Below the pieces are notes generated by a model. It searched no databases, was not told the origin of the DNA, and saw nothing but the letters and a program-made list of their open reading frames with translations. A DNA stretch of 36,520 nucleotides from Candidatus Heimdallarchaeota archaeon (lineage in GTDB: Archaea; Asgardarchaeota; Heimdallarchaeia; Heimdallarchaeales; Heimdallarchaeaceae), in assembly GCA_021399345.1 (NCBI GenBank), contig JAAFKI010000023.1, positions 1 through 36,520 of the forward strand, given 5' to 3'. This document shows positions 1 through 36,520 of the stretch, piece after piece. The stretch's first letter is position 1. Each line of letters begins with the position of its first letter. Position numbers and translations under genes: made by a program.

Positions 1-130
1 TACCCCGCCCACATCTTCATACAAAGATGCTTACGGTTCGCTTTTGGATGGTTGTTGGATGTAGACCCGAGGATCACCGTGAAACGGTGCATATCTACAA
101 TCCTTCATAGTAGAATCTACGCCACACTAT
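1..130 (+). mobile_element. Possible right end / guide-RNA-like region of an IS605/TnpB element
   Basis: This stretch is richer in GC than the next kilobase and highly self-complementary. CACCGT and ACGGTG (about 74-88) form a perfect 6-bp hairpin with a GAA loop. GGATGTAGA just before it and TCTACAATCC just after it pair around that hairpin with one bulge. A further GTAG-AAT-CTAC hairpin lies near 110-120. TnpB-encoding elements end in structured DNA that specifies the guide (omega) RNA, and a tnpB gene lies at the other end of the window. One frame is open from base 3 to a TAG at 108-110 and could be a protein tail, but I do not recognise it. The element identity is inference. Confidence 0.3.
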
Positions 131-160
131 ATAAACACCAAAAAATGTACAAAAAGTTTC

Positions 161-168
161 TTATAAAT
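161..168 (+). promoter_or_regulatory. TATA box of the Cys-rich protein gene
   Basis: TTATAAAT lies about 20-25 nt before the ATG at 185. That is the spacing expected for a leaderless archaeal transcript starting at or next to the start codon. Confidence 0.45.
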
Positions 169-184
169 TGGCAAGTAGTTTTAA

Positions 185-526
185 ATGAGCTCCAGTTCAA
201 TAAATCGCGAATGTACGCTAACCTGTCGATCCTTTTTTTGTAGTAATAAAATGCTGAGGATTGTTAAAAAGAACGGGCAGAAAACCTTCTTCTGCGCCAT
301 GGATGATGATTCTGAATGTTTAGGGTACATGTGTAATTACGCTGAATGTCGAGAAAGAAAAATGGGTGATTCTGGATTGTACCTCAAACCAATGAAAACT
401 CAACACAGAAGTCAACCCCAAAAACCTAAACGGGACCAATATTCTGAGTATGACTATGTTGCTCCAAAAGACTTAGATGACAAAATTAGAAAAAACTATC
501 TAAAAATTACAAAATATGATGGATAA
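185..526 (+). CDS. Cysteine-rich small protein, unknown function
   Basis: This 113-residue protein is not one I recognise. Its N-terminal half carries seven cysteines (residues 10, 14, 19, 37, 45, 50 and 55), a density typical of a small zinc-binding fold, though no standard ribbon spacing is evident. The C-terminal half is polar and basic, then acidic, and probably flexible. No membrane segment is seen. The ATG at 185 is supported by a TATA-like element at leaderless distance. The gene ends shortly before the RecA-like gene on the same strand. Zinc binding is inferred from cysteine content only. Confidence 0.5.
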   Translation: MSSSSINRECTLTCRSFFCSNKMLRIVKKNGQKTFFCAMDDDSECLGYMCNYAECRERKMGDSGLYLKPMKTQHRSQPQKPKRDQYSEYDYVAPKDLDDKIRKNYLKITKYDG

Positions 527-579
527 CAGCAGTAGATTTTAATATCTGAAAAATCACATATTTGAATAGAATAATTGAG

Positions 580-1371
580 ATGAATTTTATGTTTTCACCA
601 AGTTCCAGCACTGGAGAAAAGAAATTATTTACTTTTGGTATTCCCACTCTAGATGAAATCCTAGGTGGTGGAATTCCTGCGGGTTCTAATGTTCTTATTG
701 AAGACGAAATAGGCGCAGAAGCAGATCCTTTTGTTCTTAACTTTCTGTCAGAAGGTCTAAGATCAGGCGAGTATGGGTACATTTTTTCAACAGAACATCC
801 ATATGAATATTACAACGAGATTATGACAGGAATAGGTGTGAATCCTGATATGTTGGATGCTACTGGAAGATTAAAATTTATTGATGCTTTTAGTAATCCA
901 TTTGGTTATACAGATATCAAAACTACCCATGAATATGCAGTTAATGATTTAGGTAAGCCTAGAGAGATAAACGAGACTATAAGAAGATCGTTTTTGCATG
1001 TACAGAATCAACAGGTGTTAAAACGAGGAATAGTTGTTTCCTTATCTTCGATTATTTATGCAGCTGATGAAAGTAAAAATGTTATATTTTCCTTCTTACA
1101 AAACAGATTAGCAGCAAACAAAAAGGAAGGATCAGTAACTGTCTTTACTCTACATTATGATGCTCATGAACCTCTCCTAGTACGAGCGATTGAACATAAT
1201 TGCGATGTAACAATCAGGGTTTCCAAATCAAGAACTAAGGCAGATAGACCAATTACAGAGGTTAAAGTGATTAATGTGAAAGGTAAACCTGAATTAGCTG
1301 GAGAACCAATTTTCTTCGAGTTTATTGGCGGAAAAATACTGCCTTATTATGAAGAAGAAGAGACGTTCTAA
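580..1371 (+). CDS. RecA/KaiC-like superfamily protein lacking a Walker A motif
   Basis: This protein of about 263 residues resembles the archaeal RecA-superfamily (RadA/KaiC/Rad55-like) ATPases. It has the typical opening GIPTLDEILGGGIPAGS (about 20-36) and the later order of the fold, with a hydrophobic strand followed by SEGLRSGE and a YIFSTEHP strand. Where the Walker A GxxGxGKT should follow, it reads IEDEIGAEADPF, with neither the glycine pattern nor the Lys-Thr. ATP hydrolysis in the normal way is therefore unlikely, and a regulatory or structural role is inferred. A TTG at 562 would add six residues, but the ATG at 580 is preferred. The gene overlaps the convergent kinase gene by 4 bp. 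Confidence 0.75.
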   Translation: MNFMFSPSSSTGEKKLFTFGIPTLDEILGGGIPAGSNVLIEDEIGAEADPFVLNFLSEGLRSGEYGYIFSTEHPYEYYNEIMTGIGVNPDMLDATGRLKFIDAFSNPFGYTDIKTTHEYAVNDLGKPREINETIRRSFLHVQNQQVLKRGIVVSLSSIIYAADESKNVIFSFLQNRLAANKKEGSVTVFTLHYDAHEPLLVRAIEHNCDVTIRVSKSRTKADRPITEVKVINVKGKPELAGEPIFFEFIGGKILPYYEEEETF

Positions 1372-1931
1372 AACAATTGAAATTCATCTCTAATCTTTTT
1401 TGCAACAATTTCAGCTGCTAAATGAGTGTTGTTTATTTTGAGATAATTTTCGTTGTAATAAAAATCTCCACTTGTATTCATGACGTACTTCTTTTCCATC
1501 TCAAGTAATCTCTTCTCTGATAGTTCAATGTCTTGTTTAGATGGTTTCTCAGCCAATCTATCTATAGTTTTATTTCTGCGTAATCTTTCCTCTAGTTCAC
1601 AGAATAGTTCTACAAAATAAATTCTTCTTCCCTGTTCTTTGAAAATATCGCAGTATTTGTCAACAACTGCTTTATCCTTTTCATCATCAACTGCCCAAAC
1701 ATACGTAAAAATTAGTCCAGGTAAATTACTTAAGGCAACTTCTTCAATTATTCTTTGTCGAAATTCACTATTTAATTTGGAAAAGTGAGGGGAATCAAAT
1801 TCAAAGAATTGAAGGAATAGTTCAATAGAGATGTGGTTATGGAGAAGCTTAAAACCAGTTAACTCTGCTAGTTTTCTACCTGCAGTCATTTTTCCTGAAG
1901 CTGGGGGACCGAAAATAATGATTAAACTCAC
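1368..1931 (-). CDS. P-loop kinase of the adenylate/shikimate kinase-like type
   Basis: This 187-residue cytosolic protein opens with a strand and a clear Walker A, FGPPASGKMTAGRKLAE, at its N-terminus. HNHISIELF follows, as in uncharacterised small kinases often annotated as shikimate or adenylate kinase-like. A lid-like basic segment (RLRRNKTIDR) lies in the C-terminal half. The substrate is unknown. The GTG at 1931 puts the P-loop at the usual distance from the N-terminus and has an AT-rich TATA-like stretch (TATTTAATA) upstream at leaderless spacing. A TTG at 1970 would add 13 poorly conserved-looking residues. It is convergent with the RecA-like gene and divergent from the GTPase gene. 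Confidence 0.75.
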   Translation of the reverse strand: MSLIIIFGPPASGKMTAGRKLAELTGFKLLHNHISIELFLQFFEFDSPHFSKLNSEFRQRIIEEVALSNLPGLIFTYVWAVDDEKDKAVVDKYCDIFKEQGRRIYFVELFCELEERLRRNKTIDRLAEKPSKQDIELSEKRLLEMEKKYVMNTSGDFYYNENYLKINNTHLAAEIVAKKIRDEFQLF

Positions 1932-2032
1932 AAGAACATGACTATTCGGGTTATTAAATACCTTTTGCAAAAAAACTACTAGCTACAACTTTCGGTAGAT
2001 TTAAGTAAGAACTTCAATGTGTTAATTCAGTG

Positions 2033-2590
2033 ATGACAGTGCTATTTGACTACCTGTTCAAGACAATAATTGTCGGTTCTCCAGGTGTGGGAAAAACTTC
2101 GATTACGCTAAGGTTTGCCACTGGAACTTTTAGAGAAAGATATTTACCAACAATAGGTGTAGAATTTTCTGTAAAAGATATTGAGGTCCAAGGAAAACAA
2201 GTAAAATTGCAAACATGGGATACTGGAAGTCATGATCGATTTTCATATGTTAGACCCCTCTACTATAAGGGGAGTTATGGAGTTTTAGTTGTTTTTGATA
2301 TTGCGAGCAAAGAATCTTTTGAAAATCTTGATAAATGGTTTGAAGAAGTATATTCAAATTGCGAAGAGATTATCCCTGCTATTTTGATAGGTAATAAAGC
2401 AGATATTGAAGCAGATCGCCAAGTTAGCAAAGAAGAAGCTTTAGCCTATGCTGAGAAGAAAAGAGCGTTTTATGAATTACATGAAATACCCTACTTTGAG
2501 GTTTCTGCTAAATCTGGTCAAAATATTAATGATATATATTATCGGCTTACTGATATGATGATTGAAAAATCTATCGAAGCAGAAGAGTGA
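2033..2590 (+). CDS. Ras/Rab-type small GTPase with altered G3 motif
   Basis: This 185-residue small GTPase shows G1 GSPGVGKTS (15-23), a switch I YLPTIGVEF with the Thr at 40, a G3 region WDTGSHDRF (62-70), G4 GNKAD (120-124) and G5 SAK (158-160). The layout matches eukaryotic Rab/Ras proteins, which Asgard archaea carry in many copies. G3 normally reads WDTAGQERF; here the invariant Gly and the catalytic Gln positions are Ser and His, so intrinsic hydrolysis is probably altered. The C-terminus ends in acidic residues with no cysteine, so prenylation is not expected. ATG 2033 is preferred over the in-frame GTG at 2030. The partner and pathway are unknown. Confidence 0.93.
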   Translation: MTVLFDYLFKTIIVGSPGVGKTSITLRFATGTFRERYLPTIGVEFSVKDIEVQGKQVKLQTWDTGSHDRFSYVRPLYYKGSYGVLVVFDIASKESFENLDKWFEEVYSNCEEIIPAILIGNKADIEADRQVSKEEALAYAEKKRAFYELHEIPYFEVSAKSGQNINDIYYRLTDMMIEKSIEAEE

Positions 2591-2692
2591 CTTTAACTTC
2601 CATTTGCTTGTTTTTAATATTTTTAACATCCAGTTTTATGAAATTATATTTGTTTAATTTTTGTTATTATTTGCCTGTAAAACAAAACAGTC

Positions 2693-2701
2693 TTTATATA
2701 A
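2693..2701 (+). promoter_or_regulatory. TATA box of the oxidoreductase operon
   Basis: TTTATATAA in an AT-rich gap is the best promoter candidate before the operon. Transcription would start near 2720-2727, leaving a leader of about 95 nt before the first start codon, unusually long for this window. Confidence 0.5.
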
Positions 2702-2720
2702 ATGTCAAAGCAATGGCTGT

Positions 2721-2797
2721 TTTATGATACTGGCAGGATGGATACATATCATAAACTTTAATTTACACGTATTTTTCGTCCAGTATAGGAGATATGT
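2721..2797 (+). promoter_or_regulatory. Structured leader with mutually exclusive pairings upstream of the oxidoreductase operon
   Basis: Three perfect complementary pairs are visible. A: TTTATGATA (2721-2729) with TATCATAAA (2747-2755). B: ATACTGG (2727-2733) with CCAGTAT (2780-2786). C: ACATATC (2744-2750) with GATATGT (2791-2797). A shares bases with both B and C, while B and C together would form a pseudoknot. This two-state arrangement is what a riboswitch or protein-controlled leader would look like. It is seen in sequence only and could partly reflect AT-rich chance pairing. Confidence 0.4.
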
Positions 2798-2820
2798 TTC
2801 TTGTTTAAAGGGTGAAAAAT

Positions 2821-3375
2821 TTGGCTGAAATCACTGATGTAAGAATTAATGGTCGAGGTGGACAAGGAGCGGTTACTGCATCCAGATTACTAGCTGAAGC
2901 TGCTATCATTGAAGGACAATATGTGCATGCTTTTCCAAATTTTGGTCCAGAAAGAGCTGGAGCTCCAGTAACATCTTTTGCTCGAATTTCACCAGAACCT
3001 TTTTACGAAAAAACTGAAGTCTATGAACCTCATATTGTGGTTGTCATAGACCCAACATTATTAGATGATGTTCCCGTAGTTGAAGGATTAAGAGATGGGG
3101 GGACAATTGTAGTGAATTATGATGGGGAAAAAGATTCACTTGTTAAATATTTTGAGGGAGTTCATGCAAACATCTACAAGGTAGCGGGATCAATTATTGC
3201 AACAGAGGAAATCGGGAGAAATGTTCCTAATTTGGTAATGTTAGGAGCGTTAATCAAAGTTACAAAATTGGTGGAAATAGAGAGCTTAAAGAAAGTTACT
3301 CTCAACAGATTCAAAGGTGTTTTGGGTGAGAAAAATGTTGTTGCTATTAATCGAGCATTCGAAGAGGTGGAATAA
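2821..3375 (+). CDS. porG: 2-oxoacid:ferredoxin oxidoreductase, gamma subunit
   Basis: This is the gamma-type subunit (about 184 residues) of the pyruvate/2-oxoacid:ferredoxin oxidoreductase complex. It has the family signature RINGRGGQGAV near the N-terminus and FGPERAGAPV about 35 residues later. It is the first gene of a gamma-delta-alpha-beta operon, the usual archaeal four-subunit order. A GGGTGA ribosome-binding site (2810-2815) sits 5 nt before the TTG at 2821 and favours that start; the GTG at 2812 lies inside the site and would add three residues. The stop codon overlaps the next ATG by one base. The complex oxidatively decarboxylates a 2-oxoacid to acyl-CoA and reduces ferredoxin in the cytosol. 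Confidence 0.92.
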   Translation: MAEITDVRINGRGGQGAVTASRLLAEAAIIEGQYVHAFPNFGPERAGAPVTSFARISPEPFYEKTEVYEPHIVVVIDPTLLDDVPVVEGLRDGGTIVVNYDGEKDSLVKYFEGVHANIYKVAGSIIATEEIGRNVPNLVMLGALIKVTKLVEIESLKKVTLNRFKGVLGEKNVVAINRAFEEVE

Positions 3376-3692
3376 TGACAAAAGAAGCTCCAGACGAATT
3401 TTCTAGATGGACTAAAGAAAAATGGGGCGCATCCCAACTCCCAATAGGGGGAACAGTTCCTTACCATACAGCTTATGGGTATAAGACAGGAGATTGGTCT
3501 GCGTTTAAAGCCATCATAGATAAAGAAAAATGTATTAGTTGTATGAATTGTTATTACTATTGCCCGGATTCAGCAATAATTATGGATGGTGACTTAAAGG
3601 CTGAATGTGACATGGATTTCTGTAAGGGCTGTGGAATCTGTAGTAAACATTGCCCAGCTGATGCTATCGAAATGAGGAGGGTTACAAGATGA
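3375..3692 (+). CDS. porD: 2-oxoacid:ferredoxin oxidoreductase, delta subunit (2[4Fe-4S] ferredoxin)
   Basis: This 105-residue delta subunit carries two [4Fe-4S] ferredoxin motifs: C53/C56/C59 with C63, and C83/C86/C89 with C93. An extra Cys at 78 precedes the second motif. The N-terminal 45 residues contain the stretch before the first cluster that is typical of archaeal PorD. The subunit passes electrons from the beta-subunit cluster to soluble ferredoxin. Its start overlaps the gamma stop by one base and its TGA overlaps the alpha ATG (ATGA), so translation of the operon is coupled. Confidence 0.93.
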   Translation: MTKEAPDEFSRWTKEKWGASQLPIGGTVPYHTAYGYKTGDWSAFKAIIDKEKCISCMNCYYYCPDSAIIMDGDLKAECDMDFCKGCGICSKHCPADAIEMRRVTR

Positions 3693-4876
3693 GTGGAGTA
3701 AGACAAGTAGTAGGAATGACAGGAGATGAAGCTGTAGCTCATGCGGTTAAACTTGTAAATCCTGATGTTGTAGCAGCGTATCCCATAACTCCGCAGACAA
3801 TAATCGTTGAAAGATACAGTGATTTCGTTAATAATGGCGAGGTAGATACAAGTTTCATATCTGTTGAATCAGAACATAGTGCAATGTCAGCATGTGTAGG
3901 TGCCTCATTAACTGGTGCAAGAGTTTTTACAGCAACTGCATCAGCTGGTCTTGCTCTTATGTATGAAATTTTATATGTTGCTTCAGGAATGCGATGTCCG
4001 ATAGTTCTAGCTGTAGCGAATAGAGCTTTTTCAGCACCAATCAATATTCATGGAGAATGTACAGATCAACTCGTTTGTAGAGATGCATCATGGGTTTCTC
4101 TGTTTGGTGAATCAGCACAAGAAGCATATGATGAAACGATACTCTCATTCAAAATAGCAGAACATCCTGATGTCATGTTACCAGCAATGTTTGGTATTGA
4201 AGGTTTTATTGTTACACACGCATTAGAAAGAGTCGAAACTCTAAGTAAACAACAAGTAGAAGACTTTATTCCAGCTTCAAGAATAGTAAGAGATAGATTT
4301 TGTCCTGATGAAAATAAAACCTTCGGGTCATTAGTTTTACAAGATTATTATATGGAAATAAAAAGGCAACAAGAAGAAGCAATGCAAAATGCATACAAAG
4401 TAACGGAGGATGCTATGCAAGAGTTTAGTGAAATGTCAGGAAGAAAAATGGAAATAATAGAAAAATATCAACTGGAAGATGCAGATTATGCCTTTGTATC
4501 ATATGGAGCTACTGCAGGAAATGCTAAAGCTGTCGTTGATCGCTTAAGGGCAAAAGGAGAAAAAGTAGGAGCTCTCAAAATTAGACTGTTCAGACCATTT
4601 CCATCTATGGATATATTTCAGGCGCTAAGTGGAATAAAAGCTGCAACTATATTAGATAGATCAGCAACATTTGGGTCACCTGGAACAATAGTTCAAACTG
4701 ATATTGCATCAGCTTTGTATGGAAAAGAAAATGTTCCATCACTACACGGATACATAAATGGACTAGGGGGAAGAGTTTTGACTCTACCAGAAATCGAAGA
4801 AGTTTACGAAATGTCAAAAGAGTACAATAATATTGGAATGACTTCAACAACTGATTGGGTAGGATATAGGAAGTGA
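3689..4876 (+). CDS. porA: 2-oxoacid:ferredoxin oxidoreductase, alpha subunit
   Basis: This 395-residue alpha subunit has the typical N-terminal pyrimidine-binding-type domain: AYPITPQT near residue 31, then the conserved SVESEHSAMSACVGAS and ATASAGLALMYE segments. The C-terminal transketolase-like domain follows, with SYGATAGNAKAVVDRL and RLFRPFP. These match pyruvate:ferredoxin oxidoreductase alpha chains, so pyruvate is the most likely substrate, although other 2-oxoacids cannot be excluded. The length is normal. The start overlaps the delta stop by 4 bp, and the beta subunit follows after 7 bp. Confidence 0.94.
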   Translation: MSGVRQVVGMTGDEAVAHAVKLVNPDVVAAYPITPQTIIVERYSDFVNNGEVDTSFISVESEHSAMSACVGASLTGARVFTATASAGLALMYEILYVASGMRCPIVLAVANRAFSAPINIHGECTDQLVCRDASWVSLFGESAQEAYDETILSFKIAEHPDVMLPAMFGIEGFIVTHALERVETLSKQQVEDFIPASRIVRDRFCPDENKTFGSLVLQDYYMEIKRQQEEAMQNAYKVTEDAMQEFSEMSGRKMEIIEKYQLEDADYAFVSYGATAGNAKAVVDRLRAKGEKVGALKIRLFRPFPSMDIFQALSGIKAATILDRSATFGSPGTIVQTDIASALYGKENVPSLHGYINGLGGRVLTLPEIEEVYEMSKEYNNIGMTSTTDWVGYRK

Positions 4877-4883
4877 AGAAAAG

Positions 4884-5864
4884 ATGTCGATAGTATTACC
4901 AAAAGTATCTGTAAAAGATCTACAAGAGTGGTCAAAGCTAGGTGAAGTATTCACATCTGGACACAGATTATGCGCAGGATGTGGAGCAGGAGCAATGGCA
5001 AGACAAGTAACCTTAGCTGCTAAAGCTTTAGGGGACCCATACATGTTTGTAAATGCAACTGGATGTTTAGAAGTAGCTTCCACAGTTTATCCATACACAG
5101 CGTGGGACGCACCATGGTTACATAATGCATTTGAAAATGCTGCAGCAACAGCTTCTGGAGCAATAGAAGCTATGAAATCAATGCAAAGAAAAGGATTAAT
5201 GAAAGAGCGCAATGTTAACATGATTGTATTCGGCGGCGATGGTGGGACATATGATATTGGCCTCCAGAGCCTTTCTGGAGCGGTAGAACGAGGCCATGAC
5301 TTTCTTTATGTATGTTATTCGAATGGAGCTTATATGAATACAGGAATCCAACGTTCAGGGGGTACTCCTCAAGGAGCTGCAACAACAACAAGCCCGCCTG
5401 GAACTGTTATTCCGGGTAAAATAGAATGGCAAAAACCTCTCGCTGAGATTATGGCTGCACATGATATACCCACTTTTACTGCAAGTCCTGCTTATCCAAG
5501 AGATCTTATGGCTAAAGTGCAAGCAGGTCTGAAACATGATGGTCCTGCTTTTATGTTGGTGGACTCACCATGTAATCTAGGGCAAAGGTACGCTCCAGAT
5601 ATTTCTATGGAAATTGCAAAATTAGCTGTGAAAACCTGTTTCTTTCCATTGTTTTACACTTATAAAGAAGAGTGGACTTTAACCGGAATTTCTTCTAGAT
5701 TAGCAAAAAATCCAGATAGAAAGCTACCAATTGAAGATTACTTAAAACCTCAAGGAAGATTCCGACATCTATTCAAACCAGAATGGAAGAAGAAATTGAT
5801 TGATATTCAGGATACTGTCGATGAAAAATGGGAAAGGCTTGTAAAAAAAGCTACTTGTGTTTAG
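4884..5864 (+). CDS. porB: 2-oxoacid:ferredoxin oxidoreductase, beta subunit (TPP-binding)
   Basis: This 326-residue catalytic subunit binds thiamine diphosphate through GGDGGTYDIG (about 117-126) and a downstream YSNGAYMNTG (145-154). Cysteines C30, C33, C61 and C230 sit where the family holds its proximal [4Fe-4S] cluster. The segment after the TPP motif (QRSGGTPQGAATTTSPPG) is typical of pyruvate-type enzymes. It completes the operon. The 3' end overlaps the convergent glycosyltransferase-like gene by 14 bp, with no room for a separate terminator. Confidence 0.95.
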   Translation: MSIVLPKVSVKDLQEWSKLGEVFTSGHRLCAGCGAGAMARQVTLAAKALGDPYMFVNATGCLEVASTVYPYTAWDAPWLHNAFENAAATASGAIEAMKSMQRKGLMKERNVNMIVFGGDGGTYDIGLQSLSGAVERGHDFLYVCYSNGAYMNTGIQRSGGTPQGAATTTSPPGTVIPGKIEWQKPLAEIMAAHDIPTFTASPAYPRDLMAKVQAGLKHDGPAFMLVDSPCNLGQRYAPDISMEIAKLAVKTCFFPLFYTYKEEWTLTGISSRLAKNPDRKLPIEDYLKPQGRFRHLFKPEWKKKLIDIQDTVDEKWERLVKKATCV

Positions 5865-7308
5865 AATTTTTCTTTTCTTTTCTCTTTTCCCTTTTCTTAA
5901 ATCTATTTTCCTTTATTTCTTTTAGTTGAATTTTAATATAATCAAAAAGATCTTTGTAATTCTTTTTTCTGTAAAAAGCTGTGTGTAGGGGGATATCAAA
6001 AGTGACAACCATGGTTAGCATCATAAGAATAGTATAGAAAATGTGTAACCATTTGACTTTAACTATGATCCATATACTAAGTAAAGAAATCCATCCCGTG
6101 AATACTACAAAAAGCCCCAACCCTACCCATTTTTTATCAAAATCCTGAGCACGTGAAGCTAAAGCAAGTATAACGAAAGGAATAAAGAATGAATCATAAT
6201 ACTTGTAGTTACCTCTAGAGAGAAAAACATGGACACCTATGATAAACATCGCTTGAAAAGATATGAACGAACTCTCTTTCTTTTGAAAATGGTTTGCTTT
6301 GAGAAGAATTGTAAAATAGCTGAGAATTAGGAATAAAAGCAAGGGAACATATGCCATATTGAGATAATAATAGACTTTTGCTAATCCTTCCATCTCCCAA
6401 AATAATAGCGCATGAAAAGGCGTGGTTGACCATGTTTTATATGTGGATGAAATAGAGAATATAGTATTATACGTTCCTCCAGGCCATACTTGTAACCAAA
6501 CATAACTGAAAGGTTTGATTAATATCCAAGGAAATGAAAGAAGGAAAAAGAAGATTATTAAATAGGTTAGATATTTAAGAGCAATTCTTCTATCGAGTCT
6601 GAAGAGATAGAGAAACCAGAGAGGAACTAAAAATAGAGAATTAAGTTTAGTAAGAACTGATAATACAATAAAGAAAGCTGAAAGTTTGTATTTAGATTTC
6701 TGTAAATAATAAAAAGAGATGACAGCAAAAGTAGTGAACATATATGAATTAAGAAATATAAAATCATTGTAGAATAAAACCAAAGGCATGAAAATGAATA
6801 TGACAGCTGCAAAGAGAGAGTAGAACTGATTTAGCTTATTTCTTTTGCCATTTTGTGGTTTCTTTAATAATATAAGATAGATGAAAACTGTAGTGATAGA
6901 ATCAAAGATCAGAGGAGTAAAAGTAACGGCCATCCAAGCTCTGTCTAGACGAGGTAATCCAGGATAGAAAATATCAATGAAATAGGAAATAATTACTAAG
7001 AAGAAAACAAAATAAGGGCCATAAACATAGTCAGTAAGTGGAAATTCTCTATCGAAAGCATAAGGATTCCAAGATTCATATTTGAATGCATAAAGAAAAT
7101 GCTGATAATAAACTTCAGGATCATTATAGACTTCCCATTGATAGCCTTCAAGAGAAAAATAAGTACTAGTGTCGTAGTGAGACGAAAACCAAGTACGAAG
7201 AGCTATTCGAATAAAAACAGAAGTGAGAAAAAGAATAAGACAAATGCCAATCTGGATAAGAAGGTCGTAATTGTTGGTTTTTAGTCGAGTAGTAACTTTT
7301 TCAAGCAT
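5851..7308 (-). CDS. Polytopic membrane protein, GT-C-type glycosyltransferase-like
   Basis: This protein of about 485 residues has around ten hydrophobic segments and a strongly basic, lysine-rich C-terminal tail in the cytosol. The first extracytoplasmic loop contains WFSSHYDTSTY, with an Asp where GT-C enzymes (the Dol-P-sugar mannosyl/glucosyltransferase type) carry their catalytic acid. A following DYVYGPYFVFF resembles the second conserved loop of such enzymes. A role in protein or lipid glycosylation on the outer face is inferred; the sugar and acceptor are unknown. ATG 7308 is chosen over a TTG at 7341. It overlaps the convergent porB by 14 bp. Confidence 0.65.
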   Translation of the reverse strand: MLEKVTTRLKTNNYDLLIQIGICLILFLTSVFIRIALRTWFSSHYDTSTYFSLEGYQWEVYNDPEVYYQHFLYAFKYESWNPYAFDREFPLTDYVYGPYFVFFLVIISYFIDIFYPGLPRLDRAWMAVTFTPLIFDSITTVFIYLILLKKPQNGKRNKLNQFYSLFAAVIFIFMPLVLFYNDFIFLNSYMFTTFAVISFYYLQKSKYKLSAFFIVLSVLTKLNSLFLVPLWFLYLFRLDRRIALKYLTYLIIFFFLLSFPWILIKPFSYVWLQVWPGGTYNTIFSISSTYKTWSTTPFHALLFWEMEGLAKVYYYLNMAYVPLLLFLILSYFTILLKANHFQKKESSFISFQAMFIIGVHVFLSRGNYKYYDSFFIPFVILALASRAQDFDKKWVGLGLFVVFTGWISLLSIWIIVKVKWLHIFYTILMMLTMVVTFDIPLHTAFYRKKNYKDLFDYIKIQLKEIKENRFKKREKRKEKKNSKHK

Positions 7309-7373
7309 TCTTAGCTCTGGCACAGAATAAAATTTCCTCAAGAATTGTTAAAGTTTACCTAGTCAAGTGAATG

Positions 7374-7545
7374 GTATAAAAACACTAAGAAAATATAGTG
7401 ACATGCAATCTAACTGCAACTTTTTTCGGCATTCTTAAAGGAAATTATTGGTTTACTTTATTGACTGGCTCATTAACATCCTAGTGGTAGGAGCTTCAAC
7501 ACCGGATAAGGGAGGTTGAGGGAAGCTTCTTAGTAGATAGTTTTA
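7374..7545 (+). ncRNA. Possible structured small RNA in the gap before the methyltransferase gene
   Basis: GGTATAAAAAC near 7374 is a good TATA box with no real gene after it: at 25-30 nt there is only an 11-codon ORF at 7403. Downstream are a perfect 5-bp hairpin TCCTA-GTGG-TAGGA (7479-7492) and an abutting longer hairpin in which AGCTTCAAC (7492-7500) pairs with GTTGA (7515-7519) and AGCT (7524-7527). A T-rich stretch follows. I see no tRNA T-arm, and no recognised RNA family fits. The rest of the gap (7309-7577) holds the TATA of the methyltransferase gene near 7540. Confidence 0.22.
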
Positions 7546-7577
7546 TATTTGTCAATCTGTGATATTTTAGATATTAG

Positions 7578-9392
7578 ATGATAAGCCCCAATCGAGCAAA
7601 GAAACAAACTGGAGCTTTTTACACTCCAAGTTTTATTGTTGATTTCATGGTAGAGAGGGTTTTTTATCATCTTAAAACAAATAATCTGCTTGCTTTTGAT
7701 TCATTCAGAGATTTTCAAAGTTCAATTCTTAAACTTAGATTTTGTGATCCTGCAATTGGTTCTGGAAATTTTATTGTTGGACTACTTAACAAATTAAACT
7801 CCATACTCATAGGATTCGATTCAGTAGATAATGAAGAGAAAAATGAGTTTTTTCATCATTTTGCATCTTCAAATATTTATGGAATAGAATTGGATCAAGG
7901 TAGTTTAGATACATGTAAAAATATCCTGAAAGAGCAGTATTCTTTGCTAAAGAACAGTGATTTCCCAAATCTAAAATGTGGTAATAGTATAGTGAGTTTA
8001 GATGCTTTTGATATTCTGGGTATGAAAAAAGCAAAGAAACTCAATCCCTTCTCTTGGAAAGATAATTTTGGAGAAAACAATAAATTTGATGTTATAATTG
8101 GAAATCCTCCTTATTTCAATCTAAAAAAAATGGTTTTGGTTGATGAAGATGCTCAGATTTTGTATGATTATTTGAAATCTTCGCATTTGTGGAAGAATTT
8201 CTTTCGTTCTTCTTCTGATATTTATTATTATTTTGTGAAACAATCTATTGATATGTTGAATGTGGGAGGTATTTTTTCATTCATCATTCCTAATTACTGG
8301 ATTGAAAACAAATACGCAGACAAACTTAGGGAAGATCTCCTAAAAAGGAATATCTTAGAAATTATAGATTTAGAAGGCAATAAGATTTTCAAAGATGAGG
8401 GAAAATGGTTAAACATTTCCACTTGTATTTTAACATTAGAAGAAAGTCGTCCTTCTCAAACTTTCCCAGCAGTAAAAAATTTCTTTATTGAGTCAACCGT
8501 TCAAAAAGAAAAAATTAATGAACTTTTCAATGAACAATTATTTCCAAATAAACAATCTTACTTAGGGAAAGAGAAATGGATAATATCCCCTTATAATGAG
8601 TACTTACGTAGTCTAGAAACTAATACTTCAATGGAAAAACTAGGCAACATCTCAAAAGTTTTTCAAGGTTTATCTCCAGGTGTAAAAGATATATTTGTAA
8701 TTCCGAAATCCAAAGTTACACAACATTCAATTGAATCAGATGTACTTGTTCCCTTTGTAACAAATAGTGATGTGCAAAAGTGGTTTATTAGGGAGAAAGT
8801 AGAAAAACAAGCCATTTTACCATCAAAGATTGATTCACTAGAGAACTATCCAAACACAAACAAATATCTGCTAAGTAATAAAGAGAGATTAAAATCTGGA
8901 CCAGATAGGCAAAAATTAATGAAATCAGGACAAATTAGATGGTTTGATTATAGCGTATATAGAAATTTAGACCTGTTTCTGTCCAAGGAAAAGAGAATTC
9001 TTTGCCCTTATAGAAGTCTAACAACAAAATTTGCTCTTGATGAGAATGGGTCATTTGCTGCAACAGATATTTATGCGATTATTCCCGTTGAAAGTACAGA
9101 TATATATTCAATTCTAGGGATTCTAAATAGTGAATTCATCAACTTCTGGTATTCATTAGCAGGTAAAAGAAAAGGTAGAATGCTGGAATTTTTTTCCAAT
9201 CCTTTGAAGAAAATACCCATTCCTAGGTTTGAAATAAGAGATGTGATAACTCCCTTGGTTAAAGAATTATTGAAGATAGTCGAGAAATCTGATGAGAGTG
9301 ATGATGACGAAGTGAAAGTAATTGAAGACAAATTAAACTTTGAAATATCTAAAATGTATGATTTTGATTTTAGAAAATTAGGTCTTAAATAG
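7578..9392 (+). CDS. Adenine-specific DNA methyltransferase, TaqI/Eco57I-type, apparently without nuclease
   Basis: This 604-residue gamma-class N6-adenine methyltransferase shows motif X GAFYTP (12-17), motif I DPAIGSGNF (57-65), an acidic motif II YGIELD (101-106) and the catalytic motif IV NPPY (176-179). The C-terminal half (about 330-560) resembles the TaqI-like target-recognition domain, including ILGILNSEFINFWY and KKIPIPRF. Type IIG enzymes carry a PD-(D/E)XK nuclease before this region, but here the protein starts right at motif X. No restriction gene lies next to it. It therefore looks like an orphan methyltransferase used for epigenetic marking or protection. A GTTTTATATT TATA element lies about 30-38 nt upstream. 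Confidence 0.9.
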   Translation: MISPNRAKKQTGAFYTPSFIVDFMVERVFYHLKTNNLLAFDSFRDFQSSILKLRFCDPAIGSGNFIVGLLNKLNSILIGFDSVDNEEKNEFFHHFASSNIYGIELDQGSLDTCKNILKEQYSLLKNSDFPNLKCGNSIVSLDAFDILGMKKAKKLNPFSWKDNFGENNKFDVIIGNPPYFNLKKMVLVDEDAQILYDYLKSSHLWKNFFRSSSDIYYYFVKQSIDMLNVGGIFSFIIPNYWIENKYADKLREDLLKRNILEIIDLEGNKIFKDEGKWLNISTCILTLEESRPSQTFPAVKNFFIESTVQKEKINELFNEQLFPNKQSYLGKEKWIISPYNEYLRSLETNTSMEKLGNISKVFQGLSPGVKDIFVIPKSKVTQHSIESDVLVPFVTNSDVQKWFIREKVEKQAILPSKIDSLENYPNTNKYLLSNKERLKSGPDRQKLMKSGQIRWFDYSVYRNLDLFLSKEKRILCPYRSLTTKFALDENGSFAATDIYAIIPVESTDIYSILGILNSEFINFWYSLAGKRKGRMLEFFSNPLKKIPIPRFEIRDVITPLVKELLKIVEKSDESDDDEVKVIEDKLNFEISKMYDFDFRKLGLK

Positions 9393-9409
9393 CGTTATTA
9401 AGGATATTT

Positions 9410-10213
9410 TCACCCATAACCGCACTTTAATCTCCACTCATCATATCCTGCTAGATACAATCTAACATCAGGATAACCTATTTCTTTTAGAGCCAGATAG
9501 ACTAGAGCTGACTGGGGTGCTGACTCACAATATACAATTATTGTTTTATCCTTCTTTATTTCCCTTATTTTCATTTCTTCAATTAAATCTTCATTTTTCT
9601 TAATGATGAAATAATCAGGATATTCTTCGAAAAGATCTAGATACCAGAAATGAACAGCTCCTGGGATATTCCCACCTTGTTGATCTAAAAGGATAGCATA
9701 TTCAGAACGATTATCTACAAATATGAAATCCTCGGATTTAATGTTCAATACTATCTCATCTTTCGAAATAAATATGGAGTCATCTTGTTGGTTAAGAGTA
9801 AGGTTTCCTGGCTCTAATTGTATTTCTTCTGTAGATAATTCATTATTTTCCTTTTCCCATTTAGAAAAGGCACCATCTAAGAGAATAACGTTTCTGAAAC
9901 AGTAATAGTGGAGAGTCCAAGCAGCTATAGAACAATTAAGATTAAAAACATCATCAACTAAAACAAGTATGTCTTCATTATTAATTCCCTTTTGCTTAAG
10001 ATAGTTTGTAATTTTTTTACAGTCAGGAATAACATTAACCCCGTCTTCATCTTGTTCAACAAAAATACTGTCATCAATATGTATCGATCCAGTAATATGA
10101 CCCTTCTGAAATTTAGAGTAATCACGCAAATCTAATATTTTGTAATTAGAGTTGGTCATAAGACTAAGTAAGTCCTCTGTAGAGACGAAGGTTTGAACAT
10201 TATTCCCATACAT
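9410..10213 (-). CDS. Two-domain rhodanese (thiosulfate/3-mercaptopyruvate sulfurtransferase type)
   Basis: This 267-residue protein has two rhodanese domains. The N-terminal domain holds ILDLRDYSKFQKGHITGSIH but reads VLVDDVFNLNCS where the active-site Cys would be, so it is structural, as is usual in this family. The C-terminal domain has FVDNRSEYA, IPGAVHFWY and VYCESAPQSA, with the predicted sulfur-carrying Cys at 229. The active loop differs from the common CRxGxT/R of rhodanese, so the sulfur donor cannot be named. It follows deoxyhypusine synthase on the same strand after about 45 bp and may share its transcript. Confidence 0.88.
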   Translation of the reverse strand: MYGNNVQTFVSTEDLLSLMTNSNYKILDLRDYSKFQKGHITGSIHIDDSIFVEQDEDGVNVIPDCKKITNYLKQKGINNEDILVLVDDVFNLNCSIAAWTLHYYCFRNVILLDGAFSKWEKENNELSTEEIQLEPGNLTLNQQDDSIFISKDEIVLNIKSEDFIFVDNRSEYAILLDQQGGNIPGAVHFWYLDLFEEYPDYFIIKKNEDLIEEMKIREIKKDKTIIVYCESAPQSALVYLALKEIGYPDVRLYLAGYDEWRLKCGYG

Positions 10214-10258
10214 CTAATAATAAATAAATATCGTTCAAATAATAATTTTGCCCTAGTG

Positions 10259-11227
10259 CTAGTCAGATTTTTTTATTCGAGCTAAAGTAGCTGAATAAAT
10301 AATTGGTAAAGCAATGGTGACATCAGAAACAACGGTAGTCATACGACTTTTCTGATCTACTTTTCCCCAAGAAATAGCTTCTGATAAAGAAGCCCCAGAG
10401 AGTCCCCCTGTTTCAACTCTATCCATAGTAATTTGAATAGCATAATCAAAGGTTTTCGGAGACATTAGCCTTGATTGGAAGATATAGTTTTTAGGAACTC
10501 CTCCACCAAGGAAAAAAGCTCCAGCTAAGTCTGAATCCCAGGCAGATCTCTGAATTTCACCTAAATCACCCATGTCATCAATATAGATTTTTTTCATTTG
10601 GGAAAACAGCCAAAGTTGAAGACCAAGTATGCTATCTCCGAATGCTGGAACATAAATTGGTACATTTTTCTCGTAAGCAGCTCTAACAAATGAATCAGGA
10701 TCATCTAATTTTTCTCCTATCAAAGACATTAATTGTCTTGTAGATATTGCTAAAATATTATTTGAATCTTTATTCTTCTCATAAATTTCGCTAAAGATTG
10801 GTTGAATATTGTCCTCAAGTTTCATAAACGATTCATCAGCAACAAATGCATCATATATTCTGTCGATTGATTTTTCTCTTAATTCTGAATCTGAGGAATA
10901 AGGTACTTGACGGATGTGTTCTCCACCAAAAGCTTCAATGATATCATGTGTTACATTGGCACCTGTAGTTACTATAACATGTACCATATCGTTTCTTATC
11001 ATATCAGTAATGATTTTTTTCATCCCTCCTGGAACCAGAGCCCCCGCTATTCCAAGAAAAACAGTAGCTTTCTTCTCCAGCATTTCTGAATAAATATCAA
11101 TTGCCTTTGCAATTCTTCCAGCTCCAAAAACACCAGAATTCTTAAACTCACTTGCAATTTCGTTAATTGTAGCATCTTCATCTAGATTAATGTGGCTGAT
11201 TCTAGGATGTTTGTCCTTATGATTCAT
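10259..11227 (-). CDS. dys: Deoxyhypusine synthase
   Basis: This 322-residue enzyme transfers the aminobutyl group of spermidine to a lysine of translation factor aIF5A, the first step of hypusine formation. Family signatures include GSGVFGAGR-like NSGVFGAGR, VIVTTGANVTHD, VPAFGDSILG and the C-terminal GASLSEAISWGK, whose Lys (about 289) matches the catalytic lysine of the human enzyme. The length is typical for archaeal DHS. It lies just after a zinc-ribbon gene (13 bp gap), which suggests co-transcription. Confidence 0.95.
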   Translation of the reverse strand: MNHKDKHPRISHINLDEDATINEIASEFKNSGVFGAGRIAKAIDIYSEMLEKKATVFLGIAGALVPGGMKKIITDMIRNDMVHVIVTTGANVTHDIIEAFGGEHIRQVPYSSDSELREKSIDRIYDAFVADESFMKLEDNIQPIFSEIYEKNKDSNNILAISTRQLMSLIGEKLDDPDSFVRAAYEKNVPIYVPAFGDSILGLQLWLFSQMKKIYIDDMGDLGEIQRSAWDSDLAGAFFLGGGVPKNYIFQSRLMSPKTFDYAIQITMDRVETGGLSGASLSEAISWGKVDQKSRMTTVVSDVTIALPIIYSATLARIKKSD

Positions 11228-11240
11228 TAGTCTCTAATGA

Positions 11241-11525
11241 TTAGGATTTTTTACCTTCTTTAGCCTTTTCGATAAGTAATTCAATTTCTCTTGCTCTAAA
11301 AGGAGATTCTTCTAATTCGGAATGGTCAATTGGACAAATATATCTTTTCTCCTCACCCACATGGATGATTCCTAATGGTAAATTGCATATGTAAACTCTT
11401 CCACAAGTTCGACAATAGAGTGTAGAACGAGTTGCTTCTTCAAAGGTTTCCAAATCAGAATCTATAGCACAAACTGGACAGGGGAATATACAAATTGTAG
11501 GGCGAAAACTTTCTTTCGGAGACAT
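11241..11525 (-). CDS. Small zinc-ribbon protein
   Basis: This protein of about 94 residues has CPVC and CRTC pairs about 22 residues apart, forming a likely four-cysteine zinc ribbon. Additional Cys residues lie before and after it, including a C-terminal YICPIDHSE, and a Lys/Glu-rich helix ends the protein. The function is unknown; nucleic-acid or protein binding would be usual. ATG 11525 is chosen over an upstream TTG (11534). A TTTATAC element lies about 34 nt upstream. It is the first gene of a probable operon with deoxyhypusine synthase. Confidence 0.75.
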   Translation of the reverse strand: MSPKESFRPTICIFPCPVCAIDSDLETFEEATRSTLYCRTCGRVYICNLPLGIIHVGEEKRYICPIDHSELEESPFRAREIELLIEKAKEGKKS

Positions 11526-11601
11526 ACTTATCAACGGAGCTCATCAATAATTGTATAAATATTACTTATTATTAGTTTATTAACTTTAGGGATTCCTTGA
11601 G

Positions 11602-12366
11602 CTAAAACCACAATCTGAATTCGGGGAAATGAAAAACTTCGTTATCACTCAAAACAAACATTTCAACTTTTTCTAAGTCAACTTTATCACGTAAAATAGG
11701 AGACAATAGGTTAGACTTATTCTTTGGATTGATAGGTGTTCCAGTAGAATAGTCAGTAAAAGCTGGAAGAACTAAAAGTTTCTTAGTCATATTATTGAGA
11801 GGACCTAACATGAAGGCTTGAGCTCTAATCTTCTGTAATTTTTTAATTCGAGCTTGTAAAACAGGATGCTCATGTCCGATTATAATATACTGAGCTTTTT
11901 CTGGAATGTTTTCAGGAAGTTGTTGATCACCATGAACGAAGAAGTATTCTTCCAAATGAAAAAACTCATCATGAAACGTAACATTATCAAAATCTTGCAA
12001 CGCCCATGTCAGGAGGACATCATGATTTCCCTTAATGATGTGGACCTGAGATACTTTGGAGGAAACTTCTTTAATGAATTTTTTTACATCTCTGTTCTCA
12101 ATTTTAGAAGGTTCGCTAAAACTATGTTTAATATCTCCATTGAGGATGAGATATTTTGGTTTAAGTTTGGTAAGATAAGTAATAAAAATTTCAATTAGTT
12201 TATCGGTTTGATTATGGGGAGCAAATGTTCCTTCCTCTCTCATAATAGATTCAATGCCCAAATGAAGATCAGCTGCGACTAGAGCATTAATGTCCTCTAA
12301 GAACAGTAAGGGCAATCCATTAACAATCTTCATATTATCATTAATATTAAATAATTCTATGGACAT
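11602..12366 (-). CDS. Calcineurin-like metallophosphoesterase (archaeal SbcD-related type)
   Basis: This 254-residue protein carries all motifs of the two-metal phosphoesterase fold: ADLHLG (about 32-37), NGDIKH (76-81), KGNHD, VHGD and GHEHP. The overall size and the opening, a strand leading into DLHLG, match the single-domain archaeal family related to Mre11/SbcD nucleases rather than full Mre11, since no Rad50 gene is nearby. The substrate is unknown. ATG 12366 is well supported by a strong ribosome-binding site, AAAGGGGAG, five bases upstream. The in-frame TTG at 12399 would place that site inside the gene. Confidence 0.9.
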   Translation of the reverse strand: MSIELFNINDNMKIVNGLPLLFLEDINALVAADLHLGIESIMREEGTFAPHNQTDKLIEIFITYLTKLKPKYLILNGDIKHSFSEPSKIENRDVKKFIKEVSSKVSQVHIIKGNHDVLLTWALQDFDNVTFHDEFFHLEEYFFVHGDQQLPENIPEKAQYIIIGHEHPVLQARIKKLQKIRAQAFMLGPLNNMTKKLLVLPAFTDYSTGTPINPKNKSNLLSPILRDKVDLEKVEMFVLSDNEVFHFPEFRLWF

Positions 12367-12475
12367 TAACTCCCCTTTGTCAGAAATCTGTTGAATCAAT
12401 ATATAGACTTGCCTCTTTGTCTATTTTTAACTAATAAAATGTGACATTTTGAAAAATTTTATCTAAGTTTGCTCA

Positions 12476-13159
12476 TTAATTCTCTCTTTTTGAACCAATT
12501 ATGACCAATCTAGAAGCATATAGCTTCTTACATGCCTCACAACAATGAAACACTATAGAACTCATTTTTTCTCCAATTAAATAGAGAACAAAAGTCTGTT
12601 GCCATTCACTATTTTCTGCTGATAATTCCTTCAATAATGACCTATAAAGCTGGTGAGCTACTATCTCAAACCCTGTTATTCTCGATTTATCAAAATTCAA
12701 TATATCAGAAGAACTTGCATGTACCAAATGATTAAAGACATTAATACATTCAAGCATTGATTTATTTAGATTATAAAAATATTCCAATGTTTGTAAGTGC
12801 ATATTAATGTGTTCTTGAGATAATAAAGAGACCAAATCTGCCATTAATTTAGCAGCATTCTTTAGATTAGTGAATATTGGCTCATATTGGTTGATTGACA
12901 AACTCTCTTCATCTAGGGGTTGATATATAGTTGTAGTTATATCATCGATGAAATTGAGAACATTTTGGTAAAGTTGTTCTATTTTATCCGCTCTTTCCTC
13001 AATACCTGGATGATAAAGAAGTGTTAAGGTAATAAGATCTGCCATTCGAATTAATGTATCACTTACTAAAACAGAACAATGAAGAATTGTATCAACAACT
13101 TCTTTCTGAGTTCTTTTTTCCCCCGACATAAATGAACTACCAAATAGTAAGACTAACAT
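12476..13159 (-). CDS. All-helical PhoU-like protein, unknown function
   Basis: This protein of up to 227 residues is predicted to be almost wholly alpha-helical and soluble. Two similar halves, each with hydrophobic heptad-like spacing, resemble PhoU/DUF47-type helical bundles (for example SDTLIRMADLITLTLL and NLKNAAKLMADLVSLL). A Cys pair (HCCEACKKLY) lies near the C-terminus. No phosphate transporter gene is adjacent, so a role in phosphate regulation is not supported. The ATG at 13159 or the one at 13129 (MSGEKRTQ) could be the start; the second removes a hydrophobic ten-residue prefix and looks more natural. The gene is flanked by same-strand genes. Confidence 0.5.
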   Translation of the reverse strand: MLVLLFGSSFMSGEKRTQKEVVDTILHCSVLVSDTLIRMADLITLTLLYHPGIEERADKIEQLYQNVLNFIDDITTTIYQPLDEESLSINQYEPIFTNLKNAAKLMADLVSLLSQEHINMHLQTLEYFYNLNKSMLECINVFNHLVHASSSDILNFDKSRITGFEIVAHQLYRSLLKELSAENSEWQQTFVLYLIGEKMSSIVFHCCEACKKLYASRLVIIGSKREN

Positions 13160-13208
13160 TCAAATATAAAGAGATTATGGAAAAAGAAGAAAAAATGACT
13201 TAGAAACA

Positions 13209-14582
13209 TCAAAAACCTATGTTTCGTTTAGTCCAATAGAAAAAAATATCGAGAGTGATTAACTCTACATTTTTGATTTCTAAATCTTCAAGTACTCTTG
13301 TTGTTTCAGTAAAAGAGTGATAAGTCTGTTTCGTTTTTTCCAATTTAGGTAGAATAGAGATATTGGTAATCGAAATCACTGCATCAAGAGTATAATGATC
13401 TGATGCTGTGTCATCTAATTCAGTACCAATTCCAATATTAGAACTTATCAAAGTGTTATTGAAATATTGGTTTACGAAGATAAAATCTATTCGAGACTCA
13501 TAATTTAGTATATTTAGTGTGTGACCTGGATTGCTGGGAAGAAGAGTCCTATAAACATCTGTAAAATTATGAACTTTCGATGAGTAATTACCATATATTT
13601 CATCACTTGGGTCAAGTAACATTGTCGCAGGACCATACCCAAAATCAGTGAACGTACCTCTTGTAGTGTCGTTTATATCAGCAGGAGAGAGCGAATTCAA
13701 ATCACCTACATACATGATAGGAACATCACCTAAATCATCCATGTAATTGATTATTCCTTCTTGTTCTTTTTCTCTACGTTGCTCATTAAAATCACCTTCA
13801 CAGCACTTAAGATGATATCCGATGATATGTACTTCTTTCCCTTGAATATCTACAATTGCATGAATAAAATCATGAGCCAGGTAATGTTCTGAAGCATCAT
13901 CTAAAGTTACTGGATCAATTTGATTAAATTCAAGAATTGGATATCTACTCAGAATTGCTTCACCTGTTGTACTATAGGTTACACCTTGGGTTGTATACCC
14001 AATATAAGGCGCTTCTTCATAGAAATAACCGTTGAACAGATTGATAACATTGTTCAACTTCCTATTTCCACCATCATCCCATGTACCAGTTTCTACAAAA
14101 ATGGCTATGTCTGGATTTTCTGCTTTAACAACTTCTATCCATTCCTCTCCTATACCAGATTCTTTGACATTGTAATTAAGAATTTTAAATTCTTCAGTTG
14201 GTGGAGGGTTAATGAAATTGTCTACAGTGCATATTATTGAAGCTATTGCGGTGTTTCCTGATTTATCTGTAGCAACAGCTGTTATATTATGAAAACCATC
14301 TAAATACCCTGTAGTATCCCAGTTATAAGTTGAAGATTCATTTTGAAGAATATCATCAATAGAAATCTCTATTTTCATCACTTTAGAATCATCTTCGGCT
14401 GTAATTTCAATCAATATAGTTCCAGAATAACTATATCCACTTTTGGGATTGAGTATTTGAATAGTGGGTGGAGTTTGATCCCTTAAAAGAACAATTGTAG
14501 TAGGAGTAATGATGGCAATTGCTACTAAAACTGCCATACTAATAATGAATATTTTTGATTTTAGAAGGCTCATAGATTTCAA
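13209..14582 (-). CDS. Secreted Ig-like domain plus endonuclease/exonuclease/phosphatase-fold protein
   Basis: This 457-residue protein has an N-terminal signal anchor (about 8-33). A beta-rich Ig-like domain of the type found in surface proteins follows, with TPPTIQILNP at its start and ITAVATDKSGNTA at its end (about 37-118). The EEP-superfamily catalytic domain comes next: ILNYNVKE, FVETGTWDD, YHLKCC, VGDLNS, SRIDFIFVN and TASDHY, giving the usual Asn, Glu, Asp-x-Asn, Asp and Asp-His residues. It probably acts outside the membrane on nucleic acid, a phosphodiester or a phospholipid head group; the substrate cannot be told. The last 50 residues form an extra tail. Confidence 0.82.
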   Translation of the reverse strand: MKSMSLLKSKIFIISMAVLVAIAIITPTTIVLLRDQTPPTIQILNPKSGYSYSGTILIEITAEDDSKVMKIEISIDDILQNESSTYNWDTTGYLDGFHNITAVATDKSGNTAIASIICTVDNFINPPPTEEFKILNYNVKESGIGEEWIEVVKAENPDIAIFVETGTWDDGGNRKLNNVINLFNGYFYEEAPYIGYTTQGVTYSTTGEAILSRYPILEFNQIDPVTLDDASEHYLAHDFIHAIVDIQGKEVHIIGYHLKCCEGDFNEQRREKEQEGIINYMDDLGDVPIMYVGDLNSLSPADINDTTRGTFTDFGYGPATMLLDPSDEIYGNYSSKVHNFTDVYRTLLPSNPGHTLNILNYESRIDFIFVNQYFNNTLISSNIGIGTELDDTASDHYTLDAVISITNISILPKLEKTKQTYHSFTETTRVLEDLEIKNVELITLDIFFYWTKRNIGF

Positions 14583-14688
14583 TGGTGTCTTTTACTTCAT
14601 ACTAATAACAATTTTGTTTTATTCAGAAATATGAAACCATCTTAGATTTGTCACAAAACATATTAGACTAAAAGCTAATCTAAAATTG

Positions 14689-15207
14689 ATGAAAGTTCTG
14701 GAATTTAGACGACACTCAAAACGAACAATACCTTCTCCACATCTGAATCAAGAAGGAATTAACAAAGCTCGAAAAATAGGGGAGGAACTGGGAGAATATG
14801 ATTTAATAGGTTCTAGCTATGCTCCAAGAGCTATAGAAACTGCTGTAGCTATGGGGTATGCGGTTGATGAGATCTATGATGAACTAAGCATGACACCCGA
14901 TTATATTGAAGATGAAGTAGTTTGGGGGATGAATTTTAGTGAATTTTCTGATGTGATAAGAAAAGAGGGTAAAACATACAACTATGTTCATGAAATGGCT
15001 AATTTTCTGCTGGAATTCGCAAAAAAACTGCCGAATAATGGTTCTGCATTACTTGTTAGTCATGGTGGTTTAATTGAACTAGTGGCTATAGGTTGCTTCC
15101 CTAATGAAGACTATATCTCTTGGGGGAAATATCTAGGAACATGTGAAGGAGTAAGAATATACATAAAAGATGGAAATTTTGAGAAAATAGAATTGTTGAG
15201 AATCTAA
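14689..15207 (+). CDS. Histidine phosphatase (phosphoglycerate mutase-like)
   Basis: This protein of about 172 residues belongs to the histidine phosphatase superfamily. The N-terminal FRRHS holds the phospho-accepting His at residue 9, SSYAPRAIETA supplies the second Arg region, and VSHGGLIE carries the second catalytic His. It is at the short end for the family and its substrate is unknown. ATG 14689 is preferred over the TTG immediately before it. The gene is divergent from the secreted EEP-fold gene and convergent with the flavodoxin-like gene, with only about 10 bp between them. Confidence 0.82.
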   Translation: MKVLEFRRHSKRTIPSPHLNQEGINKARKIGEELGEYDLIGSSYAPRAIETAVAMGYAVDEIYDELSMTPDYIEDEVVWGMNFSEFSDVIRKEGKTYNYVHEMANFLLEFAKKLPNNGSALLVSHGGLIELVAIGCFPNEDYISWGKYLGTCEGVRIYIKDGNFEKIELLRI

Positions 15208-15217
15208 TAGATTCAGA

Positions 15218-15763
15218 TCAACTATTGAATAGTTTTCCTACTTCATGAGCCCATTTTTCAATTTTGTCCCAGTCTCTATTATCATACTGATTTTCATGTA
15301 ATCTTGTAAGTATTTGACTACTAGCTATTTCTGGTATAAATTTCTTAGGCCCTTTAGCAAACTCAGGTAATTTTTTCTTTGGAATCCTTCCTCCAAAAGC
15401 TGCTTTAGCAACAGGTTTCAAATTAGGGTACTCCTCTAAAACTTTGACTAGAAAATTTTCATAAGCATGCTCATAAAGATCTTCATCACCAGCAAAGGCT
15501 GAAGAAATGAAAACTGCAACTTTTTTACCTTCAAAATTATTACTCAAGTACTTTTCTGCATTCTTAGTCCATTTTCCATATTTGATTCCACTAGCAATAA
15601 TAACGTTATCAAAATCACTTAGATCTGGGCAAGCTCTATAATTTTCTAAATCCCAAATTTCGACATGTTGATTATACTCTTTTTCAAGTATTTTTTGAAT
15701 TTCAGCACAAGCTTCTGTTGTGGCACTGTATCTAGTACCATAGACGATTAATGTTTCACTCAT
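15218..15763 (-). CDS. Flavodoxin-like protein (HemG-type flavodoxin domain)
   Basis: This 181-residue protein starts with LIVYGTRYSATTE, the FMN-phosphate-binding loop of flavodoxins. It continues with IIASGIKYGKW and AVFISSAFAGDED, the flavin-ring loops seen in menaquinone-dependent protoporphyrinogen oxidase-type flavodoxins. A redox role in the cytosol is inferred; there are no haem-synthesis genes nearby to support HemG itself. ATG 15763 is chosen because a GGTGA ribosome-binding site sits five bases upstream; the GTG inside that site (15772) would add three residues. Confidence 0.82.
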   Translation of the reverse strand: MSETLIVYGTRYSATTEACAEIQKILEKEYNQHVEIWDLENYRACPDLSDFDNVIIASGIKYGKWTKNAEKYLSNNFEGKKVAVFISSAFAGDEDLYEHAYENFLVKVLEEYPNLKPVAKAAFGGRIPKKKLPEFAKGPKKFIPEIASSQILTRLHENQYDNRDWDKIEKWAHEVGKLFNS

Positions 15764-15876
15764 AAGATTCACCGTGTATCAGTGTTCCTTTTGACTGAGT
15801 TAATGAGAGCCATATATATAATTTAGCAAAAGACAACTTTAACATCCTAGAATTCATCGCTGAAGTACTTACAGAA

Positions 15877-17289
15877 TTATTTTTTCACAGTTTCTAAAGT
15901 TTTGTTCCTCCCATCTCCGCTTATAAGGAAGAAGTTAACAATTACCATCAGGATTCCAACCCCAAGGAATAAGATTGGAATATTGAAATCTGCGATTAAA
16001 CCAAATAATGGGGCAAAAATAAAAACTAGTATAGATTTGATTTGAGCTTCAACACTAAGCATGGTAGCTCTTTGCTCTTTTTTCATAATATCTCCTAAAT
16101 AGTCAACACTTATTGGTCGTCTAATATTTTCTAAAATGTAAATAAGTAAATAAAGAAAAACAACCACAATTGGCAATTCAAAATGTATGAATATAGCATT
16201 TAGCAGAAGAATACCTGCAAATGTGTAGAATAACACGTCCATAGCAGTTTTCGATTTTTTGAATAATTTCTTTATTCTGTAAGCATTGAGGGATGATATT
16301 GCTGATAGGAGATAGAAAACTGAATACATTACACCCAGAATTATTTTTATTATATCATCTTCAGCTAAGTTCAGGTTTCCTTTGAGGCCAACATTGAGTA
16401 GAACGAATACGATGTATATTTTCAATATTGGTTGAATATAATCTTTCAGACTTTTGTAAACTGCATCATAACTCGATGATGAAAAGATGCCTTTTCTCAT
16501 CTGTCGACTCTTCATAGCTATAAATATGTCCTTATATCCCTTTCCAAATTCCTTGAAGACACTCGTTTCCGTTGTTACTCTTTCATTCATAAATGATGGA
16601 TAAGTAGCAACTAATGAGAAATCTATTACATAGGGTATAATTGTTATTAGAAAAACCCACTGTGCATTAGGAACGAACAAAATAAAAATAATTGATATTA
16701 ATCCGTTCAATGTCGAGCCAATTAAAGACCAAGATCTTGTTCTACCATAGACAAAAGTTTTGTGATCTTGGTAGTTTTTCTTATCCATCCACGTCAAAAT
16801 CATAGCTTTGTGTGTTCCAGATCTAAACGCCTCTCCTAAACCATAGGTTGCTGCTCCAATGAAAATTACAAAGAAGAATCTGAATGGAAGACTAATACCT
16901 ATAAAATAAATTACGAAAGATAAAATATAGAAGATGAAGCAAAAGAGAAGCTCATTCTTTTTTCCAAATTTATCAGCAAGAATACCTGAGGGAACTTCTA
17001 AAACATAAGTAATTACTTCTTGAACTAAGAAAATCAAACCAATCTTAAAAAGAATAAAAGAAATACCCTCAGGAGAGCTAAAGGAAATCTTAAGTGATAT
17101 TTGATAAAATCCAGTCAGAAAATAAATTGAATCTTGGTATGAATTGGAAAGATACTCATAAAGCATTATAATCAGATATGGCTCAAAAAATCGTAAATTC
17201 TTGAAGAAACCATATAATTTGAACTTCAACATAAGGGGTTCTTTGAGAATCTGCTTTTGAATCAGTTTCTCTTCATTTAGGGTATTCAT
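15877..17289 (-). CDS. Major facilitator superfamily transporter
   Basis: This 470-residue membrane protein has about twelve hydrophobic segments. The cytoplasmic loop 2-3 motif EVPSGILADKFGKKNE is the MFS motif A, and GLGEAFRSGTHKAMI follows in segment 5, as in drug/macrolide-type antiporters. The transported compound is unknown. The N-terminal 35 residues before the first segment are polar. Its ATG overlaps the TGA of a small upstream ORF (ATGA), which suggests translational coupling, and there is no clear ribosome-binding site of its own. Confidence 0.88.
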   Translation of the reverse strand: MNTLNEEKLIQKQILKEPLMLKFKLYGFFKNLRFFEPYLIIMLYEYLSNSYQDSIYFLTGFYQISLKISFSSPEGISFILFKIGLIFLVQEVITYVLEVPSGILADKFGKKNELLFCFIFYILSFVIYFIGISLPFRFFFVIFIGAATYGLGEAFRSGTHKAMILTWMDKKNYQDHKTFVYGRTRSWSLIGSTLNGLISIIFILFVPNAQWVFLITIIPYVIDFSLVATYPSFMNERVTTETSVFKEFGKGYKDIFIAMKSRQMRKGIFSSSSYDAVYKSLKDYIQPILKIYIVFVLLNVGLKGNLNLAEDDIIKIILGVMYSVFYLLSAISSLNAYRIKKLFKKSKTAMDVLFYTFAGILLLNAIFIHFELPIVVVFLYLLIYILENIRRPISVDYLGDIMKKEQRATMLSVEAQIKSILVFIFAPLFGLIADFNIPILFLGVGILMVIVNFFLISGDGRNKTLETVKK

Positions 17290-17378
17290 ATCTGACTCAA
17301 ACTATGAATAAATAAGGAGATTATAATTTTTTCTAACAATTCAGCTGTTAGGACTGGTAATTTCTCTAGAGTTATCAT
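17286..17378 (-). CDS. Possible 30-residue leader peptide upstream of the MFS gene
   Basis: A short ORF on the minus strand starts with ATG at 17378 (peptide begins MITLEKLPVL) and ends in a TGA that overlaps the transporter ATG by two bases of ATGA. The peptide is amphipathic and leucine/isoleucine-rich. GAGGAAG lies just before the ATG but very close to it. The frame stays open about 14 codons further upstream without a standard start codon. It could be a coupling ORF, a regulatory leader or a remnant. Support comes only from position and overlap. Confidence 0.33.
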   Translation of the reverse strand: MITLEKLPVLTAELLEKIIISLFIHSLSQI

Positions 17379-17436
17379 TACTTCCTCATTTATTACTTTA
17401 GGAGAAATAGGTCTAACTTTCTAACTCCTTTTTCTT

Positions 17437-17808
17437 TTATTGTAAGCTGCTTTTGGTAGTTGCATCTAGAAGTAGATGACTAAAATATCCCAAAAAAAAT
17501 CCAAAGATTAGATATACAAAGAGTAAGTTATCATATCGCGGAATAACCACAAAGGCCATGACGAAGGAACCAATAAAGAAGACAGACAGCATAAACCAAG
17601 AATGGAAAAATTTTCTATGACCTGGATTAGTCGGTCTTTCTATGATATCGGGAAGAATTGATCCGATGAATATGGGTACAGTGGAAATAGATAGAATTAA
17701 TGTTAAGCGTAGATATTGAAAATCATTGGAGAAGAAATAATATGATATGCCTACTAGAGGGACACTGAAAATAAAACCTACCGCGACGTGAGTTAGTCTA
17801 TTTGACAT
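17437..17808 (-). CDS. DUF457/YdjM-like membrane-bound metal-dependent hydrolase-like protein
   Basis: This 123-residue protein has about four membrane segments and conserved polar motifs typical of the YdjM/DUF457 family: RLTHVAVG at the N-terminus, GSILPDIIERP with an Asp, an RKFFHSW with a His, and SHLLLDATTKSSLQ at the C-terminus. These His/Asp residues are thought to bind metal in the family, but the activity is not established. ATG 17808 is supported by AGGAG eight bases upstream; the longer reading to 17913 would add a hydrophobic but unlikely extension and overlap the divergent gene. A related larger protein lies at 23175. Confidence 0.75.
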   Translation of the reverse strand: MSNRLTHVAVGFIFSVPLVGISYYFFSNDFQYLRLTLILSISTVPIFIGSILPDIIERPTNPGHRKFFHSWFMLSVFFIGSFVMAFVVIPRYDNLLFVYLIFGFFLGYFSHLLLDATTKSSLQ

Positions 17809-17913
17809 AATAACTTCTCCTATATTGTTATACTCAAATTGATATAAAAACCGAAGTAAAACCACTGTCATACATTTCGCAAAAAAATATAAAGTATCTA
17901 GCAAAGTATGCAT

Positions 17914-18357
17914 ATGACTGAATTTCTTAAAAAAGCTGAATCGTGGAATGAGAAATTTAAATTATCTACTCAAATGGTCAGAGATATTCCTCCTGATACA
18001 ATCCTTACAAATGGCTGGAATAAGAGAAAACTGTATATTCATCTTTACGGTTGGGATAATGAGATTATCAAATATGCTGAGGAATTAAGACAAAGTAAGC
18101 CTTTTCATATAATTCTTGAAGAAAGTATAGACGAATATAATCAAAGATTCTTTGAAGAAAATGAAGGATTGGATTTTGTTGCAGCTGAAAAACAATTTCT
18201 ACAAAAACGAGAACAAATGCTATCTGTCTGTGAAGAACTCTTAACTAAATATCCTCAAAACAATAAAGAATTCGTAGGTTTCTTCTTTCTCTGGGAGCAT
18301 GATGCACACCATTTGAATCAAGCAGGAGTAGATGTATCAGATCTTGAGGGAAAATAA
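17914..18357 (+). CDS. DinB/ClbS-like four-helix bundle protein
   Basis: This 147-residue soluble helical protein resembles the DinB/DfsB/ClbS family. KLYIHLYGWDNE supplies the first conserved His (with Gly-Trp two to three residues on) and WEHDAHHLNQAG the C-terminal His cluster expected to bind a metal. Family members include thiol-dependent transferases and self-protection proteins; which applies here is unknown. ATG 17914 is preferred over ATG 17908 because an AATATAAAG element lies about 25 nt upstream, as for a leaderless transcript. Confidence 0.7.
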   Translation: MTEFLKKAESWNEKFKLSTQMVRDIPPDTILTNGWNKRKLYIHLYGWDNEIIKYAEELRQSKPFHIILEESIDEYNQRFFEENEGLDFVAAEKQFLQKREQMLSVCEELLTKYPQNNKEFVGFFFLWEHDAHHLNQAGVDVSDLEGK

Positions 18358-18372
18358 CCTTATCTCTGTTTC

Positions 18373-18522
18373 TTAACTAGATGCAGAAGATTCTGAACTC
18401 ATTTTGTATACTTTCGGACTTTGATTTGGTATCAAATAATAATAGAGTAAGTTACAGCTCTTGCAGTAGTACTTTTGGAAACTTATAGCATCCAGAAATT
18501 TTCCACAATTAGAGCATTTCAT
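18373..18522 (-). CDS. 49-residue zinc-ribbon protein
   Basis: This ORF is too short for standard gene calling. The minus strand from ATG 18522 encodes a protein starting MKCSNCGKF, with a second pair YCKSC at residues 20-23, giving a CxxC-x13-CxxC zinc ribbon. A hydrophobic/aromatic strand (NLLYYYLIP) follows, then a Ser-rich tail. The fold is clear from cysteine spacing and the function is unknown. It occupies an otherwise empty gap between the DinB-like gene and the small membrane protein gene. Confidence 0.6.
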   Translation of the reverse strand: MKCSNCGKFLDAISFQKYYCKSCNLLYYYLIPNQSPKVYKMSSESSASS

Positions 18523-18640
18523 TAAATCAACCAATATACCTTAAATCAGGTTTTCAAGCTTAATTTGTCTAATTCTAGCATAAAAACGTTGTTTTTTCAG
18601 CAAGGAAAAGAGTTTTCGAACACTTCTTCCTTTAAGGCAT

Positions 18641-18880
18641 TTATATTAGTCTGAGCTTTCTAGTGCTTCTCTTTTGAGCTGTTAGGATAGAGATTATTGT
18701 AGCCATGAGAAAAGCTAATGAAAATACAAAAAAGATTCCTGCTACTATTTCTAAAGAAGCCAGAACGAGACAAAGTGTAGATAACACTCCAAATACAAGA
18801 GGTCTATATTGTCTAATAACAATCTCTATGTATTTCCTTTTCTCTTTTTCAGTTCCTGTAGTCTCTATATTTTCAAGCAT
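18641..18880 (-). CDS. Small two-segment membrane protein, unknown function
   Basis: This 79-residue protein has a charged N-terminal segment (about 1-27), two hydrophobic stretches (about 28-45 and 46-66) joined by a tight turn, and a short basic tail. A hairpin membrane topology with both ends in the cytosol is inferred. I do not recognise a family. It is divergent from the tandem CPBP protease genes. Confidence 0.5.
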   Translation of the reverse strand: MLENIETTGTEKEKRKYIEIVIRQYRPLVFGVLSTLCLVLASLEIVAGIFFVFSLAFLMATIISILTAQKRSTRKLRLI

Positions 18881-19034
18881 CGATGTAATTTTTTACTATT
18901 TCTTTAAAATTCTTTTCTCTGTTGACTTGAACAGACTTATAATTTAGATTTCTCATTTTTTGAGCGATAAGTTTAATTTGGTGCTTGCTATAGTTAGATG
19001 AAAATATACTTTGAGAAAAATAGGAGCGGGATTT

Positions 19035-20003
19035 ATGGAACAAAATGAATCAGCTGAGCCAGAAGAGGTAGTTGAAATACAAAACTTCTTTGAACCAGAT
19101 GCACCTCATATTACACAAACAGCATTAAAACCACCATTAAAAAGCAATATATGGATTATGATCTTATTTATACTAATTCTATATGCTGCGATTCTAGTAG
19201 GCGGTAATCTTATTATGGCAGTTTTAGGGGCCCCAGCTGTGGCTATTTTTTTTGTTCTTTTTATTTTACTTGGATTGCTCTGGTTTCTTATTGTTCCATT
19301 AGTTTTTAAAATACCACAGAAGTATGAATCTTTGAAGCATTTTTTCAGAGATATTAAACTTAGTAAAGCTAAACCAATATTTCTTACCATTGGCCTAGGG
19401 CTTATAACTGCAGCAATTACAATAGGCTGTATCTCTCTTTCGTCTACAATAGCAACTATTAACGGCGGCGATTTCACAGTCAATGCCAAACAATATTTTC
19501 AAGAATCTGGCTATCTTATTTATTATTCACTCATCCCTGGTTTTTGGGAAGAAGTTGCATTTAGAGGTGTAATTCTTGTTTTACTTCTGAAAGTTTACTC
19601 AAGAACTAGAGCTATAATTATTAATGGGTTGGTGTTTGGATTCTTTCACTTAGTCAATATGTTGATACTTGGAGTGTATAATCTAGAAACCATCGTTCCT
19701 GTGTTATTTCAAGTCTTATTTGCCAGTGCTTTAGGTATATTTTTTGCGTATATGTGTGTAAAGACCAATAGCCTGCTTCCAGGTATAATCTGTCATTACT
19801 TGATAGATGCGTTTGTTATAATGTTCCTTCCCGAGACAGTACCTAATTTCTACATTTTTCTCACAACTCATGCACTAATAGGGATTGGGGTGCTTCCAGC
19901 AATACTAAATTCTTTACTCATTTGGGGAGTCTATAAACTGATATCTAAAGAATCTACATTGGTTAAACCAGAAATTGTTAAAACAGTAGTTAATGAGAAG
20001 TGA
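19035..20003 (+). CDS. CPBP-family intramembrane protease (CAAX protease type), copy 1
   Basis: This 322-residue polytopic protein has the three motifs of the CPBP/Abi (Rce1-like) family: EEVAFR (172-177) with the catalytic glutamates and Arg, FGFFH with His 205, and CHYLIDAF with His 254. Eukaryotic relatives cleave prenylated CAAX proteins, while prokaryotic ones have varied roles. The N-terminal 36 residues are acidic and cytosolic. ATG 19035 follows an AGGAG site at 8 nt; the in-frame TTG at 19011 lacks one. A tandem paralogue follows after 15 bp. Confidence 0.9.
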   Translation: MEQNESAEPEEVVEIQNFFEPDAPHITQTALKPPLKSNIWIMILFILILYAAILVGGNLIMAVLGAPAVAIFFVLFILLGLLWFLIVPLVFKIPQKYESLKHFFRDIKLSKAKPIFLTIGLGLITAAITIGCISLSSTIATINGGDFTVNAKQYFQESGYLIYYSLIPGFWEEVAFRGVILVLLLKVYSRTRAIIINGLVFGFFHLVNMLILGVYNLETIVPVLFQVLFASALGIFFAYMCVKTNSLLPGIICHYLIDAFVIMFLPETVPNFYIFLTTHALIGIGVLPAILNSLLIWGVYKLISKESTLVKPEIVKTVVNEK

Positions 20004-20018
20004 ATTAAAGGTGAAAAA

Positions 20019-20978
20019 ATGATAAATGAAAAAGAAGTTACTTCAATTAGACCTTGGTGGTCAATAACTCTAGTATTAGTTCTATATGTGATTTTCTTGT
20101 TGGTTCCAAGTCTAGTACTGAATCTATTAGCTATAAATAATGCAGAAGTTTTTAATTGGTATTTGAATAATATTGTAAACTTTTGGTTAATTAATTTCGC
20201 ACTTATGACAGCTTTATGGTTAGTTATTGTACCTCTTCTGAAATTACCTGATAATAAGAAATCCTTCAAAGAATATCTTAATAGTATCAATCTTAACAAG
20301 TTCAAACCTGTAATCAAAACAATAGGTTTAGGTATCTTGATAGGTGGGATTATCCTGTGTTTTGTCGTCTTTACAAGTTGGTTGGAAGCAAAGTCTAGAG
20401 GAGGATTACAAATCTTTTATGGGCGTTTATTAGTAGAGAAAACAATACCTCTAAACATTTATTATGCTCTAGCCCCTGGGATTTGGGAGGAAGTGGCGTT
20501 TCGAGGTGTTATTTTTGCTTTATTGTTGAAAAAATATTCACAGAGAAAGACAATCATTATTAATGGAGTTATGTTTGGTTTGTTCCATCTGCTTAATCTG
20601 GTTTCTTTATTCTTCATGTTTGGTTATGAAACAGAGATAATTCTCAGTTTAGTGTATTCTATTTTGTTCCAGGTAATTTATGCTACAGCAATAGGTATAC
20701 TCCTGGCTTATCTATACTCGAAGACAAAGAGCCTGATTTCGGTTATCATAATCCATTATCTCATAGATGCTTTCGTCACTTTCCTAACATTTGTGATCTA
20801 TTCCCCTGAAACAACAATGACTGATACAGTTATCCGCTTGTTAATGATGACTACTTTAGGGATAGGAATAGTTCCATGTGCCGTTGGATGCTTAATTATC
20901 TATTTTGTCTATAAAAAGTGGCCTAACAAAACGGAGGGTTTGAAAGCTAAATTAGAACCTTCTATTGATATGGTTTAA
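20019..20978 (+). CDS. CPBP-family intramembrane protease (CAAX protease type), copy 2
   Basis: This 319-residue protein is a paralogue of the preceding gene, sharing the order of membrane segments and the sequences around the motifs: EEVAFR (157-162), FGLFH (His 190) and IHYLIDAF (His 246). It lacks the acidic N-terminal extension of copy 1. An AAAGGTGA ribosome-binding site sits five bases before the ATG. The pair arose by tandem duplication, and the two sequences have diverged outside the motifs, so they may have different substrates. Confidence 0.9.
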   Translation: MINEKEVTSIRPWWSITLVLVLYVIFLLVPSLVLNLLAINNAEVFNWYLNNIVNFWLINFALMTALWLVIVPLLKLPDNKKSFKEYLNSINLNKFKPVIKTIGLGILIGGIILCFVVFTSWLEAKSRGGLQIFYGRLLVEKTIPLNIYYALAPGIWEEVAFRGVIFALLLKKYSQRKTIIINGVMFGLFHLLNLVSLFFMFGYETEIILSLVYSILFQVIYATAIGILLAYLYSKTKSLISVIIIHYLIDAFVTFLTFVIYSPETTMTDTVIRLLMMTTLGIGIVPCAVGCLIIYFVYKKWPNKTEGLKAKLEPSIDMV

Positions 20979-21076
20979 GAAAAGCATCTTCAAATGTTGA
21001 GAAGACTAATTCTAAATTTCTACAATCTAATAAGAAGAAAAGCATTTAATGAAGTGATTTTGTTCCAATATCACCC

Positions 21077-21985
21077 ATGAATATGAGTAACTCTCAGCCT
21101 AAATTTAGTCGTTTAGTTTCGTTTAGTATATGTATAGTTTCATATATTATAGCATTGGGTGCCGCTGCAGGCGTCCTTTTTGGAATAAATGGCTTAGTTC
21201 ATCCTTTATTGGCAACTCTGATTGCTGATGTAGTTGCAACTCTAGTAATCTACTTAATTAGTACAATATTCAAAAATACAAGTTTATATGATCCCTATTG
21301 GAGTGTTATCCCTATTGTCATAATTTTCTATTGGATCATTTCTATAGCTCCTGTGATTGGTTTCAAATCTTCTCACATCTGGATTATGGTTATTGTTGGA
21401 GTTTGGGGAGTAAGGTTAACATATAATTGGGCTAGAGGTTGGAAAGGACTTCATCATGAAGACTGGAGATATGCTGATTTTAGAAAAAATTATCCTAAAA
21501 TTTTTTGGTTTATTAATTTGACTGGACTACAACTTATGCCAACATTGGTGGTGTATGCAGGTTGTTTATCTCTCTACCCTGCTATAATTTCTCCAACTCT
21601 CGAAACCATGAACATCTTCTTCTGGTTAGGTTTAATGATCTGTATTGGAGCAATCATTTTGGAAGCAGTAGCAGATGAACAGTTAAAGATTTTTAATGAT
21701 AAGAAAAGGGAAGGAGAATTGTTTATTAGAGGTTTATGGGCTACTTCTAGACATCCTAACTATTTGGGAGAAATTGGCTTTTGGTTGGGATTATATTTCT
21801 TTTCGCTTGCAGCTGATTTTAGCTACTGGTGGACAATTGTAGGACCATTAGTTGTAACTCTACTATTTGTAGTAATTAGCATTCCAATGATTGAGAAGAA
21901 ATTGTTGAAGAAATATCCAACCTATAAGATATATAAAAAGAAAGTCCCAATGCTCATTCCTTGGTTTAAGAGAAGGAAAACCTAA
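21077..21985 (+). CDS. DUF1295-type membrane protein (steroid 5-alpha-reductase / isoprenylcysteine methyltransferase-like fold)
   Basis: This protein of about 302 residues has seven or eight membrane segments and the DUF1295 signatures: SLYDPYWSV in the middle of the N-terminal half, RLTYNWARGW with EDWRY after it, and the C-terminal GLWATSRHPNYLGE. That last motif is shared with NAD(P)H- or SAM-binding regions of 5-alpha-reductases and isoprenylcysteine methyltransferases. A reductase acting on isoprenoid or sterol-like lipid is the usual guess for this family; methyltransfer cannot be excluded. ATG 21077 or the second ATG six bases on may be used. It lies just after the CAAX-type proteases. 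Confidence 0.82.
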   Translation: MNMSNSQPKFSRLVSFSICIVSYIIALGAAAGVLFGINGLVHPLLATLIADVVATLVIYLISTIFKNTSLYDPYWSVIPIVIIFYWIISIAPVIGFKSSHIWIMVIVGVWGVRLTYNWARGWKGLHHEDWRYADFRKNYPKIFWFINLTGLQLMPTLVVYAGCLSLYPAIISPTLETMNIFFWLGLMICIGAIILEAVADEQLKIFNDKKREGELFIRGLWATSRHPNYLGEIGFWLGLYFFSLAADFSYWWTIVGPLVVTLLFVVISIPMIEKKLLKKYPTYKIYKKKVPMLIPWFKRRKT

Positions 21986-22086
21986 CCTTAGAAGTTTTAG
22001 GGATTTATTTCTTCTTTTGCTTAATTTTGATAATATGCACTATTTTTGGATAAAGCTTAAATTTATCATAAGAAATTGATTTAATA

Positions 22087-23151
22087 GTGATTTACTTGAA
22101 AATCAAAGAACGTGTAAAGAATATTTACTTGAAAATCAAAGAACATGTAAAGAATAATAAGAGAAAGTATGTATTTTATGGGATACTACTTGCATTATTT
22201 ATTGCCATATTTACTGTATACTTAACTGCTAAAATTACGGATGACAATCTTGTAGAAAATGTTTACAATTCGAGAATGGAACAAAATCTTGATTGGTATT
22301 TCATTAATGGGACATTAAAAGCAGACGCACCACTGTTGGCTACATTTGACGGTTTTCTATCTGAATATATTGATGACTTTTTCATTTATTTTGTAAGTGC
22401 TATTGTTATCTTGTGGGTAGCAAATCTGATTCTACGTGCGGTTAAAAAGCGTGTATCACCCGATATCCACAATACTTTACATGTTTTGATTCGATCAATA
22501 GTTTTACCAGTCTTCATAGTAGCATATATTAGCAAATTTGAACCTTTCACAGGGTCGATCATAGGTGTTGCAGCAACTCTGGGTGCAGCTTTTGGTATAG
22601 CTGCTGCAAGGTCAGTAGGCGATTTAATATCTGGACTCTCAATGGTATTCTCTAAACATCATAATGTAGGAGACTATATTTTCATACCAGAAATGAATGT
22701 TGAAGGTGTAGTACAGAGCATTTCAGTCACCTATATTACTATTATTCAACCAAATGAAACCACAGCAGTTATCCCTATTAGAAAAATAAGAGAGCACGAG
22801 ATAATCAACATTGCAATTGCAGAATATGAGGAACATAAAGATAAAGATATCTCTAAATTCTTTATGTATGGTGAAAGAATTGCTAAAACAGATTATGTAT
22901 ACCCACTAAACTGGGCTACTCACTCTGACGATAGACACTCTGATGCTGTTAAAGCAATAGAAAAAACTGCCTTGGAATATAATGACCGATTAAATGAACC
23001 TGTTGAATGGTGTATTCATTCAAGAGATAGATTAAATCGTTTATATCAAATCAAATTGACTGTTTTGGTACCTGACGAACTACTAACTCTTATATCAGCT
23101 TTCCTAAAAACATTAGAAAGCAACTATGAAAAAATAAAAAACAAGAAATAA
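22087..23151 (+). CDS. MscS-family mechanosensitive ion channel
   Basis: This 354-residue protein has a basic N-terminus, membrane segments near 30-48 and 95-112, and two more leading into a Gly/Ala-rich pore helix, VAATLGAAFGIAAARSVGDLISG, as in MscS segment TM3. A beta domain then follows (NVGDYIFI, VEGVVQSIS), and a C-terminal alpha/beta domain. The channel would release solutes on osmotic downshock. The start is a GTG, and the first 23 codons contain a 33-bp tandem duplication, described separately. A hairpin follows the stop. Confidence 0.88.
   Translation: MIYLKIKERVKNIYLKIKEHVKNNKRKYVFYGILLALFIAIFTVYLTAKITDDNLVENVYNSRMEQNLDWYFINGTLKADAPLLATFDGFLSEYIDDFFIYFVSAIVILWVANLILRAVKKRVSPDIHNTLHVLIRSIVLPVFIVAYISKFEPFTGSIIGVAATLGAAFGIAAARSVGDLISGLSMVFSKHHNVGDYIFIPEMNVEGVVQSISVTYITIIQPNETTAVIPIRKIREHEIINIAIAEYEEHKDKDISKFFMYGERIAKTDYVYPLNWATHSDDRHSDAVKAIEKTALEYNDRLNEPVEWCIHSRDRLNRLYQIKLTVLVPDELLTLISAFLKTLESNYEKIKNKK
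22090..22155 (+). repeat. 33-bp tandem duplication inside the MscS gene
   Basis: 22090-22122 and 22123-22155 are adjacent copies that differ at one base (CGTG against CATG). Each encodes an eleven-residue basic amphipathic unit reading IYLKIKE-R/H-VKN. The unit length keeps the frame, so the N-terminal cytosolic helix is doubled. Confidence 0.95.
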
Positions 23152-23154
23152 AAA

Positions 23155-23178
23155 ATAGGGAGAGTTTTCTCTCTCTAT
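23155..23178. terminator. Hairpin between convergent MscS and DUF457-like genes
   Basis: ATAGGGAGAG, a TTTT loop and CTCTCTCTAT pair over ten positions with a single G-T wobble. It starts four bases after the MscS stop and includes the stop codon of the convergent gene. A role in ending or stabilising both transcripts is inferred. Confidence 0.45.
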
Positions 23179-23708
23179 ACCCAGAGTTGGAAGAAGTACA
23201 GAAGTATGATTCCCGCAATTAAGAGTATTAATCCGTTTAAGAACAGAAAAAGTTTTGATGCTTTAGGAGGTAAGGTTTTTCTTCCAGCTTCATTAACCCA
23301 GAAAAGATGAATTAAAGCAGATCCTTTCCAGCTTTCAGGTCTGAGGTCCATAAACAGATGAGATGCATGACCTATCAGATAAAAAGCATAAACAGGTGCT
23401 AAGAAGTTGCTAAAAGTATTTACAGTATAGAGTGGTATACAGAGTAAAACTGGAAGCAATACTGAATGTGTTACGATATTTCTGTGTGGAAGAATTTTTT
23501 TCCATATAATATCATAATCCGGAAGTTGTGCTCCAAAGTGCGTTGCCATAAATGATAGAACTATCCATATTGAATGTAATTCTAATCCGGCAAGATCTCC
23601 TGCTAATCCTAAATCAATAAAGCCAATAAAATCAAGTGCATAGAAAATTCCTAAGAAGATACCCCAAAAGAGGGTTCCTGCAAAAATATGCATTCTTCGA
23701 GATGCCAT
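23175..23708 (-). CDS. DUF457/YdjM-like membrane protein
   Basis: This 177-residue protein has four or five membrane segments. Polar residues are placed as in membrane-bound metal-dependent hydrolase-like proteins of the YdjM/DUF457 group: an early RRMHIFAGT, GAQLPDYD, PHRNIVTHS and GHASHLFMDL. It is a longer distant relative of the protein at 17437. The activity is unknown. It is the downstream neighbour of a small ORF on the same strand (23822-23926) and may share its promoter. Confidence 0.7.
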   Translation of the reverse strand: MASRRMHIFAGTLFWGIFLGIFYALDFIGFIDLGLAGDLAGLELHSIWIVLSFMATHFGAQLPDYDIIWKKILPHRNIVTHSVLLPVLLCIPLYTVNTFSNFLAPVYAFYLIGHASHLFMDLRPESWKGSALIHLFWVNEAGRKTLPPKASKLFLFLNGLILLIAGIILLYFFQLWV

Positions 23709-23821
23709 GCCATCATTATCTATGACTAGCTTTTAAATTTTTCATACAATTTTGAAGAAGAGTTTTGTATTAGAAATTAATATTAGAATAAATAGATAAA
23801 TTAGAAGAGAAGTGAGATGAG

Positions 23822-23926
23822 TTAGAGTAAGGTTCCATTAACTAGAACCATCTTTTCTAGACTGCTGATTCTCAATTCTTTCATTATTTTTCCGATTTTT
23901 ACTGCTTTTTTCATGTTTTTCTTCAT
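23822..23926 (-). CDS. Possible 34-residue basic small protein
   Basis: This short minus-strand ORF starts at ATG 23926, with GGTGC five bases upstream and a TTATTAAAGG TATA-like element about 30-35 nt upstream; an operator-like dyad lies above that. The peptide is lysine-rich at first (MKKNMKKAVKIGKIMKELR) and ends MVLVNGTLL. The second half weakly recalls the helix-strand stretch of ThiS/MoaD-like proteins, but there is no Gly-Gly tail and the likeness may be chance. The rest of the 311-bp gap (23709-24019) shows no other gene. Confidence 0.4.
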   Translation of the reverse strand: MKKNMKKAVKIGKIMKELRISSLEKMVLVNGTLL

Positions 23927-23969
23927 TTTTTGCACCTATCCTAACATAATCTATCCTTTAATAATAGGT

Positions 23970-23998
23970 TGACCACAAGTTATGGTCACAAGTTGTGA
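23970..23998. promoter_or_regulatory. Operator-like overlapping dyads
   Basis: TGACCA (23970-23975) and TGGTCA (23983-23988) form a perfect inverted repeat. The overlapping TCACAA-G-TTGTGA (23986-23998) forms another. CACAAGTT is also repeated directly at a 13-bp spacing (23974 and 23987). This is the pattern of a dimeric regulator site. It sits just upstream of the promoter of the 34-residue ORF and beyond the 3' end of the reductase gene. Confidence 0.45.
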
Positions 23999-24019
23999 TA
24001 CAAAAAATGCAAAATATGA

Positions 24020-25171
24020 TCAAGGTGGAAGTAAAACCTGTCTCTCACCTGATCTGAATTTATTTAGCTGTGTTTGATACATCATCTTCATTCCTGTTTT
24101 CATCATGCTTTTATCCATATACCTTTGTAACTCTTCGTTTGATTTGAAAACATTAATCTCTCTTTGTTGATTTTTTATTGTTTGACTAGTGATTCTTCTC
24201 ATAAGTTTAGTATATTTTGATAAAGCTGATGTATTCTTCTTCTCAGCATAAGCAATAGCCCTTGCAGCAATTCTTCCAGACATTGCAGCAGCATCCATAC
24301 CTACACCTCTAACTTGATCAATTAATCCTGCAGCATCCCCTACCATAAGAATCTTATTTTGACCTAACCAAACTCGATCTTTTGCGTACATATCCATTGA
24401 AGTTTTGTAACCCTCTCTTTTGACAATCTCCCCATTAATGTTGAATTGTTCCTTCATGCTCTCATAAAACATGGTTTGATGTTTGTTAACATCACCATTG
24501 TTGTAACCTGATCCTACGACCCAGTAATCTTTCCCATCATCTAATGTTTTTGTATAAATCCACGAAAAGAGTGCATTATTCCAATCTAAATTCCAGAATT
24601 GGTAAAGCGTTTCAGGATCTAGGTCAGCGTCACCATCTATGTAGTAGTTTAGAGTAGCTCCTTCAAACCCTGAAGAAGTGTTGTGTGGTCTGATTTGTGA
24701 CCTAATTCGCGGTCTAAGACCTGTAGCATCTAAAACATATTTTGCTTTGATTTCGAACGTTTTCTTCTCATTAGGTCTAACTAGAGTGACAATATTATGG
24801 TCCTCTTTTTCTTCAACTTTTTGACAAACACATTCATCTTGAAATTCCGCACCCTCTTCTTGAGCAATTATGTTTAACCAATCATCAAAAGGCTTTCTCA
24901 TAAAGTTCAACATTTTGAATGGAGAACCAAAGGATTTGCCATTTGGTAAGTATATTTTGACTTTTTTCAATTCATAGTTGCACAATCTTTCCCTAGGAAC
25001 TTCAACACCTAACATTTTTTCGAAATATCCAAATTGTATACCTGAACAAGGTTTATTTCTGGGAGTTTTGTGTCTTTCAATAAAAAGAGTCTTCAGACCT
25101 GCTTTTGCTGCAAATCTAGCAGCTGTAGATCCAGCTATTCCTCCTCCAGCTATAAAAACATCATAATCCAT
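24020..25171 (-). CDS. Geranylgeranyl reductase family flavoprotein
   Basis: This 383-residue FAD enzyme has an N-terminal dinucleotide-binding motif (FIAGGGIAGSTAARFA), the family signature KPCSGIQ around residue 43, a YVLDATG strand in the middle and MVGDAAGLIDQVRGVGMDAA near 280-300 for FAD binding. Archaeal members saturate the isoprenoid chains of membrane ether lipids or related prenyl compounds; which acceptor this one uses is not clear. The C-terminal helical part is short and Met/Lys-rich. ATG 25171 is preferred over a TTG two codons upstream. The gene is divergent from the GNAT gene. Confidence 0.88.
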   Translation of the reverse strand: MDYDVFIAGGGIAGSTAARFAAKAGLKTLFIERHKTPRNKPCSGIQFGYFEKMLGVEVPRERLCNYELKKVKIYLPNGKSFGSPFKMLNFMRKPFDDWLNIIAQEEGAEFQDECVCQKVEEKEDHNIVTLVRPNEKKTFEIKAKYVLDATGLRPRIRSQIRPHNTSSGFEGATLNYYIDGDADLDPETLYQFWNLDWNNALFSWIYTKTLDDGKDYWVVGSGYNNGDVNKHQTMFYESMKEQFNINGEIVKREGYKTSMDMYAKDRVWLGQNKILMVGDAAGLIDQVRGVGMDAAAMSGRIAARAIAYAEKKNTSALSKYTKLMRRITSQTIKNQQREINVFKSNEELQRYMDKSMMKTGMKMMYQTQLNKFRSGERQVLLPP

Positions 25172-25263
25172 ATTCAAAGAATTTTTTACACCCTTAAAAA
25201 CATATTAGTGTAGATTTAGTTAGTCTGAAAATTCTTATATTGAAAGTTGATAATCATGATTTA

Positions 25264-25815
25264 ATGATAATCCGCCAAGCAAAACGTTCAGATATTGAAA
25301 ATATAGCTAGTGTGCAAGTTAGATCTTGGAATACTACTTATAGAGGATTATTACCTGATGAGATTATTGATGCCAGAACAGTTGAAAGCAGAATTGAGAA
25401 TATGTCAACTCATTGGAAGGGTTTTGAAGGTGATTTAGTATCTAGAATTGTACTAGTAGCTGAAAATGACACAAAAGATATTCTAGGTTTTGCAGCAGGT
25501 GGAGACATCTTTCATAGTGGTTATTCTTATGATTCAGAAGGATATGCATTTTACGTTCTCGAAGAATATCAGCAGCAAGGAATAGGAACACTTCTGATGG
25601 ATGAACTGGTAACTTTCCTAGTATCTATGAATTTTAAATCTATGATAATTTGGGTATTGGAAGAGAATCCAGCTTGTGAATTTTACGTAAAACTTGGAGG
25701 AATAGAAAAAGAAAGAAAAATAGACAAATATGGAGAAAAAGAGTTTTTATTGATAGGATATGTTTGGGAAGATATAAGGAAACTGAAAAAAACAATACAG
25801 AAAATTTATAGTTAA
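25264..25815 (+). CDS. GNAT-family N-acetyltransferase
   Basis: This 183-residue protein opens with IIRQAKRSDIENIASVQVRSW, typical of GNAT enzymes. It carries the acetyl-CoA-binding motif A, YVLEEYQQQGIGTLLMDEL, near the middle, then WVLEENPACEFYVKLGG as motif B. The substrate is unknown. ATG 25264 lies about 26 nt after a CTTATATTG element, which fits a leaderless transcript. The TTG at 25240 would overlap that element. Confidence 0.88.
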   Translation: MIIRQAKRSDIENIASVQVRSWNTTYRGLLPDEIIDARTVESRIENMSTHWKGFEGDLVSRIVLVAENDTKDILGFAAGGDIFHSGYSYDSEGYAFYVLEEYQQQGIGTLLMDELVTFLVSMNFKSMIIWVLEENPACEFYVKLGGIEKERKIDKYGEKEFLLIGYVWEDIRKLKKTIQKIYS

Positions 25816-25833
25816 AGAAAACTATCGAACTTG

Positions 25834-26469
25834 ATGAATGCATCTAATCCTCACTGTATCTGTATTTGGGAAGATGAAGAGAGCTGCGAGGATTGTAATC
25901 TAAAAGGTAGACTCCATTGTCATCTTAATAAGAAATATGCAATTATTTTTGGAATTCCCTTCTTTATCGGTTTTATACCTGCTTTTGTAGGTCTAATACT
26001 TTTGAACTATCCATTGAATTTGATCTCTTCTCTTGTTTGGATTGGTTATATACTCTTCTTTTTCTTAGTCTGGGAACCACCTATACTCTGTGCTCATTGC
26101 CCATATTACGCAGAGGGAGATTCCAAGACTTTACATTGCTCAATTAATTATGGCTTTTTGAAAACTGCTAAATTCAAACCAGGCCCTACTAATTTATGGG
26201 AGAAAATACAGTTCTTAATTGGGGCAAACATAATATTTGCAATACCTATTGTGTTTCTAGCAATCGAGGGGAAGTGGGTTTTTCTAGGACTAACTGTTTT
26301 TGGAGTAGTTTTATGGTATTTAGTAATTCAATTGAAAGTCTGTACAGATTGTATCAATTTCTCTTGTGTCCTTAACAGAGTACCCAAAGAAATCAGAGAT
26401 GAATTTCTCAAAAAGAATCCTGAAATGTATGAAGCTTGGAAAAAGAGTGGGTACAAATTTGATGAATGA
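25834..26469 (+). CDS. Cysteine-rich four-segment membrane protein, unknown function
   Basis: This protein of about 211 residues has four hydrophobic segments arranged as two pairs. Three cytosol- or surface-facing clusters are rich in Cys and His: an N-terminal one (CICIWEDEESCEDC ... CHL), a middle one (CAHCPYYAEGD ... LHC) and a third after the last segment (CTDCINFSC). The even spacing suggests metal centres or a redox role at the membrane. I do not know the family. The ATG at 25834 is preferred over a TTG just before it. It ends three bases from the convergent amidohydrolase gene. Confidence 0.6.
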   Translation: MNASNPHCICIWEDEESCEDCNLKGRLHCHLNKKYAIIFGIPFFIGFIPAFVGLILLNYPLNLISSLVWIGYILFFFLVWEPPILCAHCPYYAEGDSKTLHCSINYGFLKTAKFKPGPTNLWEKIQFLIGANIIFAIPIVFLAIEGKWVFLGLTVFGVVLWYLVIQLKVCTDCINFSCVLNRVPKEIRDEFLKKNPEMYEAWKKSGYKFDE

Positions 26470-26472
26470 TTT

Positions 26473-27270
26473 CTAAAGTAATTTGAGCATTCCTTTAATG
26501 TTACCAGAGAAAATCATTTCTCTTGTTTGTTCATCAAGGTTAAGTTTTGAATATCTTTTCTTGTCTTCTTTAAGAACTTCACTTATTTGATCAGGATAAA
26601 CATGGGTACCAAAAACGACATTTTGGAAAGCGTTTTTCCACCACAGATATTTCTCAAAACCTTCTTCATCCAGTTTAGATCTCCATCCTTCTGAAACATC
26701 TGTTAAATCAACATAAACATTATGACGCATTCGAGCAAGTTCTGCAGCATCTTTATTCCAATGTCCTCCAAAATGAGCTAAAATGATATTCAAATCAGGG
26801 AAGGAATTGGCAATTGGTTCTATTTGTAATGGATGCATATCTAAAGAGAGAATGATGTCTTTAGGAGAGGATTCTGAAACAGTTACTAGACCAGTATGAA
26901 ATAGGATAGGCATTCCTAATCTCTGAGCTGCACCCCAAAGTGGATAAAATGATTGATCACTATAGGGTTTTTTTGGGATTATGGCTTTAAGCATTCTGAA
27001 GCCCTGCTCATATGCATCTTGAATATTTAGAGTATTGGTAACTCCTGGTCGAACAAAGTACGTACCTATGAAACGAGGTTTAAAATTCTCAACAATTTCA
27101 AGTATTTCTTTATTAGATACTGAGTTAAACATTGACCCTAATCCACTGATGCACGCCTTTGAGATATCTAACCTATTCATTTCAGTTAAGAGTTCTAAAA
27201 CGTGGTCTGGTGTTGAAGAGATGTGGGAATGAGAATCAATGACATCCATTAGTATAAATTTATTATCCAT
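26473..27270 (-). CDS. Amidohydrolase-family (amidohydrolase 2 type) TIM-barrel protein
   Basis: This 265-residue protein has the N-terminal metal motif DSHSHI (HxH), then LFHTGL and ILAHFGGHW, each with the His expected for the metal centre. It ends with VFGTHVYP, where most relatives have FGTD; the usual Asp ligand position is His here. Family members hydrolyse or decarboxylate small amides and acids, so the reaction cannot be assigned. ATG 27270 and the ATG eight codons on (27249) are both plausible. Confidence 0.8.
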   Translation of the reverse strand: MDNKFILMDVIDSHSHISSTPDHVLELLTEMNRLDISKACISGLGSMFNSVSNKEILEIVENFKPRFIGTYFVRPGVTNTLNIQDAYEQGFRMLKAIIPKKPYSDQSFYPLWGAAQRLGMPILFHTGLVTVSESSPKDIILSLDMHPLQIEPIANSFPDLNIILAHFGGHWNKDAAELARMRHNVYVDLTDVSEGWRSKLDEEGFEKYLWWKNAFQNVVFGTHVYPDQISEVLKEDKKRYSKLNLDEQTREMIFSGNIKGMLKLL

Positions 27271-27325
27271 TTAATTAAATCTATCTTTACTCTTAATGTC
27301 AAGTTATAATTTTACACATTTCTAA

Positions 27326-27526
27326 CTAGACTTTCTTATAGAGAACATATTCTACAGGAACAATGTGCCCCTTATTGTAATGATGAAGAACTGAATCTAA
27401 ATCTTTTGGAGCATAATGATTATTTATGCAACATAATGCAGCTATCTCAGAAATCTCATACCAATTTTTTCCATCAACACTACATTTTGCGATATCATAT
27501 AAGTTAGTAAATAATTCACTTTTCAT
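27326..27526 (-). CDS. Small 66-residue protein, unknown function
   Basis: This short soluble protein has a helix-rich N-terminus, a central pair of cysteines (LCCINNHYAP) and a basic tyrosine-rich end. It is not a family I recognise. A TTTATATGC element lies about 26-30 nt before the ATG, the distance for a leaderless transcript, which supports it as a real gene. Confidence 0.45.
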   Translation of the reverse strand: MKSELFTNLYDIAKCSVDGKNWYEISEIAALCCINNHYAPKDLDSVLHHYNKGHIVPVEYVLYKKV

Positions 27527-27669
27527 CTCATATGTGAAATTAGAATTGCATATAAAAACAGAGAAAATATCTGAGTTTAAAAAAGAAATTCACTCAATAG
27601 ATTAATAATGGTTTGAAAACTAAAGTGAATGTTTACAAATAAACTTCTAATAACAAGAGATGTAATTTA

Positions 27670-28542
27670 ATGCAAATTGAGAACCATAAGTGTTTTAGTT
27701 TAACTAAGAAAGGAAAATCTAAGCCTGAAGATATAATAAAAGCTAGACTAGAACGAGTAGATTCTGTTACAAAGTTTTTCAGATTGATTCAACCAGAAGA
27801 TCTTAGTTTCTATATTTCAAAATTGAAAGAGATGTTTAGTGAAGCTGTAGGTGATTATGATTTTAATTATAATGCTTTTAATTGGAAAATAATTAGAGAA
27901 AGGTTGGAATTGATACCAAATTTCCCTGACTTAGAGAAATCGGTCTTTCTTTTCGTATGTAAGACAATCAAGTTACCTAATAACTATACATCAGATAAAG
28001 GAGAAATTGAATTATTTCATTTCGATCGCATCAAGGCTCTCGAAAGAACCTCATATTACCTGGTAAAAGCTTTAGCTGATACCTACGGAAAAGAGGAAGG
28101 AACAAGAATCTATAAACAAATAGTCCCCTATTTAATAAAAGAAATGAGGTCTGAAGATAAAACAGAAAAACCACCAGATCCCAAAACAATTACGATTCTG
28201 GATTCCAATAAGAATTCAATAGAAAGATGGTGTAAAATGGGTCTTGCAGATTTTGCATTTTGTATATTTGATGATCATAAAGTGATCTATCGTTTTGATA
28301 GTTGCTTAACACCAGAAGCTCTGAAAGAATTCAATGACCCAGATATTGCTTACTTGAGTTCCTGCTATATTGCAGATGTTCCAGAATTTAATGAAGGTAG
28401 AACAATCCACCTTAGAAGAACTCAAACTTTACATCATGCCAAATTCTGTGATGAATTATATTGGAATAACCATGTTCATCCAGATGTTGAACAACCTTCT
28501 TTAGAGTTTACTGAAAATCTGGGGAAGAAATTGGAGGAATAA
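27670..28542 (+). CDS. ATC-hydrolase-like protein (L-2-amino-thiazoline-4-carboxylate hydrolase family-like)
   Basis: This 290-residue protein ends with a segment typical of the ATC hydrolase family: a Cys within SSCYIADVPEFNEG, then HLRRTQTLHHAKFCDELYW, matching the family RTxTLxxGxxxCDFRY pattern. It also has a YLVKALADTYGKEEG helix in the middle. Known members hydrolyse a thiazoline in cysteine synthesis, but most relatives are uncharacterised. The first 150 residues are helical and unfamiliar. A second gene with a similar C-terminal motif begins three bases after the stop, probably in one transcript. Confidence 0.5.
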   Translation: MQIENHKCFSLTKKGKSKPEDIIKARLERVDSVTKFFRLIQPEDLSFYISKLKEMFSEAVGDYDFNYNAFNWKIIRERLELIPNFPDLEKSVFLFVCKTIKLPNNYTSDKGEIELFHFDRIKALERTSYYLVKALADTYGKEEGTRIYKQIVPYLIKEMRSEDKTEKPPDPKTITILDSNKNSIERWCKMGLADFAFCIFDDHKVIYRFDSCLTPEALKEFNDPDIAYLSSCYIADVPEFNEGRTIHLRRTQTLHHAKFCDELYWNNHVHPDVEQPSLEFTENLGKKLEE

Positions 28543-28545
28543 AAA

Positions 28546-28830
28546 GTGGAAGTTTTTAGAACAGGAAAGTATCATTTCAGTGATCTTGATAAATTTCAGG
28601 AGTTACAACCCTTAGAATCTGCTAAACGAACCATCTTGAAAAGACTGAATTACCTGATTGGATTTATGATGAGTTTTTGTCATGTTGGCATCTTAACAAT
28701 GGAACATATAATAGTTGCAGGAGATTCATATTGCTCTTGTATTCTCCATGATACAAGGATAAATGATGATTTAACTCATCCATCTAAGGAGTTTTTCGAC
28801 AATATGTGGAGTTTGAAGGAACATCAATAA
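28546..28830 (+). CDS. Short ATC-hydrolase/V4R C-terminal-like protein
   Basis: This 94-residue protein starts at a GTG directly after the preceding gene. It contains LTMEHIIVAGDSYCSCILHD, which resembles the Cys-containing GDxxC end of ATC-hydrolase-like and V4R domains. Most of such a domain is missing, so it may be a partial paralogue of its neighbour, or a small partner subunit. No signal or membrane segment is certain, although YLIGFMMSFCHVGIL is hydrophobic. Function unknown. Confidence 0.45.
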   Translation: MEVFRTGKYHFSDLDKFQELQPLESAKRTILKRLNYLIGFMMSFCHVGILTMEHIIVAGDSYCSCILHDTRINDDLTHPSKEFFDNMWSLKEHQ

Positions 28831-28908
28831 CCTTAGAGTTTCTATAATTCGGTAGTTAGATTACACTTTAATAAGAGTTTTATACACTCAAATCTATTTC
28901 TAATTATC

Positions 28909-29307
28909 ATGAGTGAAAGAGAGATCAAGTATTACAAACTATTAGCTAAATTTTATGATACTAAAGAGAAATTTTTTGATGTTAAAGAGGATTTAGATGA
29001 GTTAGAAGGAAAGAAAGTTAATTTTAAGAAAAAGAATGCAGAAGTCAATCAAGAGTTACAAGAACGATTAATGAAAATAAATAAACTGAAAGAGAGTGGA
29101 AAAGGAGACAAAGTTCTCAAGGAAGAAGCTAAATTTAAGAAAAAAGAAGTTACTATAGCAGAAAATAAATCCAAAATTCAAAGCATTCTTATGAAAATTG
29201 AAAAGAAGAAATTAGAATTTCAGAAAGTTAGAGCTGAAATGGAAAAAACCGAAGCTCAAATCAAGACAGAATATTCTGATAAATTCACAGAATTATTGTC
29301 TGAGTAA
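28909..29307 (+). CDS. Coiled-coil protein, unknown function
   Basis: This 132-residue protein is made almost entirely of charged heptad-type helices (Lys/Glu-rich, for example LMKINKLKESGK and MKIEKKKLEFQKVRAEMEK), with a likely short break near residue 65. It has no cysteine and no membrane segment. A TTTTATACA element lies about 30 nt before the ATG. A T-rich stretch (CTTTTTCTTGTGTC) after the stop is probably its terminator. It precedes the ubiquitin-like cluster on the same strand but looks separately transcribed. Confidence 0.6.
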   Translation: MSEREIKYYKLLAKFYDTKEKFFDVKEDLDELEGKKVNFKKKNAEVNQELQERLMKINKLKESGKGDKVLKEEAKFKKKEVTIAENKSKIQSILMKIEKKKLEFQKVRAEMEKTEAQIKTEYSDKFTELLSE

Positions 29308-29490
29308 ACAATTACAAAAACTAGCTAAGGACTTTTTCTTGTGTCTTTCTTTTTCCTTTAAAATTCCTAGAAAGAGTATCCAAAGCTTCTCTACTTGAAT
29401 ATCCTTCAAAACAACTTTTTTAAACAATTATTCAGCTATCTTACTTGTTAGAAAGTGGCTCAAACCATACATAATATTACTTTATAAAAG

Positions 29491-30021
29491 GTGACAAAAA
29501 TTAGAAAACAACGAATTATCAAAGATTTTGATGCGCTAAGAAAACTCCATAAAGAAGGTGTTTTAGCTCAAGTGAAAGCATTTCCAAGTAAGAAGAAATC
29601 TATGGGACATCTAGCTATAGGTTTTGATGGACCTGAGAAGACACCTTATGCTGGTGGTAAGTATAAACTTGAAATTCTCTTTGGATCAAACTATCCATAT
29701 AAACCACCATATGTCCGATTACATACACCCATCTGGCATCCCAATTTCTGGCCAAATCCTAAAGAATATCCCAATAAAAGAAATATTTGCCTAGCTTTAG
29801 TTGATAATGAATTAGTAGGAAAACATGATGGCTGGTCTCCTGCTAAGAATATCACGACTGTTATTTATTCTATTCTTGCAATGTTTAATATTGAAGGAGC
29901 TTATGTAAATCCCAAAGATGTATTCAATAAAGAAGCAGCTCTAGAATTCTTAAATGATAAGAAGAAATTCATTAAAAAGGCAAGTTCTATTAGTAAGAAA
30001 TATGCAAAATCTTACTGGTAG
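29491..30021 (+). CDS. E2 ubiquitin-conjugating enzyme-like protein (UBC fold)
   Basis: This 176-residue UBC-fold protein has the YPYKPPYV strand, the HPN motif (83-85), the predicted catalytic Cys at 100 in RNICLALV, and the conserved GWSPAKNITTVI stretch (Trp 115). It would accept the modifier from the E1 and pass it on with a RING partner. HPN-to-Cys spacing is 17 against about 10 in typical E2s, and Cys-to-Trp is 15 against about 8, so both loops flanking the active site are longer. The C-terminus is lysine-rich. The only start available is the GTG at 29491. It heads the transcription unit with the JAMM and RING genes. Confidence 0.9.
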   Translation: MTKIRKQRIIKDFDALRKLHKEGVLAQVKAFPSKKKSMGHLAIGFDGPEKTPYAGGKYKLEILFGSNYPYKPPYVRLHTPIWHPNFWPNPKEYPNKRNICLALVDNELVGKHDGWSPAKNITTVIYSILAMFNIEGAYVNPKDVFNKEAALEFLNDKKKFIKKASSISKKYAKSYW

Positions 30022-30052
30022 AATTAAGTAAAATCTGAAAGGTGAGCTTACA

Positions 30053-30772
30053 ATGGAAAATGAATCTGAATTTCCCGAACAATATGAGAAACTCCTAAAA
30101 AAAATAGAAGCACTAGAGAAAGCCTTAGGACTTCATGAAGTTGATGACATTATTAAGGAAAAAATAGGTGTGAAACAAGAAATAAGTGAGGATACAATCA
30201 CTGAAGATGATTTACAAATCAAAGTGATAAATGAAATAGTTATCTCCCCCAAAGCTTATCTAAAGTTAGCTAAACATGCTTTAACTTATGCAAACGAAAA
30301 CATCCCAAAGAAAGATTGGGTAGAAATTATTGGCTTATTAACAGGGGGAATTAAACAAGAAGACACTCCTCTAGAACAGATTTTTGTTGAAGATTATTGG
30401 CCAGTAGATCAAGGTGATGCAGTCAGTGTAGAAATTGTTGATCAACAGATTTTCACGGAGATATTTCACAAGAAGAACGATGAACATTTTATAATAGGCT
30501 GGGCACATTCACACCCTAGCTATACTCCCTTTCTAAGCGATGATGACTTTGGCACACATCTCCGTTATCAAACCTTTTGGAATAAGTCTATTGCTATTGT
30601 TTTAGATCCCTTAATGATATCTCCTAAGAGTTTTGGAGTTGGAGTTTTCAGAATACACAAAGATAAAGAATCATACTATGAACTATCGAGTGAAGTAGAT
30701 GGTTTGAGCAGTGAAGCAGGTTATGAATCAATCAATCTTTTCATGAAAAACAAATATGAAACTGATTCGTAA
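30053..30772 (+). CDS. JAMM/MPN+ metalloprotease, Rpn11-like deubiquitinase candidate
   Basis: This 239-residue protein has a coiled N-terminal helix (about 8-40), then an MPN domain with the catalytic Glu 91 (VEIIGLLTG) and the JAMM motif HSHPSYTPFLSDDD, giving His 152, His 154, Ser 162 and Asp 165. The layout matches Rpn11 and other active JAMM isopeptidases rather than the inactive MPN proteins. It should cleave the modifier from targets or chains. It follows the E2 gene after 31 bp, with an AGGTGAG ribosome-binding site 8 nt before its ATG. Confidence 0.92.
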   Translation: MENESEFPEQYEKLLKKIEALEKALGLHEVDDIIKEKIGVKQEISEDTITEDDLQIKVINEIVISPKAYLKLAKHALTYANENIPKKDWVEIIGLLTGGIKQEDTPLEQIFVEDYWPVDQGDAVSVEIVDQQIFTEIFHKKNDEHFIIGWAHSHPSYTPFLSDDDFGTHLRYQTFWNKSIAIVLDPLMISPKSFGVGVFRIHKDKESYYELSSEVDGLSSEAGYESINLFMKNKYETDS

Positions 30773-30794
30773 AAAAATGAAAGCTGGGTTATAA

Positions 30795-31868
30795 TTGGAA
30801 CTAAACAACATCAAAACCTATCTAGCAATTGGAATTGTTGGATTAACCGTCGGAGTACTATATATGGCAATTCAGAAAGATTTGCCGAAAACACTCACTA
30901 TATTTTTTATAACCTTGTATGTTGTTGTTGCTCTGAGATTCTTTCTTGAAAGAAGACATTATAAAAAACATAAAACTATTCTCGCGAGCACTCAATTCCT
31001 AATACTTCCATTTTGCATAATGTTAATGGGAAATTATATCTCTCCCATAGCCGCAGCTTATGAAATATTCAGTATTGATATCGATTTATCTGGTGGGAGC
31101 TCAATTTATTCTCCTTTTAACCTAATCTCTATATCACTGATTTTTCCTGTGATTGTTCTTTCTCTCTATTTTCGAAACTTTTATTCTGGGAAATGGCCCG
31201 CAATTGCAGTAAACAGGAAGGTAAGAAGAGGAAGAAAAATACCCTTTTTGATAAATACAACTTATGTTGCAATTTTATTAGTTGGATTCTTTATTAATTG
31301 GCAAATCGATTTTGTAGGTTTCATTTTTGTTATTTTATACTTCATTTTTATCTTTAGATACTTCATAATTGCATTTGCAATGAGATCTGACCAACAAGCT
31401 CAGGTTACTTCATCTAGATCTGCATCAACAACTAGAAGAAGCAAAAGATCTGTTTCTACTAGATCAAGAAGACCGACAGCTTCTGCATCATCTGCTAGTA
31501 AAGCTTCAAGGTCTTCAAGTGCAAAAATTGCTCCTGGGATAGACGTAAAAGCAACTCGCTCTACTACAACTAAAAAAACATCCAAAATAACAACAGTCTC
31601 TAAAAAAATCTTTCCAATTGGTACACCAAAGAAAGAAGAGATGCAATGTATAATATGCTATATGGATTTTGATAAGAAAGACCGCAGAAGAATCATTTTA
31701 TGCCCCCATTGTCGTTATCCTGCACATGAAGACGAATTTATGAGTTGGTTTAAGACATCAAGACTCTGTGCTAGATGTAATCAGACTATTTCTACTAGAT
31801 ATGTAAACAATCCAAAATATAGAATCAACATAAAGCTCTATATTGAAAAAGTGATTGAAAAGCTATGA
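30795..31868 (+). CDS. Polytopic membrane protein with C-terminal RING-like zinc domain, E3 ligase candidate
   Basis: This 357-residue protein has about six membrane segments in residues 8-196 and a long Ser/Arg/Thr-rich, positively charged linker (about 200-275). A C-terminal zinc-binding module follows: C285 and C288, C303 and C306, H311, then C325 and C328. The order C2-C2-H-C2 resembles a RING, somewhat short and with the second half reduced, so cross-brace folding is inferred. Its place between the JAMM gene and another membrane gene points to a membrane-anchored E3. The start is a TTG at 30795; no better one is seen. Confidence 0.72.
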   Translation: MELNNIKTYLAIGIVGLTVGVLYMAIQKDLPKTLTIFFITLYVVVALRFFLERRHYKKHKTILASTQFLILPFCIMLMGNYISPIAAAYEIFSIDIDLSGGSSIYSPFNLISISLIFPVIVLSLYFRNFYSGKWPAIAVNRKVRRGRKIPFLINTTYVAILLVGFFINWQIDFVGFIFVILYFIFIFRYFIIAFAMRSDQQAQVTSSRSASTTRRSKRSVSTRSRRPTASASSASKASRSSSAKIAPGIDVKATRSTTTKKTSKITTVSKKIFPIGTPKKEEMQCIICYMDFDKKDRRRIILCPHCRYPAHEDEFMSWFKTSRLCARCNQTISTRYVNNPKYRINIKLYIEKVIEKL

Positions 31869-31941
31869 TAATTCGAGTAGCCAATTGTTTAATAACTTAA
31901 AAAATATAAACAAGTTGGAAAATAGAAGGAAAGGTATTATC

Positions 31942-32526
31942 ATGGCTACTTGGAAACAGCTATCTGCAGCATTTCTACTATCATTAACTTTAGTTGGTGT
32001 TTCAATTTATTATTTTATAGAAGATAACAATTTCCTTGGAAGAGTTTATATTTTTGCTGCAATTTTTGCTTTCCTAACTTTATTTGTAATTTTCAGAAGT
32101 TTATTTTATTTGAAACACAAAGCAACATTCAATGAAGTGTTTTTTGTTCTAATGGTTCCTCTAATTCCTGTTCTAATTATAATAACTCAGAAATTATTTG
32201 GGATTTACGAGCCTTTTATCGTTTCAACCGGAATATCTACAGAAGGTCTTGACTATATTTTCTATATCAATGCTGTAGATTTTGTTTTATTACCTTATTA
32301 TATAGTTAGCAACTTCATGATTTTTAGAACATTTATTCGATATCCTTTCATCAGACTCAAGGGAACAAGCGAAAAAGGTATTCCTCCAAAATTCTTTGGA
32401 TTCTTACTAATATTCATAATCCCTGCAATCTATATCTTAACTTCAGTATTCTATCTTGAAAATCTCTTCCTAGTGATTTTTGGTGGAGTGTATTTCTATT
32501 CTGCCTTATTGATGCTGTTTGTATGA
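31942..32526 (+). CDS. Polytopic membrane protein of the ubiquitin-like cluster, unknown function
   Basis: This 194-residue protein has about six hydrophobic segments, short loops and no recognised motif. ATG 31942 follows an AAAGGT site at about 8 nt. A longer reading from 31855 would overlap the RING gene and add a polar extension. It is the last gene of the E2-JAMM-RING unit, so a joint role with the RING membrane protein is possible. It lacks cysteine pairs and has no soluble domain. It ends 44 bp from the convergent disordered-protein gene. Confidence 0.6.
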   Translation: MATWKQLSAAFLLSLTLVGVSIYYFIEDNNFLGRVYIFAAIFAFLTLFVIFRSLFYLKHKATFNEVFFVLMVPLIPVLIIITQKLFGIYEPFIVSTGISTEGLDYIFYINAVDFVLLPYYIVSNFMIFRTFIRYPFIRLKGTSEKGIPPKFFGFLLIFIIPAIYILTSVFYLENLFLVIFGGVYFYSALLMLFV

Positions 32527-32570
32527 ATGATTCTAGAAACTAATTAGGTAAAGAAAAGATTTATGTCATT

Positions 32571-33206
32571 TCATTTTGGTTTCTTTTGCTTTGGTAACTT
32601 CGTCTGACTAGGGTATTTTTGTGTTGGTACTTTTTGCTTTGGAGTTTTCTCTTGAATAACTTCTTCTATTTGGGAAGCAGCTGGAGACTCTCTCTCTTTT
32701 TTTTCCTTTTTCTCTTCTTTTGGAAGTGATCGGGATTCCATGCCTTCGATTTCAGAGAATCTATCCCTATCTCTTGAAGGAGGAGTTTCTTCTTTTTTGT
32801 CTTTCTGCTTTTTCTCCATAGCTCTTGATTCCATGTTTTCAATATCTTTGAAAGTTTCTCTTTTAGGAATTGCTTCTTCCTTCTTTTCTTTGGTTTTTGA
32901 TGTTTTCTCAGCTGGAATGTAGTTTGGTTCTTTTGTCTTTTTTAGTTTATCTTGGCTAGGAATTTTCGATTTAGGGATTTTTTGTTTGGGAATTTGAGAA
33001 CTATTTTTCCTTTCTGAAGTACCTCGTAATTGCGCTCGAGCAGGAATTTTACCATCTTTTTTCCTTTTTTGCTTTTTTGGAGGAATTAGATCACTATCAT
33101 CTAATCTTTGTTTTGGAATTTTCTCCTTGGGAATTTTAGAATCATATGGATATTTTTGCTTTGGAATCTTGGCAGAAATCTTATTTTTCTTTTTTTTGTT
33201 TACCAT
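32571..33206 (-). CDS. Lysine-rich disordered repeat protein
   Basis: This 211-residue protein is more than a quarter lysine, with no cysteine and almost no large hydrophobic residues. It is predicted to be wholly disordered. PKQK/PKEK-type units recur (IPKQKYP, IPKEKIPKQ, IPKQKIPKSKIPSQ, and at the end TPKQKVPTQKYPSQ). A longer pair of repeats, IENMESRAMEKKQK and IEGMESRSLPKEEK, occupies 121-139 and 152-170. It is transcribed on the opposite strand between the two halves of the ubiquitin-like cluster. A role as scaffold, nucleic-acid binder or modification target is speculation. The codon bias looks like that of the neighbours. Confidence 0.6.
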   Translation of the reverse strand: MVNKKKKNKISAKIPKQKYPYDSKIPKEKIPKQRLDDSDLIPPKKQKRKKDGKIPARAQLRGTSERKNSSQIPKQKIPKSKIPSQDKLKKTKEPNYIPAEKTSKTKEKKEEAIPKRETFKDIENMESRAMEKKQKDKKEETPPSRDRDRFSEIEGMESRSLPKEEKKEKKERESPAASQIEEVIQEKTPKQKVPTQKYPSQTKLPKQKKPK

Positions 33207-33380
33207 TTTTAAATCAAATCCATGCTTTACTTTTCTTCAACGAATCTGTTTCCAAGAAATTCTAACACTCCAAATCTGTCTATTAACTGTTCTGAACTCC
33301 TCTTGTTATTACTTAGGATATATAACCTCATTTCTACTTATTTATATTACTATTTGCTTTCTTCAACAACCTAAATAAAA

Positions 33381-33401
33381 TGCTTTTTATACCGAAAAGC
33401 A
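33381..33401. promoter_or_regulatory. Dyad around the TATA box of the modifier gene
   Basis: TGCTTTT (33381-33387) and AAAAGCA (33395-33401) are a perfect 7-bp inverted repeat that encloses or overlaps the TATA-like TTTTTATA (33384-33391). A factor bound here would control the promoter. The predicted start of transcription is near 33415, leaving about 45 nt before the ATG at 33461. Confidence 0.4.
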
Positions 33402-33460
33402 TAGTTTTTTAACAATCTAATGCAATATAGATAAATTGTAATAAACAAGGAATGATTATT

Positions 33461-33811
33461 ATGAGCGAAGAATTTGAAGAATTATCCTTTGATGAAGAAG
33501 AAGAGGAAGTTGAAGAAGAAGAAATTATCTCAAAAACCCCTGAAAAGTCAAAGACTCCTGGAAGTAAAAAAATTAGTGTTTATTTTCAAAGCACTATTGG
33601 GCCAAGTCCAAAACAAGAGAAACTTGTTGTTGCCACTGATGCACCAATTGGTGACATCAAATATACTGTTAGCCAAATATTTGGACTACCTCCAGATGAA
33701 TTTCATCTGTCTCATGCAGGAAGAACCTGCGATTCAGGTGATGTCTTAGAAGATTATGGAGTTGAAGATGGAGATACCATTCTACTTATCCCAGTATCAA
33801 CTGCAGGATAA
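33461..33811 (+). CDS. Ubiquitin-like modifier with acidic N-terminal extension and Ala-Gly C-terminus
   Basis: This 116-residue protein has a very acidic extension (2-22) and a Ser/Thr/Lys linker, then a ubiquitin fold (about 37-116). From APIGDIK to the end it aligns with ubiquitin without gaps, including LPPDEF and AGRTCDSG. The equivalents of ubiquitin Lys48 and Lys63 are Arg88 and Asp103, Ile44 is Ser84 and Arg72 is Val112. The end is STAG, with no residues after the Gly. It is thus mature as translated. The E1 gene follows after 113 bp. The ATG at 33461 has AAGGA about 8 nt upstream. Confidence 0.88.
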   Translation: MSEEFEELSFDEEEEEVEEEEIISKTPEKSKTPGSKKISVYFQSTIGPSPKQEKLVVATDAPIGDIKYTVSQIFGLPPDEFHLSHAGRTCDSGDVLEDYGVEDGDTILLIPVSTAG

Positions 33812-33924
33812 ATGGAAGAAGTAATCAATATCCAAGAAAGAATTTCTCTTTCTCCCTCCATTTATTTTTCAAACAATCATTATTTTTTCATACTAGAAGC
33901 AGAGTAATACTTGAGGAGTATACC

Positions 33925-35175
33925 ATGAGCAACAAATCACAACAATCAAATTTTTTTGATGAAACATTCTCTGAAGAAGAACGAAAACGTCTAGATAGGC
34001 AACTTAGATTACCGGGTTGGAATCAAAAAACTTTGAAGGATTCAAAAGTGGTTATAGCAGGAATTGGCGGATTAGGTACCGAAATTGCAAAGAATCTGGC
34101 AATGGCAGGAGTTGGTACATTACATTTAATAGATTTGGACATTATTGAATACTCTAATCTTAATAGACAAATTTTATTTTCTGATGCAGATGAGGGGGAA
34201 CCTAAATCCAAAGTTTCAGCTAGAGCTTTAAAGAAAATTAATCCCTTTAGCAAATATATTTGGTATCACTCTAATCTTGAAGATGTTGATCCTGAAGTAT
34301 ATGCGACAGCTGATTTAATAATTTCTGGATTAGATTCAGTTACTGCAAGAGCTGAATTAAATCGTAGAGCTGTCCACTTCAAGAAAACTATGATTGATGG
34401 AGGAACAGCAACATACTATGGTCATGTTTACACTTACTCTCCAGGAGAGAATGCATGTCTTCAATGTGATCCTCAGATTGAAAGAGAAAGAGAAACTTTA
34501 GCAGCTTGTACTTTGGTTGGAGTTCCAAGAAAGAGATCTCACTGCTTGCTTAAGGGGCAGTTATCTTTTGAATCGAAACATAACAGAACTCCAGATACAG
34601 CAGTCATAGAAGAAATGAATGTTGTTCTAGATTATGCTAACAATTTAGTTAAAGAGCATTTTCCAGATAAAAGTATTTTTACAATTGACGAAGCTGTAAA
34701 GATGGTTGATCAGCATGATCCAACCATAATCACAATGAATGCAGTTATAGCTTCATTGCAATCGCAGGAAGCAGTTAAGATACTCCATCATGTCAAAGGA
34801 ATCAAACTTGGAACAGTAAACAAAGAATATGTTATTTACAATGGTTTGGTTGGTAAATTCTTCTACATAGAGAAGCCACCTAACAAAAAGTGTGCTTTGT
34901 GCGGTTCAGCTGCGATCATAATTGAGGAAGTAACAATTCCAGAAACTACAACTATCGATATGCTTCTTTCAATCATTAAGAATAAAGGATATAGCTATGA
35001 TCCTGAATTTGAACCATCTTTCTGGTTGATTGATAAGAAAGATCCAGAAGAAGTTGAACTCAATCTAACACTAAAAGAACAAGATATTAGGAATTATGAA
35101 ACTCTATTTGTTACAAGCTTAACCAAAAATGGTGAAGAAATAGATCTCTACATAAGGTTAATACTAAAGGGATAA
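33925..35175 (+). CDS. E1-like modifier-activating enzyme with UBA3-like active site and C-terminal UFD-like domain
   Basis: This 416-residue E1 has a nucleotide-binding IAGIGGLGTEIAKNLAMAG (44-62) and LIDLDIIEYSNLNRQ (68-82). A zinc site is formed by C178/C181 and C323/C326. The catalytic Cys 195 sits in AACTLVGVPRKRSHC, matching the UBA3 pattern CTIASxPRxPxHC. The last 80 residues (about 336-416) look like the ubiquitin-fold domain that recruits E2 in UBA3. It would adenylate the modifier Gly and pass it to the E2. It is shorter than UBA1, so it probably works as a homodimer. GAGGAG lies 7 nt before the ATG. Confidence 0.93.
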   Translation: MSNKSQQSNFFDETFSEEERKRLDRQLRLPGWNQKTLKDSKVVIAGIGGLGTEIAKNLAMAGVGTLHLIDLDIIEYSNLNRQILFSDADEGEPKSKVSARALKKINPFSKYIWYHSNLEDVDPEVYATADLIISGLDSVTARAELNRRAVHFKKTMIDGGTATYYGHVYTYSPGENACLQCDPQIERERETLAACTLVGVPRKRSHCLLKGQLSFESKHNRTPDTAVIEEMNVVLDYANNLVKEHFPDKSIFTIDEAVKMVDQHDPTIITMNAVIASLQSQEAVKILHHVKGIKLGTVNKEYVIYNGLVGKFFYIEKPPNKKCALCGSAAIIIEEVTIPETTTIDMLLSIIKNKGYSYDPEFEPSFWLIDKKDPEEVELNLTLKEQDIRNYETLFVTSLTKNGEEIDLYIRLILKG

Positions 35176-35261
35176 CTAGCAATTCAATATTTTGTTCGGT
35201 ATCTTACTTTTTTATTATGTTGTCATCTAAAGCTTGTACAAAAAATTAGAAAAAGGAATTG

Positions 35262-35283
35262 TGAAACAAAATTAATTGTTTCA
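35262..35283. terminator. Inverted repeat between convergent E1 and cold-shock genes
   Basis: TGAAACAA (35262-35269) and TTGTTTCA (35276-35283) are a perfect 8-bp inverted repeat with a 6-base AATTAA spacer, in a 160-bp gap between two gene ends. It probably marks the 3' ends of both transcripts. T-rich stretches lie to its left (ACTTTTTTATT). Confidence 0.4.
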
Positions 35284-35337
35284 GTAAGAAGATTCAGTTT
35301 ATACTAGGAAACTCTTCAATGATTTCCTCAAATCTGA

Positions 35338-35550
35338 TTAAACTTTAACCAAATTTGCTGCTTGAGAACCTCTATCAGTTTCTTCAACATCGAATTCTAC
35401 TTCGTCTCCTTCTTTCAGGTCGTTAAAGTCTTCTTTAACACCAGAACGATGGAAGAAGACTTCTTTTTCTTCTCCTTCGACATTGACGAACCCATAATTT
35501 CGGTCATACATTATTCTTTTAACTACGCCTTTCAAGTTGGATTCCTCCAT
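35338..35550 (-). CDS. Cold-shock-domain protein
   Basis: This 70-residue protein has the single-stranded nucleic-acid-binding motifs of the cold-shock fold: NYGFVNVEG (RNP1-like) and EVFFHRSGV (RNP2-like), then LKEGDEVEFDVEETDRGSQAANLV as in CspA-type proteins. The first strand (LKGVVKRIMYDR) is standard. It likely acts as an RNA chaperone. ATG 35550 is preferred over a TTG four codons upstream (35562). The AT-rich leader contains no clear ribosome-binding site. Confidence 0.9.
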   Translation of the reverse strand: MEESNLKGVVKRIMYDRNYGFVNVEGEEKEVFFHRSGVKEDFNDLKEGDEVEFDVEETDRGSQAANLVKV

Positions 35551-35927
35551 ATTTTTGCTCAAATTGGAACTTTTTCAAGCTCAATCTTAATTAAAAACTA
35601 GTTCTCAGAAAATTCTTACTCCTTTAACGAAACAAAACAATCTAATTTCACTACTTTTTAACTTGCTATATGAATTTGGAAGGAGGCTTTATAAATTATC
35701 CTATCCGCCTAAAGAATTTGCTGAAATAACTTAAATATCCAATAAAACATGAAATAATAGAGAATCCCAGTGGAATTTAGTTCTTTAGCAGCATATTTGT
35801 TTATTTCTTATTTTTATGATAAATTATCGTCATATAGTCATATTAAAAGTACAATGAATCACTTTGGAAGACACTTTTAGGACAATTATTACAGGAGCTT
35901 TTATAGGGATTTCAAGGGAGAAATGTG
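35551..35927. other. Gap between the cold-shock and tnpB genes
   Basis: About 375 AT-rich bases without a gene. TTTATAAAT near 35688-35696 is a possible TATA box. A short minus-strand reading (35830-36024) is only the shadow of tnpB. The left end of the TnpB element must lie here, but I see no clear palindrome defining it. Confidence 0.4.
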
Positions 35928-36520
35928 ATGACGAAAGTACTACGAGTAGAATGCATAGAACTCCCCTATCACCAAGCTTTGAGTACGCTTTGTCATCGAG
36001 TGAAAAACCTCTATAATCGAGCAAATTATCTGATAAAACAATCTCTAAACAAAAAGAGTAAGTTACTAGTGTACTACGATCTCAACACCTTTCTCAAGGA
36101 AGAAGATTGTTATCGAGTTCTTCCTGCTCACACAGCTCAACACACACTCAAACTCCTCTGTTGGAATTGGAAAGCGTATTTCCGAGCATTAAAGGAGTGG
36201 AAAAACCATCCTAGCAAGTTTTTTGCCATACCTCAACCACCCAACTACAAAGCGAAGGATGGCGAAGTGGTAGCAATCTTCACCAACCAGCAAGCAAGAA
36301 TTGTTAATGGATGGGTAGTCCTTCCCAAAAAAGTAGGTTTTTACTACAAAACTCGACTGACTTCACGAACAACACTGAAGGAAGTAAGAATTGTACCTCG
36401 ACGAGTGGGTTACACTCTCGAACTAGTCTATGAGAAGGTCTTACCTAAACTGCGAAGACGTTTTACCAGGAAAGGTGCGATCGATTTAGGGTCTATCAAC
36501 TTTGTAGCCTTTGTGGATAA
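35928..36520 (+). CDS. tnpB: TnpB/IS605-type RNA-guided nuclease, partial (runs off the window)
   Basis: The reading frame is open from ATG 35928 to the end (197 codons). The start fits TnpB: RVECIELPYHQALSTLCHRVKNLYNRANYL, the usual N-terminal helix, with TAQHTLKLLCWNWKAYFRALKEW after it. The last codons encode KGAIDLGSINFVAFVDN, the RuvC-I strand with its catalytic Asp, so the C-terminal half (Glu, zinc finger, last Asp) lies beyond the window. AGGGAG is about 8 nt before the ATG. No tnpA transposase gene is visible on the left, so this is a TnpB-only element or its tnpA lies on the right. Confidence 0.9.
   Translation, partial: MTKVLRVECIELPYHQALSTLCHRVKNLYNRANYLIKQSLNKKSKLLVYYDLNTFLKEEDCYRVLPAHTAQHTLKLLCWNWKAYFRALKEWKNHPSKFFAIPQPPNYKAKDGEVVAIFTNQQARIVNGWVVLPKKVGFYYKTRLTSRTTLKEVRIVPRRVGYTLELVYEKVLPKLRRRFTRKGAIDLGSINFVAFVD

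Follow-up and report, generated by a model that had tools for sequence, protein, structure and literature searches.

The gene analysed here belongs to an Asgard family of ubiquitin-like modifiers that end in Ala-Gly (AG Ubls), and it probably (we put this at roughly 0.7) serves a conjugation pathway apart from that of Gly-Gly ubiquitin. The neighbouring E1 would adenylate Gly116 and then carry the modifier on Cys195, from which the neighbouring E2 would receive it. A membrane RING-like protein would direct its transfer to membrane-associated targets, and the JAMM metalloprotease of the cluster would both trim the tail, where one follows Ala-Gly, and take the modifier off its targets. Coordinates (Table 1) refer to the window, the whole stretch of 36,520 nucleotides that was analysed, unless a locus is named.

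A ubiquitin fold with a conserved Ala-Gly end

The protein encoded on the contig ends in LLIPVSTAG, directly before a TAA stop. It has the beta-grasp ubiquitin fold: an AlphaFold2 model made with 30 family members is confident in the core and of low confidence in the acidic head, and its top Foldseek match is the ubiquitin of Caldiarchaeum. The Pfam ubiquitin match is only just over the cut-off, and at E 0.01 NCBIfam returns nothing for the modifier, E2, JAMM or RING-like protein. ISG15 and ubiquitin head the 50 VIA matches listed, among which UFM1, SUMO and Urm1 do not appear, an absence that excludes nothing. The alignment with ubiquitin is gapless from residue 58, at a numbering offset of 40. 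Consequently, every residue equivalence given in the original prediction is right: Arg72 corresponds to Val112, Ile44 to Ser84, K48 to Arg88, K63 to Asp103, and K27 to Lys67.

A search of 5.8 billion proteins returned 83 relatives, which with the contig's own protein make a family of 84. The divergent modifier ending in Ala-Gly, with a linked E1 and E2, that had been predicted from the single sequence is a real family trait, as 81 of the 84 proteins carry the end IPxS(T/I/V)AG. None of the 84 ends in Gly-Gly, so that the close Gly-Gly-ended homologue that was looked for did not appear. The exceptions are one protein that is cut short (P0070), one that runs off differently (P0083), and one that reads STADAF (P0081). 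Among the 81, the stop codon lies directly at Ala-Gly in 32, while 1–13 extra, variable residues follow in 49, as in the ends AGARR and AGRGY, and look like a removable propeptide. The earlier statement that there is no propeptide thus holds for the contig's gene but not for the family. Counting bare ends together with those that predicted processing would expose (tails of 0–13 residues), a C-terminal glycine is available in 81/84.

In an alignment of 30 rows, I110, P111, S113, A115 and G116 are invariant, and with alanine in every row at position 115 the family lacks the Gly-Gly of ubiquitin sensu stricto. It also lacks the Ile44 patch, Arg72, K48 and K63. The Ile44 position is Ser84 in 29/30 rows, and position 112, the equivalent of Arg72, is Val in 23 and Ala in 7 (a wider set adds one each of H, Q, I, and F). 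Position 88 (K48) is R in 22, V in 5, and L, I and A in one each, while position 103 (K63) is D in 21, N in 5, E in 2, H in 1 and Q in 1. Lys54 is invariant and Lys67, the K27 equivalent, is kept in 28/30, so Lys54 may equal or surpass it as a candidate chain acceptor.

The gene is under purifying selection (median dN 0.076, dS 1.131, omega 0.061 over 17 genes, with dS near saturation), and in the same 17 genes the residues of the Ser-Thr-Ala-Gly end are constant while their synonymous codons vary. Purifying selection and the 81/84 conserved ends together rule out a chance or spurious open reading frame. A frameshifted Gly-Gly end is ruled out as well, since Ala-Gly is common to the relatives.

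These data bear on the view that drift at Gly75 and Arg72 in an otherwise ordinary archaeal ubiquitin produced the protein, which would then share its enzymes and readers with Gly-Gly ubiquitin and lack a role of its own. The fold is the same, the family profile scores human ubiquitin at 21.7 bits, and many PDB ubiquitins also match it. Drift is difficult to square, however, with Ser84 in 29/30 rows and with an Ala-Gly end kept across loci labelled Heimdall-, Hod-, Kari-, Loki-, Sif-, and Sigynarchaea.

Genes around the modifier

A scan of one genome per species (84,980 species) gave 148 related stretches. The best 80 of these 148 relatives in genome contigs left 79 loci, which with the source locus make the set of 80 used below. 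Their labels are Heimdall-, Hod-, Kari-, Loki-, Sif- and Sigynarchaea, Prometheoarchaeum, or only archaeon. Counted over these 80 loci, which are not independent (several come from some records, and local profiles were built from the same loci), an E1 is present in 60, an E2 in 51, a JAMM in 49, and a RING-like gene in 47, and all four accompany the modifier in 45.

Table 1. Features of the modifier locus and related ATPases (positions in the window unless preceded by a locus label)
Feature	Position	Strand	Remarks
Coiled-coil-like protein upstream of E2	28909..29307	+	8/80 loci; membership uncertain
E2 conjugating enzyme	29491..30021	+	HPN...NIC motif
JAMM metalloprotease	30053..30772	+	EIIGLL, HSHPSYTPFLSDDD; best solved match Caldiarchaeum Rpn11
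Membrane RING-like protein, predicted E3	30795..31868	+	6 hydrophobic segments, then C-terminal RING-like zinc motif
Multi-TM protein, no assigned role	31942..32526	+	19/80 loci
Lys-rich protein, KIPKQK-type repeats, divergent from modifier gene	32571..33206	-	16/80 loci; membership uncertain
Ala-Gly-ending ubiquitin-like modifier (AG Ubl)	33461..33811	+	116 aa; acidic head 1-36 with two KTP motifs; beta-grasp core 37-112; conserved IP-x-S-T-A-G end
Codon of Gly116, predicted activated residue	33806..33808	+	Preceding Ala115 kept in 30/30 aligned rows
E1	33925..35175	+	ThiF adenylation fold; predicted catalytic Cys195 (CTLVGVP..HC); helical insert about 196-262; C-terminal domain aligning with end of SUMO and NEDD8 E1 subunits
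HerA/DUF87-type ATPases, 580-602 aa	L038:238-2016, L039:10072-11814, L040:1910-3718		Ends ASTAG, SSRAG, ASTAG

The catalytic motifs at these same loci are largely intact: HPN..C is kept in 51/51 E2s, HSHPx6SxxD in 47/50 JAMMs (the misses being open reading frames of 86–192 aa), and C(T/S)xxGxPRxxxHC in 56/60 E1s (the four misses being of 136–183 aa). The E2 matches UBE2T, UBE2L3 and others among the best 60 of 287 matches. The Pfam match of the RING-like protein lies below cut-offs and a strict zinc pattern fits just 19/47 copies. The hydrophobic segments of this protein, numbering 4–7 in 43/44 long copies, suggest membrane targets. The Lys-rich protein could be a charge partner or target of the acidic-headed modifier. 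Beyond the cluster, a cold-shock-domain-like protein adjoins the E1 gene (35338-35562, minus strand; NCBIfam, below equivalog cut-offs), a partial TnpB-family reading frame runs off the contig end (35925-36518, plus strand; NF040570, below cut-off), and a two-domain rhodanese-like protein is encoded on the same contig (9410-10213, minus strand).

The E1 is one chain of 416 aa in which C178, C181, C195, C323 and C326 are invariant across 27 rows. Its best sequence matches are SAE2/UBA2 of the SUMO pathway (E 1e-31), UBA1 of the ubiquitin pathway (2e-30), and UBA3 of the NEDD8 pathway (7e-30), while UBA3 is best by Foldseek; UBA5 (4e-13) and ATG7 (8e-9) are far weaker. The resemblance to UFM1 and ATG12 that was first suggested did not hold up. 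Like UFM1, ATG12 and ATG8, the modifier lacks a Gly-Gly end, and the IP of the UFM1 tail IIPRDRVG falls in register with LIPVSTAG. Membership of the UFM1 system is nonetheless rejected by the E1, which has a separate helical insert and matches SAE2 far better than UBA5, and UFM1 scores 3.5 bits against the family profile, not above shuffles (7.2 for the best of 88 scored). An ATG8 or ATG12 modifier is rejected because the E1 is not of the ATG7 type.

A sulphur carrier of the ThiS, MoaD or Urm1 kind, activated by a ThiF-like E1, is very improbable. It sits poorly with E2, JAMM and RING-like neighbours, with a UBA2/UBA3-type cysteine and its helical insert, and with an end that is not Gly-Gly, and no rhodanese was found among the nine proteins scanned in 27670-35175. 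Membership of the SAMP/Urm1/ThiS/MoaD group was rejected on the Ala-Gly end and on the presence in the cluster of an E2 carrying HPN..C.

Some AG Ubls are encoded away from the enzymes. At 20 of the 80 loci there is no E1 in the surrounding DNA covered; at least 5 kb is available downstream in 9 of these and on both sides in 3, and the rest lie nearer contig ends. At one further locus, L098, the E1 begins 3.1 kb on from the modifier.

The same Ubl also occurs in other settings. The 80 loci hold 139 Ubl reading frames, of which 108 end in the AG pattern. The other 31 comprise 29 membrane-anchored forms without it, one that reads IVPASTAGKR (an end that is also AG), and one cut by a contig end. 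The 29 are Lokiarchaeal proteins of 242–282 aa, encoded antisense beside an AG Ubl (e.g. L041:7144-7938), with at least one N-terminal hydrophobic segment and a C-terminal Ubl ending in IPSRK or similar. Lacking Ala-Gly, they would not be conjugable by that end, and they may be membrane docking Ubls. Three genomes from a single family (G073, G080, and G093) encode a HerA/DUF87-type ATPase whose C-terminal part is the AG Ubl, AG end included; Pfam matches cover two of these ATPases. Coiled-coil proteins near the Ubl (L041:5516-6532, L042:6132-7235, L040:3890-5599, and L039:8843-10030) have TKTP/SKTP-type ends that, by eye, echo the KTP motifs in the modifier's head.

These relatives give some purchase to the idea that the modifier is itself a non-covalent docking module like Hub1, its end conserved for binding only. 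The membrane-anchored forms indicate that the fold can be of use by itself, the distance to an E1 is large for some AG Ubls, and conservation of the end reaches back to IP. Such a module is nevertheless improbable, given a linked E1 with an invariant catalytic-type cysteine, intact E2 and JAMM motifs, and variable tails after a conserved Ala-Gly, which would be typical of processed modifiers.

A Gly-Gly ubiquitin in the same genome

The original prediction had pointed to a nearby second ubiquitin gene using this E1 as a difficulty. A second gene does exist in the source genome (88.6% complete), but it lies on a different contig, next to a distinct E1 (334 aa) of its own. It encodes a ubiquitin of 78 aa ending in ARTKGGL, in a region that also holds Vps4, two Snf7 proteins, an ESCRT-II subunit, an EAP30 protein, and a protein with E2/UEV-like and VPS28 domains. 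All 37 distinct relatives of this ubiquitin that were read have an RTxGG end, with or without a short tail. A second JAMM gene (G000:C169:178376-178708) lies outside both ubiquitin loci and could serve the Gly-Gly ubiquitin. There are four E2-fold matches in the genome, and with this second JAMM they make the enzyme partners assigned to the AG Ubl provisional.

Both types often occur together. Among 96 genomes of the source and its relatives, metagenome-assembled genomes among them, 48 match the AG Ubl at E 0.01, of which three weak matches overlap the second ubiquitin, and 45 carry an AG Ubl at E below 1e-15. An RTxGG-type ubiquitin is present in 72/96, including 36 of the 45 with an AG Ubl; in two others of the 45 (G068 and G090) there is a ubiquitin that is more distant and ends in TQAGG. 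As the genomes are incomplete, absences are soft.

The E1s divide accordingly in sequence and architecture. In a tree, Ala-Gly E1s (31 rows, near-copies removed) are split from 23 Gly-Gly-type E1s by a 100/100 branch, and the helical catalytic-cysteine insert is present in the former and absent from the latter. With a MoeB-like outgroup, the Ala-Gly E1s form a long branch nested among those of the Gly-Gly type (fork 81/61), and they may thus be a fast-changed offshoot.

Such possible nesting would suit a drifted ubiquitin, as would the similar operon of Caldiarchaeum, which has a Gly-Gly ubiquitin (PMC5654768). A drifted ubiquitin is all the same rather unlikely, with two E1 classes that split and differ by a helical insert and with both ubiquitin types in 36/45 genomes. 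The pathway apart from Gly-Gly ubiquitin has points against it too, namely the E1-less AG Ubls, the weak RING match, the 29 relatives without Ala-Gly, the extra JAMM and E2-fold genes, and the nested E1 tree. Residue 72 sets NEDD8 apart from ubiquitin. In the AG Ubl, the penultimate Ala, the Val or Ala at 112, and the Ser at 84 would together bar the E1, readers and proteases of ubiquitin. Differences in tail (STAG versus RTxGG) and in E1 class would hold the pathways apart, and by these two features the AG Ubl is probably insulated from ubiquitin.

Known systems and implications

The operon type is already known in outline. Like NEDD8, SUMO and ISG15, the AG Ubl would have a dedicated E1–E2 set, and residue 72 of NEDD8 is likewise not Arg. 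Those three modifiers have Gly-Gly ends and E1s that are heterodimers or long single chains, a layout that differs from the one 416-aa chain here.

The closest precedent is Caldiarchaeum subterraneum, whose operon encodes a ubiquitin (CsUb), E1, E2, srfp RING and Rpn11; it carries out conjugation, and a tail of nine residues that follows the Gly-Gly motif of CsUb is cut off by the Rpn11 (PMC5654768 and PMC6043591). The source locus clusters the same gene set, with a weak match for the RING; the modifier has the Ub fold and, in the tailed relatives, an apparently removable tail that an Rpn11-like JAMM is predicted to cut, and the E1 similarly joins a catalytic-Cys domain to a C-terminal Ub-like domain. 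CsUb has a Gly-Gly end and keeps the hydrophobic patch, whereas the AG Ubl has Ala-Gly and a Ser at the Ile44 position. Also unlike Caldiarchaeum are the several hydrophobic segments of the RING-like protein and the second, Gly-Gly-type gene in the genome. Gene clusters I–III, mentioned in the text of PMC5654768 and drawn in its supplement, may already show this operon type.

A second precedent is HeimAB125_14240, a Heimdallarchaeal ubiquitin associated with ESCRT, in which V45, the I44 equivalent, is needed for UEV binding (PMC9192718, in the passages available). It comes from a member of the source's genus, and the source's RTKGG ubiquitin is of that type. The contig's AG Ubl differs in having Ser84 at the I44 position and in its separate locus. 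The AB_125 genome has an AG Ubl of its own (locus L064), of which those passages of PMC9192718 make no mention.

What appears new is the family-wide Ala-Gly end with variable tails, the split E1 class, and the co-presence with a Gly-Gly type. These features were not found in the available passages of PMC5654768, PMC6043591, PMC9192718, PMC10183829, PMC11354881, PMC10936438 and PMC12993045. No archaeal Ala-Gly modifier appears in the titles or abstract openings among the literature matches listed, a scope outside which fall supplements, preprints and most subscription papers.

The AG Ubl probably tags proteins in a system of its own, one that would escape standard methods for detecting ubiquitin. 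Ala-Gly remnants on lysines had been proposed as its signature in mass spectrometry; there is no Lys or Arg between Arg88 and Gly116, so trypsin would instead leave a remnant of 28 residues on the target. Standard Gly-Gly-remnant proteomics would therefore be blind to the AG Ubl, yet would see the genome's RTKGG ubiquitin. With Asp-N or Glu-C, the remnant on lysine would be, for example, DTILLIPVSTAG.

A broader proposition can be advanced tentatively, and we lean somewhat against it. Asgard archaea may run two insulated ubiquitin-type systems, a Gly-Gly one tied to ESCRT and an Ala-Gly one tied to membranes. The Ala-Gly E1 layout, with its helical catalytic-cysteine insert and C-terminal ubiquitin-fold-like domain, would be the more eukaryote-like, which would mean that the use of several modifiers, as with ubiquitin, NEDD8 and SUMO, arose before eukaryotes; the stronger match of the Gly-Gly E1 to UBA3 (E 1e-36 versus 7e-30) runs counter to this architectural argument. 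The HerA-type ATPase with the same Ubl might then be a whole enzyme conjugable as a modifier.

If the AG Ubl pathway is confirmed, insulated parallel ubiquitin-type pathways existed in the archaeal relatives of eukaryotes, and the family would provide a natural experiment on why Gly-Gly is so common at the ends of modifiers.
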